A stretch of DNA of 64,000 nucleotides from an uncultured Prochlorococcus sp. Its GTDB lineage: Bacteria > Cyanobacteriota > Cyanobacteriia > PCC-6307 > Cyanobiaceae. How positions within the stretch are numbered: the stretch's first letter is position 1; each line of letters begins with the position of its first letter. Below, piece after piece: positions 1-64,000 of this stretch. The stretch covers positions 1-64,000 of the forward strand of contig CACNYU010000003.1 of NCBI GenBank assembly GCA_902624785.1. Reading direction: 5' to 3'. A model generated the notes under the pieces. That model saw only the letters and a list, made by a program, of their open reading frames with translations. It was not told the origin of the DNA and did not search any database. A program made the position numbers and the translations under genes.

Positions 1-1
1 A

Positions 2-1177
2 TTAAAAGCCATTGAAAATGAATACTTTGGTAAAATCAAATGCATTTATATTGATCCACCTTACAACACAGGAAATGCTTTCGAGTACTACGATGATGGT
101 TTAGAAAATTCAATTTGGTTGTCTCTTATAAGAGATAGATTAGAAATCTTATGGAAATTACTTAGAGAAGATGGATATTTAGCAATACAAATTGATGACA
201 ACCAATTTGCAAGACTTTATATTTTAATGAGTGAACTTTTTGGAGAAAAAAACCTTAAAACGATTTGCGTAAAGATGAGTGAAGCTACAGGTGTAAAAAT
301 GGCATCTATTAATAAAATAGGAGGCATTCCTAAATTAAAGGAATATATTATTCTTGCAGGCAAAAATGGAATAAGAGGTCTAAAAGTAGATAAAATACCC
401 AAATCAGCCTGGGATAGAGAATATAATACATTTATTCATGGAGCAACAAAAGAAGAACTAGAATTTATAAAGCAAAACTTAGAAGATGAAGAAAGAAGTA
501 TTGAAAAAATCGAGCAAGCTAATTCAATACTAAAAAAAATTAGTTTTGAAGGTGTTGGCGAAGTTTGTTTAAGAGAATGCGGGAATAAATTTAATCAAAA
601 ATGGTTATTTGAAAATTCTTGGAGGATTATACAGTTTGCAACTTTAACAGGTGGAGCAAAAAACTTAGCTGTAAATAAAAAGTTAAATTTAAAAGAACAA
701 ATACCAGCTTTTGCAATAATAACTCCAAGAAAAAAAATGTATATTATCAAAGGGGACTTTAATCACGAATCAAAACTTCCTAGATGCAAATTTTTATTCG
801 CTGATCAATACCTAGAAATACATCCTGGAGATTTCTGGAGCGATATTAAAACAACAGGACTAGATAATGAAGGTGGCGTTGAATTTAAAAATGGTAAAAA
901 GCCCGAGAAACTTTTAGAAAGAATAATCAAGATGTGTAGTAATCCAGGTGACCTAGTTCTGGATTCCTTTGCAGGTTCTGGAACTACTGGGGCAGTAGCG
1001 CACAAATTAAGAAGGAAATGGATAATGATTGAACTGGGGGAACATTGTCATACACATATTATTCCAAGGTTAAAAAATGTAATAGATGGCAAAGATAATG
1101 GTGGAATAACTAAAAATGTTAATTGGTCTGGAGGTGGGGGTTTTAAATACTTTAGATTAGCTCCGAAATTATTATAA
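2..1177 (+). CDS. Type III-like site-specific DNA methyltransferase (Mod), 5' truncated by window edge
   Basis: Frame open from base 2; DPPYNTGNAFEYYDD (motif IV) followed by C-terminal DSFAGSGTTGAVAH (motif I), beta-class order. Confidence 0.88.
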   Translation, partial: LKAIENEYFGKIKCIYIDPPYNTGNAFEYYDDGLENSIWLSLIRDRLEILWKLLREDGYLAIQIDDNQFARLYILMSELFGEKNLKTICVKMSEATGVKMASINKIGGIPKLKEYIILAGKNGIRGLKVDKIPKSAWDREYNTFIHGATKEELEFIKQNLEDEERSIEKIEQANSILKKISFEGVGEVCLRECGNKFNQKWLFENSWRIIQFATLTGGAKNLAVNKKLNLKEQIPAFAIITPRKKMYIIKGDFNHESKLPRCKFLFADQYLEIHPGDFWSDIKTTGLDNEGGVEFKNGKKPEKLLERIIKMCSNPGDLVLDSFAGSGTTGAVAHKLRRKWIMIELGEHCHTHIIPRLKNVIDGKDNGGITKNVNWSGGGGFKYFRLAPKLL

Positions 1178-1206
1178 AAGATCTTAGGAAAGGAAATACA
1201 CGTTAT

Positions 1207-1995
1207 TTGGAAATGAATGAGGAATCTATTAGTGAAGAGAATCTTGAGAATTATATTATTTGTAATCTAATTGATGAACATTTTATTGATTACGAAGAAA
1301 ACGCAGACTTACTTTATAAACTTTCAAGTCAAATGATAGATAGATTAAATAGTTATTTAAAAGATACTGAAACGGTTAAAAATGTCTTGTTAAACTATAA
1401 AAATGAAATAGTTGAGTTTATTACATTACAACTTAAAGAAAATCTTTGGGAATCCCCTCCCCAATATCAAGTGAGCTACTCAAGAGGATTTACTCCGCTT
1501 AAACCAATAAATATATTTATAAAAGAAGGCGAATTACCTAGAGACTTCAGAGAAATTCCAAAAAATAAAAATGATATTCGCAATATGGTTTTTACAGGAT
1601 TCAAAAAATGTTGCCATCCCCTTCAGAAATTTGATTCAGTTGATGGAGAATTAAGATTTGCTCAAATATTAGAAGATGATCATGAAGTGGTTTTATGGAC
1701 CAAGCCTGCAAAAGTTTTTTTTAAAATAGAGTATAAAAATGGTTTCTCATATGAACCAGATTTTGTTGTTGAGACGGCTAGTGTAAAATATATCTTTGAA
1801 CCCAAAATGGCAAAAGATTTAGAAAATAAAAATGTAATAGAAAAAAAATCAGCTGCATTAAATTGGTGTAAAAATGCAACTATATTTGCGAATGAGAATG
1901 GATGCAAACCCTGGAAATACGCTTTGATTCCCCACGATCAAATTTTATCTAATATGAGCTTTATGGGTCTTATGAATAAATTTACAATAAGCTAA
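1207..1995 (+). CDS. C-terminal portion of a type III restriction (Res) subunit; nuclease domain only, helicase absent
   Basis: VFTGFKKCCHPLQKFDSVDGELRFAQILE...VLWTKPAKVFFKIEY...YEPDFVVET...FEPKMAKDLEN resembles Res C-terminus with PD-(D/E)xK core; 262 aa. Confidence 0.7.
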   Translation: MEMNEESISEENLENYIICNLIDEHFIDYEENADLLYKLSSQMIDRLNSYLKDTETVKNVLLNYKNEIVEFITLQLKENLWESPPQYQVSYSRGFTPLKPINIFIKEGELPRDFREIPKNKNDIRNMVFTGFKKCCHPLQKFDSVDGELRFAQILEDDHEVVLWTKPAKVFFKIEYKNGFSYEPDFVVETASVKYIFEPKMAKDLENKNVIEKKSAALNWCKNATIFANENGCKPWKYALIPHDQILSNMSFMGLMNKFTIS

Positions 1996-2170
1996 CGTTA
2001 ATTTCTCTTTAAATCTTTATCCTTCATCTCCAAATAGGATCTTACTGCTGCTTCAGGTTCTTCATCACTGCAAATTTTTATTCATTTATGAAATGTTTAT
2101 AAAATAATAACTAAATCATATAAGGCTAACTTCCAAAGCATTTGAATATTAATCACAACATCTTTAGCTA

Positions 2171-2455
2171 TTAAAGTGAATCATTCCAGGAAGTTTCATT
2201 CATCGTTGAAAGGTCGACTCTATGAGTTGCCATCCAGTCACCATTTGCTTCAACAAACTTCTGAACATTACCTTCGGGAGCCTGATGAATAACAATAACC
2301 TTTTGAGAATCTTCCTTGCTTACACCTCTATAAAGTGGTTTGATATCAAATTCTGCATGTCTTTTTTTGGCTTCTTCACTATCAAATATTGCAACCCATT
2401 CATCGAAGGAACTTTCAATTTTAAAAGTGAAAACTGAGGTAACATAATAAGACAT
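2171..2455 (-). CDS. DUF3764-like small protein
   Basis: 94 aa ORF; VTSVFTFKIESSFDEWVAIFDSEEAKKRHAEFDIKPLYRGVSKEDSQKVIVIHQAPEG. Confidence 0.7.
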   Translation of the reverse strand: MSYYVTSVFTFKIESSFDEWVAIFDSEEAKKRHAEFDIKPLYRGVSKEDSQKVIVIHQAPEGNVQKFVEANGDWMATHRVDLSTMNETSWNDSL

Positions 2456-2506
2456 AAAAAAGGAACTATTTGCTCCTTATTTTAGATCGACTGTCAATCA
2501 ATCAAA

Positions 2507-2827
2507 TCAGCCCATTGCTGCTTCTGCATCTGCAACCTGCTTATTTCTTTGGATAACTTCCTCATCATTTAATACAGCTGTGATCTTCCATTCGACACCG
2601 AATTTTGCTCTCCAAATACCGAAATGTTCTGAAATTGCTAGATGATTATCGGCCTTGAGAATAACAAAAACCTCTCCGGTTTCAGGTGCATGAAATCTAC
2701 TTACAAGTTCAAATCCATTAAAATTGTCCTTAGGTGCACCGGAATCAATATATTGTTCAAACGCTCTATATCCTTCAGCCTGAGAGATCTCATCAGGAAT
2801 CAAACCATGGACGTGATAATAAGCCAT
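2507..2827 (-). CDS. DUF3303-like small protein
   Basis: 106 aa ORF; FNGFELVSRFHAPETGEVFVILKADNHLAISEHFGIWRAKFGVEWKITAVLNDEE. Confidence 0.7.
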   Translation of the reverse strand: MAYYHVHGLIPDEISQAEGYRAFEQYIDSGAPKDNFNGFELVSRFHAPETGEVFVILKADNHLAISEHFGIWRAKFGVEWKITAVLNDEEVIQRNKQVADAEAAMG

Positions 2828-3234
2828 ACAAAAAATAATTATGTAGTGATTAATATAAAAAGAATAATTCCTTTAGCATCTAGTTTGTCTCTGAATATAG
2901 ATTTTTTAAATTGTATAAATATGTCAAAGTTTTTACTTCAACAGAGGAGGTAAATAGATAGAGCTTCTGTTTGGCTGCAAAGATTAAATATTCAAAGTAG
3001 ATCTATATTCAAGAGTATAACAATACTCTTTTTACAATGTCTATTAATACATTTCTTTAAATGTTTTTTGTTATTGCAAACTATACAAACTTATTTCTGA
3101 ATATAAAAAAATAGGAAAAAATGAAACACTTACTTATTGCAGCAATTTATTAAATACGATTGTTGTAGATTAGCAATAAATGCGTTTAGCTCTTTTCTTT
3201 TTTAAAATGACTTTTAAGAGATTTTTCAAAATAA

Positions 3235-3873
3235 ATGTGTGGAAGATTTGAACTAACAACTGATTTTGAAAAGCTACCAAATATTCTGAAAAAAGACTAT
3301 CCAAGAGGACTGGATACTAAATACGAAATTCAAAATTTAATAAGACCAACTGATCCTGTTCTTGTAATTAAAAATGAAGGAAGAATTAAAACTACTTTTA
3401 TGTCATGGGGTTTTATTTCACCTTGGGCTAAAGATCCATTTGATAAAGAAAGACCAAGACCATTTAATGCAAGATCAGAAACCATAGAAGATAAAAAATT
3501 ATTTAGTGGAAGTTGGAAACACAAAAGATGCTTGATACCAGCGAATGGTTTTTTTGAAAAAAAATATCGTATTCGAAAGGATAATTATAAGACTTTTTGG
3601 TTAGGAGGCATTTGGAGCAAGTGGAGTTCACCTGTTGGGGATGAAATAGAGAGTTGCTGTATATTAACGACTGAACCAAATACTCTAGTTAAACCTCTAC
3701 ATGACCGTATGCCAGTTGTTGTACCCGATGGATATGAGGAACAATGGACAGAGCAGGTCAAAGATGCTTATGAATTAAAAGGTTTACTTCCAATTATGAT
3801 GGGTTGGTCTCCTGATGGATGGGTAGTCGAAGAAATAAATAGAAAGCCTATTGCTCAGATGAGCTTGTTTTAA
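3235..3873 (+). CDS. SOS response-associated peptidase (SRAP/YedK family)
   Basis: MCGRFE N-terminus with catalytic Cys2, FNARSE, CLIPANGFFEK, LHDRMPVVV motifs. Confidence 0.93.
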   Translation: MCGRFELTTDFEKLPNILKKDYPRGLDTKYEIQNLIRPTDPVLVIKNEGRIKTTFMSWGFISPWAKDPFDKERPRPFNARSETIEDKKLFSGSWKHKRCLIPANGFFEKKYRIRKDNYKTFWLGGIWSKWSSPVGDEIESCCILTTEPNTLVKPLHDRMPVVVPDGYEEQWTEQVKDAYELKGLLPIMMGWSPDGWVVEEINRKPIAQMSLF

Positions 3874-3965
3874 ATGAAATGCTTGCGACCTTTATTCCTT
3901 TAATATGAAATTAACATTCAACCTAAAATAATGACAATTAGCTCCTTAAAAGTAACTAAAAGATT

Positions 3966-4721
3966 ATGAGTACTTACTTAGAAGAGCGAATTGAGTGGTA
4001 TGACCATAATTACAGGATGGGAACTCCTTTAATTAGTGATGCTCAATTTGATCAATTAGAGCTAAATTTATCTAAAGTAAATCCTAAAGCTAACTACTTT
4101 AAAAAAAAAACAATCTTACCTTTACCATCATTACCTAAAAATCGTATTAAAGAATTTATAAATGGATTAACTCTTCAAACGAGATTAATTATTGAGCCGA
4201 AAATTGATGGTTGCGCAATCGCTATTCAGTATATAAACGGAGAATTAGTTAAGGCTATCAGTCGTAAGGGTAAAGATATTACGACAAAAATAAAAAAGAT
4301 TCATGACATCCCTAACCAAATTGCAATTAGAGGTTTATTTCAAGTAAGAGGAGAGCTCTTCTCTCCATCAGAATATGAACGACCGAATTATTCTCAGCGA
4401 CAAGCAGCCGCTTACATTAGGGCTGCTGATTCTAGAAGCGATCATCTAAGTTTTTGTTCTTTTCAGATAATTAATGGCAGGTTAAACCAACATGAATCTT
4501 TGATTTATCTAAAAAAATTAAGCTTTACTATTCCAGAATATAAAAGTCTCAAGTTTACCTCTCAAGTTGAAATATTTAGGAGGCAGTGGACTGATAAGAA
4601 ACTATTTACTAAGTATCCTACTGATGGAATAGTTGTCAAAATAAATTCTAGGAAATTACAATTATTGCGAGAAAAGTCATATAATGTATATCCTTTCTGG
4701 CAGATGGCTATTAAAAATTGA
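3966..4721 (+). CDS. Minimal NAD+-dependent DNA ligase-like protein (Ia + adenylation domain only)
   Basis: IIEPKIDGCAIAIQY (KxDG), FQVRGELF, TDGIVVKINS and WQMAIKN (motif V-like) at C-terminus; 251 aa, no OB/HhH/BRCT. Confidence 0.85.
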   Translation: MSTYLEERIEWYDHNYRMGTPLISDAQFDQLELNLSKVNPKANYFKKKTILPLPSLPKNRIKEFINGLTLQTRLIIEPKIDGCAIAIQYINGELVKAISRKGKDITTKIKKIHDIPNQIAIRGLFQVRGELFSPSEYERPNYSQRQAAAYIRAADSRSDHLSFCSFQIINGRLNQHESLIYLKKLSFTIPEYKSLKFTSQVEIFRRQWTDKKLFTKYPTDGIVVKINSRKLQLLREKSYNVYPFWQMAIKN

Positions 4722-5008
4722 TGACTATTCTTGAGAGCATTTTAGAAGAGTTAGAAGAAAAAATCAAAAAAGCTTCGGCGGGTAAAATTATTAGACCCTC
4801 TGTTTTATTTTGTGGCTGCAATCCCCAATTAAAAAAAGATATGCACAAACGAGCGAAGAAAATAGGCTTAAACCCCTCTTATTCAATCAAACATCCAACT
4901 ATCAAAGTTGAATTAAAAAATAATAAAAAAATTGAAACTGATAAATACAAAACTATAAGTATGGATTATGAACATTTTGAGTTTATTTGTCGATACTTAG
5001 AGAGTTAA
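4721..5008 (+). CDS. Small protein translationally coupled to minimal ligase; unknown function
   Basis: ATG overlaps ligase TGA (TGATG); 95 aa MTILESILEELEEKIKKASAGKIIRPSVLFCGCNPQ... Confidence 0.7.
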   Translation: MTILESILEELEEKIKKASAGKIIRPSVLFCGCNPQLKKDMHKRAKKIGLNPSYSIKHPTIKVELKNNKKIETDKYKTISMDYEHFEFICRYLES

Positions 5009-5021
5009 GAATATACCGAGA

Positions 5022-5255
5022 GGATATTGGCTTATTAATTCCAATAGATCAGAAGTAAGAAGATTTATTGAAGATAGGGCTAATTAGAAACAATTCAACA
5101 AATATGTTTTTATTGATAATGGAAAAATTATTGGTGTGTTAGGTAAAGAACCGCCGATAATAAAAAGTAGAGAAGAATTTAAGATAGAAGAAGCCACGGA
5201 GATATTTAAGAGAATTGTTGCTCAGAGATGGAGAAGCACTAATCTCTTCGATTAA
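5022..5255 (+). pseudogene. DUF1651-like gene fragment with in-frame TAG
   Basis: GYWLINSNRSEVRRFIEDRAN*KQFNKYVFIDNGKIIGVLGKEPPIIKSREEFKIEEATEIFKRIVAQRWRSTNLFD*; single frame interrupted by TAG at 5085-5087. Confidence 0.55.
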
Positions 5256-5538
5256 ATATAAAAATAATTAATTCTAATTAGAAATAATTAATATATTTAA
5301 AGAGTGATAGTTGAAAGCTGATCTAAATTAAAAAGAGAAGCTCTTGTTTAATGGTATTATTTATACTTAAGGCTTAACAATAGTTTTATTATTTGCATTA
5401 AGTCCTGTTGTCACGTCGGATGGAATTCCAAGTTGGGTTCAACAAATCAATAGAAATAATTCCACACTATGGAATTTTGGTATTGTTTTCATGAAAACTA
5501 TTACAGTAATCATTTACCTTGTAAGAAGAAAAACATAG

Positions 5539-5655
5539 ATGAATTTAATAATTACTTTAATAACATTTTTGGGTTTGATCGCATTATTTTATTATCTTAA
5601 AAAGTTAAAGACTGTAATATCTAATCTTTTTCCATGGTTAGTAAAAAATAAGTAA
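5539..5655 (+). CDS. Small membrane peptide
   Basis: MNLIITLITFLGLIALFYYLKKLKTVISNLFPWLVKNK*. Confidence 0.4.
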   Translation: MNLIITLITFLGLIALFYYLKKLKTVISNLFPWLVKNK

Positions 5656-5906
5656 TGAAATTAACCGATGAATTATTCCTAATTAATAAACAAAGAAATC
5701 GATTAAAAAGATTTCGTAAATATGAAAATATAGCACATAAAGAAAACGACTATATGGAAATAGATTTTGGCTATATTTTTAGAACTTCAACAAAGCCAGT
5801 TTGGAAAGGGAGCAAGATTAAAACTATTGAAGAGGGATACAAAGAATATGAAGATATGCTCGAGGAAGGATGGAAAAAAACTAATTTATATAAGAGGAAT
5901 TTGTAA
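5655..5906 (+). CDS. Hypothetical small protein
   Basis: 83 aa ORF directly after the preceding small ORF; C-terminal EEGYKEYEDMLEEGWKKTNLYK resembles DUF1651 tail. Confidence 0.55.
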   Translation: MKLTDELFLINKQRNRLKRFRKYENIAHKENDYMEIDFGYIFRTSTKPVWKGSKIKTIEEGYKEYEDMLEEGWKKTNLYKRNL

Positions 5907-6152
5907 AAATAAATTTAAATTGATTAATCATTTTTAAGATGATAAAAACTCACAATCATGAAATCTAAAAGCACGCCTATTAAATGCAAAATATTTTAAA
6001 TATATTTTTAACCAATGTAGCTTTAAGGATAGATAAGCTCAGCTTATGAAGGGTATGAGGTTAAGTAATTATACTCACACTGAATATAACTTTTCGTTAA
6101 AATATACAAGATTCCATTAGGAAGCATCTTAGCTAAAAACACAAACGGTTAA

Positions 6153-6287
6153 ATGAAAGAATCCAAAACTATTGAGAAGGAAAAGGTTGTAGCTGAAAAG
6201 CTCAACGGAAGATTTGCGATGATGGGCTTTATTGCTCTTGTTGGCGCATATCTAACTACTGGTCAAATTATTCCTGGTTTTGTATAA
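6153..6287 (+). CDS. hli: High-light-inducible protein (HLIP)
   Basis: MKESKTIEKEKVVAEKLNGRFAMMGFIALVGAYLTTGQIIPGFV*; ExxNGRxAMxGF signature. Confidence 0.93.
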   Translation: MKESKTIEKEKVVAEKLNGRFAMMGFIALVGAYLTTGQIIPGFV

Positions 6288-6398
6288 ATGGATTTCATAT
6301 CTAAGAATCAGGGATATTTATCTTTAAAGGTAGTTCCTTACATTTTCTTTTTTGCAGTAGTTTTAAGTATTACTTCAACGATGAACACACTTATTTAA
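6288..6398 (+). CDS. Conserved 36-aa membrane peptide, paralog of 36271..36381
   Basis: MDFISKNQGYLSLKVVPYIFFFAVVLSITSTMNTLI*; ATG abuts hli stop. Confidence 0.75.
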   Translation: MDFISKNQGYLSLKVVPYIFFFAVVLSITSTMNTLI

Positions 6399-6422
6399 AT
6401 TTTTTCAACTAATATCGTTAAG

Positions 6423-6457
6423 AGTCAGCTAGTAGGGATACAGGCTGACTTTTTTAT
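6423..6457 (+). terminator. Rho-independent terminator after hli/micropeptide
   Basis: AGTCAGC...GCTGACT stem followed by TTTTTTATTTT. Confidence 0.75.
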
Positions 6458-6573
6458 TTTAAAAAATATTTTTTAATAAATTTCAATAAAATAAAAGTTT
6501 ATTATCTGCATCTCCATAAGTTTTTATGATTGACAGCTAATTTAAATTAAAGGAGTAAACATTTTTTGTTTAA

Positions 6574-6945
6574 ATGGATATTAATAAATATAGAAATTGC
6601 ATAAATAATTTAATTAACTGGGAATGGAATACTTTAAAAAGATTTAGAAGAAAAAGAAGAAGCAATATTTTGCTAAGAGGATCTTTCGCAATCTTTAGTT
6701 TGGGATCTATTGTATTTTGTGTTTTTTCACCACCTTTTATCTTAAGTAATTTGTTAAAAGCTTTTGGAGTTCCCTTCTATGCAGTTGATTGGGCTCAAAT
6801 AATAAGTTTTTTCGTTTGGCTATGGTTCATTTCTCCAATGGACACACTCTCTAAAAAGGAAAGAGAAGATAAAAACAAGAAAAAAGTAGAGGTAATTAAA
6901 GCCGTTGAAAAGGCTAGAGAAGAATATGAAAATAAATTTAAATAA
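6574..6945 (+). CDS. Hypothetical two-TM protein
   Basis: 123 aa ORF with two hydrophobic segments flanked by RRKRR and a charged tail. Confidence 0.75.
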   Translation: MDINKYRNCINNLINWEWNTLKRFRRKRRSNILLRGSFAIFSLGSIVFCVFSPPFILSNLLKAFGVPFYAVDWAQIISFFVWLWFISPMDTLSKKEREDKNKKKVEVIKAVEKAREEYENKFK

Positions 6946-7022
6946 AAGACTTACTATTTACACTCCTTAATTATTATTGGTTGAGTGTTGATCTAAATTA
7001 GATGGGTCAACCCCATTTTTAT

Positions 7023-7178
7023 ATGGCAAATCCAGATCAAAAAACAATTTTACTAGAGGAGGCTTATTACGAGATTATGGAAATTTGTTCTAAATTCCAA
7101 GATGATTCTGGAGCTTCAGATGTGGATGTAAAAAATTTACTGAGAAAAATTGCAAAGGTTTGGGGAAAAGAATATTAG
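7023..7178 (+). CDS. Hypothetical small protein
   Basis: MANPDQKTILLEEAYYEIMEICSKFQDDSGASDVDVKNLLRKIAKVWGKEY*. Confidence 0.6.
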   Translation: MANPDQKTILLEEAYYEIMEICSKFQDDSGASDVDVKNLLRKIAKVWGKEY

Positions 7179-7439
7179 TACAATGGACATTTCTTGCACT
7201 CCTAGCTGCCTTTGGTTAACTTGACAGTGCGAATGTAGAAATATCTTTCTAATTGGATAAAAATCGTTAGAGAAAGTTTCTTTATACAGGATGAGTGAAA
7301 GCTAATAAAATGTTATTTTCCAAAAAATAAGAAAATTTCAGGATTTGGAATAAAGATTAATTAACTTGATCTTGCCTCGAAAATAATGAAAGAAAACTAG
7401 AATCTAAGAAAACTCAAGATTAAGAAACAAAATCATTAA

Positions 7440-7529
7440 ATGAAATATCATAATATTGGTTTATTATTAGCTGTAATTATTTTGGCTATAGTTCAAAGAC
7501 TTCTCCTATCAATAAAACTTTTAAAATGA
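7440..7529 (+). CDS. Small hydrophobic peptide
   Basis: MKYHNIGLLLAVIILAIVQRLLLSIKLLK*; ATGA overlap with next ORF. Confidence 0.4.
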   Translation: MKYHNIGLLLAVIILAIVQRLLLSIKLLK

Positions 7530-7684
7530 AAAATTTTCAAGTTTCAACTAGATCAAAGTATCTATTTGTTTTAGGATTATTGGCTATAGGTATTGGAGTA
7601 ATATCAAAAAAAGTAATTAGCTATCCAACGGAATGTTTACCTATTAATGAACAAGAAATAACTTTTTATTATAAATATAAATAG
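7526..7684 (+). CDS. Small single-TM protein
   Basis: MKNFQVSTRSKYLFVLGLLAIGIGVISKKVISYPTECLPINEQEITFYYKYK*. Confidence 0.5.
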   Translation: MKNFQVSTRSKYLFVLGLLAIGIGVISKKVISYPTECLPINEQEITFYYKYK

Positions 7685-7750
7685 TAATCTTATCTTATTG
7701 GTATTGGTTAGATGCTGATCTAAATTATAGGGGAGACCCCACTCTTTTTT

Positions 7751-8227
7751 ATGAAATATTCTAAGAAAGAATTACAAATTATTCAAAAGCAAAGAACTGA
7801 TTTAATTCGTAAACCTGATCCCACAACAAATACCGCAATAATTGCATTTTTGAGAAAATATAATCAAATTTCTCAAATACCAAAAGATTTGACATCAAAA
7901 GAATGGATACATTTGAGACAACAAACCTTAGATAACAAAGATTTTCCAAAGTTTCAGACTGATCATTTTAACGAGGTTATTGAACATAACCAAAAAATAG
8001 ATAAGAAATTAGATGATCCTCAAACGCAAAAAGAATTAGATTTTCTTATTAAAAAATATGCTATCGCTAAAAAGATAAGGCAATTTATTAATCCACTTTA
8101 TTTTTATACAAAATATCAAAATAATAAAAAGTTAAGAACAGAAAAAATTTTTTATAAAATTAAACTTCCTTTCTGGATATGGATAATTTTGTCTCTATTA
8201 ATGGTTCTAATTATTATTAGTTTATAA
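7751..8227 (+). CDS. Hypothetical protein with C-terminal TM helix
   Basis: 158 aa ORF; FWIWIILSLLMVLIIISL at C-terminus; preceded by repeated leader. Confidence 0.75.
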   Translation: MKYSKKELQIIQKQRTDLIRKPDPTTNTAIIAFLRKYNQISQIPKDLTSKEWIHLRQQTLDNKDFPKFQTDHFNEVIEHNQKIDKKLDDPQTQKELDFLIKKYAIAKKIRQFINPLYFYTKYQNNKKLRTEKIFYKIKLPFWIWIILSLLMVLIIISL

Positions 8228-8290
8228 ATTTTAAAAAATAAATAATAACTCATACCTTTAAATTAAATTTATCTTTATTGAAAATATTTT

Positions 8291-8446
8291 TTATTCAACA
8301 AGTCCACCCTTAAGATGGATCTCAACACATCGAGTAATACATTCTTTATGTCCATTAATAATGCAACATTCACTAATACATTCAAAGTAAGAATCTATGT
8401 GATCAACTTCATCTTTTTTATTTAAAGAAATTAAATTATTATTCAT
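8291..8446 (-). CDS. Cys-rich microprotein
   Basis: MNNNLISLNKKDEVDHIDSYFECISECCIINGHKECITRCVEIHLKGGLVE*. Confidence 0.55.
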   Translation of the reverse strand: MNNNLISLNKKDEVDHIDSYFECISECCIINGHKECITRCVEIHLKGGLVE

Positions 8447-8671
8447 TAAAAGATTTTTATGTTGAATTTATATATATCATGATTCTTTTAATGAATTTAT
8501 TTATGTAAAGAATTTCCTAAAAAATAAGTATTAATCACTATATAAAATTTCTTATGAAACTAAAGTAAATATAATAAATTTGTAAACTATAAAAACTTAA
8601 AAACATTCTAAAATGAGTTTATTTTAGAAATTATTTAAATTTCATTTAATTTACTAAATAAATTAAGATTT

Positions 8672-8977
8672 TTAAATTTTTTCAATTGGTGCCATTGTTA
8701 ATCCTTTGATTAGCAGTTGCTGATGATAGAGCTCTGCCTGTTCGAGGGGTCCTCTCCATACCTCTGCCGAACCTTCACTATCTACTTCGATGGCGAGTTC
8801 CCAAGATCTTTCTTTACTCATTCCTGGGATTACAACCTCAAGAGAATTTGCTACATGTTCAAAAGTATTAAAATCATCATCAAGAACTATTATCCTTACC
8901 TCTGGATATTTTATTGTTGTTGTCTTGGGATCTAAAACTGTGCTATTTGCACTTGAAGCTTTGTTAAGAATTGCCAT
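8672..8977 (-). CDS. clpS: ClpS family adaptor
   Basis: VRIIVLDDDFNTFEHVANSLEVVIPGMSKERSWELAIEVDSEGSAEVWRGPLEQAELYHQQLL. Confidence 0.88.
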   Translation of the reverse strand: MAILNKASSANSTVLDPKTTTIKYPEVRIIVLDDDFNTFEHVANSLEVVIPGMSKERSWELAIEVDSEGSAEVWRGPLEQAELYHQQLLIKGLTMAPIEKI

Positions 8978-9020
8978 ATTTAATTTCTTTTTAGGTCTTT
9001 CAAATTGATTTAATTACATC

Positions 9021-9663
9021 TCAAAAAAAGCTCATTTGGATTGTTGAATAATTGGATTTTTTCACTAGCCAATCTTCTGGTGACGTTCCCTTTTTAATCA
9101 GAAGTAATGCATTAAGTTCATCTAGATTTTTAAAATTTTCAGTCCATTTTTCTTCAAATATATTTGCGATGACATAGGGCATTATGTAATGCAGAGGCTT
9201 TAATAATTTTTTAAATTCTGTTGTTAATTCACAAAAACGTTCGACCCCTTCCCCATCAGAAGAACAATATCTCAACCAAATTCCAGCGAGCCAAAACATT
9301 AAATAATTTTTCTTTCTATTTCGAAATCCTTTTTCAAAAAAACCATTAGCAGGTATAAAACATCTTTTGTATCTCCAGCTACCCCAGCTACCCTGGAATA
9401 ATTTCTTTTCATCCACTCTCTTTGAACGAGCATTACATAGTTTAGGCTTTATTTTTTCAAAAGGATTTTTTTTGTATGGATACATAAACCCTCAAGACAT
9501 AAAAATTGATTTCATATTAACATCATTTTTAATCACTAAAACTGTATCAGTAGGCTTTATGAGATTTTTAGTTTCATATTTCCTTTTAAGTCCAAGTACA
9601 ATTCTCATTTATGATTTCCGGTAAGGAATCATATTTAGTTTTCAACTTAAATCTTCTACACAT
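9021..9663 (-). pseudogene. Degenerate SRAP/YedK paralog
   Basis: ORF 9021..9485 aligns to SRAP at 3235; upstream rc reads MCRRFKLKTKYDSLPEII..., then frameshift, KYETKNLIKPTDTVLVIKND, and TGA replacing Trp in MSWGF. Confidence 0.85.
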
Positions 9664-9964
9664 TTTTTAATTAACTAATGTAAATATAAAAGTAATTTTC
9701 TCAGTAATAAATCTTTTATTAATTCTTATTTTAAATTTTTTGCGGAATTACCTTTTGATCTAAGTATAATGACGAAAGAAAAAGCAGTTATAATCAAACC
9801 AATGTCGATTAATAAGTGTAAGTTCATTAATTAAAATGATTTCTAGATTTACATTCTAAGTTTTAATTCCAAAAGTGCTAGATATTAATAAGGTACATAA
9901 TTAATTCTTGCTTGTTTTAAGTACTTTTTATTGATATAAGTGACCTAAGGAAAGTCTTCTTTTT

Positions 9965-10007
9965 AGGAGTACTAACCTAGCGGTTTCAAGGTTAACGCCG
10001 CACTCCT
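9965..10007. ncRNA. Candidate compact structured RNA (pseudoknot-capable)
   Basis: AGGAGT...ACTCCT outer stem enclosing TAACC/GGTTA and loop GCGG complementary to CCGC; isolated in a long intergenic region. Confidence 0.35.
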
Positions 10008-10183
10008 GCACACAAGAGTAAAAAAACCTTTTTTATTAATAAGAGTTTCTTCTAAAAAAAATAATACTATTACTAATATAGCTCTGATAATCTCTGTTTT
10101 TGTTATTACATGGATTCTTTAATTTATTTAAGTTCCATAATTTTGTCACAAATACTTAGAGCCAATCTTTTATTGATAAATAA

Positions 10184-10804
10184 TTATGATACTTTTTTAT
10201 AAATTAAAGTAAGGTTATTAGCAGGCATTTTTATGAGCTGTTTTTGTTTGAAACCATTAATTATTGCTTCTTTATCTACTTCCTCTAAATTTCTGACACC
10301 CCAATCATTATTTTGAATCTTTAATGACTTATCAAACAATTCGTTAGTTTCGCTAATGTGTTTTTCTTCAATTTTAAAAGGTCCATATAAAATAAGGAAT
10401 TTACCATGATTTAATAATTTACCTGACTCTTTAAATAATGATTCTGTACATTTCCAAGGTGCTATATGAATCATATTTATAGAGATAATCACTTGTAAGG
10501 TTTCAAGTAATTTGAAGGAAATAGGCCAAGGAGTTTTTGTGACATCAATTTCTAAAGGTTTAGGCATTTTAATATTTAATTTTTCATGATCAATCCATGA
10601 AATAATACTTTTTCTATGTTCCAATTCAGGATCACTTGTTTGCCATATTATTTCTGGAAATCTTTTTTGGAATTCAACTCCATGTTCACCGCTTCCGCTA
10701 CCAATCTCTAAAACAAAACCTTCTTTAAGTGGAATTTTTGATAAAACATCACCTATGTAAATTTTATTTCTTTGAGTCGCTGGAAAAAAAAGTCTATGGT
10801 CCAA
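10184..10804 (-). CDS. DUF938-like SAM-dependent methyltransferase
   Basis: MDHRLFFPATQRNKIYIGDVLSKIPLKEGFVLEIGSGSGEHGVEFQKRFPEIIWQTSDPE. Confidence 0.88.
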   Translation of the reverse strand: MDHRLFFPATQRNKIYIGDVLSKIPLKEGFVLEIGSGSGEHGVEFQKRFPEIIWQTSDPELEHRKSIISWIDHEKLNIKMPKPLEIDVTKTPWPISFKLLETLQVIISINMIHIAPWKCTESLFKESGKLLNHGKFLILYGPFKIEEKHISETNELFDKSLKIQNNDWGVRNLEEVDKEAIINGFKQKQLIKMPANNLTLIYKKVS

Positions 10805-10846
10805 TAAAATATTAAGAATGTTTATCTAATGTAGACTATTAATAAG

Positions 10847-11068
10847 TCATTTTTTTAAAGGTTCAATATTTTCAACGATTTTTTTTAAATCCCCTAACAT
10901 CTTCATTCTCCCTATATTAATCATTTTTAACGTATCTTCATACATTTTTAGTTGAGCATCTGCTGTTCTAAGTCCATTAACTAATCCCTTGCCTTCATCA
11001 GGAAGTGAATCAATATAATATTCTGTATTATCAATATTAAGTATTGGTCGATCTTTGTTAGAGTCCAT
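10847..11068 (-). CDS. Conserved small hypothetical protein
   Basis: 73 aa; MDSNKDRPILNIDNTEYYIDSLPDEGKGLVNGLRTADAQLKMYEDTLKMI. Confidence 0.7.
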   Translation of the reverse strand: MDSNKDRPILNIDNTEYYIDSLPDEGKGLVNGLRTADAQLKMYEDTLKMINIGRMKMLGDLKKIVENIEPLKK

Positions 11069-11409
11069 TTTTTTATTTTAATTTTCACTATTATAAACCT
11101 TATCTAGGCATGGGATTCGATAAACAGCTAAATATGTTTTGCAAGAAAATAAAAATAACGAATATTAGAAAAAAGAAATACCTCTATGAATTCTAAGTAC
11201 TAAAAAGGTTATCAAATTAATTTGTATATAAAGTAAATCAAACTCTTTGGGTAAAATTTAATTTAAATCTATACAAATTAGTATTCGAATAATATATGCA
11301 AAAATTTATAAATTTTAAAAGGATTATATAGGAATTTTTTTATAAAAGTCTAAATAAATTAAATATCCATACATTTTGTTTGTAGATAATTAAAAAAAAA
11401 ATTAATTTG

Positions 11410-11529
11410 TTAAGCAAAAAAATTATCTTCAGCCCATTGTTTATGTTTCTTTTCTAGATCTTTTAATGATATTCTTTGATAAGTTAACTTCAAATAATTA
11501 AGTTTTATATGTTCTTTTGAAACGACCAT
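11410..11529 (-). CDS. Hypothetical microprotein
   Basis: MVVSKEHIKLNYLKLTYQRISLKDLEKKHKQWAEDNFFA*. Confidence 0.4.
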   Translation of the reverse strand: MVVSKEHIKLNYLKLTYQRISLKDLEKKHKQWAEDNFFA

Positions 11530-11689
11530 ATCGTTAGAATAGAAATTCAATAAATTTGATTTTCTTATTTTCTTATTTTCCAAAAGCTTAAATAAAATCA
11601 GAATATATTTATAAGATGATTTTTAACAAAATCTCATAAATTTAATTTTTTATTTAGTTTTATTAGAAATCTTTTACACCTTTACAGTT

Positions 11690-11920
11690 TTAGATTTTAG
11701 TTTTCAATTCTTTCCAACCTTTTAACTTTAGATTTCTCCAAAGATCAACAGCTTCATTAACTTTAAGTGTCTCTTTTCCCTTAATAATAAAATCAATTTC
11801 TTGATCCTTTTTTATAATCTCATCAATACAAACAATAAATATCTTCTTTGAATTTAGATGAGACTTATAAAATCTCAATATATTTTTATTAAAAGGGTTT
11901 TGCAACCACCCGTCATTCAT
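11690..11920 (-). CDS. DUF1651-like protein
   Basis: MNDGWLQNPFNKNILRFYKSHL...VNEAVDLWRNLKLKGWKELK. Confidence 0.7.
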   Translation of the reverse strand: MNDGWLQNPFNKNILRFYKSHLNSKKIFIVCIDEIIKKDQEIDFIIKGKETLKVNEAVDLWRNLKLKGWKELKTKI

Positions 11921-12696
11921 TTTTTTTTTAATTATCTGTTAAATCTAAGAAAAAATTAATCTATAATTTTTTAATTAGAGCGGTTAACCGCCATATAAAA
12001 CTTAATTAATAATAAAACTATCAATAATAATTCTGAATTTCAAAAGATATTTAATTTAAATCAAAACTTTCTAGATTTTCTATTTATTTATTTCCTCATT
12101 TATATTAATCAATACAACTTTAATATCGAATTGAATTATCAAATCTAGGCAATTTTAAATTAATTAATTTTTTCTTTTATTTGATGGTTGCCACAACACA
12201 AGCTAATAAGAGGATAATATTAACAAACTAATTAAAATTGATTTAATTTATAAATATTTTTTCTTTGCTATTTTAGATCTAGTGAATCTTTTATTGAAAT
12301 ATAGAATGACTTAAACTTTTCTTGATTCAAAGAATATTCATAAACATTCAATATGATTGAATAATTACTTACTATAAAAGTTAGCTATTACATATGAAAG
12401 TTTTATCAATAGTTAAATAAAGGCATGCGAGAGTAATATATTTATCAAAAAATAGGATAATTAATATACTTTGAATTTTGTCTTTTATAAATTTAAAGTT
12501 TTCTATTTCTCTAGACAGGGAAAGACTTGATAAGTAGTAAGTTTTTTGTTGATAATTTTTATTTATAAAAAGTTTTTGAAACAATCTGCTCAATTGTATT
12601 TGACTTACTAAATATAACCATCCTAAAATTTCAACAAAAAGATGAAGAAATATTTTCAAAAACACTTGCGCTCTACTAAAAGGATACTATAGTAAT

Positions 12697-12710
12697 AGTA
12701 CACATGTATT
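12697..12710. promoter_or_regulatory. Putative LexA/SOS box
   Basis: AGTACACATGTATT; one mismatch to cyanobacterial consensus AGTACWNWTGTACT, 6 bp upstream of ATG 12717. Confidence 0.45.
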
Positions 12711-12716
12711 ACTCTA

Positions 12717-13007
12717 ATGACTTTAGGAGGAGCCAATGTTTGGACTAATTTTTCTTACGGTAGTCGTACTTATACCCCATGTGGTTGCCTGCTCAACCCA
12801 GAAGGTAGTCGTCTAATTTTCTTTGATAAATGCAAAAAATCACGAGTAAATAATATCAAAGTTTTTACTCATCTTTTCTACACAAATCATCTAGGAGAAC
12901 CAGCTGGACTCAAGAATACAAGATTACTAGAACTCCATTGTGCATTTGAAACATGGGATGAATTAGTAAATAATGGCTGGACTGAAGTACAACACTATTT
13001 TGGATAA
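12717..13007 (+). CDS. DUF1651-like protein
   Basis: CGCLLNPEGSRLIFFDK...FETWDELVNNGWTEVQHYF; 96 aa. Confidence 0.7.
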   Translation: MTLGGANVWTNFSYGSRTYTPCGCLLNPEGSRLIFFDKCKKSRVNNIKVFTHLFYTNHLGEPAGLKNTRLLELHCAFETWDELVNNGWTEVQHYFG

Positions 13008-13010
13008 ATC

Positions 13011-13151
13011 ATGAAAAACATCAACCCAATAGAAAAAAAAATTTCTCACGAAAAAAGAATAATTTCTTTAACTGAGCCAACAAAATTATTAGCAGATTTT
13101 TTTAATGGTGTGGTTATAGAAATTGAGGAAGAATATGCACATGAACCATAA
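13011..13151 (+). CDS. Hypothetical microprotein
   Basis: MKNINPIEKKISHEKRIISLTEPTKLLADFFNGVVIEIEEEYAHEP*; 3 nt after upstream stop. Confidence 0.55.
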   Translation: MKNINPIEKKISHEKRIISLTEPTKLLADFFNGVVIEIEEEYAHEP

Positions 13152-13293
13152 AGAATTAGTAGATAATGTTTCTGCAAATCTAATTAAAAAAAGCAGAAAA
13201 TTAGAAAGCCGCAGATCTTGGCTTGCAATGAGAAATTATTTACAACAATTAAGTGATGAGCAACTAGAAGCAATCCTAAAAGATGCAGATTAA
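13135..13293 (+). CDS. Hypothetical microprotein overlapping preceding ORF
   Basis: MHMNHKELVDNVSANLIKKSRKLESRRSWLAMRNYLQQLSDEQLEAILKDAD*. Confidence 0.55.
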   Translation: MHMNHKELVDNVSANLIKKSRKLESRRSWLAMRNYLQQLSDEQLEAILKDAD

Positions 13294-13302
13294 ATGCTTT
13301 TA

Positions 13303-13325
13303 AAAACTCATGAATAAGGAGTTTT
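13303..13325 (+). terminator. Possible terminator of 12717-13293 operon
   Basis: AAAACTC-loop-GAGTTTT stem. Confidence 0.4.
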
Positions 13326-13904
13326 CACTGCTTCAGTAATTGTCACTTTAAGACATAAGCTCAGCTTGCTTCAAGTTTAAATTGTATTTTCCTGCAATCA
13401 TAATCCCCGTTCTCCAAAAAATTAAGCCATAGTAAATTAATTATTTTTTGAAATAAAAACTATTTAAAGTTAACTTAAGCAAATTGTCTTGACATCATCA
13501 ATTATCCAATAACATAAAAATTTAAAAGTTTCAAAAATTTTCTTAAATATTAAATTTCTAATTAAATATTTAAAAATTTTACTTGTTCAATTTTTATAAT
13601 ATTACCAATAGAGTTTCCCTTCTTTAATCTGTATTCGATAAGGGAAATTACCATTGATCCAAACAGGGCTAAAAAGCTTTTTAAAGATATTCTGTAAAAA
13701 AGATTATCAGACATATTCAAAATATCTTTTTATCTAATTTATGATTAATTTTAAAAAAACTTTGCGGTAGAAAACAACAGTAAAGTTTCACGCTTATGTA
13801 ACAGAACTGGAAAGAATATTGCAAAAATATTAAAAAACCACAAGAAACTTTACAATCTTTAATATTAATGTTATATTTCTTTACATAGATATTTTATTTA
13901 TAAA

Positions 13905-14021
13905 ATGGAATCAAACAAAGACATCTTGAATAAAGCAATTGGAAGACCTGCGATGATGGGATTCATGTTGCTTATGGGAACTTATTTAGTAACCGGTCAA
14001 CTCATTCCTGGGTGGTTCTAA
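13905..14021 (+). CDS. hli: High-light-inducible protein
   Basis: MESNKDILNKAIGRPAMMGFMLLMGTYLVTGQLIPGWF*. Confidence 0.88.
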   Translation: MESNKDILNKAIGRPAMMGFMLLMGTYLVTGQLIPGWF

Positions 14022-14224
14022 TGTCACGTTCAATTTCAATTACAACAGAATCCGGTGGAAGACAAAACATCTTTCCTACTGAGGTACAAACCCAATTAGT
14101 TGAAGACTACACAAGTTATCCATCAGAAGCTGAGAAAGCCAATGGTAGATGGGCAATGCTTGGATTTATAGCTTTAATAGGTGCATATGCAACTACAGGC
14201 CAAATAATTCCTGGAATTTTTTAA
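14021..14224 (+). CDS. hli: High-light-inducible protein
   Basis: ATG overlaps previous stop (TAATG); EAEKANGRWAMLGFIALIGAYATTGQIIPGIF*. Confidence 0.93.
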   Translation: MSRSISITTESGGRQNIFPTEVQTQLVEDYTSYPSEAEKANGRWAMLGFIALIGAYATTGQIIPGIF

Positions 14225-14398
14225 TACTCATGGAACGTGTTTCCTTAGAGCTTTATGGAGAATTAGTTAAAAGCTATTAGTTCTCTTACTGAATTTTTGA
14301 TTTTAGTAATTGCTTCAACGGTTTTAATACTTTTTTATTCCATGAAGCAATTCGAACAGTCAAACAACTCAAAATTATTCAATACCAATTAAAAATAA

Positions 14399-14545
14399 AT
14401 GGAAAACTCAAACACAAAAACAAAAAAAATCGAAAAAGAAAAACTAGTTGCAGAAACTCTTAATGGCAGATTTGCAATGCTTGGCTTAATAGCTGCCTTG
14501 GGAGCTTATTTAACAACAGGACAAATTATTCCTGGTTTTGTATAA
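14399..14545 (+). CDS. hli: High-light-inducible protein
   Basis: IEKEKLVAETLNGRFAMLGLIAALGAYLTTGQIIPGFV*. Confidence 0.93.
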   Translation: MENSNTKTKKIEKEKLVAETLNGRFAMLGLIAALGAYLTTGQIIPGFV

Positions 14546-14548
14546 ATC

Positions 14549-14680
14549 ATGAAAAAAAATATTATTAAAAAATATGCCAAGTTACTTATAAAAGCTCATA
14601 ACGCTACAGAAAGGAACGAAGCTATTTTATTAATAAAAAAAGCAAAAAAGTTACAATCAAAACTTATCTTGGCAATATAA
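14549..14680 (+). CDS. Basic microprotein in hli cluster
   Basis: MKKNIIKKYAKLLIKAHNATERNEAILLIKKAKKLQSKLILAI*. Confidence 0.45.
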   Translation: MKKNIIKKYAKLLIKAHNATERNEAILLIKKAKKLQSKLILAI

Positions 14681-14716
14681 TTTTAAAGATTAGACATCCC
14701 AAATCCTTAAATAAAA

Positions 14717-14980
14717 TTATTCATATATAAATTCTGACATTATCATTAGAATAATAATAAAGACCACCTTTTTGACTAAAGAATAAGTTATACCTTTATA
14801 ATTAGATGTTCGAAATTTATTCAACCTCCTAACATGTTGATCGTAGTTTGTAGTAATTAAATTAGGATTTTCTTCTAAAATTACAAATTTATATTTAGAA
14901 CATTTGTAATAATATAGAAGAATTTTAACTATAGAAATTAAAACTAATATTGTTAAGAAAGTAGTTAATAAATAAGACAA
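14717..14980 (-). CDS. Hypothetical membrane protein
   Basis: 87 aa ORF with N- and C-terminal hydrophobic segments. Confidence 0.6.
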   Translation of the reverse strand: MSYLLTTFLTILVLISIVKILLYYYKCSKYKFVILEENPNLITTNYDQHVRRLNKFRTSNYKGITYSLVKKVVFIIILMIMSEFIYE

Positions 14981-15037
14981 GAATCTAGATATTACATGTT
15001 AAAAAATATATATTAAAAAAAAATTAGTTTTTTAATA

Positions 15038-15181
15038 CTAAACATATTTTTTATTATTAAATGCGGATTCAGTTTGTATTTTTAGTCTTTCAAAATAATT
15101 TTGTTGAACTTGACTTGATTCTGAACATTTAAATCCAGAGAGAAGACGAGCATCAATATCTTCAAATAAACTTTTATTCAT
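15038..15181 (-). CDS. Hypothetical microprotein
   Basis: MNKSLFEDIDARLLSGFKCSESSQVQQNYFERLKIQTESAFNNKKYV*. Confidence 0.5.
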   Translation of the reverse strand: MNKSLFEDIDARLLSGFKCSESSQVQQNYFERLKIQTESAFNNKKYV

Positions 15182-15385
15182 AAAATTTAATTTAAAACTT
15201 TATAAAATTGTTGCATGATCAATAATCCACAATTAAGACCACTTAATAATTTTTTATACTATTGATATTTAAATAATCTTAATTTGCTTTTATTTGTAAA
15301 TTAAATAACAAAAAACTTAATCTTTTTACATTTGAGATTATTTTTAATTAATTAATCTAAAGAATAAAATCAAATCTTAAGAATT

Positions 15386-15592
15386 TCATTTTTTAGATTC
15401 AATAAGATAAATAATACTTTGCGTTTGATAACCTTTTTTGAGCCATTCTTTAAATTCTTCCGAAATTGCTTTGTATTCTCTTGATAGATTATCTTTTGAT
15501 AGATAATCCTGACGAAGCCTTACATAGTCTATAGAATTTTTACAAACCTCGATAACATTTTTATTATGATTTACTTGTTCCATAAAAAGCAA
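15386..15592 (-). CDS. Hypothetical protein
   Basis: 68 aa ORF. Confidence 0.5.
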   Translation of the reverse strand: MLFMEQVNHNKNVIEVCKNSIDYVRLRQDYLSKDNLSREYKAISEEFKEWLKKGYQTQSIIYLIESKK

Positions 15593-15908
15593 ACTTTAGT
15601 TTCATAGTAAGAATCATTTTTAAATTACACATGTAAATTAGTCACAATTATTCAGTGTAATTAACAAAAATTTTGTACCTTATGAAAAAAAATATCAGTA
15701 ATTTTTTACAAATCACTAATAATGAATCAATAAATATTAACAAATGTAAATTCAAGGATTTGTTGATTTTAAGAATTATTTTTGCAAAGCGCAGTTATAC
15801 ATTGCTTTTAAAAATGTGAAATTACTTCTCATTAAGTATTTAAACTTATCTTTATCTTTAGAGCCTCAATTCACAAAAATATTAATTATTCTCTTATTAA
15901 TTAATTAG

Positions 15909-16163
<255 letters not shown>

Positions 16164-16189
16164 TATTGTAATTATTAAATAAATATGAT

Positions 16190-16453
16190 TTAATAATCTT
16201 CATTAATTAGACTATCAGTTTCAGCTTCCACTATTTCTCTGATTTCTTCTACTGTATGCCTCCCATCATATTTTTCAAAGATATATATACCTGCAGCAAA
16301 TCTAAGATTGATATCATTCAATTCAACACCTAAATCCCTTATAAATTTCTTACATTCAGGAAATGTTGGGTTTTTCTCCTTTATGAATAGATTAAACTTT
16401 TTTCTTAAAGTCCTAGTCCATTGATGATTAAGATTGAGCTCTTGATTTCCCAT
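16190..16453 (-). CDS. Hypothetical protein
   Basis: 87 aa ORF. Confidence 0.65.
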   Translation of the reverse strand: MGNQELNLNHQWTRTLRKKFNLFIKEKNPTFPECKKFIRDLGVELNDINLRFAAGIYIFEKYDGRHTVEEIREIVEAETDSLINEDY

Positions 16454-16513
16454 AATTGCAAATTTTTTATTGAAAATTTTGTAAAAAATTAAATAATTGG
16501 AAATATTCTATAG

Positions 16514-16693
16514 CTAAATTGAAATTCGATCTACAAACAAAATGTCTTGAACGACAATAGTATCAGGTTGATCTTCCTGATTAAAAAAAGAATCAGCTTC
16601 ACTTTGAATTCTTTTTTTATAAACATTTTTAACATATTCAACTTCCCTTCTCTCTTTATTGAGAATTGGGAATTGTGAAATTTTTAAATTCAC
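16514..16693 (-). CDS. Hypothetical small protein (GTG start)
   Basis: MNLKISQFPILNKERREVEYVKNVYKKRIQSEADSFFNQEDQPDTIVVQDILFVDRISI*. Confidence 0.5.
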   Translation of the reverse strand: MNLKISQFPILNKERREVEYVKNVYKKRIQSEADSFFNQEDQPDTIVVQDILFVDRISI

Positions 16694-17081
16694 CTTTATG
16701 ACCTCTTTACTTAATACTTATAGTTCTAACTACTCATAGAAAAATATGAAAAGAAATAAGGTTCGGTTTAAAGAATCAAATTGTACGGATAAATGATCAT
16801 CACTAAATTCATATACTTGTTAAGTTCAAATAAATCTTATGAATTTATATTGTATTTGTTTAATTTAAGTATTAAAAAATTTAATCAACTATCAAAAAAA
16901 TTAAAATATCATTGATTAAAGATCATTTCAATTAGATTTCTCAAAAGCTTCTGCAAACTTTTTTAAAAGTAATTAATTATGATTCCATTTTCAAAAATGA
17001 TTCAATAAAAATAAACATATTTTTCTAGATTTAAATACAATTTATTAAAAACTATCCTAAATTAAAAGTATAAATTTATTT

Positions 17082-17348
17082 GTGATGGAAAACAAATTCT
17101 CAGCATGGTGGAAAAGGCATAGGCGAGTAGTTACCTTTGGAGCTTTTTTAATTTTATTTGCCATGTATTTATCGCCAGTAATTAAGCAAGCAAAATATAA
17201 AAATGATTGTATTAATAATTCCAAAAAGGGACTTTTATCAGTCTGGAAAAATAACGAAACAGAAAGAGATATTGAAGAAAAATCTGGTTTGCCTGTTGAA
17301 GAGTTTGTAAAGATCGAAGCATATAGAAATTGTAATCATGCGAACTAA
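17082..17348 (+). CDS. Hypothetical single-TM protein
   Basis: 88 aa; MMENKFSAWWKRHRRVVTFGAFLILFAMYLSPVIKQ. Confidence 0.7.
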   Translation: MMENKFSAWWKRHRRVVTFGAFLILFAMYLSPVIKQAKYKNDCINNSKKGLLSVWKNNETERDIEEKSGLPVEEFVKIEAYRNCNHAN

Positions 17349-17456
17349 ATGCAATAACAAAAGTAATATATATATAAATTAGTGATCTTAGATCTATACC
17401 TTTCTTAAATAAATATCATTTATGTAAAACATCTTTATAGTCCTGTATCTATCATT

Positions 17457-17765
17457 TCATAAAGAATTTATATATGGTACAAGATTATTTTTAAGGAATG
17501 TTGCTGTAAATATAAATAATGAAAGTATAGTTAATTGAACGACAAGCCAAGCCATTAATTTATAATTAGGATTTTTTGTAAAAAGAGAAATATTTTTTGT
17601 AATAAGCGAATTTAGATGAATAGTCTCTTTTTCTTCTTTTACTTGCTCTTTTACTGACTTTATTACTTTATCATCGGTATATACTGAATGTTGATTCGAA
17701 GCATTCTCAAGAAACTCGACAAACTGTTTTTGCTTATCAGAAAGTTCATTATCAGATTTATCCAT
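17457..17765 (-). CDS. Hypothetical membrane-anchored protein
   Basis: 102 aa; C-terminal TM. Confidence 0.65.
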   Translation of the reverse strand: MDKSDNELSDKQKQFVEFLENASNQHSVYTDDKVIKSVKEQVKEEKETIHLNSLITKNISLFTKNPNYKLMAWLVVQLTILSLFIFTATFLKNNLVPYINSL

Positions 17766-17837
17766 TTTAATATTTTATTTATTGAACTATCAGCTTAGTT
17801 TTAGTTTGGCATCATGTGAAGGAAATTTTTAACAACT

Positions 17838-18215
17838 TTATGCAGAATATGTACCATCAGTTTCTCTTCTAGCTTTAGCTAATATAATTTCATCAACAAT
17901 CTTTTCAATCATATATGCAGTTTTTATTCCATAGCAATCCTGTTTAAGACTATTTTTAAAATCACTTTGGATTACGTAGCTATATTCACAACATTCACAT
18001 TTCAAATCTATTTTTTTTCCCTTATAAACTTCCAGCGCTCTTTCAAAAACCCATCTCTGAAAATTAATATTTTCCCATTTGTCAAAATCAGACCATACAT
18101 CAAAATTATTCTCAAAAGTAGAGATTAATCCATCCACCTCATTAAGAGAGGCTAAGAGAGAATCTTGTCTAGGATTTTGTTTTTTTCCAATTAATTTTAT
18201 GGAATCCTGAATCAT
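17838..18215 (-). CDS. Hypothetical protein
   Basis: 125 aa; CECCEYSY motif. Confidence 0.65.
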   Translation of the reverse strand: MIQDSIKLIGKKQNPRQDSLLASLNEVDGLISTFENNFDVWSDFDKWENINFQRWVFERALEVYKGKKIDLKCECCEYSYVIQSDFKNSLKQDCYGIKTAYMIEKIVDEIILAKARRETDGTYSA

Positions 18216-18264
18216 TAAATAAAAATCATTAATTTAATTTAATTTGAAGAAATTAAAACAGAAT

Positions 18265-18477
18265 TTAGCAACATGAGCATTCATTTTCCGCTTCAGGATG
18301 AGCAGAGGTTAAAGCATCTGCGATATCTCTAAGCATATCCGCTACATATTGAGGTGGACATTGAAACTCGTTTATATAACGGACACTTTGCTTTGCCATT
18401 TCGTTATATGCAGGAAGTATTTGATTGTCGATCTGCTCTTGAGTTGGTTCCCATTTCGCTTTACAGGTATCAGACAT
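18265..18477 (-). CDS. Hypothetical small protein with C-terminal CSCC
   Basis: 70 aa; MSDTCKAKWEPTQEQIDNQILPAYNEMAKQSVRYINEF...ECSCC. Confidence 0.65.
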   Translation of the reverse strand: MSDTCKAKWEPTQEQIDNQILPAYNEMAKQSVRYINEFQCPPQYVADMLRDIADALTSAHPEAENECSCC

Positions 18478-19090
18478 TTAATTATAAGATATTTCTCACA
18501 ATACTTTAATTTATTAATAATAACTACCTAAATAAAGAATTTCAAAATGAATTGAAAACACATATACAGGTACTTATGTTAAAAGAAGTTTCCTAAATAA
18601 AAAAAGTTTTAATATCCTCAAGAAAAAATCAAACAAATCAATATAATTATCAAATAAAAAGGTCTTTGATGTAAATCAGCATAAACACGGATTTACTAAA
18701 TAATATACAAGGTATTAGGTTGTATGTATTGAGTTGGAGGCAATCTTTTTATGATTGAAAATCCGCCTGAAATTTAGTGTATTCCCGACAATGGGAATAT
18801 CTTGATAATTAAAGTTCATCAATTAGTCTGATAAGACTTCGTTTTATAATTACTAACGATACAAGTGCTAATTATAATCAAGATTTTCCCGTCATAACTT
18901 ACTTTAAAAATTCATGAGTAAATGAAATTTAATAAGTAAAAAAAACGCTTTTAATAAGCAAATAAAATTTCAAATTGATTCTAAAAAAGATAACTGATTT
19001 TATTGGTTGTCTTTTTTTTTAGAAATAAAATGATATTCCTTCAAATTTTAATGATATAAATATTAAAAATTTATCTGACAATTTTCAAAA

Positions 19091-20278
19091 TTATTTTTTT
19101 GCTAATACTCTATTAATTTCCCAACAACTTATATCAACGCTACAATTTCTATCTAAAGCTTTTTCAGCAAGGCATCTACCTATTAATGGTGCAAATTTGA
19201 ATGATTGACCTGAACCTCCAGAAAAAACAGTAATATTTGACTTGGGTTTATCAAGGATAAAATTTACGTCGCTTGTCATTGTATAGGGGCTTACAAAAGT
19301 TTCATCACAGCCAATTACACCATTTATATTATTTAAAATAAAATCATCCAGCATTTTTTTCAAAGGATCTATAAAAGGATTTTCCATTGACTTATTATCT
19401 ACCCCAATAATATTTGGTGGGGCCCAGTCTATTCCTACTTTTATTCTTGGAAGATTATTTTTATTTCTACTTAGAACAGGAAAGCCATAATATAATCCTC
19501 CATCTTCATTCCTTGATTTTTGAAAACAAAACCATTGAGGATAACTATTAATAAATTTCTCTTCAACCAAATAATGAGCCCAAAGCATAGGCCATATTTT
19601 AATATCAAGCTTTAAACCTATATTTTCTAATAGCTGGTTAGTCCACATTCCAGAAGCGACAATTAGTTGATCGAAAGTAACAGAATGATTTTCGATAATT
19701 TCAAGTTCATTATTTTTTTCATTAATTCTTTTTATTCTGCAATCTTCAAATATCTGATTACCATTTCTTTTTATAATTTGTATCCAATTCTCAATAGCTA
19801 TATTACTTAAGATTGCTCCTGCGCTTGGTTCAAATAGGCCAACAAAATGATCTTTAGGTTTGATAGGAAATCTTTCCGAAATCTTTTCTGAAGATAGAAA
19901 CTCATATGGAATTTTCTGCTCATCCATGACTTTTTGAGCTCCAGGGATAGAACCTTCAATTGTTTCTTCATCCCAAGATTCTCCATAAAAGAGTAAACCA
20001 TGTTCCTTCCTAAGAGGTTTATTTGATAATAATTCTAGTTCTGACCATAGTCTATTTGATTCCTTAGCAAGTTTACAAAGGACTGGATCTGAGTACATCT
20101 CTCTATACATTCTTGACTCACCAAAACTACTTCCATCAGCATTAGCAATTTTTTGAGCTTCAAATACAGCAATATTTTTTATACCCATTTCACTTAGTGT
20201 TGCTGCAGCACTGAGGCCAGCCATACCACCACCAATAATTGCTATATCTATATGTTTTGGGATACTAAGATTATGCAT
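19091..20278 (-). CDS. FAD-dependent oxidoreductase, monomeric sarcosine oxidase/N-methyltryptophan oxidase-like (DAO family)
   Basis: DIAIIGGGMAGLSAA dinucleotide fold; GSSFGESRMYREMYSDPVLCKLAKESNRLWSELE; FSGGSGQSFKFAPLIG. Confidence 0.85.
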   Translation of the reverse strand: MHNLSIPKHIDIAIIGGGMAGLSAAATLSEMGIKNIAVFEAQKIANADGSSFGESRMYREMYSDPVLCKLAKESNRLWSELELLSNKPLRKEHGLLFYGESWDEETIEGSIPGAQKVMDEQKIPYEFLSSEKISERFPIKPKDHFVGLFEPSAGAILSNIAIENWIQIIKRNGNQIFEDCRIKRINEKNNELEIIENHSVTFDQLIVASGMWTNQLLENIGLKLDIKIWPMLWAHYLVEEKFINSYPQWFCFQKSRNEDGGLYYGFPVLSRNKNNLPRIKVGIDWAPPNIIGVDNKSMENPFIDPLKKMLDDFILNNINGVIGCDETFVSPYTMTSDVNFILDKPKSNITVFSGGSGQSFKFAPLIGRCLAEKALDRNCSVDISCWEINRVLAKK

Positions 20279-21327
20279 TAATTTAAGAATGACTTACCTA
20301 TTATTTCTTTTCTTTCATTTTGCATTAGACATAAAATTTCTTTAGATTCTAAACCACTTTGTTCAAGAGATAAATAAGTAAAACATTTCTTCCTAACTTC
20401 CTCTTGCACGAAATTATATACTTTTTCGGGAGAGGTTCTAGTCCATGCATCAGGCGCATATTTCTCAATAGAGTCAGCAATTACTGCTCCTGCATTAACA
20501 AGTGGATCAGGAATAATTACTACGTTTGAATCTATAAGTTTTACAGGGATTATATTATTACTAAAGGGGGCATTAGCTGCTGAAATAATCGCTTTAGTTT
20601 TTAGAAGGGATTGAGCAATGCTTGTATTTATAAGCCCTGAAATAGAGCATGGAAATATTACATCAAAATTCTGTCGATACCAATTCTTATTATTTCCAAG
20701 TGATATTACTCCAGGAATATTAGTCCTTTCAATGTCAATATCCACTACAAAGGTTTTTATTTTTCTTTTAACAAGTTCTGATGCAACAATTCGTCCAACC
20801 GATCCACATCCATGTACCAGAATTCCATTAGGAAAATCTTGTTGAAAACATTTCTGAAATGCTTCAAATGCGCCTATAACACCCATCCCAGTAGCAGTAC
20901 TCGCATCAACTTTACTATTAATAGCTGCTAAAACATGAGGAGTTAGTTTAAATAATTTCTCCATATCATTAATATTTGTATTCAAATCACATCCTGTTAT
21001 CATCTTTCCTTGCAAATTTTGAAGAAGTTTAGATGTTATAGATATAAGTTTATCCTTGACCAATGAAATATCTGAAGATCTAGCAACAACTTTTCCACCC
21101 GAAAAACCAGTAGAGTAAAGACTATGTTTGCTCTTCATAAGATTTGCCAATCTAAAACCGTCCTGAATACACTCCATATCTGTTTCATAATTTAGGAGTC
21201 TTAATCCTCCATTAGCGGGATGTTCCTCAAGTTTATTTTCTGCCACAATAAAAATAGATAATTCCTCACTTATATATTCGGCAAGTATGCCAACTTCACT
21301 TTTCTGTTGAGTCTGTAAATTAAGCAT
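20278..21327 (-). CDS. Glu/Leu/Phe/Val(/Trp) dehydrogenase family protein
   Basis: PANGGLRLLNYETDMECIQDGFRLANLMKSKHSLYSTGFSGGK; GKMITGCDLNTNINDM; ILVHGCGSVGRIVASEL; FDVIFPCSISGLIN; VNAGAVIAD. Confidence 0.85.
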   Translation of the reverse strand: MLNLQTQQKSEVGILAEYISEELSIFIVAENKLEEHPANGGLRLLNYETDMECIQDGFRLANLMKSKHSLYSTGFSGGKVVARSSDISLVKDKLISITSKLLQNLQGKMITGCDLNTNINDMEKLFKLTPHVLAAINSKVDASTATGMGVIGAFEAFQKCFQQDFPNGILVHGCGSVGRIVASELVKRKIKTFVVDIDIERTNIPGVISLGNNKNWYRQNFDVIFPCSISGLINTSIAQSLLKTKAIISAANAPFSNNIIPVKLIDSNVVIIPDPLVNAGAVIADSIEKYAPDAWTRTSPEKVYNFVQEEVRKKCFTYLSLEQSGLESKEILCLMQNERKEIIGKSFLN

Positions 21328-22379
21328 TAAACTTTCTCCATCATGAGGTGATGTTCTACATAATCAAGACTCCAATTTTCAGGATCATTACTTATTCGTT
21401 TTGTTAAGCGATTAAAAAGTATATCAACCGGATTTAAGTTCGCATGATTATTTTTATCTAAAGCAGAAATAAAACTATGTCTACTCCAGCTTCTTATGGT
21501 TTCCATTAATCCTATTGAAAATTCCTCAGTATTTTGATTAACTTTCCACTTTTTCTTATATGGACAATCTACATATACAGTTCTTTCCTTAATTAGTCTT
21601 AACCCTTTTTTATAAGCTGCAGAATCCTTATTAATTAAAGGCGAGATAAACTCTTCAGGAGACTTATAAAAATTCTGGATCGTACCTTTCTGATATTCAG
21701 TTTCTGTAATAATATTTTCTTCAAGCAACTCTTTCCAAATAGCATGAATTTCATCATGAACATTCACTGTCTTACCACCATTATTCCCGAGATATCTATT
21801 TTCATTATCTCTAGATAAATTAACTGTAAGGAATTTTCCACCAATTTTAAGTTCTTGACTTCTAATATCAAGGATTTGATTCCAGTCATATAATGCTTGC
21901 TTTAAAAAATCACTTCTTGCAGTTTGATTATTTGATGCGAGTACATGAGTATGATCATTGAGATTCTCAACCTTTTTATTAAGCCAATGCATAGCTGTAG
22001 CTGAGAATCCAAAATCAATAAATCCAGAAGGAACAAGCTGATCATAAAAACTACCAGCGCATAAAAAAGTCTTTACTAATTCATTATTAGTTGATTGGAT
22101 TGATAAGTTATTAATTAAAGCCTGATTGTCATTTGAATAAAGATCATTGCCTATCAAAGTAATCTCAGTAGATTGATTCTTTTCGTGTATATTATTTATA
22201 ATATTCTCCCAAAACTCAGACGCGGTGCCACCATCTGCAGCACCATAATCCATTAAAATAACATTTTCGCTTATATTTAGATCAGAGATACATTCTTTCC
22301 CCCAGTCACTTGCAAGATCAATACAGAGCTTTGCACCAGCTGTCTGCTCGCTGTAGCCCTTAGTCATTGCTATTATCAT
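21327..22379 (-). CDS. SABATH-like SAM-dependent carboxyl methyltransferase
   Basis: YSEQTAGAKLCIDLA; VILMDYGAADGGTASEFW; PSGFIDFGFSATAMHWLNKK. Confidence 0.75.
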   Translation of the reverse strand: MIIAMTKGYSEQTAGAKLCIDLASDWGKECISDLNISENVILMDYGAADGGTASEFWENIINNIHEKNQSTEITLIGNDLYSNDNQALINNLSIQSTNNELVKTFLCAGSFYDQLVPSGFIDFGFSATAMHWLNKKVENLNDHTHVLASNNQTARSDFLKQALYDWNQILDIRSQELKIGGKFLTVNLSRDNENRYLGNNGGKTVNVHDEIHAIWKELLEENIITETEYQKGTIQNFYKSPEEFISPLINKDSAAYKKGLRLIKERTVYVDCPYKKKWKVNQNTEEFSIGLMETIRSWSRHSFISALDKNNHANLNPVDILFNRLTKRISNDPENWSLDYVEHHLMMEKV

Positions 22380-22548
22380 AAAATATAAAGAAATTATTAA
22401 GACAGCTTAATGCTACATGGTTAATTTGGTTTCTGCGGTTATTTCCAAAAATGAAGTTTAATAAGGCACAGATAAGTAGATCATATTCTCATATTATTTC
22501 CTTTAAACAAAATATTTTGAATTTTAAAATTACTAGAAGAAAAAAATT

Positions 22549-22701
22549 TTACCAATCAGGATAATTAAAATCATCGCCAATAGGCTCTTCATAGAAATCT
22601 CCTGATTTAAGACCTTTTTTGTAGATATTTATCACTTTTTGATAATTTGCGACCGAGGGGATGAGATCTCCTACATATACTGGATTATCATCTATATTCA
22701 T
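22549..22701 (-). CDS. Hypothetical microprotein
   Basis: MNIDDNPVYVGDLIPSVANYQKVINIYKKGLKSGDFYEEPIGDDFNYPDW*. Confidence 0.5.
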   Translation of the reverse strand: MNIDDNPVYVGDLIPSVANYQKVINIYKKGLKSGDFYEEPIGDDFNYPDW

Positions 22702-22838
22702 CAGTATAAAATTTAATTAATGTTTCTTACATTTTAAAACCAAATCCTCGGTTGGGATTTTTTATTTTTTTAGATTATTTAAAAATAAGTAAATTTATTA
22801 AAAAATAATTTTTAAGATTTGAAATTAATGGAAATAAT

Positions 22839-23054
22839 CTACTTACGAAGAGGTGATCCTCCTTTGCCAAAAAGTAATTTTATTATTTGTTTGAAAATAC
22901 TCGAATCAATTCTCTTATGATTTTCATTTTTAGATAAATGTGAAAGATCTCTATAAAATTTTCTTGTCACTTTATCTTCTTCTTCTGAGGGCCAAAGTAA
23001 TTCCGAACCTTCATCAAATTCTTCTTTATATCTTTCTTTAGACTTCCCCATCAT
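22839..23054 (-). CDS. Hypothetical protein
   Basis: 71 aa ORF. Confidence 0.55.
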   Translation of the reverse strand: MMGKSKERYKEEFDEGSELLWPSEEEDKVTRKFYRDLSHLSKNENHKRIDSSIFKQIIKLLFGKGGSPLRK

Positions 23055-23130
23055 TTATTAATAAATTGATGCGATTAATTAAACATGATACTACTTTGAA
23101 CTTTTTGATTAATTCAATTTTCACATTTTT

Positions 23131-23466
23131 TTATTTTTTTAATTTTCTTAGACTATCTGATAATAAGTATCCAGAATACATTGCAAAGTATCCAATCACT
23201 AAAAATAAACTTACCCTTAAAAAAAATAGAAGATATAAACCTTTATTTAAAATATTTAATAAATCTAAAATCCATCCACTAAAAGTAGTTAGAGATCCAC
23301 AAAAACTAAAGCAAAGAAATAATTTGATTTTTTTTGATACATGAAGATTATTTATAAATCCAAAAATGAAGCATCCTAGAATATTTACAAAAAAAATATT
23401 GTCCATCTTCCACCTAATTAAAGAACCTAAAATAGAACCTGCAGAAATAACAAAAAACTCAAACAT
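23131..23466 (-). CDS. crcB: CrcB family fluoride channel subunit
   Basis: GSILGSLIRWKMD...VNILGCFIFGFINN...FCFSFCGSLTTFSGW. Confidence 0.85.
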   Translation of the reverse strand: MFEFFVISAGSILGSLIRWKMDNIFFVNILGCFIFGFINNLHVSKKIKLFLCFSFCGSLTTFSGWILDLLNILNKGLYLLFFLRVSLFLVIGYFAMYSGYLLSDSLRKLKK

Positions 23467-23853
23467 CTAAAAATTGACAACTAATAATCCAAGAGAAATT
23501 GCTAACAATCCTAAAAATACAGATGAAAAAATAATGATTGAAATATCTTTATATTTTCTTTTAATTGATAATTTGAATAAATCATTAATAAAGGAGGAAA
23601 ATGTACTTAAGCTGCCAGCAAATCCAAAAAGAAATAAAATAACAAATTCTCTATAAATTTTTAAATCACTATTATTATTTAATGATAATGAGGCACCCAA
23701 AATTACTGAAGCAAATAAATTTACGAGTAACAATCTCCTCCTTTTACTTAACTTTATTGAATAAAATCTAGTTATCAAGATATATCTTAAATTTGCGCCT
23801 AGCAATGATCCAGTTGAAATCGCAGAAAAATGAATTAAAGGAGAAATATTCAT
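23467..23853 (-). CDS. crcB: CrcB family fluoride channel subunit (paralog)
   Basis: GSLLGANLRYIL...LLVNLFASVILGASL...FLFGFAGSLSTFSSFIND. Confidence 0.85.
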   Translation of the reverse strand: MNISPLIHFSAISTGSLLGANLRYILITRFYSIKLSKRRRLLLVNLFASVILGASLSLNNNSDLKIYREFVILFLFGFAGSLSTFSSFINDLFKLSIKRKYKDISIIIFSSVFLGLLAISLGLLVVNF

Positions 23854-23935
23854 TAATTTTTAATATTTTATGATTTAAAACTGAATTTAATATTTTTGAA
23901 AATAATAATTTTTATTATCTCTTTTGAATAACTAT

Positions 23936-24319
23936 TCATTTCTTATCAAACAGTTCAAAAAAATCATTTGAATTCATATCTGGATAACTTTTATCTTTAA
24001 CAGCATTTATTGCTTTTGAATAATATCTATATTTCATTTGATAATCACATAACAAAATAATTATCCTCCAATATTTAATAAGAAATCTATCATTTATTTC
24101 TCTAAATTTATATGGGTGTGTTTCTTTTAGCTGAGATTTATTATTTAAATATTTTTTTTCTATCCAATTAAACATATCTTTAGCTTTGCCATTAATTTTC
24201 CCATTTTTAATCCATTTTTTAATATATATTTCATCTCCTTCTTCAATAATCAGGCATTTCTCAGGAGAGGGTAGGGAAAGAGTATGAAACTTCTCTATAA
24301 AATTTTCAACAAGCTTCAT
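23936..24319 (-). CDS. Hypothetical protein
   Basis: 127 aa ORF. Confidence 0.6.
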   Translation of the reverse strand: MKLVENFIEKFHTLSLPSPEKCLIIEEGDEIYIKKWIKNGKINGKAKDMFNWIEKKYLNNKSQLKETHPYKFREINDRFLIKYWRIIILLCDYQMKYRYYSKAINAVKDKSYPDMNSNDFFELFDKK

Positions 24320-24386
24320 ATCATTTATTATTTTTTTTAATTTTACTTAAAATTTATACAAAAAATGGACATTAAATAAATACTTT

Positions 24387-24758
24387 CTATTGGGAATATA
24401 TTATTAAAACTTCATTAATAGGTAAGTTAGTCTTTATAAGCTTACTAAATACTGCCCATTCTTTTATTTCATCTTCTGAAAGTTTATAAAATCTTTTTGA
24501 AAAACATTTATTTAACTCCTTAGGCTTAACTTTAAAAAGATCCTCAATATCTTCGGCACTATAAATATCATTCAGATCGCAAAAATTCCAATTTTGCTTT
24601 TCGTCTTCGGAAAGTATTTCATAAATTGATTCTGGAACTATGACTTCTTCCGTCCAATCTTCTGAATAATTTTTTTTATCAACTTTAAGTTGATCAGTCA
24701 TTCTCCTATTAACTAATTTCAGCCATTCGCAAAAATCTTTTATTTCAACTTCATTCAT
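24387..24758 (-). CDS. Hypothetical acidic protein
   Basis: 123 aa ORF. Confidence 0.65.
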   Translation of the reverse strand: MNEVEIKDFCEWLKLVNRRMTDQLKVDKKNYSEDWTEEVIVPESIYEILSEDEKQNWNFCDLNDIYSAEDIEDLFKVKPKELNKCFSKRFYKLSEDEIKEWAVFSKLIKTNLPINEVLIIYSQ

Positions 24759-24773
24759 CTTTATTATCGATTT

Positions 24774-24878
24774 TTAATCATTTTTTAAACCAATTCCAAG
24801 CCTCAAGGCAAGTGTTCCAGCAAAAATTACTATCAGTAAAGCAGTCGCCATCAGGATTAATTGTTGAGAATTTTCCAT
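24774..24878 (-). CDS. Small single-TM protein, possibly PsaM-like
   Basis: MENSQQLILMATALLIVIFAGTLALRLGIGLKND*; single helix ending ALRLG as in PsaM. Confidence 0.45.
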   Translation of the reverse strand: MENSQQLILMATALLIVIFAGTLALRLGIGLKND

Positions 24879-25031
24879 TAAATTATTTTTATCTGATAAT
24901 TAATATAACTTAAATATATTAGTAAGTATTTATAAAACTACTAAAAAGTAATATTTATGACTCTTCTATTGTTATTAATTATTTAGATACAGATAAAAGT
25001 TGAGATATATTTATTATGTTGTTTATATTCT

Positions 25032-26222
25032 TTGATGAATATAGTTTTTTTACTAATTTCAATATTAACTTTTGTACTCGGTATTAGTTGTCTTTTAATA
25101 GAAATTTATATCTTTAAAAAAGCACCTTTTCTAGAAGTTAATTGTTCTAATAAACCAATCAATACAAGTCTTACAGTAATCATTCCTGCTTATAACGAAG
25201 AAATAAATATAATTAAATGCTTAAATTCATTAAATAAGATATCAAGACCTAGTGTTCAATTTAAGATTTTAGTAGTGGATGACTCGAGCGATGATAAAAC
25301 CCTTCTAGAGGTTGAAAATTTCAAAAATCAAGTCTTTAAGAATCCAGAAGAATTAGTAATCATTTCATCAGGTCCTAGACCAACAGATAAAAAGTGGGTA
25401 GGAAAGAATTGGCCATGTTATATAGGCTCTAAAGAGATCAATTCTAAATGGATTCTATTTATTGATGCAGATGTTGTGGTTGGCGAAGATTGCATTCGTA
25501 AAGCTTTAGCGAAAGCATCCAAAGACAATATAGATTTATTATCACTTGCACCAAAAGTAAGCTGCAACTGTTTTGCAGAGTGGATGGTTCAACCAATCAT
25601 GACTAGTTTGTTAATGATAGGTTTTCCCATCTCTGATACCAATGATAAGAGTAGTGATATCGCCTTCGCCGCAGGCCCTTTTATGCTTTTCAAAAACGAT
25701 TCATATAAATCCATTAAAGGACATGAAGGTACTCATGATGAGGTTGTTGAAGATCTTGCTTTAGCAAAAAAGATTAAAGATAGTAATTTAAAATTAAATT
25801 TTTTAATAGCAATTAATGATATCTCTTTGAATATGTATAAAGATTTCAATACATTAATCGAAGGATGGAGCAAAAATTGGTTTTTAGGTTTAGAAAAAAA
25901 TTTACTTAAGTCATTATCAGCCTCTGTGTTTGTTTTTTTAACTTATTGTATGCCTTGGTTACTACTTAGCATATCAATTATTTTTGCTTTAACAAACCAA
26001 ACTACAAGTTTATTAACTGTAGGTTTTATTTCGTTTCTCTCAATATTTACTTATATATTCAAAAGGTTTTGGTTAAAAGCTCAGTACAATATTTCAGAAA
26101 AATATTGGTTTTTAAGTGGTCTAGGTGGAATAATTGTTGTTTATATAAGCTTACTTTCTATTTATAAAACATATACTGGTAAAGGTTGGACTTGGAAGGG
26201 GAGAAATTTATCCAATTCTTAA
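25032..26222 (+). CDS. Family 2 glycosyltransferase (HpnB-like)
   Basis: VIIPAYNEEINIIKCLNSL; KKWVGKNWPCYIGSKEINSKWILFIDADVVV; C-terminal TM helices. Confidence 0.85.
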   Translation: MMNIVFLLISILTFVLGISCLLIEIYIFKKAPFLEVNCSNKPINTSLTVIIPAYNEEINIIKCLNSLNKISRPSVQFKILVVDDSSDDKTLLEVENFKNQVFKNPEELVIISSGPRPTDKKWVGKNWPCYIGSKEINSKWILFIDADVVVGEDCIRKALAKASKDNIDLLSLAPKVSCNCFAEWMVQPIMTSLLMIGFPISDTNDKSSDIAFAAGPFMLFKNDSYKSIKGHEGTHDEVVEDLALAKKIKDSNLKLNFLIAINDISLNMYKDFNTLIEGWSKNWFLGLEKNLLKSLSASVFVFLTYCMPWLLLSISIIFALTNQTTSLLTVGFISFLSIFTYIFKRFWLKAQYNISEKYWFLSGLGGIIVVYISLLSIYKTYTGKGWTWKGRNLSNS

Positions 26223-26302
26223 CAATCAATCTAAATAAAACATTTAATTTTAAAAATATTCAAATATTTTTTGCTAACTATTAATTAGAGCCTTAACTAT
26301 TT

Positions 26303-26476
26303 ATGAAATTGAAAAAATTGTATTTTAATAATCAAATATTTGAAAAGAGGTCAGTTTTTATTTCTTTATTTGCAATTTCAGCTTTAGTATTTTTTTTAGT
26401 AAAACTATTTTTTAATTTGTACCTTAACAATCCTAATTTTCATATGTTTATTCAAAGCAAAGGAATTTTTCTTTAA
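26303..26476 (+). CDS. Small membrane protein
   Basis: MKLKKLYFNNQIFEKRSVFISLFAISALVFFLVKLFFNLYLNNPNFHMFIQSKGIFL*. Confidence 0.45.
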   Translation: MKLKKLYFNNQIFEKRSVFISLFAISALVFFLVKLFFNLYLNNPNFHMFIQSKGIFL

Positions 26477-26737
26477 TCTCGATTATACAAATTTTATAGG
26501 GTACTAGATTTATTTACCTTATGAACGAATTTATTTTTATAAAGTATTCTTGTTGTCCAAAATATTTTCTGAGGTAAATCTATCTTTCCTAGAATTCGTT
26601 TCTATAAGAACTTATTTGAATAGATTAGTTCATAAATAAAGCTTCTAAAGATAGTTATTTAGATTTTCTATGATACGAAGCAAATATGGTTCATATAAAT
26701 CTTGAAAAAACAAAATAAAGGAATCTTACCTTCATTT

Positions 26738-26863
26738 TTATCCCTCTAATCTATCTGCGTAATCTCTTAATATCTCTGCCATAATTTCAGGTTTGATTTC
26801 TTCCTGATATTTTTTACATAATTCAAAAAACTGATCTAAAAAATCTTTCATTGGTGAGGACAT
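26738..26863 (-). CDS. Hypothetical microprotein
   Basis: MSSPMKDFLDQFFELCKKYQEEIKPEIMAEILRDYADRLEG*. Confidence 0.5.
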   Translation of the reverse strand: MSSPMKDFLDQFFELCKKYQEEIKPEIMAEILRDYADRLEG

Positions 26864-26939
26864 AATGCAAGTTTAAATTACTAATATTATCAAAAATCTA
26901 TTTAATAAAAATTTTATTAACATTATCTTGTGAATTATC

Positions 26940-27191
26940 TTGCTTATTTATAAGTTATGTTTAAGAAGTAAAATTAACATGCCAAAGATTTTTAAACAGA
27001 ATAAGTTTGCTTTATTAGGAGCAAATATTATAAGTATTGCAATTTGGATATTTCTATCATCATTTGTGATTCAATTAATAACATATGACAACGCGCCTTT
27101 CTATATATATAAATTAGGGGAATTATTTAAGTATCTACCACCAATTTGGCTAACTTATTATTTATGGATAGTAAGAAAAGGATTTAGTTAG
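26940..27191 (+). CDS. Hypothetical membrane protein
   Basis: 83 aa ORF, likely start at internal ATG (MPKIFKQNKFALLGANIISIAIWIFLSSF). Confidence 0.55.
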   Translation: MLIYKLCLRSKINMPKIFKQNKFALLGANIISIAIWIFLSSFVIQLITYDNAPFYIYKLGELFKYLPPIWLTYYLWIVRKGFS

Positions 27192-27229
27192 TTTACAAAA
27201 TTTATACATAATAAATCTTCAAAAGTAAA

Positions 27230-27436
27230 TTAAATTCCTTGATATACAGGAGTCAAAATCCCCCCATCAAAATCATCATCATCATCGTTACTGTCATCAG
27301 AAAAGATAATTTGACCAACTTCCAAACCTAAATATAAACAAAATATCCAAACGAACACATCACCACCTGAAAGCCCATATATCCAGCTAATTATTAAACC
27401 GATTAATAAACCTATACCAACAACAAGTACTTGCAA
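27230..27436 (-). CDS. Hypothetical membrane protein with acidic tail
   Basis: 68 aa; SDDSNDDDDDFDGG tail. Confidence 0.6.
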   Translation of the reverse strand: MQVLVVGIGLLIGLIISWIYGLSGGDVFVWIFCLYLGLEVGQIIFSDDSNDDDDDFDGGILTPVYQGI

Positions 27437-27579
27437 TTTTAAAATTTAAGTTCTTAATACCTTAACTTAGTGATCACAATATCCGAGTACCAAAATTATC
27501 AAAGTATTGTGTAAATTGATTATTAAGAAATAAAATTATAACTTAATCAACGCACTCTTATTTTTAAGTAAATCAATAT

Positions 27580-27840
27580 TTATTTCTTGGTGAGAATAAA
27601 ATTTAAAGCCACCCCAAATAGAACCAACATTGATGATACTAATATAAAATTAAATAAATCAATAAGTGATTTATCATTATTGATCCTTAAAAAGGTAATT
27701 AAAAATATAACAGTTGGAAATAATAATATAAATTTTGAGAACAAATCTTCATTCCATTTTTTAAAACTAGTATTCTCTTCATCTTCTTGAAGCTTTTCTA
27801 TAATTTTTTCTAAAGATTTTTTATTTTTTGTCATTTTCAA
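27580..27840 (-). CDS. Hypothetical two-TM protein
   Basis: 86 aa ORF. Confidence 0.55.
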   Translation of the reverse strand: MKMTKNKKSLEKIIEKLQEDEENTSFKKWNEDLFSKFILLFPTVIFLITFLRINNDKSLIDLFNFILVSSMLVLFGVALNFILTKK

Positions 27841-28060
27841 GGTTTTTTAAAAAAGTCAATTAATATCAATTAAATAAATTAAAACTTATATAAGTTTACA
27901 TAAAATATATAATATTTGTTAAGAGAAGTAGTGAGTAAATCATATCAAAAACTAATTTAATTATTTATTTTTTAAAGATAATTATTATGAGAAACTAGAT
28001 ATAAATACTGATGCATTATAAAAATAAATTTGTCAAATTAAAAATATAATTTTATTTTAA

Positions 28061-28228
28061 ATGAATTTTATAGCCGGATTTGAATTCCTCTTCTTATTAA
28101 TGATATTTGGAACGATAAACTATTTGTTAATGCTGAAAAGATATCAACATGATATGAAAAAGAAAAAATTTACCCAAATTAAAAAGATTGCCAAACTTTA
28201 TCCAAAAGGGACTTTTATAAGTACTTAG
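28061..28228 (+). CDS. Small membrane protein
   Basis: MNFIAGFEFLFLLMIFGTINYLLMLKRYQHDMKKKKFTQIKKIAKLYPKGTFIST*. Confidence 0.5.
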   Translation: MNFIAGFEFLFLLMIFGTINYLLMLKRYQHDMKKKKFTQIKKIAKLYPKGTFIST

Positions 28229-28235
28229 TATATTT

Positions 28236-28385
28236 TTATTTCTTATCAGGAGGAATTTCCATTTCACTCTGAATAATCAGTTCTTCTGCAGATAAGAACT
28301 CTTCTTCTGTTATGAGTCCCTTTTTCATTAAAGAAGAGAGTCTTTTAACACCTGCTTCAATAGTTATGCCTTTTTGTTGTTGCAT
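28236..28385 (-). CDS. SHOCT-like small protein
   Basis: MQQQKGITIEAGVKRLSSLMKKGLITEEEFLSAEELIIQSEMEIPPDKK*. Confidence 0.5.
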   Translation of the reverse strand: MQQQKGITIEAGVKRLSSLMKKGLITEEEFLSAEELIIQSEMEIPPDKK

Positions 28386-28569
28386 TGATTAATTGTCTTG
28401 TTGAAAACAATAAAAAATCTTGTTTTCTTTGTCAAGAAAAATATTTACAAATTCAGGAGATAGATTAATGTAATATGTGAAATTTATTTGTTTTAAACAA
28501 AATTATTTGATTTATTTTAAAAAAGATCTATTATCCGAATTTAATTCTCAAAATGATTTAATAATAATT

Positions 28570-28992
28570 TCACTCGAAATACCTAAATCTTCTATTATTC
28601 TTCAATTCACTCCTTTTCTTTTTTTCTTCAATTCTCTTATTTTGGGCTGATCTAGATGGTTTTGTTTTTATTCTAAATATTTGTTTTTTATTTAAAGACT
28701 CTTTTATTAACTTAGCCATTCTTTTTAAAGCTAATTGACGATTATATCCTTGAGTCCTTTGATCTTGAACAACAATGGAAATACAGTCATTTACTAGTTT
28801 CTTGTTAAGATTATTTCTTAATTTTATTTTCTGAAAATCATTTAAGAATTTTGAATTCTTAATATCAAAAATAATTTCAACTTTACTACTAGTTTTGTTT
28901 ACTTTTTGTCCTCCTGATCCAGAAGATCTAGAGAAACGCCATCTAAACTCTTTATAGGGTATTGATAAATTAGTATTTATAAATAAATTCAT
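28570..28992 (-). CDS. arfB: Alternative ribosome-rescue factor ArfB / class I RF domain protein
   Basis: RFSRSSGSGGQKVNKTSSKVEI (GGQ motif); basic C-terminal tail. Confidence 0.88.
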   Translation of the reverse strand: MNLFINTNLSIPYKEFRWRFSRSSGSGGQKVNKTSSKVEIIFDIKNSKFLNDFQKIKLRNNLNKKLVNDCISIVVQDQRTQGYNRQLALKRMAKLIKESLNKKQIFRIKTKPSRSAQNKRIEEKKKRSELKNNRRFRYFE

Positions 28993-29273
28993 AATCTAAT
29001 CAAAACTTATTTGAAAATAAATTAAATATTTTCTTTACCAATTAAATGAAAATAATTAATGCATATATTAAATATAAATATATTAAATAAACTTTTTAAA
29101 TACGAGTTGATTATCAATACGCATATTTTTTTATTTGAAATTATTAGAGAAAAATAAACCTAGTTTGTTTTAACTTAATTTGTTTTATCTATTATTAGTC
29201 TTTTTTACAAGTTACTCATCATTATCATGAGATAAAAAAAAATGATGTATGATTAAAAAAATTTTATAAAAAC

Positions 29274-29390
29274 ATGGCACTTATTCCTTTTAAATCTACC
29301 GATAAAAAAGGTAAAGCTAACGGAAAGAGTTTATTTGCACTAGCTATATTTCTCTTTGCAGTGACAGGGTGGGCTTTAGTATTCAAATAA
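29274..29390 (+). CDS. Small membrane protein
   Basis: MALIPFKSTDKKGKANGKSLFALAIFLFAVTGWALVFK*. Confidence 0.5.
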   Translation: MALIPFKSTDKKGKANGKSLFALAIFLFAVTGWALVFK

Positions 29391-29458
29391 ATATAAAATT
29401 AAATTATTTCCAATTTTGTTATTTATAACTTTAAAATAAAATTAAATCATTAAATATT

Positions 29459-29770
29459 TTGAAAAATATAAACAAAGATCAAATTTTGGCTTCATCCAGT
29501 GGGTGGGTTGCCTCATTACTAAATTTTTTCCCTGGATTAGGTACTGGCTATATTTACCAAAGGAGATGGTTGCCTTATTTTCTTACCGCTGGAGCGGTTC
29601 TTGTATGGTTTGCTCTAGGAATATTTTTGCAAGGAGATGAGGAACCAAATCAATCAGACCAATTAATAGGCTTAGCTGGATTATTTTTTATTTCAGTTGT
29701 AACAGTAATTGAAGCATATTTGGCTCATAAAAAATCTTTAAAACTTGTTGAAGTTAAAGATAAAAAATAA
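29459..29770 (+). CDS. Hypothetical membrane protein
   Basis: 103 aa; GWVASLLNFFPGLGTGYIYQRRWLPYFLTAGAVLVWFALG. Confidence 0.75.
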   Translation: MKNINKDQILASSSGWVASLLNFFPGLGTGYIYQRRWLPYFLTAGAVLVWFALGIFLQGDEEPNQSDQLIGLAGLFFISVVTVIEAYLAHKKSLKLVEVKDKK

Positions 29771-29829
29771 GTAATATTATTTTTAAAAAGTTAAGAATTT
29801 ATTCTAAAGAAAAATAAAAAAATAAATAT

Positions 29830-29997
29830 TTATCTTTGTTTTTTTAGTTTAGGTTTACTTGTATCGAAAAAGATTGATCTTATTCCAAGCAGCAAAACTA
29901 TAGCAGAAAGGACAGGAATTATAACAAGAATAAAATCACTATTCATTCCTGATGCTTGACCAAAAAGTAAATGCATTAAGTAAGAAGTAGTAGACAT
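29830..29997 (-). CDS. Small membrane protein
   Basis: MSTTSYLMHLLFGQASGMNSDFILVIIPVLSAIVLLLGIRSIFFDTSKPKLKKQR*. Confidence 0.55.
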   Translation of the reverse strand: MSTTSYLMHLLFGQASGMNSDFILVIIPVLSAIVLLLGIRSIFFDTSKPKLKKQR

Positions 29998-30075
29998 TAG
30001 ATTTTTTATTTCTACTTACATAAGTAGCAATTATTTTAAATGCCCAACATCTATTTGTTCCCTATTCAAAATAGT

Positions 30076-30249
30076 TTATTTATTCTTTTTAGGTTTTTCC
30101 ATCATCCACCCATATACTGCCTCAGCATCAAAATTCTTTGAAGAAATAAAAAAAGTAATTGGAAAAACAATAAAGCTTATGCTCATTGTTATTATTTGCC
30201 ATTTACGTAATCCCATTTCACTAAATGCAACTGCAAAATCATTAAACAT
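30076..30249 (-). CDS. Small membrane protein
   Basis: MFNDFAVAFSEMGLRKWQIITMSISFIVFPITFFISSKNFDAEAVYGWMMEKPKKNK*. Confidence 0.55.
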   Translation of the reverse strand: MFNDFAVAFSEMGLRKWQIITMSISFIVFPITFFISSKNFDAEAVYGWMMEKPKKNK

Positions 30250-30365
30250 TTTTTATTTATAATTCAAATAATTATTACCTATATCTATTTTTAAAGCTGT
30301 ATTGTTTATTTGTTTTAATAAATTAGTTTAAATTTTACATTAAATCAAATCAAATTGATATGAGA

Positions 30366-30569
30366 TTAAATTTCATTTTTAATTTCATTAGTTTCTTTTA
30401 TAAGCCTATCTTTCAATTTATTTGTAATTAGTCCATTTTCGAAGCAATCTAAAATATCTTTAATAGGATCAGTAGATTGATCACGATCAGACATCCATCC
30501 TTTGGTGCATTCCTTACAAGCTAAATTATTTAGCTTTTCTGCTATTTCTCTTATATTTTTATCAATCAT
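30366..30569 (-). CDS. Hypothetical protein
   Basis: 67 aa ORF. Confidence 0.55.
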   Translation of the reverse strand: MIDKNIREIAEKLNNLACKECTKGWMSDRDQSTDPIKDILDCFENGLITNKLKDRLIKETNEIKNEI

Positions 30570-30610
30570 TTTTTTAATAGTAATTAAGAATTTGCAATAT
30601 TGTTAAGGTT

Positions 30611-30883
30611 TTATCCATAGAAAAAAGTTATCTCCTTTTCTTTTAGACCCTCCCAGCCTGCATCTATTAACATACTATTTAAGGTGTCTTTATCAAAATG
30701 TTTTGATCCAGTTTTCACACATCTATTTCTCATTGATTTTTTTACTCCACTTCTCTTTCTTTTATTTTCTTCAAACATAATTTTGTTATATAAATTAAGC
30801 ATTTTGGATGGAATAGCTGTTCCATCAAGATCAACTCCATTAGCGATGGCTTCATCAACTGCTTTTAACCCAACTTGATTCAT
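30611..30883 (-). CDS. Hypothetical protein
   Basis: 90 aa ORF. Confidence 0.65.
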   Translation of the reverse strand: MNQVGLKAVDEAIANGVDLDGTAIPSKMLNLYNKIMFEENKRKRSGVKKSMRNRCVKTGSKHFDKDTLNSMLIDAGWEGLKEKEITFFYG

Positions 30884-30943
30884 TTTGAAAATTTTCAGTT
30901 TTTTATAATTTATATAGGAATATTAACATCAAGAATATGTCAG

Positions 30944-31393
30944 TTATTGATTTTGAAGTTCTTTCAATACTCTTATTGCCTCTTTGATATGTGCCGGGCC
31001 ATTTAACAAATCTCTATAGATATGTCTAACTATTCCTTTTCTATCAATTACATATGTAACCCTACCATCAAGTAAACCAAGTACTTTTGGAACTCCAAAA
31101 ATTTTGCGTAAAGAATCGTTAGTATCGCATAGAAGGGGATATTGTAATTTATTTTTATTTGCGAATGCTAAATGACTAGCAGTATTACCATTACTAACTC
31201 CCCATACTTCCGCTCCAAGCACCTTAAAAAGATCATACTTATCTCTAAATCCGCAAACTTCAATAGTGCAACCAGGGGTATCGTCTTTAGGGTAAAAAAA
31301 TAATACTAAAGGTGTTTTTAATTTCTTATTAGTTCTCTGAATTCCATTTTGATCAAGCATTTGAAATTCAGGAACTTTTTCTCCAATGTTCAA
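30944..31393 (-). CDS. Peroxiredoxin, Bcp/PrxQ type
   Basis: LVLFFYPKDDTPGCTIEVCGFRDKYDLF; YPLLCDTNDSLRKIFGVPK. Confidence 0.93.
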   Translation of the reverse strand: MNIGEKVPEFQMLDQNGIQRTNKKLKTPLVLFFYPKDDTPGCTIEVCGFRDKYDLFKVLGAEVWGVSNGNTASHLAFANKNKLQYPLLCDTNDSLRKIFGVPKVLGLLDGRVTYVIDRKGIVRHIYRDLLNGPAHIKEAIRVLKELQNQ

Positions 31394-31513
31394 GATAATT
31401 TATATAAAAATATATACTAAATAATTTTTTAATCTTTTTGCAAACTAGAAGTAAAAAATACTACAAAATAAATGCTTAAATAAAAAAATAATATATAGCT
31501 TATTGGATGATGA

Positions 31514-31753
31514 TTAAAATTCTATTTTTTCATTAGGTGTAAATACAGAACAATATTTTTTTATTTTCGCTTTTGCTTCTATTTGATCATTTATGTTATG
31601 TTCTATTTTCAGCTTTTCAAGAGCCTGAAAAGCATCTAATTCATTAAGTCTGTATCTCGCACAAGTATCTAAAACTCTAAACATCCTTGTTGTTACAGCA
31701 TTTGCAGGATTAAAAAAAAATATTATCGAGAATGATAAGAATATTTTTCTCAT
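31514..31753 (-). CDS. Secreted hypothetical protein
   Basis: 79 aa; N-terminal signal-peptide-like MRKIFLSFSIIFFFNPANA. Confidence 0.6.
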   Translation of the reverse strand: MRKIFLSFSIIFFFNPANAVTTRMFRVLDTCARYRLNELDAFQALEKLKIEHNINDQIEAKAKIKKYCSVFTPNEKIEF

Positions 31754-31934
31754 TTATTAAGAGATCATCTTCTATAAGAATAATGTATTCAATGAAAGAT
31801 TGTCTCTAAAAATCAAATACTATTTATTGATTACGAATGTAACTGCTTAGCAAAATTTATTTTTAATTATTTAGATACTTTTAAAAATCACATATAAGAG
31901 ATAAATTAAAAAAAGAATTAAGGAAAATTTAATT

Positions 31935-32078
31935 ATGAAAAAAATTATTTTAACTCACAAAAGATTGATATCCTGGTATCAAAAGAAATTAAGATTAAGT
32001 GATTATGCATTGCTTTGGTTCGTTTTTTTTAAAGGTGCATTAACTGCAATAATTATTGAAAAAATATTTTTTAATTAA
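31935..32078 (+). CDS. Small membrane protein
   Basis: MKKIILTHKRLISWYQKKLRLSDYALLWFVFFKGALTAIIIEKIFFN*. Confidence 0.45.
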   Translation: MKKIILTHKRLISWYQKKLRLSDYALLWFVFFKGALTAIIIEKIFFN

Positions 32079-32166
32079 TATTTAAATATAATTTGTCAGA
32101 CACTAATAGTTGCTTAAGTGTAATTATCAAATATCTAATATATAATCAAATTAGAATCATTTCCTT

Positions 32167-32400
32167 ATGAATATTTTTGGAGTAGGCTTACCTGAAGTTA
32201 CAGTTATACTTGTACTTGCCCTACTAATATTTGGCCCTAAAAAACTTCCAGAACTTGGCAAACAGCTTGGCAAAACTCTTCAAAGCCTAAAAAATGCTTC
32301 CAACGAATTTCAAAATGAATTAAATAAAGCAGTTAATGAACCTGAAGATAGTAAAACTAATAATATGATTGAGAAAAATAAGCCCGAAAATACTAAATAA
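32167..32400 (+). CDS. tatA: Twin-arginine translocase subunit TatA/E
   Basis: MNIFGVGLPEVTVILVLALLIFGPKKLPELGKQLGKTLQSLK. Confidence 0.95.
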   Translation: MNIFGVGLPEVTVILVLALLIFGPKKLPELGKQLGKTLQSLKNASNEFQNELNKAVNEPEDSKTNNMIEKNKPENTK

Positions 32401-32500
32401 GATTAATATTTAAAGTTTAAATTAATAACAATAATTACTTGTAAATCACAATAAAAACTTCTAGATAATATACTTTAAAAAATGTATTTTAATTTTTAAA

Positions 32501-32629
32501 ATGGATGCTCAAGCATTAGGGGAATATTTTTCAACCTTAAGTTATCATGCCCCAGTAATGATAATTACTACGGGAATATTTTTCTTTATTAGAAGAAAAT
32601 TTATTATAGATGGTAAAAATAAAGCTTAA
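32501..32629 (+). CDS. Small membrane protein
   Basis: MDAQALGEYFSTLSYHAPVMIITTGIFFFIRRKFIIDGKNKA*; stop abuts next ATG. Confidence 0.55.
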   Translation: MDAQALGEYFSTLSYHAPVMIITTGIFFFIRRKFIIDGKNKA

Positions 32630-33031
32630 ATGATAAAAAGGCCAGTAACTCCTTTAGATGAATTTGAAAAAGCTTTAAAAGAAGCTAATTTATCAGATAA
32701 AGATTATGAGTTAATAGAGTATATACGTTATACAAGCGTATTCACGCAGCCAAGCTTAATAAAAGATCTTAAAAGGCCTTCAAAGCCTCCGATATTAACA
32801 AATATTTGTGAAATTTCTAGAAAGATAGGAATATTTATGCCAGAACATTTTAAGAAAGTTATTGATTGGTCAATTCAAATCAGTGAACATAACACAAGAT
32901 GGGATGGACATTTGTTATGTGCAGAAGCCTTTAATGTAGATCAGATTGCATTAACGCCAGCCGCAGGTACCTCTTTATTCGATGTTCTTGTTGTGCACAA
33001 AGAATTATTTATAGGTTTTGAATTTGAATAA
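32630..33031 (+). CDS. Hypothetical protein
   Basis: 133 aa ORF. Confidence 0.75.
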   Translation: MIKRPVTPLDEFEKALKEANLSDKDYELIEYIRYTSVFTQPSLIKDLKRPSKPPILTNICEISRKIGIFMPEHFKKVIDWSIQISEHNTRWDGHLLCAEAFNVDQIALTPAAGTSLFDVLVVHKELFIGFEFE

Positions 33032-33137
33032 TTTAATAATTAACTTAATTATTAATAAATTAAAAATAGAAATTGATAATTACAATTAAATGTATTTCTA
33101 AAATATATTTTTTAGTTTAAGTTGAGTAATTTCCTTA

Positions 33138-33383
33138 TTATTCCTTAGTTTCCTTTGGCTCTTCCTTAGCTTCTACTTTTGGCTCTTCCTTAGCTTCTAC
33201 TTTTGGCTCTTCCTTAGCTTCTACTTTTAGCTCTTCCTTAGCTTCTACTTTTGGCTCTTCCTTTGTTTCTGCTTTTGGCTCTTCCTTAACTTCTCTTTGT
33301 TTTCTCCCAAAATCGTCTTTTCCTACAACAAAGAAAATTAATGCGAATAGGAAGAAGGAGGCAAATAATAATATTTCCATCAA
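33138..33383 (-). CDS. Membrane-anchored repeat protein (KEEPKVEA)n
   Basis: 81 aa; N-terminal TM then EEPKAETKEEPKVEAKEELKVEAKEEPKVEAKEEPKVEAKEEPKE. Confidence 0.75.
   Translation of the reverse strand: MMEILLFASFFLFALIFFVVGKDDFGRKQREVKEEPKAETKEEPKVEAKEELKVEAKEEPKVEAKEEPKVEAKEEPKETKE
33157..33292 (+). repeat. 24-bp in-frame tandem repeat, ~5.5 copies
   Basis: GGCTCTTCCTTAGCTTCTACTTTT repeated at 33157, 33181, 33205, 33229, with degenerate copies at 33253 and 33277. Confidence 0.9.
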
Positions 33384-33490
33384 ATAATTTCCAATTAGAA
33401 TTAGGGATAAGTTAAATTAAAAATATATTATTAATCAACATCAAATAATACAAAATTAAGTTAATTTTGTTTCAATGAAGTCCAATTTTA

Positions 33491-33811
33491 TTAATCGTCA
33501 ACTGGATAGGACTCTGTATCAATAACCTCTTTCTGAGAATCTATAAAATTAAATTTTGTTTCTATCCAATTATTTATTAATGTAACTAAAGGCTTAGAAC
33601 CTCTAAATATAAATATTGAAGTTGGTAGAGCAGAAACTATACCAATTACCGGGCTTTTAAAGAGTAATCTACCTGCCTTGGCATTAAATAAAATAATTAA
33701 AAAAGAAGGAACAATTATACTTATTACTGTTTTTAACGCCGCAAGCCAACCTACTTTGTATACATACCAAATTAGTAATAAACCAATTAAATACAAAAAT
33801 ACATATGTCAT
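33491..33811 (-). CDS. Hypothetical membrane protein
   Basis: 106 aa ORF with several hydrophobic segments. Confidence 0.7.
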   Translation of the reverse strand: MTYVFLYLIGLLLIWYVYKVGWLAALKTVISIIVPSFLIILFNAKAGRLLFKSPVIGIVSALPTSIFIFRGSKPLVTLINNWIETKFNFIDSQKEVIDTESYPVDD

Positions 33812-33894
33812 AATTTAATTATAAATTTAAAAAATTAATTTGTTTGTCAACTTCAAAAATTTTTTATATTAATATCTTACATAAAAAAATTACA

Positions 33895-34110
33895 ATGAGT
33901 TTCGCTGAAATAAAAAAATTTCTTCAAAAAATGCAAACAGATGAATCTCTCAAAAATAAAGTAATCTCTTCAGCGACTGCTGATGATGTAGCTTTGATAG
34001 CGCAAGAATTGGGATTTAGCTTTTCAGGAGACGATCTATTAAGATTTAATGGACAAAAAGTTGACAAAGTAACAGTAAGGAAAGTGCAACATCCAGGCGA
34101 ATATCATTAA
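33895..34110 (+). CDS. Nif11-like small protein
   Basis: MSFAEIKKFLQKMQTDESLKNKVISSATADDVALIAQELGFSFSGDDLLRF. Confidence 0.8.
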   Translation: MSFAEIKKFLQKMQTDESLKNKVISSATADDVALIAQELGFSFSGDDLLRFNGQKVDKVTVRKVQHPGEYH

Positions 34111-34119
34111 TAAATTGCA

Positions 34120-34620
34120 TTAGCCACTAATCCAAATTGCTAGACCTCCTCCTTTCCCTCGAGCACATAACCATTTTTTTTCTTTTCCCAAAGCTATTAG
34201 TGAGAAAAAAGGTCTTTTTTTAGGATCAGTATTTTTTAAAGAGGTATTTATTATAGGTATATTTAAAATCTTTATTAATAATTGCTCAAAATAAAAAGGT
34301 AAAAGTGGGCGAGTTCCCTTTAGATATGCTTTTCCAGAAAAATTAATAGAGAGAACTCCAAATTTTATTGAATTGCTTATTTCAAAAGTCGGTTCATTAT
34401 TTTGCCCTATAGATTTGCTTAGTTTTAGAGATGCAGAAAGAACTTGAAGAATAGAACTTGATATATTATCAATACTTGTATCTCCCTTTTTATAAACATA
34501 TTGAAATTTCCAAAAACCTAATAAATCATCAAATTGAATACCACTTCCATCCTTATTTGCTATTTTCTCCAAATTTTTAATTTCATCAAAATTTGGAAAA
34601 CTATATTCCTTAATAATCAT
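34120..34620 (-). CDS. Hypothetical protein, PAP/fibrillin-like
   Basis: DDLLGFWKFQYVYKKGD...LKGTRPLLPFYFEQLL...LCARGKGGGLAIWISG. Confidence 0.65.
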   Translation of the reverse strand: MIIKEYSFPNFDEIKNLEKIANKDGSGIQFDDLLGFWKFQYVYKKGDTSIDNISSSILQVLSASLKLSKSIGQNNEPTFEISNSIKFGVLSINFSGKAYLKGTRPLLPFYFEQLLIKILNIPIINTSLKNTDPKKRPFFSLIALGKEKKWLCARGKGGGLAIWISG

Positions 34621-34707
34621 GTCTTAAAATGAGGCTAAATTATCAGCTATAAAAATAATTTAATAAGATGAGTCTATCCAAAAATTCTAGCTAAATATAA
34701 ATTTATT

Positions 34708-35334
34708 ATGAACTTATCTAAACATTTATGGGATAAAAATAAAGATCTTGCATTTGCAAGTTTAAACAGCAAATTTGTTCAAGGAATTAAAAACGGTAAT
34801 TTACCAAAAAATAATTTTCAATCTTATGTCGCTCAAGATTATTTTTTTTTAGAGAGTTTTGCTCGCGCTTATGGATTAGCTATATCTAAATGCTTTGATA
34901 TTAATGCAATAAGAACATTAAGTGAACTACTCCTTGGAGTATCAGAGGAACTAGTCCTCCATGAAAAATATGCAAAGGAGTGGGGAATTAATTTAACTAA
35001 TAATAAGATAGAAGTTCCTACAAAAGCTTATACAGATTTTCTAAGGAAAATATCTTTGGAGTCAAGTTGTATTGAAATTTTAGTTGCCATGACTCCCTGC
35101 ATGAGATTATATGCATGGATTGGAAAAAAATTATCCGCTTCAACTTCAAATAATATTTATAAAGATTGGATAGTAACTTATTCAGATGAAAATTTTGAGA
35201 AACTTGCAAACTCTCTTGAAGAAATAATTGATACCTACAAAGGCTCTTATGATTTAGATCAATTAAATTATTTATACCAAGAAGCGATGGATTTAGAAGT
35301 AAAATTTTTTGAGGCTTATTCTGATTTTAAATAA
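34708..35334 (+). CDS. tenA: TenA family aminopyrimidine aminohydrolase/thiaminase II-like
   Basis: FQSYVAQDYFFLESFARAYGLAISK; MTPCMRLYAWIGKKL; WIVTYSDENFEKLANSLEEIID. Confidence 0.92.
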   Translation: MNLSKHLWDKNKDLAFASLNSKFVQGIKNGNLPKNNFQSYVAQDYFFLESFARAYGLAISKCFDINAIRTLSELLLGVSEELVLHEKYAKEWGINLTNNKIEVPTKAYTDFLRKISLESSCIEILVAMTPCMRLYAWIGKKLSASTSNNIYKDWIVTYSDENFEKLANSLEEIIDTYKGSYDLDQLNYLYQEAMDLEVKFFEAYSDFK

Positions 35335-35366
35335 ACTTAAAATTAAAGATTATTTTTAATAACACT

Positions 35367-36155
35367 ATGTACTCAAAAATATCTCTTACAGTTGGAGGAA
35401 GTGATTCAGGCGGAGGCGCAGGCATACAAGCAGATTTAAAGACTTTTATGTCTCATAACGTCCATGGATGTTCAGTAATTACATGTGTAACAGCACAAAA
35501 TAGCTTAAATGTAATTGATGTAGAGGCAATAGGAACTCAAATGCTAAATAATCAGTTTGATGCTGTTTTTACTGACTTTAAAATTAACGCTCTGAAAACA
35601 GGCATGCTTTTTAATGAAGAAATAATTTTTAATACTGCTTTAAAACTGAAAAATCAATACATACCAAAAGTAATTGATCCTGTAATGTGTACAAGAACTG
35701 GAGCAAGATTGTTAGAAGAAAGCGCTATTAATGCCTATAAAGAATTTCTTATTCCTCAAGCAGAAATATTAACACCGAATATTTTTGAGGCAAATCTTCT
35801 TGCAAATACAAATATCAAAGATATGAATGATATGGAAAAAGCTGGTGAAAGAATTCTTGAATATGGCTGCGAATCAGTACTAATAAAGGGAGGGGGGCTC
35901 CAGGAACTTAAAGGTAAAGATTTTTTTATCGATAAAAAAGGTAACAGCTATTGGCTTAAAAATAAATTTATAGATACTAAGAATACTCATGGTAGTGGTT
36001 GTACATTAAGCGCAGCCATTTGTAGCCAACTTGCTTTAGGTATAGATTTATTAGAGTCAGTTAATAAGGCTAAAGCTTTTATTGAAAAATCCTTAATAAA
36101 TTCTTATAAAATTGGGGCTGGACCTGGCCCACTTGGACATCATCAATCGTATTAG
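35367..36155 (+). CDS. thiD: Hydroxymethylpyrimidine/phosphomethylpyrimidine kinase
   Basis: VGGSDSGGGAGIQADLKTFMSHNVHGCSVITCVTAQNS; DPVMCTRTGARLL; NTHGSGCTLSAAI. Confidence 0.96.
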   Translation: MYSKISLTVGGSDSGGGAGIQADLKTFMSHNVHGCSVITCVTAQNSLNVIDVEAIGTQMLNNQFDAVFTDFKINALKTGMLFNEEIIFNTALKLKNQYIPKVIDPVMCTRTGARLLEESAINAYKEFLIPQAEILTPNIFEANLLANTNIKDMNDMEKAGERILEYGCESVLIKGGGLQELKGKDFFIDKKGNSYWLKNKFIDTKNTHGSGCTLSAAICSQLALGIDLLESVNKAKAFIEKSLINSYKIGAGPGPLGHHQSY

Positions 36156-36270
36156 AGACCAAAAGATATATTATTTTTCTTTATTTCGAAATATTTCATA
36201 TTTTCTTTATATAAGACACACAATTGTGACAAATAAACGCTAGTATCTTTACATAAAGTAATTAAGAAAA

Positions 36271-36381
36271 ATGGATTTCATCTCTAAAAAGCAAGGTTAT
36301 GTACCCTTAAAAGCTGTACCTTACATATTTGTATTAGCTTTTGTTCTAAGTATCACTACTTCTTCAACAACATTTGTTTAA
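36271..36381 (+). CDS. Conserved 36-aa membrane peptide, paralog of 6288..6398
   Basis: MDFISKKQGYVPLKAVPYIFVLAFVLSITTSSTTFV*. Confidence 0.75.
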   Translation: MDFISKKQGYVPLKAVPYIFVLAFVLSITTSSTTFV

Positions 36382-36421
36382 ACTTAAATCATCAATAAAA
36401 TAGTGTTTACTATTTTAATAA

Positions 36422-37948
36422 ATGGACAATTTTGATGTAGTTATAATAGGTAGTGGAATAGGGGGACTATGTTGTGGTAGCTTACTTGCTTCCCGAGGGA
36501 AAAAAGTATTAATATGTGAATCTCACTCTCAACCCGGTGGAGTTGCACATACCTTTACTAGAAATGGTTATAAATTTGAATCCGGGCCATCTTTATGGAA
36601 TGGACTAGAAAGCATTTCAAATACTTCTCCGCTTGGGCAAATACTATATTTATTAGATGAACAGATTGAAGTAAAAAAATATAAAGGTTGGAAAGTGATA
36701 GTTCCCGAAGCGGACTTTGATTTAGAGGTTGGAGATTCACCCTTTAGAAAAAAATTACAGGAATTAAGAGGTGATAAAGCATTAAATCAGTGGGATTCCT
36801 TTATGAAAGCAGTTAAACCACTAAGCAGAATCATAGATAAGATGCCTCTTCTAACGACTTCTCCTGAGAATTTAAATTTACAAGAGATCTTGAAACTTTC
36901 AATAAAGGTTTTGCCTGAAATCAGTCATGTTAATAATCTTAGAAAAGGTTTCGGGGAAATTGCAAATAAATTCCTAACTGATCCTTTTTTAAAAAATTGG
37001 GTTGACTTACTTAGTTTCTTAATAAGCGGAATGTCAATGGATGATACAAATACAGCAGCCATGGCTACTTTATTTAATGAGTGGTTCAAACCTAATGCTT
37101 ACTTGGAGTATCCTCTGGGTGGGAGTGAAAGTGTTGTAAATGCATTAATAAGAGGATTTAAGAAAAATGGCGGCAAATTACTTTTATCTTCAAAAGTAAA
37201 AAATATTAATTTTTCAAATGAATTTGCTACCGGGGTTACTTTGGAGAATAATGAAACAATTAACTCCAAATTCATTGTGGCCAATTGTGATATTTGGAAT
37301 AAACATTCTCTTATACCAAGTCATCTTATTAGTAAATTCAAAGATAAAGAATTTAATGTAGAAAAATGCAAATCATTCCTTCATATACACTTAGGTTTCG
37401 ATGCAACTAATATTAAAGATCTTCCGATACATACAATATGGGTAGATGATTGGGGAAGAGGAATAACAGCAGAGAGAAATATCGCTGTTTTTTCTATTCC
37501 ATCAGTAATCGATCCAAGCATGGCACCAAAGGGTAAACATGTGCTACATGGTTATACTCCTGCCAATGAACCTTGGGAAATTTGGGAAAATCTTAAACCT
37601 AATTCAAAAGAATATAACGATTTAAAAGAAGATAGATGTGAAGTATTTATGAAACCATTAAGAGGAATTATTCCAGATATCGACAAGAGGATTGAACTAA
37701 AATTGTTTGGAACTCCAGTAACACATCAAAGATTTACAAACACCTATTGTGGGAGCTACGGTCCAGCTATTTCAGCCAGAAAAAGTTTATTCCCAGGCTA
37801 TCAAACTCCTTTTGAGAATGTACTAGCTTGTGGAGCTAGTACTTTCCCAGGAATTGGCATTCCCGCAGTAGCGGCAAGTGGCGCGTATGCAGCTGAAGCG
37901 ATCTTAGGGAAAAAAGAATTTAAAGAGATTATTAGCAAACTTAATTAA
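36422..37948 (+). CDS. Carotenoid isomerase/desaturase-like (CrtH-family) FAD oxidoreductase
   Basis: DVVIIGSGIGGLCCGSLLASRGKKVLICESHSQPGGVAHTF; C-terminal CGASTFPGIGIPAVAASGAYAAEAIL. Confidence 0.85.
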   Translation: MDNFDVVIIGSGIGGLCCGSLLASRGKKVLICESHSQPGGVAHTFTRNGYKFESGPSLWNGLESISNTSPLGQILYLLDEQIEVKKYKGWKVIVPEADFDLEVGDSPFRKKLQELRGDKALNQWDSFMKAVKPLSRIIDKMPLLTTSPENLNLQEILKLSIKVLPEISHVNNLRKGFGEIANKFLTDPFLKNWVDLLSFLISGMSMDDTNTAAMATLFNEWFKPNAYLEYPLGGSESVVNALIRGFKKNGGKLLLSSKVKNINFSNEFATGVTLENNETINSKFIVANCDIWNKHSLIPSHLISKFKDKEFNVEKCKSFLHIHLGFDATNIKDLPIHTIWVDDWGRGITAERNIAVFSIPSVIDPSMAPKGKHVLHGYTPANEPWEIWENLKPNSKEYNDLKEDRCEVFMKPLRGIIPDIDKRIELKLFGTPVTHQRFTNTYCGSYGPAISARKSLFPGYQTPFENVLACGASTFPGIGIPAVAASGAYAAEAILGKKEFKEIISKLN

Positions 37949-38072
37949 ATATTTTTTTACTTTATTCTTGCTTCAAATTATATAGTTGGTTAAGAAATAA
38001 AAAAATTGATATGCAATCTTGGTGAGAGATGATATTGTTTAATTGATCATTAATTTAACTAATAGGTCTTAT

Positions 38073-38276
38073 ATGTTTTTCTTATCAATTCCACAAGCTT
38101 GGCATTTAGTAGGTACTTGGTCTGAACAAGTTCCAAGTGAATCAAGTCTTATTGGCATGGGCGAAGTGGAATTAATGATGACTCTTCACTCTATATTTGT
38201 ACCAATATTATTAGTAATTGGAGCATATTTCTTTATCACTCTATCTAGAGAAGAGAGAAGAAAAGCTAAAAGCTAA
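38073..38276 (+). CDS. Hypothetical single-TM protein
   Basis: MFFLSIPQAWHLVGTWSEQVPSESSLIGMGEVELMMTLHSIFVPILLVIGAYFFITLSREERRKAKS. Confidence 0.7.
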   Translation: MFFLSIPQAWHLVGTWSEQVPSESSLIGMGEVELMMTLHSIFVPILLVIGAYFFITLSREERRKAKS

Positions 38277-38280
38277 ATTA

Positions 38281-38568
38281 CTATTTAGCAGAACTTCTTC
38301 TTACCACTTTGCGACCGCTAGAAGAATCTAAAGAAATATTTTCATCATTTTTTGTTTTTTGAGTGCCATTATTATCTAATTGATCCATTTCCGAGCAAAT
38401 ACCTACAACCATAGCAGCCTCAACATGATCTGGTAGATCACCTATTGTAATTAAAGCTTTCAAAACCAATTGAAGTCTTGTGTCCTTATCTAACTCAGGT
38501 CTAAGCTTTTTAACTGTACCCCAAAGCTCTTTAGTTACTTCTTTTAGAAGTTCACGATCTACTGACAA
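38281..38568 (-). CDS. Conserved hypothetical protein
   Basis: 95 aa ORF. Confidence 0.75.
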   Translation of the reverse strand: MSVDRELLKEVTKELWGTVKKLRPELDKDTRLQLVLKALITIGDLPDHVEAAMVVGICSEMDQLDNNGTQKTKNDENISLDSSSGRKVVRRSSAK

Positions 38569-38662
38569 ATTTACATCCTTTATTACTATTTTAAATTTAA
38601 CAAACCATTGGGTTTATTATTATGTTGGAAACATAATTCAGTATCAGATTGAAATCTTTTAA

Positions 38663-38866
38663 TTAAGCAAAAGAAAGTTGAATTAATTTAGTTTTTTTAA
38701 TTTCGTTTCTGACAGAGCCTTTCACATCATATTTTTTTAAATTTTTGTAATAGTATTTTTGCAAATTACATTTACTATTTTTGTTAAATTTTTTACGACT
38801 ATTTTGAAGAGAGTCCCACTCTTTTACGTTAAAAACAGCATAAGGAGAAGAAGGTAAGATTTTCAT
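38663..38866 (-). CDS. Hypothetical basic small protein
   Basis: ATG start MKILPSSPYAVFNVKEWDSLQNSRKKFNKNSKCNLQKYYYKNLKKYDVKG... Confidence 0.55.
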   Translation of the reverse strand: MKILPSSPYAVFNVKEWDSLQNSRKKFNKNSKCNLQKYYYKNLKKYDVKGSVRNEIKKTKLIQLSFA

Positions 38867-38892
38867 TTCATTTGGTAACGTACCTTTATTGT

Positions 38893-38906
38893 AGTACAAA
38901 TTTACT
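38893..38906. promoter_or_regulatory. Putative LexA/SOS box
   Basis: AGTACAAATTTACT, one mismatch to AGTACWNWTGTACT; 27-40 bp upstream of minus-strand ATG at 38866. Confidence 0.35.
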
Positions 38907-39337
38907 ATTAGACAAGTTTTCTCCTCAAAATAGAATCATACTTAAATCTTAGAATTTGTATTTATTAATAAAGACAATTATAAATTTTCAAAATATCTTA
39001 ATGTAGCTTTTAAGGCTTAATTAGAGGCTCCACGATAAAAGCAGATTTTCAGAAATATTAAGCAAGTAAAAAAAAGTTCTCGAAATAAATATTAACAAGA
39101 TTATCTTGATGAGAAATTATACAAACAAGAATTCTCTTTAAAAATTAATATATCCAAGCATTTAAATAAAACCAAATGCTAATTATTAAAACACCAAACC
39201 AAAATATAATTGGAACTAGTTTAATTGGCAAAACATATTTATCTGTAAATGTTTTCACTAAATATTCAAAATATATGTTTTATAACTTTAAAAAAAATAT
39301 CAAATTTTGAGAATAGGTTTATTTGCTCTAAAAATTG

Positions 39338-39484
39338 CTATGAGGTAATACTTGTTAACTCAATTTTAGATTCTTTAGATAAATGAATATTTTCAACTTT
39401 TTTTGATCTGTTCCAATATTCAATGAGTTCTTCTAATTCATTAATCCTTTTTTTAGCATTTTCAATTTTTTCAGTTACTTTCAT
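39338..39484 (-). CDS. Hypothetical coiled microprotein
   Basis: MKVTEKIENAKKRINELEELIEYWNRSKKVENIHLSKESKIELTSITS*. Confidence 0.5.
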   Translation of the reverse strand: MKVTEKIENAKKRINELEELIEYWNRSKKVENIHLSKESKIELTSITS

Positions 39485-39701
39485 TTTTAAATTTACTCTA
39501 TACAAAATATGCAGTAATTAAAAAATTTATCAAGTGATTAACGATTATATATCTTTAAATTGAGTAATTTTTCTCATATGATTTTTTTTAATTTTAAAGT
39601 TTTTGTTTTAACTTGAAAATGTTTCCTTTCTAAAGCTCTCAAAAAGTATTTTTATGGTTCTAAATTTATTAAACAAATTTGTGAATTTAATTAGAAATAT
39701 T

Positions 39702-40130
39702 TTAGATACTGATATTTATAAAGAGAATCGCTGAAATCAATAAAGAAGTAATAAAACCTATGCTAACCATATAGAGAACATAGCCACTCTGTCTTGGTAA
39801 CTTAGAAACAGAATATAAAATAATCGAAGAGGAAATTATTCCGAGAATAATTATTATTTTTTCTGTTAACTCATTTAAATGAATTTCTAAATTGAAACTT
39901 TTAAAAATTGATAAAATACTTGAAAGAGGAATATTTCCTGAAACATGGTTCAAAAATAAATATAAGCTTAAGAATGTAGTAAGTAAAATTGAAACTAAAA
40001 ATAGAATGCTCACTGGTTTAGTCAATCTATTTATAGTTCTAGTAAAAGATATCAATAAAATAGATACAAAAATTGTCATTCCTAAAGGGAATATCGGAAG
40101 AAAAATTGATAGATTTATGTAATCTTCCAT
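39702..40130 (-). CDS. Hypothetical polytopic membrane protein
   Basis: 142 aa ORF, ~4 hydrophobic segments. Confidence 0.7.
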   Translation of the reverse strand: MEDYINLSIFLPIFPLGMTIFVSILLISFTRTINRLTKPVSILFLVSILLTTFLSLYLFLNHVSGNIPLSSILSIFKSFNLEIHLNELTEKIIIILGIISSSIILYSVSKLPRQSGYVLYMVSIGFITSLLISAILFINISI

Positions 40131-40264
40131 ATAAAAAAATTAGAAAATACAATTTTATATTAAGACCTTTAAAGAGGGGCGTCTAAAGTTTTATTGATTT
40201 TACAGATATTTTACCTATTGCTTTTTAACAACACTGCTATCACACTATTAATAAAAGAAAAATT

Positions 40265-40366
40265 ATGTTAACAATTTCTGAAATCATCCTAGCAAGCAGC
40301 GCTTTCTTAGCAATCATATACTTTGAAGTTCGTCTTCTTTATACAAAATCCAAAACGGCAAAATAG
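40265..40366 (+). CDS. Small membrane peptide
   Basis: MLTISEIILASSAFLAIIYFEVRLLYTKSKTAK*. Confidence 0.5.
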   Translation: MLTISEIILASSAFLAIIYFEVRLLYTKSKTAK

Positions 40367-40478
40367 ATCTTCAGCGAAAACTTGTTTTAAAGATAAATTA
40401 AAGAATATTTAATAATCCAATAGGTCCAAAAACTAATTTAATGTGAGAGAATAAACACATTAAATTCTATTCGATATC

Positions 40479-40625
40479 ATGAGCCAATCATCGGAAGAAA
40501 GTCTTAAAGAATCAACTCACTTAAACCAGCAGGCACAACCTAATCAGACTTCTCCTTCAGAAACCATCATAAGTGCTTCTGAAATTGAAAAATTATATTT
40601 AAGAATTAAAGAAGATTGGCTATAA
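40479..40625 (+). CDS. Hypothetical microprotein
   Basis: MSQSSEESLKESTHLNQQAQPNQTSPSETIISASEIEKLYLRIKEDWL*. Confidence 0.55.
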   Translation: MSQSSEESLKESTHLNQQAQPNQTSPSETIISASEIEKLYLRIKEDWL

Positions 40626-40729
40626 ATATCCTTAGTCCGTAACTAAGGATACATGATATAAATCATACATAAAGCATTTAGATCAATAAAATAATTCTGA
40701 AACAGACGACAGGCCCTACAATGCTCTAT

Positions 40730-40743
40730 AGTATATATGTACT
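40730..40743. promoter_or_regulatory. Putative LexA/SOS box
   Basis: AGTATATATGTACT, one mismatch to AGTACWNWTGTACT; 17-30 bp upstream of 40760 ORF. Confidence 0.45.
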
Positions 40744-40759
40744 ATCTTAGCTCTTTGCT

Positions 40760-41017
40760 TTGGGTCATCAGTTGAGTCCAGATTTTCTCTCTGTAAAATC
40801 AGGTGATTATGTTGCAATAAAATCTGAAAAGAATAGTAGCTCTTCTCTATATAAAGAGCATGAAAATTATTGGTTTGGCCAAGTTATTAATTGCATAGGA
40901 GGAGCAAGAGATCCAAATGCCTGGACTTTGTTCCAGGTAATGAATATTGATAGCGGAGAAATTATAATAATAAATGCAGATGCGGTTGAAATGATTCTTA
41001 AGACATCTAATTTATGA
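40760..41017 (+). CDS. DUF3104-like protein
   Basis: DFLSVKSGDYVAIKSEKNSSS...ENYWFGQVINCIGGARDPNAWTLFQVMNIDSGEIIIINADAV. Confidence 0.75.
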   Translation: MGHQLSPDFLSVKSGDYVAIKSEKNSSSSLYKEHENYWFGQVINCIGGARDPNAWTLFQVMNIDSGEIIIINADAVEMILKTSNL

Positions 41018-41054
41018 ATAATTTCCCCAAATTAAAAGTTAAAAGATAAATAAA

Positions 41055-41945
41055 TCAACCTAATTCTAAGCAGGCGAGTCCATACACCTGATTCATCGGG
41101 GTTGGTGGCTGGATACCTTTATACATTCTAAAAGTCTTTGAAATTTCATGAAAACCTAAATTAGAAAGGAGATAATTAGCATAAGGATTCAACCCTGAAC
41201 AATCCAAAAGTATCTCATTATCTAAATCTCCAACTAATTCTCTAATTAACAATTCTGCAAGAGGCGGTGTATCTGCCAACAAAGGGCCGATTCTCCATCC
41301 TTTTTTATCATCTAATAAAATGCAGGGTCTTATCCTACCGAAGCCATGGCACATCCCATTCTTATCAACGATAGCCTTTACCAATCCAAAAGAATTCTTA
41401 AGCCAGTCATTAAGAAAATGAGGCCTAGGGCTTGGTTCTCTTTGGGAGTCATAAAGTATAACAGCTTCAGATGATATTTGATCCCCTGGAACAACACTAA
41501 ATTCCGAATGAGAATCCTTATAAAAATTAAATTTAGGCAAATTTTTATTTCCGTATAACTTCCATCTATTAGTTACTGATGACTTCTTAAATCCCCATTT
41601 TTGATAATCATGAAGTCTTATAGGGGCAGCTTCTAAACCAATACAATCAATATCTTTTAAGTAATTTAATCCATGCTTCCACAACTTTACTCCATACCCT
41701 TTATTTCTATATTGTTTTTGAACAATAAATAAACCAAGGAATCCATAAGAAGAATTATATTTAACACAAGCAATACTTCCCACTGGAATATCGTTTAAAC
41801 ATCCCACCCATACTCCCTGCTTATCAGTATTTTTATAAATAGAAATGTCATCAATACCAGGAGCAAAGCCTTCTAACTTAGCCCAATCAGTAACTTTTTG
41901 AAGATCATCATTACATATGTTCCTAATAGTGAAATTTTCTTCCAT
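41055..41945 (-). CDS. GNAT-family N-acetyltransferase
   Basis: FTIRNICNDDLQKVTDWAKLEGFAPGIDD; LGLFIVQKQYRNKGYGVKLWKHGL; start chosen at MEENFTI. Confidence 0.85.
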   Translation of the reverse strand: MEENFTIRNICNDDLQKVTDWAKLEGFAPGIDDISIYKNTDKQGVWVGCLNDIPVGSIACVKYNSSYGFLGLFIVQKQYRNKGYGVKLWKHGLNYLKDIDCIGLEAAPIRLHDYQKWGFKKSSVTNRWKLYGNKNLPKFNFYKDSHSEFSVVPGDQISSEAVILYDSQREPSPRPHFLNDWLKNSFGLVKAIVDKNGMCHGFGRIRPCILLDDKKGWRIGPLLADTPPLAELLIRELVGDLDNEILLDCSGLNPYANYLLSNLGFHEISKTFRMYKGIQPPTPMNQVYGLACLELG

Positions 41946-42249
41946 AAGTGAAATTTTAGCTAATTTAAAAAAAAACAATCTAAATATTTGATAAATTCTT
42001 ATAGAGATAAAAGTTAATAAATATTGAAATATATTAGTTATCCAAATCAAATAAATTAACATTTTATAAAGATCTTAATTATTTATTTTCAATGTTAAAA
42101 AGATATATTTTTTAAAATAAAATACATTAAAAAGTTAATGTTTAAATTCAATTTAAAGTTAAAATTTAATTAAATCAATTCAATAAAAATTTTTATTTTT
42201 ATTTACAAGTTATCTGATATATTAATCAATATTAAAAAGTTCTTTTAGT

Positions 42250-43641
42250 ATGAAATATAATAAAGAAAATTTTACTTCAAAAATTAATCTATTAAAAGAA
42301 AAAGTAAATTCAGGAGAAACACAAAAATTTAATTGGAGAATAGAGCAACTTAATAAAATTGATAACCTTCTCGATAAGTATAAATTAGAAATAATAAATG
42401 CTCTAAACTTAGATTTAGGTAAGTCAAAGATTGAAGCTCTCGCAGAAATACTTTTAGTTAAAGAAGAAATTTCACTAGTAAAAAGGGAACTCAGATCCTG
42501 GATGAGACCAAAAATTGTGAACACGCCAATATATTTATTACCCTTATCTTCAAAAGTTATATTTGAACCTATTGGATGCGTTTTAATTTTAGGTCCATAT
42601 AATTATCCACTTTTATATATTCTTAAACCTTTGGTGAATATTTTTTCAGCTGGTAATACTGCAATAATAAAACCATCAGAAAAATGCCCAAACACATCAA
42701 ATTTATTAATTAAATTGACAGATAAATATTTTTCTCATGATACTTTGATTGCATATGAAGGAGATTATAAAGAAGCTGAAAAACTTACCTCAGAAAATTT
42801 TGATCATATATTTTTTACTGGAAGTAGTAAAACAGGAAAATTAATTATGAAAATTGCGGCAAAAAATCTTACTCCTGTGACGCTAGAGTTAAGCGGAACA
42901 AATCCTGTTGTAATTTTAAAAAATACAAACTTAGCGATAGCAGCTAAGAGAATAATTTGGGGGAAATTTTATAATTCTGGCCAATCATGTATGGCTCCGA
43001 ATCATATATTTATAGAAAAAACTATCGAAGAAAAATTTATAAAAGAATTAAGAAAATCAATTGAAGAGTTTTATGGGAAGAATCCAATCAAATCAGAAAA
43101 TTTATCAAGATTAGAAGAAAAACAATTTTTTAGAACTTTAGAGATATTAAAAAAAAATAAATATAAAAAACAAATTATATGTGGAGGTAATTTTGATAAA
43201 AAACTTTTAAAAATTTCACCTACACTTTTAAAGATTAATAGTGAAAAAGACTTCCTTATTAAAAATGAGCTGTTCAGCCCCTTACTACCTTTAATATCAG
43301 TAGACAACTATCAAGATGCATTTTGCAAAATAAAGAAAAATGCAAAACCCTTAGCTATTTATATTTTTGGAGGAAATAAAAAGATCCATCAAATTTTATC
43401 CCAAACTACAAGTTCAGGATCAATATGCATAAATGATGTAATGCTTCCTGTATTAGTTCCAAACTTACCATTTGGAGGAGTTGGAAAAAGTGGAATAGGA
43501 AAATTTCATGGTCATGCCGGTTTTAAAAATTTCTCAAATCAAAAATCCATAACACGTAAAGATTATTTTCTAGATGTAAATCTTAGATATCCTCCATATA
43601 CAAATATCCTTAGAATCTTAAAATTCTTTTTTAAGATTTAA
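42250..43641 (+). CDS. Aldehyde dehydrogenase family protein
   Basis: GCVLILGPYNYPLLYILKPLVNIFSAGNTAIIKPSEKCPNTS; VTLELSGTNPVVI; GQSCMAPNH; LPFGGVGKSGIG. Confidence 0.95.
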   Translation: MKYNKENFTSKINLLKEKVNSGETQKFNWRIEQLNKIDNLLDKYKLEIINALNLDLGKSKIEALAEILLVKEEISLVKRELRSWMRPKIVNTPIYLLPLSSKVIFEPIGCVLILGPYNYPLLYILKPLVNIFSAGNTAIIKPSEKCPNTSNLLIKLTDKYFSHDTLIAYEGDYKEAEKLTSENFDHIFFTGSSKTGKLIMKIAAKNLTPVTLELSGTNPVVILKNTNLAIAAKRIIWGKFYNSGQSCMAPNHIFIEKTIEEKFIKELRKSIEEFYGKNPIKSENLSRLEEKQFFRTLEILKKNKYKKQIICGGNFDKKLLKISPTLLKINSEKDFLIKNELFSPLLPLISVDNYQDAFCKIKKNAKPLAIYIFGGNKKIHQILSQTTSSGSICINDVMLPVLVPNLPFGGVGKSGIGKFHGHAGFKNFSNQKSITRKDYFLDVNLRYPPYTNILRILKFFFKI

Positions 43642-43711
43642 TTCATTAAATTATTTATTATATCTATTTGTTTGCTAAATAAATAATATCAATGCATAAG
43701 TTATAAACTTT

Positions 43712-44458
43712 ATGAGATTAAAACAATTTGCATTTTTTCTTCTTATTACTTTTTATAGTAACTCTTTACTAAGTGAGGAAAATATTAAATCAAAAAATTT
43801 TAATGATGAAAATGATATGCAAAGCACTTTAAAAAGTGAAAGTTTTGGTGAAATTATCATACATGTTGTCAAAAAAGGAGATACACTTTCAAGCATCTCT
43901 AAAAAATACTCAATCAAAAAAGAATCAATTATTAAAGTGAATAAATTACTTGACGAAAACTATATATTTATTGGACAAAATTTAAAAATAGTAGAAAATT
44001 TAATTCCAGAAAATAACAATGACACCTATTATCACGAAATTAAAAGGGGAGAAAATTTAACTGAAATTTCAAATAAATATAATATATTACTGAGTGAATT
44101 AGTAGAGATTAATGATATAGAGGATCAAAATATATTAGAGGTTGGAACAAAACTAAAATTAAAGCAGGAAATCTTTACAAAAATGGATTTGCCAATAAAT
44201 GAACCACTACCATTAAAAGAAATAGATAAAAAAATAAAAAATAAATATGGCCCACTCGTCATTGATAACGAAAACACAAATATAAAAAAAAGAAAAAGAA
44301 ATTTTTTAAAGGCAACTCATGAAAACGGGAAGAAATTTATACTTCGCATAAATTGTGAGAAAAAAGAAATTAATGTAAGAGGTATTGGAAGAAAATGGAA
44401 AGGTTGGATGCCTGCAAGAGAAAAATTTGAAGATGAGTTATTAAATGATTTTTGTTGA
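43712..44458 (+). CDS. LysM-domain protein
   Basis: HVVKKGDTLSSISKKYSIKKESIIKVNKL and HEIKRGENLTEISNKYNILLSELVEIN. Confidence 0.88.
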   Translation: MRLKQFAFFLLITFYSNSLLSEENIKSKNFNDENDMQSTLKSESFGEIIIHVVKKGDTLSSISKKYSIKKESIIKVNKLLDENYIFIGQNLKIVENLIPENNNDTYYHEIKRGENLTEISNKYNILLSELVEINDIEDQNILEVGTKLKLKQEIFTKMDLPINEPLPLKEIDKKIKNKYGPLVIDNENTNIKKRKRNFLKATHENGKKFILRINCEKKEINVRGIGRKWKGWMPAREKFEDELLNDFC

Positions 44459-44539
44459 GAATTTGATTAAAATGTGTAAATTACATTCATAAAATTTAAT
44501 TTCTATCAGTTATTCTTTAGTTAAGTACTGTAAAACACA

Positions 44540-44749
44540 ATGGAAATTAAAAGAGGAGATATTGTTCGCATCAAAAGACGTGAATCTTATTGGTACAATG
44601 AGCCAGGAAAAGTTGCTTCAATAGATAAGTCAGGGACAAAATATAATATTACTGTTAAATTCGAAAAAACTAATTTTTATGGAATAAGCGGAACAGATGG
44701 AGGAAATACTACAGCTAATTATGCAGAAAGTGAATTAGAACTTTATTAA
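44540..44749 (+). CDS. psaE: Photosystem I subunit IV PsaE
   Basis: [64 protein letters not shown]. Confidence 0.96.
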
Positions 44750-44753
44750 GAGT

Positions 44754-45632
44754 TTGCCAGAACTACCTGAAGTTGAGACCGTTAGAAGAGGTTTAGAAAA
44801 AAAACTCAAAAATTTTATTATTGAAGATATTAAAATTTTAAGATCTTCAACGATAGCTTTTCCAAAAAATAAAGTAGAATTTATAAGAGGAGTAAATAAC
44901 TCAAAAGTTGGCAAATGGCAAAGAAGAGGTAAATATTTAATTGCTAATTTAAAAAAATATTCAAAATCTCCAAAAAAGAATATTAATCCTCCTTATGAAG
45001 ATAATGGTTATTTAATTATTCATTTAAGGATGACGGGTTATTTTAATTGGATTACAACTAAAACACCTCCTTGCAAGCATACAAGAGTAAGATTCTTTGA
45101 TAAGAATAATAGTGAACTTAGATTTGTAGATGTTAGAAGTTTTGGCCAAATATGGTGGGTAAAAGAAGGATTAGATCCAAAAGAAATTATCAATGGTCTT
45201 GGTTCTCTTGGCCCAGAGCCTCTTGAAAAAAATTTCAATTTAAGTTATTTAAACAAAGAATTTTCTAAACGTACTAAATCTGTAAAATCTGTTTTGTTAG
45301 ATCAAAAGATAATTGCTGGGATAGGGAACATCTATGCAGATGAAAGCCTTTATGAAGCTGGAATATCCCCTTTTCGAGAAGCGAGAACAATTAATAATGA
45401 TGAGTTAATTAGATTGAAAAATTCAATTATCAATGTTTTAAAAAAAAGTATTGGTTCAGGCGGCACAACTTTCAGTGACTTCAGAAATATAGAAGGGACT
45501 AATGGAGATTATTCTATGCAAGCAAATGTTTACAGAAGAGCAGGTAAAAAATGTAAAAAATGTAATAATTTAATTCAAAGAAAAAAGCTATCAGGGAGAG
45601 GTACCCATTGGTGTGATTTTTGTCAGAAATAA
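44754..45632 (+). CDS. mutM: Formamidopyrimidine-DNA glycosylase
   Basis: [38 protein letters not shown]-terminal [26 protein letters not shown] zinc finger; TTG start. Confidence 0.96.
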
Positions 45633-45633
45633 A

Positions 45634-45670
45634 AAGGGTATACGTAGAATGTATACCCTTTAGGAATTTT
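45634..45670. terminator. Terminator between mutM and rRNA operon (convergent)
   Basis: AAGGGTATAC cgtagaat GTATACCCTT inverted repeat. Confidence 0.75.
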
Positions 45671-45673
45671 TTA

Positions 45674-45790
45674 CCTGGCATCGAGCTATTTTCTCAAGGG
45701 GCTACCCCCTAAATATTTTCGCCGCTTATGCGTTTCACAACCGAGTTCGAGATGGATCGGAGTGGTTCCACATCGCCATGAACACCAGGA
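45674..45790 (-). rRNA. rrf: 5S rRNA
   Basis: rc TCCTGGTGTTCATGGCGATGTGGAACCACTCCGATCCATCTCGAACTCGG...GATGCCAGG. Confidence 0.93.
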
Positions 45791-45852
45791 TAGTATGAAC
45801 CTTGAGAACTGCATAGATATTTATATTTCAATTCAATAAAAAGAGTTTATTT

Positions 45853-48724
<2,872 letters not shown>

Positions 48725-48987
48725 CAATAACTTCAAAATTGAAGCATCAGCTCAATAGAATTGTTATTAATGCATAAGCACCAATAATAAATCTGCATCT
48801 TTAAAAGATGCTTATTGTCTTGAAAAAAATCTATGCAGTTGTCAAGGTTCTCTGAAAACAAAGAATAAGAAATTCATTGAGTCCAGCATCTTATTAATTA
48901 AATATTTAATTAAATAATAGGAAGCTAGATTCACTCAGAGTAAAATCAATCCCAAATATTCCTTCTCATTGGAAAGGTGGTATTCAG

Positions 48988-49060
48988 TGGAGGTAAGCGG
49001 ACTCGAACCGCTGACATCCTGCTTGCAAAGCAGGCGCTCTACCAACTGAGCTATACCCCC
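48988..49060 (-). tRNA. tRNA-Ala (TGC)
   Basis: rc GGGGGTATAGCTCAGTTGGTAGAGCGCCTGCTTTGCAAGCAGGATGTCAGCGGTTCGAGTCCGCTTACCTCCA. Confidence 0.97.
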
Positions 49061-49072
49061 AACATAGAGATA

Positions 49073-49146
<74 letters not shown>

Positions 49147-49264
49147 AGGAAAAGATGGGTGACCTAGAAAAAACTTAGAAACTAAAATTTTCAATAATGA
49201 AAATCTGAGATACCGATCGACCTAAGGTGACAAAATTTATATCAAAACATTTTGTTGTCTCCCT

Positions 49265-50749
<1,485 letters not shown>

Positions 50750-51363
50750 TGTCACAAATCCTATTGCAGAATATCTACTCAATTTGCTTTGCCTTGCCTA
50801 AATACGTAAATTAAATTACTAGATTTAGTATCAGCATCCTTAAGTGATTTAAGGATTCAAGAGTGCATTCATGCGACTGCAAGAATGACTTTCCAGATCT
50901 CAGATCCGTTCGTCTAGAAAAATGACTTAAAGTTTAAGTCAGCGATTCAAGACATTGTTTATATTTTTGACGGGACCTCACACCTTTATTGCATGAACAT
51001 CTCAATCGATTGAAAATAAAATCCAAACAAAATCGACGCAATAAAAGCATCAGTTCCTAAGTTTTAAATTTTCTAGGTGCAATGTTTAATTAAAAATTTA
51101 ACTAAACAATTTGAGGGAAAACCCTCTACTGGCTGAAAATTAAGAGTTAATCGAAATTTTCAAACATCTCAACGTTTTTTCTAAGAATAGACTTCTAGAT
51201 TAAATTATGAGTTGTGCAAAAAACTAAATTTCTGCCCAGAAGAAAATCTTAGACCATTAATCTATGTTTGTGCAACCATTTAATAAATATTTTTTATTAA
51301 TTTTTTTGAACTGCTCATTTTTGATTAACGAACTAGGCTGTAAATAGTAGGAATTCCAGCAAA

Positions 51364-52803
51364 ATGGCAGAAAGATTTAGTCAAAAAAATTTAAGAGTTC
51401 GGCCAAGTTCTGATGAAGACAAAATTGTAACAAAAGCAAAAGAACACTTTGAAAAAACACTTGTAGAAATTTCTGGCGAAATAGTGGGGAGTGTTGCTGC
51501 TCTAGAACATCCAACAAAAAATTTAAAGTTAAACTACGGGGAAATCTTTTTAAGAGATAATGTTCCGGTAATGATATATCTCATAACTCAAAAAAGATAT
51601 GAAATAGTAAAAAAATTTTTAAGTGTTTGTTTAGAACTTCAAAGCACCAGTTATCAAACAAGAGGTGTTTTCCCAACAAGCTTTATTGAAGAGGGAGGGA
51701 AATTGATTGGCGATTATGGTCAAAGATCAATTGGCAGAATTACTTCTGCAGATGCAAGTTTATGGTGGCCAATATTATGTTGGTTTTATGTAAACAAGAG
51801 TGGAGATTATTCATTTGGGAAAAGTCAAAGTGTTCAAAGAGGTATTCAACTGCTACTTGATCTAGTATTGCACCCAACATTAGAGGGTACCCCAGTTTTA
51901 TTTGTCCCAGATTGTGCATTCATGATTGACAGACCAATGGATGTGTGGGGTGCACCACTAGAAGTTGAAGTTTTACTTCATGGTTGCCTCAAAAGTTGCA
52001 TTAACCTGATGGAATTGAGTAGGGAAGATCATGTAAGTAGATTATTAGATCAACGTTTAATTCTTACTAGGCAATGGGTAGAGGATTTGAAAAGATTTCT
52101 TCTTAAACATTATTGGGTTACCAGCAAAACAATGCAAATTTTGAGGAGAAGACCTACTGAGCAATATGGAGATGATCAACATTTTAATGAATTTAATGTA
52201 CAGCCTCAAGTTGTTCCATCATGGTTGCAAGATTGGCTGGAGAATAGAGGGGGATACTTAATTGGAAATATTAGAACAGGCAGGCCAGATTTTAGATTTT
52301 ATAGCCTTGGTAATTCTTTAGCTTGTATGTTTGGTGTATTACCTGCTCCAGAACAAAGAGCATTATTTAGATTGGTATTACATAACAGGCATCATTTAAT
52401 GGCTCAAATGCCAATGAGGATTTGTCATCCGCATATGGATGTAGAGGAATGGCAAAATAAAACAGGCTCAGACCCCAAAAACTGGCCATGGAGTTATCAT
52501 AACGGCGGTCATTGGCCAAGCTTATTATGGTTTTTTGCCGCATCTGTGCTTTTACACCAAAAAAGGTTCCCAACAGAGGATGTAATTTTAATGGAGGAGA
52601 TGAGTTCTTTGATCGAGGAATGTTATTGGTGTCAATTAAATCAACTACCAAAACAAGAGTGGGCAGAATATTTTGATGGGCCGACAGGAACCTGGGTGGG
52701 ACAGCAATCTAGAACATATCAAACATGGACAATTGTTGGTTTTCTTCTAATGCATCACTTCCTAAGAGAAAGTAAAGAAGATATAAATATACTTAATATT
52801 TGA
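51364..52803 (+). CDS. Alkaline/neutral invertase (GH100)
   Basis: GEIFLRDNVPVMIYLI; DYGQRSIGRITSADASLWWPILCW; PKNWPWSYHNGGHWPSLLW. Confidence 0.93.
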   Translation: MAERFSQKNLRVRPSSDEDKIVTKAKEHFEKTLVEISGEIVGSVAALEHPTKNLKLNYGEIFLRDNVPVMIYLITQKRYEIVKKFLSVCLELQSTSYQTRGVFPTSFIEEGGKLIGDYGQRSIGRITSADASLWWPILCWFYVNKSGDYSFGKSQSVQRGIQLLLDLVLHPTLEGTPVLFVPDCAFMIDRPMDVWGAPLEVEVLLHGCLKSCINLMELSREDHVSRLLDQRLILTRQWVEDLKRFLLKHYWVTSKTMQILRRRPTEQYGDDQHFNEFNVQPQVVPSWLQDWLENRGGYLIGNIRTGRPDFRFYSLGNSLACMFGVLPAPEQRALFRLVLHNRHHLMAQMPMRICHPHMDVEEWQNKTGSDPKNWPWSYHNGGHWPSLLWFFAASVLLHQKRFPTEDVILMEEMSSLIEECYWCQLNQLPKQEWAEYFDGPTGTWVGQQSRTYQTWTIVGFLLMHHFLRESKEDINILNI

Positions 52804-52806
52804 TAA

Positions 52807-53289
52807 TCAAAATAAACCTAAAGTTAAAGATTTATCAATTGGCAAACATGCCCCAATTCCGAGATATATAGTTAGAAAAGTTCCAAAAAGAAAAACTGCC
52901 ATAGCTACTGGCCTCCTAAATGGATTGGAAAATTTATTTACATTCTCAATAAAAGGTAAAATCATCAAACCTAAAGGGATCAGAGTTTGCAAAGCAATTC
53001 CAAGTAATTTATTAGGTACTACTCTTAAAATCTGAAAAACAGGATATAAATACCACTCAGGTAAAATCTCAAGAGGAGTAGCAAATGGATTAGCTTTATC
53101 TCCAAGCATGGCAGGGTCCAAAACAGCAAGACCAACTACACAAGCTATAGTGCCTAGAATAACGACTGGAAATATGTAAAGTAAATCATTTGGCCAAGCT
53201 GGTTCCCCATAATAGTTATGACCCATGCCTTTTGCCAGTTTAGCTCTTAGTTTGGGGTCGGATAAATCAGGTTTTTTTAAAGTAGACAT
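52807..53289 (-). CDS. petD: Cytochrome b6-f complex subunit IV
   Basis: [42 protein letters not shown]. Confidence 0.97.
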
Positions 53290-53327
53290 ATTTTACTTAA
53301 ATTTTGGTTATTTAAATATTATAAGTT

Positions 53328-53984
53328 TTAAAGTGGGCCGGAAATACCTTGTTTACGAATCATTAGAAAATGCATAAGCATAAATACAGCTAATGACCAA
53401 GGCAAAACAAATGTATGTAGACTATAAAATCGAGTGAGAGTTGACTGACCAACACTCTCTCCTCCTCTGAGAAGTTCTACCATAAAATCTCCAATAATTG
53501 GTATTGCAGCAGGAACGCCTGATACAATTTTTACCGCCCAATATCCAACTTGATCCCAAGGTAAAGAATAACCAGTAACACCAAAAGCAACAGTTATGAC
53601 AGCCATTACAACTCCTGTAACCCAAGTTAGCTCGCGGGGCCTTTTGAACCCTCCAGTCAAATAAACTCTAAATACATGAAGAATTAACATTAAGACCATC
53701 ATTGAAGCACTCCAACGATGTACAGACCTAATTAACCAACCAAAACTAACATCGGTCATCAAATAACTCACAGAATTATAAGCTTGCGTTACAGTAGGCT
53801 TATAATAAAAAGTCATTGCAAAACCAGTTGCAAATTGAATTAAGAAGCATACTAATGTTATGCCTCCTAAACAATAAAAAATGTTTACGTGTGGGGGAAC
53901 GTACTTTGAAGTTACGTCGTCAGTTATGTCTTGAATTTCAAGTCTTTCTTGAAACCAATCATAAACGGATGAAGAATTCGCCAT
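53328..53984 (-). CDS. petB: Cytochrome b6
   Basis: [68 protein letters not shown]. Confidence 0.97.
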
Positions 53985-54051
53985 CCAATAAAAAGCTTTG
54001 ATATTAGGAGCTTACTTAAAAATCACTAATTTGGTGTTAACACTTAACCCA

Positions 54052-55371
54052 ATGCCATCAACTTTTAACAAATTTTTATTTTTAAAAAAATGGATCATAA
54101 TTTCTTTGATCACATTTTTTGTTACAACTTTTTTTAGTTTTTCTAGTGCCTACGCCCTAAGTGACAGCAAACAGATTGTTCTTGATGCTTGGACATTAGT
54201 GAATGAAGGATATTATGAACCCGAAATTTTTAATGAAATTCAATGGAAAAAAATAAGACAAAAAACTTTACAAAAATCTATAGAAACTACTGAAGATGCA
54301 TATTCCGCTATTGAGGAGATGCTAAAACCTCTCGAAGATCCTTATACAAGAGTTCTCAGACCAAAGGATTATGAATTGCTAAAGTCAAGTAATTTAGGTA
54401 GCGAAATAAATGGGGTAGGTTTACAACTAGGGGTAGATGAAACTAACAGGAAAATTAAAGTAATATCGACATTAGCTGGTTCTCCCGCAGAGGATGCTGG
54501 AATAGCTTCTGGATTTTTTATTGAAACAGTTGATGGTCAATCAGCGATAGAACTTGGTCTTGCTAATACAGCTTCTAAACTTAGAGGCGAAAAAGGTTCT
54601 AAGGTTCTGGTACAAATTTCAAATGATGCTGGAGAAATTAAAGAAATAGATCTTGAGAGAAGATCGGTTGATCTTAGGCCAGTAAGAACCAAAAGGCTAA
54701 GAGATGAATCGCATACACTGGGTTATTTGAGAATTACTCAATTCAGTGAGAGTGTTCCAAAAAAAATTGAGGAAGCACTTCAAGAGCTGAAGGAGAAAGA
54801 AGTAGAAGGAATAATTCTTGATCTTAGGAATAATTCTGGAGGCCTTGTTAGTTCAGGTATAGCAGTTGCAGATTCATTCTTGAAAGAAAAACTTGTAGTT
54901 GAGACTAAGAATAGAGAAGGAATAAAAGATACGATAATATCAGATAAAAATATCTTTTTCGATGGACCAATGGTAACAATCGTTAATAAAGGTACAGCTA
55001 GCGCGAGTGAAATTCTTGCAGGGGCATTGCAAGATAACAAAAGGTCTGCTCTTATAGGGAAACAAACATATGGGAAAGGATTAATTCAATCCTTGAAAAG
55101 CTTAAGCGAAGATAGCGGAATAGCAATAACTGTTGCGAGTTACCTAACACCTAATGGGAATAATATTCAAGGAAGAGGAATTATTCCAGATAAAATATTA
55201 GATTATTCAGAAGCAAAAGATTTCGGAAGTTCAGATGATAAATGGGTAAAGGATTCTGAAATTTATTTAAACTCTATATTAGATAAAATCGATGAAAAGT
55301 CTACTAAGGATCTAATTGAAAATTACAATGAAATAACTGAATCTTCAGAAAAAGATGAATTTGTAAATTAA
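54052..55371 (+). CDS. ctpA: Carboxyl-terminal processing protease (S41)
   Basis: PDZ plus VEGIILDLRNNSGGLVSSGIAVADSFL; KGTASASEILAGALQDNKRSALIGKQTYGKGLIQ; start approximate. Confidence 0.92.
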   Translation: MPSTFNKFLFLKKWIIISLITFFVTTFFSFSSAYALSDSKQIVLDAWTLVNEGYYEPEIFNEIQWKKIRQKTLQKSIETTEDAYSAIEEMLKPLEDPYTRVLRPKDYELLKSSNLGSEINGVGLQLGVDETNRKIKVISTLAGSPAEDAGIASGFFIETVDGQSAIELGLANTASKLRGEKGSKVLVQISNDAGEIKEIDLERRSVDLRPVRTKRLRDESHTLGYLRITQFSESVPKKIEEALQELKEKEVEGIILDLRNNSGGLVSSGIAVADSFLKEKLVVETKNREGIKDTIISDKNIFFDGPMVTIVNKGTASASEILAGALQDNKRSALIGKQTYGKGLIQSLKSLSEDSGIAITVASYLTPNGNNIQGRGIIPDKILDYSEAKDFGSSDDKWVKDSEIYLNSILDKIDEKSTKDLIENYNEITESSEKDEFVN

Positions 55372-55392
55372 ATTTTAAAGATACTTCCATAT

Positions 55393-56649
55393 ATGTACAA
55401 AAAAAGAATTTTTCATGATCCTATTCATAAAGAAATATTGATAGATAGTTCAAAGGATGAGGAGGTGATGATTATGGAATTAATAGAAACTGATGCTTTT
55501 CAGAGACTACGAAGAATTAAACAGCTTGGAACAGCATCATTAGTGTTTCATGGAGCGGAGTCAAGCAGATTTACTCATTCTATAGGTGTATTTTGTGTTG
55601 CAAGAAAAATTTATAAAAGACTTGTAGAAATTGACCCTAAATTTGAAGCTCATAAATTCGCATTATATGGAGCAGCACTTTTACATGATGTTGGACATGG
55701 TCCTCTTAGTCACACAAGTGAGAACGTCTTCAATCATAATCATGAAGACTGGTCAAAATTTTTAATAAACAACTATAGTCCTATCAATTCAATTCTAAGA
55801 AAATATGATGTAGACCTACCAAAAAAAATTGGTGAATTATTTTCCTCTAAAAATTTAATATCCAATCCTTTAAAAACCTTAATTAGTAGCGAAATTGATT
55901 GTGACAGATTGGATTATCTATTAAGAGATAGCTATAACACAGGAACAAAATATGGTTTAGTTGATTTAGAAAGAATTATTTCCGCTCTTACATTCTCTCC
56001 AGATGGAGGGATTGCCATAAAGCCAAAAGGTATTATAGCCATTGAGCATTTTTTAATATTGAGAAATATTATGTATAGAACTATTTACAATCATAGGATT
56101 AATGAGATATGCACTTGGATTTTAGAAAATATTTTTAAGAAGATTAGAAGTGAATTTAAAAATAAAATTTGGATTGATGAATGTCTGAGAAGCTGGATCT
56201 TTTCCGCTAAATCGCTTGATATTAAAGATTTCTTATCTAATGATGATATCAGGCTTTATTACCATTTGAACAAATGGAAAGATGAAGCTCCAAAGCCTGT
56301 ATCAACACTCTGCGAAATGTTTATAAATAGAAATCTACTAAAAGCAGTAAATATAAATTGTTTATGCAATATCGATAAACTTAAATTGCTTGCTTTCGCA
56401 AGACAAAAGGTTGATAAATTAAACCTTGACCCAACTTTATTTTGTGGAATTAAAGAAAAAAAATTTAATGGATTTAAATCAAATAATTCGTTAAAAGTTT
56501 GGAATGGTAATACTTTAAAAGATTTGGATAAAGAATCTGAGTTAATAAACATTCTTATCCAAAATCAAGAAAATTCTTTATTAATATTCCCTTCATGTAT
56601 CCAAGAAGATATCTCAAAAGAAATTATGAAATTAAAGGAGAAAATATAA
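55393..56649 (+). CDS. HD-domain phosphohydrolase (dNTPase-like)
   Basis: DPIHKEILID; ALLHDVGHGPLSHTSE; SSEIDCDRLDYLLRDSYNTG. Confidence 0.9.
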   Translation: MYKKRIFHDPIHKEILIDSSKDEEVMIMELIETDAFQRLRRIKQLGTASLVFHGAESSRFTHSIGVFCVARKIYKRLVEIDPKFEAHKFALYGAALLHDVGHGPLSHTSENVFNHNHEDWSKFLINNYSPINSILRKYDVDLPKKIGELFSSKNLISNPLKTLISSEIDCDRLDYLLRDSYNTGTKYGLVDLERIISALTFSPDGGIAIKPKGIIAIEHFLILRNIMYRTIYNHRINEICTWILENIFKKIRSEFKNKIWIDECLRSWIFSAKSLDIKDFLSNDDIRLYYHLNKWKDEAPKPVSTLCEMFINRNLLKAVNINCLCNIDKLKLLAFARQKVDKLNLDPTLFCGIKEKKFNGFKSNNSLKVWNGNTLKDLDKESELINILIQNQENSLLIFPSCIQEDISKEIMKLKEKI

Positions 56650-57303
56650 ATGCATTTACACATCAGAGACAATGATAATTTTATTAATTGTTTTTATTCA
56701 GAATCGATAACAGGATTAAATAAAGCTATATCTCAAATTGATTCTTCATATAAAAAAAAAAGTGCTACTTTATTTTGTTACGAAAAAAATATCTCTTGTA
56801 TCGAATTATTAGAATTGAAAGAGTTATTACTAAACTTAAATGTCAAATTAATAACTATTTATTCATCCTCAAGAGAATCAATCATCTCAGCAAAATCTTT
56901 AAAAATAAGTGGAATTTTTTCTAAAAAAAATTTTGAAAAATTTAATACTTCAAATGAGAAGCAAGATAACAACAAAGACTTAACGCATTTTGGGATGGTA
57001 CGTTCAGGAGATCAAATATCTTCAAATGGACATCTTTTCATAATGGGAGATGTAAATCCTGGAGCACAAATATCAGCCAAAAAGAACATTTATGTTTGGG
57101 GGAAATTATGTGGTGTCGCATTTGCTGGGAAAAACGGTAATGACGAATCAACAATCTCTTCATTATATTTAAATGCTCTTCAATTAAGGATTAATGAGAC
57201 AGTAGCAATAGGTCCGAAAGAAAAACCTAAAAATAATTATCCAGAAATTGCTCTTCTTGAGAGGGGTAAAATAGTTATCAAACCGTTAATAATAAAATCT
57301 TAA
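56650..57303 (+). CDS. minC: Septum site-determining protein MinC
   Basis: VRSGDQISSNGHLFIMGDVNPGAQISAKKNIYVWGKLCGVAFAG. Confidence 0.93.
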   Translation: MHLHIRDNDNFINCFYSESITGLNKAISQIDSSYKKKSATLFCYEKNISCIELLELKELLLNLNVKLITIYSSSRESIISAKSLKISGIFSKKNFEKFNTSNEKQDNNKDLTHFGMVRSGDQISSNGHLFIMGDVNPGAQISAKKNIYVWGKLCGVAFAGKNGNDESTISSLYLNALQLRINETVAIGPKEKPKNNYPEIALLERGKIVIKPLIIKS

Positions 57304-57422
57304 AATAAAGCAAGATTTTGAAAAATAAATTAATTACATACAACAACTTTAGATTTACTTAATTTTTTTTATTTTTTATATGAAAAATTTAACTTATTAT
57401 CAATTCAAACTTTAAATTTATC

Positions 57423-58238
57423 TTGGCGAAAACTAATCGCACTATTTTAATCTGTTCAGGTAAAGGTGGCGTAGGGAAAACAACCTTGACAGCAAATCTT
57501 GGGATTGCTTTAGCTAACACTGGAGCATCAACTGCTGTTCTTGATGCAGATTTTGGTTTAAGAAATCTAGACTTGCTCTTAGGACTTGAGAATCGAATAA
57601 TTTATACAGCACAAGATGTTCTAGACAAAAATTGCCGCCTAGATCAAGCCTTAGTGAGACATAAACAAGAACCAAATTTAGCATTGTTACCAGCAGGAGA
57701 TCCAAGAATGCTTGATTGGATGAAACCTGAAGATATGAAGACAATAAGTAATTTACTAAGTGAAAAATTTGAATATGTACTTATTGACTGTCCTGCGGGT
57801 GTAGAAGATGGTTTTAAAAATGCTCTTGCAGCCTCTAAAGAAGCAATAGTAGTTACTAATCCAGAATTATCAGCTGTTAGAGATGCAGATAGAGTTGTTG
57901 GAATTTTAAACACTTGTGATATTAATCCCATACAGCTAGTAGTAAATAGAGTAAGGCCAACTATGATGGCTAATCAAGAAATGCTCTCCATTGAAGACGT
58001 TACTTCAATACTTTCTTTACCACTTTTAGGAATAGTATTAGAAGATGAAAAAGTTATCATAAGCACAAATAGAGGAGAACCATTAACTTTAAGTAGTAAA
58101 AAATCTCCAGCATCAAAATGTTATTTAAATATTTCTCAACGACTTATAGGAGAAGATGTTCCTGTCATAGATCCAAACAAAACAAACAAAAGCTTTAAAG
58201 ATAAGTTTATAAAACTAATGCAAACCAAGATTTTTTAA
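57423..58238 (+). CDS. minD: Septum site-determining protein MinD
   Basis: ICSGKGGVGKTTLTANLGIALANTG; TTG start. Confidence 0.97.
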   Translation: MAKTNRTILICSGKGGVGKTTLTANLGIALANTGASTAVLDADFGLRNLDLLLGLENRIIYTAQDVLDKNCRLDQALVRHKQEPNLALLPAGDPRMLDWMKPEDMKTISNLLSEKFEYVLIDCPAGVEDGFKNALAASKEAIVVTNPELSAVRDADRVVGILNTCDINPIQLVVNRVRPTMMANQEMLSIEDVTSILSLPLLGIVLEDEKVIISTNRGEPLTLSSKKSPASKCYLNISQRLIGEDVPVIDPNKTNKSFKDKFIKLMQTKIF

Positions 58239-58241
58239 AAA

Positions 58242-58553
58242 ATGACTCTTCGTGACCTTATTAACAAATTATTAGGTAGAGAAACTGCAAGTGCCAATAC
58301 AGCGAGAGAGAGACTTCAACTTGTCTTGGCACATGACAGAGTTGATATGAGTTCATTATCAACTGATCTTCTTGATAAGATGAGAAAAGAAATCCTAGAT
58401 GTAGTAGCAAAGTATGTTGAAATTGATTTTGATGAGGTTGCTGTAAGTTTAGAAACTGAAAACAGAATGACTGCTCTTGTTGCAAATCTACCCATCAAAA
58501 GAACACTTTCTGGAGAAATACAATTAAAAAAAAATGAAAAAAAAAATAAATAA
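58242..58553 (+). CDS. minE: Cell division topological specificity factor MinE
   Basis: [45 protein letters not shown]. Confidence 0.95.
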
Positions 58554-58600
58554 AAATAAATTTCTTAAAATTACCAATCTTTATGTAATATAGATTTTGT

Positions 58601-58672
58601 GCCGGCTTAGCTCAGCGGTAGAGCAGCGCTTTTGTAAAGCGAAGGTCATCAGTTCAAATCTGTTAGCCGGCA
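58601..58672 (+). tRNA. tRNA-Thr (TGT)
   Basis: GCCGGCTTAGCTCAGCGGTAGAGCAGCGCTTTTGTAAAGCGAAGGTCATCAGTTCAAATCTGTTAGCCGGCA. Confidence 0.96.
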
Positions 58673-58678
58673 TATTTT

Positions 58679-58837
58679 TTAATCTTGATTTCCACTAAAC
58701 AAAAAAGAAAAAATTATTAATAATATAATTACTAATATTCGGACTTCAAAAATACTTATTAAAAATTCAGAGAGGGGCCTTATTATCCAATAAACAAATG
58801 ATTGCAACAAAATAATAAAAAAAATTAGTGAATTCAT
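58679..58837 (-). CDS. Small membrane protein
   Basis: MNSLIFFIILLQSFVYWIIRPLSEFLISIFEVRILVIILLIIFSFLFSGNQD*. Confidence 0.5.
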   Translation of the reverse strand: MNSLIFFIILLQSFVYWIIRPLSEFLISIFEVRILVIILLIIFSFLFSGNQD

Positions 58838-59425
58838 TTATATGATTTTAGAGATAGGGATATGTCCTTCCCTAACTAATTTCCATTTTCCCTCTTTTGC
58901 CCAAGATATTATTGTACTTCCGATTCCACTACATTTTTTCCAAGGGATTGGTCCTAAGATATCAACTTCTGGTAAATCATTAGATACTGATTCAGCATCA
59001 AAAGATGTATCTAATCCAGAAATATTAGCGCTTGAAGTAGCCAAAGGACCAGTTTCAAATATTAGAGATCTTGCAGTTAAAGAATCAGGAATCCTAATCC
59101 CTAAAGTATTCGCACTAGAAATAAAATTTAAATTTTTATTTTTATTTATAGGTATTATTAAAGTGAGAGGACCAGGCCAAAACTTTTCTGCAATTTTTTG
59201 AAAATCATCTCTTGCATCATTATCGACATAATCTAAAACTTGCTGAATTTGCGATCCCATTAAAATTAATGCCTTATTTTTATCTCGTTTTTTTATCTTA
59301 TAAATCATCTCAGAATATTTTGGCATACAACCAATTGCTGGGAGAGTATCAGTCTGGAATATGATAGGTTTGCCTATTTTTAAATTTTCAAGAGCTTCGA
59401 TTTCGCTAATTATTTTCATACGCAA
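58838..59425 (-). CDS. Sua5/YciO/YrdC (threonylcarbamoyl-AMP synthase) family
   Basis: GKPIIFQTDTLPAIGCMPKY; KKRDKNKALILM; FWPGPLTLIIP; LGIRIPDS; ATSSANISG. Confidence 0.93.
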   Translation of the reverse strand: MRMKIISEIEALENLKIGKPIIFQTDTLPAIGCMPKYSEMIYKIKKRDKNKALILMGSQIQQVLDYVDNDARDDFQKIAEKFWPGPLTLIIPINKNKNLNFISSANTLGIRIPDSLTARSLIFETGPLATSSANISGLDTSFDAESVSNDLPEVDILGPIPWKKCSGIGSTIISWAKEGKWKLVREGHIPISKII

Positions 59426-59442
59426 TGAAAATTTGAATTAAT

Positions 59443-60312
59443 CTATTTATATCTTCCAATTGTAAATCTTCCAATACCAAATGTATCATTGATAGTCTTC
59501 AAGGAATCAAAACCATATTTTCGCAATAAATTTTTAATTTTTTTAGATTGATCAAAATGATTTTCTAAGATAAGCCAACCACCTTTTACGAGAAACTTTG
59601 GAGCATCTAAAATAATTTGCTTTATATGAGATAAACCATCTTCTCCTCCATACAAAGCTTTCTTGGGTTCAAAATCTATCACTGAAGAAGGTAATCTTTC
59701 ATAAACAATTCTTGGAATATAAGGTGGATTGGAGATGGCTAAATTAATCATTCCAGCATAATGTGTTAAAGGTTTCCACCAGTTACCACAATAAAAGTTT
59801 ACGTTTGAGTTTAAAGAGAATTTTTTATAATTTTTCTTAGCTATTTGGAGTGCATTAATATCTATATCAGTTGCCAATCCTTTCCATTTTGTGCACTTTA
59901 AAGCTAAAGAAATTGCAATAGCCCCTGAGCCTGTACCTAAATCGGCAAAAATTATTTTTTTTTCTTTAATACCAACAATATCTGAAGCTATTTCAACAAT
60001 TTGCTCGGTCTCTACTCGCGGAATTAGAACATCAGAAGTTATGTCAAATTTAAAATTTCGCCAGTAGGAACTACCACATACATATTGAATTGGTTTAGAA
60101 AGTTGAACATGTTCTAACCATTTTTTCTTAAGAGAAAGAAAATCTATTTTTAAATAAACTTTCTCTTGTGAATTTATTTTTAATAGCAATAAATCAGATT
60201 TAGAAATACCCCCTAATAAATCAAGCAATATATAGAGATCATCAATATCTTTTCTACTATTTTGAATATCTGCAATCCACAAAAAAAGATCTTTTGTGGG
60301 AATTTCATGCAT
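59443..60312 (-). CDS. prmC: Release factor glutamine methyltransferase
   Basis: PIQYVCGSSYWRNFKFDITSDVLIPRVETEQ; FADLGTGSGAIAISLAL; LAISNPPYIP. Confidence 0.94.
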   Translation of the reverse strand: MHEIPTKDLFLWIADIQNSRKDIDDLYILLDLLGGISKSDLLLLKINSQEKVYLKIDFLSLKKKWLEHVQLSKPIQYVCGSSYWRNFKFDITSDVLIPRVETEQIVEIASDIVGIKEKKIIFADLGTGSGAIAISLALKCTKWKGLATDIDINALQIAKKNYKKFSLNSNVNFYCGNWWKPLTHYAGMINLAISNPPYIPRIVYERLPSSVIDFEPKKALYGGEDGLSHIKQIILDAPKFLVKGGWLILENHFDQSKKIKNLLRKYGFDSLKTINDTFGIGRFTIGRYK

Positions 60313-60326
60313 TAACAGAACAAGTT

Positions 60327-60485
60327 CTAATTTTTGGGCTTTGGTCCAAGTCTACCTTTACTTGAATCTGAGTAAAAACTTGATTTTTCTCCATCGCTAG
60401 TTGATATAAATAATCCGATTAAAAAAATCGTTGGTACTCCGACAAAAAGTAAACTAGCAACGAATCCAAAATTTGTTGTTTCCAT
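60327..60485 (-). CDS. psbM: Photosystem II protein PsbM
   Basis: METTNFGFVASLLFVGVPTIFLIGLFISTSDGEKSSFYSDSSKGRLGPKPKN*. Confidence 0.93.
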   Translation of the reverse strand: METTNFGFVASLLFVGVPTIFLIGLFISTSDGEKSSFYSDSSKGRLGPKPKN

Positions 60486-60966
60486 TTAAATAAGATCAAA
60501 TTGATAACTAAACTATAAACAGTTAAATGTATTTAAAGTGGAAAAATCAATAAAGAACTTCAACTCATTAACAGTCTTAAACAATTTTCAAGTTAATATC
60601 AAATTTTTTTTGAATTATGAATTTAAAAATTTTAAGGTAACTTTTCTAAATAAAATATTGGGATTTGCTTAAAAGTTTTAATTTTTTAATTACTTAAAGG
60701 TTTAGAAGATTTTCGTAAAAATTTTATTAATAATATTGTTGTAAATATTTGTTTTTTTGCAATATTTAGTGGTGAAACTTTGAGAATTGTGACCAAAATG
60801 TTAACAATATTTTCTTACTTATTTAGCTAAAAGCATGTTGCACAAAGGTTTAACAGGAATCTTACAAAATAATTTAATTAATTACAAAATCCACTGAACT
60901 AGTAAAAAAACCCTTACTATCATGATGTTTAGCTGTATAAACAGCATCTCTATAAAGAATTGACCG

Positions 60967-62490
60967 ATGGGATTGCCCTGGTATCGAGTTCACACAGTAG
61001 TTATTAACGACCCAGGTCGTCTACTTGCTGTGCATCTCATGCATACTGCATTATTAGCCGGCTGGGCCGGCTCTATGGCCCTTTATGAATTGGCCATCTT
61101 TGACCCCTCAGACCCTGTTTTTAACCCAATGTGGAGACAGGGTATGTACGTTATGCCATTTATGGCAAGACTAGGAATTACTAGTAGTTGGAACGGTTGG
61201 GATATCACCGGAGCAACTGGCGTTGATCCAGGTTTTTGGAGTTTTGAAGGTGTGGCCGCTGCCCATATTGTTTTTAGCGGACTTTTAATGCTCGCTTCAA
61301 TTTGGCATTGGACATACTGGGACTTAGATCTTTGGGAAGACTCAAGGACAGGAGAACCAGCTCTTGACTTACCAAGAATATTTGGGATTCACTTACTTTT
61401 AGCTGGTTTAACATGCTTCGGATTTGGAGCTTTTCATTGTGCAAACGTTGGTATATGGGTCTCTGATCCATATGGACTAACTGGTCATGTGGAACCAGTT
61501 GCACCATCATGGGGAGCAGAAGGATTTAATCCCTTTAACCCTGGAGGAATAGTTGCTAACCATATTGCCGCTGGCCTCATGGGAATTATTGGGGGAATTT
61601 TTCATATCACTAATAGACCAGGAGAAAGACTATACAAAGCACTGAAGCTTGGAAGTCTTGAGGGTGTTTTAGCGAGTGCTCTTGCAGCTGTTTTATTTGT
61701 ATCATTTGTTGTAGCTGGAACCATGTGGTACGGCTCAGCAACAACTCCTATTGAGCTATTTGGTCCTACAAGATATCAATGGGACTCAAGTTACTTCAAA
61801 ACAGAAATAAATAGAAGAGTCCAAACAGCTATTGATAACGGCGCTTCAAAGGAAGAAGCTTATGCTTCAATCCCTGAAAAACTTGCTTTTTATGACTACG
61901 TAGGCAATAGTCCAGCTAAAGGTGGACTTTTCAGAGTGGGAGCACTAGTAAATGGCGATGGCTTACCTACAGGTTGGCAAGGTCATATTTCCTTCCAAGA
62001 TAAAGAGGGTAATGAACTTGAAGTAAGAAGAATTCCTAATTTCTTCGAAAACTTCCCAGTTATACTTGAAGACAAAGAAGGTAACGTTAGAGCTGACATT
62101 CCATTTAGAAGAGCTGAAGCTAAGTATTCATTCGAACAAACTGGTATTACAGCTACAATTTATGGTGGTGATCTAAATGGTCAAACATTTACTGACCCTG
62201 CTGTAGTAAAAAGATTAGCTAGAAAAGCTCAACTCGGTGAAGCTTTTAAATTTGATAGGGAAACATACAAATCAGATGGAGTCTTTCGTAGCTCCCCAAG
62301 AGCATGGTTCACTTATGCACATTTATGTTTTGGTTTGCTCTTCTTATTTGGTCATTGGTGGCATGCTTCAAGAACTTTATACAGAGAAAGATTTGCAGGA
62401 ATTTCTGCAGATTTTGGAGATCAAGTCGAATTTGGTCTTTTCAAGAAGCTTGGTGATGAGACCACAAGAAGAATACCTGGAAAGGTTTAA
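60967..62490 (+). CDS. psbB: Photosystem II CP47 chlorophyll apoprotein
   Basis: [43 protein letters not shown]. Confidence 0.99.
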
Positions 62491-62514
62491 TTAACATTAT
62501 TTATTTATTTTCTT

Positions 62515-62619
62515 ATGGAAGCATTTGCTTACGTACTAATTTTAACTCTCGCAGTAGTTACTTTATTCTTTGCCGTAGCCTTTAGAGATCCTCCCAAATG
62601 GGATCAAAAAGATAGGTAA
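62515..62619 (+). CDS. psbT: Photosystem II protein PsbT
   Basis: [34 protein letters not shown]. Confidence 0.95.
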
Positions 62620-62624
62620 TAAAA

Positions 62625-62657
62625 AAAACCTCACTTAATATAAGTGAGGTTTTTTTA
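62625..62657 (+). terminator. Rho-independent terminator after psbB-psbT
   Basis: AACCTCACTTA ata TAAGTGAGGTT followed by TTTTTT. Confidence 0.93.
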
Positions 62658-62721
62658 TGGAAACTTTTCATTACATTCAAAATTTACTAGTATTAGGGTG
62701 AACTCTCAATGATTTGACTAG

Positions 62722-63201
62722 ATGCAGTGCCCAAATTGTCAAAATACAGATAGCAGAGTTTTAGAATCTAGATCTGCTGATACTGGTAAAAGTGTAAGAA
62801 GAAGAAGAGAATGTTTAAATTGCAGTTCAAGATTTACGACTTATGAAAGAATTGAATCAATACCAATAGCAGTTATTAAGAAAGATGGTAGTAGAGAACT
62901 TTTTAATAAAGATAAACTAATTCAAGGAATATCACGTGCATGCGAGAAAACGACCTTTTCAAGCGAATCAATACTTAATTTTGTTGACTCAATAGAATCA
63001 CAAATTATTCAAGACTCTAATAAAGATATTAAATCTTCGGAGATTGGAGAATTAATTCTTGATAATCTTAGAAATGAAAATGAGGTTGCCTACATAAGAT
63101 TTGCATCAGTTTATAGAAAATTCAATGGAGTTAAGGATTTTATCGCGACACTTCAATCTTTGAAAAACACTTCCAAGAATGAATTAGCTTCAATTCTCTA
63201 A
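62722..63201 (+). CDS. nrdR: Transcriptional repressor NrdR
   Basis: [45 protein letters not shown]. Confidence 0.97.
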
Positions 63202-63305
63202 AATTAAGCATATTTAAGTGTAGAATACTTAGATTAACTAGTGTATTTAAATTGCAGGTTGAATACACCCCTTTCTCACTACCAAAGGTAGACTGCTCAA
63301 ATCAA

Positions 63306-64000
63306 ATGAACGAAAATTCTCCCGAGACATCAGCTGACACAATTGGTGAAATAAACACATTAGATTTAAAAGAGGATGAAACAAACCAAGGTACTATTGC
63401 AAGTCCTGAATTATCTTACAAAGACAAAGATATACCTTCTGCAGACGATTCCTCTAGTAGAAGAAATAATGACTTAGAGAATGCTGGTTTTACTCAAGAG
63501 GAATTTGCTTCTTTGTTAGGAAAGTATGACTATAACTTCAAGCCAGGAGATCTTGTAAAAGGAACAGTTTTCGCACTCGAACCCAAGGGTGCGATGATAG
63601 ATATTGGAGCAAAAACTGCTGCATTTATGCCAGTGCAAGAAGTCTCTATAAATAGAGTCGAGGGATTAAGCGATGTGTTACAGCCCTCTGAGACAAGAGA
63701 ATTCTTTATAATGACTGAAGAGAACGAAGATGGGCAGCTTGCGTTATCAATCAGAAGAATTGAATACCAGAGAGCCTGGGAAAGAGTTAGACAATTGCAA
63801 AAAGAGGATGCAACTATTTATTCTGAAGTTTTTGCAACGAATAGAGGCGGTGCTCTTGTAAGAGTAGAAGGTTTAAGAGGTTTTATACCTGGATCACATA
63901 TTAGTGCACGTAAAATTAAAGAAGACCTTGAGGGGGAATATTTGCCTTTAAAATTTTTAGAAGTTGACGAAGAAAGAAACCGATTAGTACTAAGTCATAG
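63306..64000 (+). CDS. rpsA: 30S ribosomal protein S1 (3' truncated by window edge)
   Basis: MNENSPETSADTIGE...YNFKPGDLVKGTVFALEPKGAMIDIGAKTAAFMPVQEVS; open to window end. Confidence 0.93.
   Translation, partial: MNENSPETSADTIGEINTLDLKEDETNQGTIASPELSYKDKDIPSADDSSSRRNNDLENAGFTQEEFASLLGKYDYNFKPGDLVKGTVFALEPKGAMIDIGAKTAAFMPVQEVSINRVEGLSDVLQPSETREFFIMTEENEDGQLALSIRRIEYQRAWERVRQLQKEDATIYSEVFATNRGGALVRVEGLRGFIPGSHISARKIKEDLEGEYLPLKFLEVDEERNRLVLSH

Follow-up and report, generated by a model that had tools for sequence, protein, structure and literature searches.

A conserved three-gene operon of marine picocyanobacteria as a probable route from L-lysine to the betaine homarine

The 64,000-nucleotide stretch of uncultured Prochlorococcus DNA analysed here (the window) carries an operon of three genes, encoding a SABATH-family methyltransferase (MT), a dehydrogenase of the Glu/Leu/Phe/Val dehydrogenase (ELFV) family (DH) and a flavoenzyme of the sarcosine oxidase superfamily (OX), and this operon probably converts L-lysine to the betaine osmolyte homarine (N-methylpicolinate). 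In the proposed pathway, DH would use NAD+ to strip the α-amino group from L-lysine, and the resulting 2-oxo-6-aminohexanoate would cyclise to piperideine-2-carboxylate (P2C). OX, as a NikD-like enzyme, would then aromatise P2C to picolinate using O2, and MT would move the methyl group of S-adenosylmethionine (SAM) onto the ring nitrogen of picolinate to yield homarine. A transporter of the BCCT family, whose gene adjoins the trio in Synechococcus but lies elsewhere in the genome in some Prochlorococcus, the source genome among them, would import or retrieve the product. We infer the three reactions and the transporter substrate from the NikD-like character of OX, an Asn/Asp pocket in DH, the co-occurrence of the trio with BCCT and the presence of homarine in the hosts. 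The original prediction for this locus, a dedicated pathway converting an amino acid to a methylated small molecule, remains the best reading of the conserved operon; its further suggestion of a signal or allelochemical is less probable, since the BCCT betaine transporter that co-occurs with the trio points rather to an osmolyte.

The window is contig 3 of a genome with 1.12 Mb assembled (56% complete), whose nearest named relatives are Prochlorococcus, P. marinus HNLC1 being the closest (94% in DH). All three open reading frames are intact and lie on the minus strand: MT at 21327..22379 (350 amino acids; SAM-dependent, the proposed picolinate N-methyltransferase of the last step), DH at 20278..21327 (349 amino acids; a proposed NAD-dependent L-lysine α-dehydrogenase for the first step) and OX at 19091..20278 (395 amino acids; a proposed NikD-like oxidase for the middle step). 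Their coordinates bear out the predicted junctions, in which the stop codon of one gene and the start codon of the next overlap by one shared base in a minus-strand TAATG, at 21327 between MT and DH and at 20278 between DH and OX, indicating translational coupling. The suggested Pfam check likewise agreed with the family assignments, which are Methyltransf_7 for MT, ELFV_dehydrog with its N-domain for DH (E values 2.8e-12 and 9.4e-6) and DAO for OX (3.8e-37). The three genes are under purifying selection: dN/dS is 0.11-0.13 when close relatives are compared and 0.07-0.10 for a distant one. With gene order and tight coupling recurring in relatives as well, the arrangement is not due to chance. 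That the trio is an operon of these three families is certain. The stretch beyond OX (18478-19090), previously described as a non-coding gap of ~600 bp, contains the Rfam Yfr8 small RNA: a Yfr8/9 match (67.9 bits against a gathering threshold of 40) lies at 18728-18933 on the minus strand, just downstream of the trio. The same small RNA occupies this position at two other loci (L017 and L019), whereas at a third (L066) it lies ~8 kb upstream of the trio. A scan for promoters and terminators returned matches at chance level only.

Failure of synteny in other genomes had been set in the original prediction as its refutation test, and here the refutation fails: the order MT-DH-OX is kept, with its coupling, in nine of nine other Prochlorococcus loci examined (HNLC1, MIT 9201, MIT 9401, and single-cell or metagenome genomes) and is identical in all 16 Synechococcus loci read, also where the surroundings differ (L060, L061). 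The MT-DH junction reads TAATG or TGATG in the Prochlorococcus loci, while in most Synechococcus loci the start and stop overlap over a longer stretch. Carriage in Prochlorococcus is patchy, with five carriers of the trio besides the source genome among 149 relatives searched. A family-wide search found MT orthologues in 71 of 400 Cyanobiaceae genomes; carriers other than Prochlorococcus fall in five genera, and in one of these (g44) DH is present in 17 of 19 good genomes. A DH profile search across the sampled cyanobacteria recovered orthologues in Cyanobiaceae alone, and weaker ELFV relatives (~120 bits or less) elsewhere, and a wider cyanobacterial spread was rejected on this basis. A phage origin was also rejected, as there was no match in phage records and no relatives were confirmed in viral contigs.

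Several loci show departures from this common layout. In two Synechococcus genomes MT is split by a frameshift (L064, 9198-10231; L065, 9578-10632), at different sites and with DH, OX and BCCT intact, owing to either a true loss of the gene or an error in sequencing. The region that holds the trio in HLII-type Prochlorococcus is variable and has, on one side, a tRNA pair beside aroQ (L022, 8353-8517; L024, 19876-20039), which suggests an insertion site for an island. In these HLII-type genomes only, the trio is followed by a gene for a 236-amino-acid helix-hairpin-helix protein (L021, 12285-12995; L024, 12270-12992; L066, 12925-13635); it was rejected as an operon member, being absent from the clade of the window and unrelated by domain. 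Further afield, a plasmid of Rhizobium sp. CB3171, an isolate from Calliandra, encodes a SABATH methyltransferase with 31% identity to MT (L053, 7971-10366) next to a DadA/ThiO-like FAD enzyme, with a B12/radical-SAM protein near and transposases around. With a different FAD enzyme and no DH, this locus does not represent the same pathway and perhaps makes another methylated amino-acid product.

The nature of the product is suggested by a fourth gene. The gene after OX, on the same strand, encodes a transporter in each of the 16 Synechococcus loci; the protein passes the Pfam BCCT model (427.9 bits against a cut-off of 27, E = 6e-128), and in the source genome a BCCT gene is found away from the trio (G000:C1:42157-43650). 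Across the 400 Cyanobiaceae genomes, 68 have both MT and BCCT, 3 MT only, 1 BCCT only and 328 neither, a tally that counts related genomes separately, so that its Fisher value cannot be taken as the probability of independent events. Outside Prochlorococcus the MT and BCCT sets are the same 66 genomes; the three MT-only genomes and the single BCCT-only genome are all Prochlorococcus, and the three trio-bearing Prochlorococcus without BCCT count against the homarine reading. In one Synechococcus genus, two genomes (G369, G410) have neither the trio nor BCCT, and this joint absence, together with the loci that have moved, argues for a functional link between MT and the transporter. BCCT carriers transport betaines, carnitine and choline, so the operon product is probably a betaine; a functional link of the operon to some betaine is, in our view, very likely.

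Homarine is a betaine measured in these hosts. The genome that we take to be that of Synechococcus WH7803 (G389) contains the whole operon. Homarine was present in both Synechococcus strains assayed, at up to 18 mM in WH8102 and ~0.2 mM in WH7803, values after standard correction (PMC8269262, PMC10134881). No homarine value for a Prochlorococcus with the trio came up in our literature search. In WH8102 a BetT homologue, SYNW0229, is part of SYNW0229-0233, a predicted operon of five genes, the rest of which were conjectured to be osmolyte-transporter subunits (PMC2874817). The neighbour order in other Synechococcus loci is BCCT, OX, DH, MT and then an RdgB-like gene on the same strand, and by analogy with it SYNW0229-0233 are expected to be the homarine genes. 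The glycine betaine of WH8102 is made by GsmT/SdmT (PMC2874817) and hence does not require the trio. The marine Synechococcus glycine betaine cluster (GsmT/SdmT with ProVWX, SYNW1913-1917) resembles the trio with BCCT in combining a SAM-made betaine with an uptake system, although its enzymes are unrelated, its precursor is glycine and its transporter is of the ABC rather than the BCCT type; WH8102 has both.

Of the three proposed reactions, N-methylation is the weakest. MT passes the Methyltransf_7/SABATH model near full length (86.8 bits against 29.8, E = 2e-24), and its relatives in the PDB are fatty-acid, salicylate and xanthosine methyltransferases. With the salicylate, fatty-acid and xanthine enzymes it shares the family, the SAM-binding core and the position of Trp151 of salicylate methyltransferase (SAMT), kept as Trp132; it differs from them in being bacterial, in its operon with an oxidase and a dehydrogenase, in its proposed nitrogen acceptor and in having Ala16 in place of SAMT Gln25, the residue that we take to hold the carboxylate and, with Trp151, to mark the carboxyl-methylating members. 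The loss of this clamp fits, and does not prove, N-methylation; thus the earlier assignment of MT to SABATH stands, and the carboxyl methylation that was read from it is not implied. MT scores nearer to carboxyl O-methyltransferases (99 bits for the fatty-acid enzyme FAMT, 66 for SAMT) than to SABATH N-methyltransferases (46-53 bits), and this is where an alternative with the same first two steps draws its strength: MT could methylate the carboxylate, giving methyl picolinate or another ester as a volatile or signal, with BCCT serving some other substrate. The retained Trp151 position also agrees with such an ester. We nevertheless regard it as unlikely, since the residue holding the carboxylate is Ala in MT, an ester is no betaine and would leave the strict co-occurrence of MT and BCCT unexplained, and it is homarine that has been measured in the hosts.

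Lysine is suggested as the precursor by the predicted pocket of DH. The AlphaFold2 model of this protein (pLDDT 86) matches leucine and phenylalanine dehydrogenases (LeuDH, PheDH) best in the PDB, and DH shares with these enzymes and with tryptophan dehydrogenase (TrpDH; ScyB) the fold, the catalytic lysines and aspartate (Lys67, Lys79 and Asp114, corresponding to LeuDH Lys68, Lys80 and Asp115) and the NAD-binding GxGxxG motif, here GCGSVG; motif and catalytic residues are invariant in Prochlorococcus and kept in Synechococcus. The side chain of the substrate is presumably read at two positions, Leu40 and Val294 in LeuDH, equivalent to Lys89 and Ser380 in glutamate dehydrogenase. The first is Asn39 in DH, and the second is Asp285 if the helix is aligned gap-free; HMMER and MAFFT open a two-residue gap there, whereas the predicted helix 280-290 is unbroken in the model, which favours the gap-free register. 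Both residues are invariant in all DH homologues, in Prochlorococcus, Synechococcus and a stand-alone copy. Such an Asn/Asp pocket is as expected for a cationic side chain such as the lysine ammonium, and not for Leu or Trp; LeuDH and TrpDH have Leu/Met and Val at these positions. The stand-alone DH, with the same pocket, occurs in a high-GC Cyanobiaceae genome (G178; L114, 9549-10673, minus strand) with no MT, OX or BCCT at that place, and this lone copy counts against the proposed pathway. A cationic-type pocket could accept ornithine as well, in which case DH would give 1-pyrroline-2-carboxylate, OX pyrrole-2-carboxylate and MT a methylated form of the latter. This analogous route appears very improbable: the known NikD substrate is six-membered, and N-methylpyrrole-2-carboxylate is no betaine and, to our knowledge, has not been reported from these cells.

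The middle step is suggested by the similarity of OX to NikD. When the OX family profile was compared with all solved chains, NikD scored best at 154 bits and sarcosine oxidases reached 132, although a single-protein query with the OX of the window ranked sarcosine oxidase first instead. A structure search with a moderate OX model placed sarcosine oxidases, with monomeric sarcosine oxidase (MSOX) first, slightly over NikD; it does not separate the two and was set aside as a discriminator. At the level of residues, NikD Arg53, Glu101, Tyr258 and Lys358 align with OX Arg59, Glu108, Tyr264 and Lys361, of which Arg59 and Lys361 are the substrate-carboxylate pair. The equivalent of Glu101 lies in a T-x-E-G segment that sarcosine oxidases do not have. 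In the second strand of a hairpin bearing the motif [KR]-x-G-x-[HD], OX Lys280 and Asp284 correspond to NikD Arg272 and Asp276, where sarcosine oxidases have His; the Asp284 match is by motif only, as automatic alignment leaves that stretch unresolved. We take Glu101 and Asp276 to be NikD active-site residues. Two other features of NikD are replaced in OX, namely the flavin-linking Cys (Cys321; Cys315 in sarcosine oxidase) by Ser330 and Trp355 by Gln358, so that, as judged from its residues, OX may work like NikD without being a strict NikD-type member. The earlier description of OX as resembling monomeric sarcosine and N-methyltryptophan oxidases is therefore right for the superfamily, whereas the closest enzyme by family profile is NikD.

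NikD oxidises P2C to picolinate, and this P2C derives from L-lysine (PMC4021061). The NikC/NikD nikkomycin route thus parallels the trio in the aromatisation of lysine-derived P2C by a flavoenzyme of the monomeric-sarcosine-oxidase superfamily. It differs in its first enzyme, a lysine 2-aminotransferase rather than an ELFV dehydrogenase, and in the fate of picolinate, which is activated by a CoA ligase there and would be N-methylated here.

The superfamily of OX, the first rank of MSOX in the structure search and the membership of BCCT in an importer family could also be read as catabolic nitrogen salvage, in which BCCT would import a methylated amine or betaine, OX demethylate it and DH free ammonia. 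There is little to recommend this reading, which has no place for a SAM methyltransferase and sits poorly with the NikD-type residues retained in OX; in addition, homarine catabolism, as cited in PMC13390433, uses Mgd-type enzymes unlike those of the trio. Least probable of all is the indolic pathway of the original prediction (a ScyB-like tryptophan dehydrogenase, an N-methyltryptophan oxidase-like enzyme and a SABATH enzyme acting on an indolic acid), for although Trp_DH_ScyB and N-methyl-L-tryptophan oxidase are the best NCBIfam names, the scores fall far under the cut-offs (DH 98.4 against 600 bits; OX 186 against 257 bits for MTOX, and 146 against 480 for soxA_mon), the acidic/polar residues of the DH pocket (Asn39/Asp285) are unlike those of TrpDH, and no link to BCCT would be expected.

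The homarine biosynthetic pathway has been described by survey authors as uncharacterised and its genes as unknown, leaving its sources untraceable in genomes or transcripts (PMC8269262, PMC8269247). Our literature search likewise found no homarine synthesis genes, although literature beyond that searched may already name them. Work on shrimp has attributed homarine instead to a quinolinate route, which counts against a lysine origin. On balance, we favour the view that the trio and BCCT are the first pathway to homarine to be defined genetically, one that starts from lysine and replaces the assumed tryptophan/quinolinate route, present in nearly all genomes of some marine Synechococcus genera and patchily retained in Prochlorococcus. 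Along a transect in the North Pacific, homarine accounted for as much as 0.25% of the particulate carbon (corrected value; PMC10134881). If our reading is correct, omics data already at hand could reveal the organisms that produce homarine, the expression of its genes and its diel cycling; the quinolinate origin, long accepted, would then not hold in cyanobacteria, and a bacterial pyridine N-methyltransferase would join the SABATH family.
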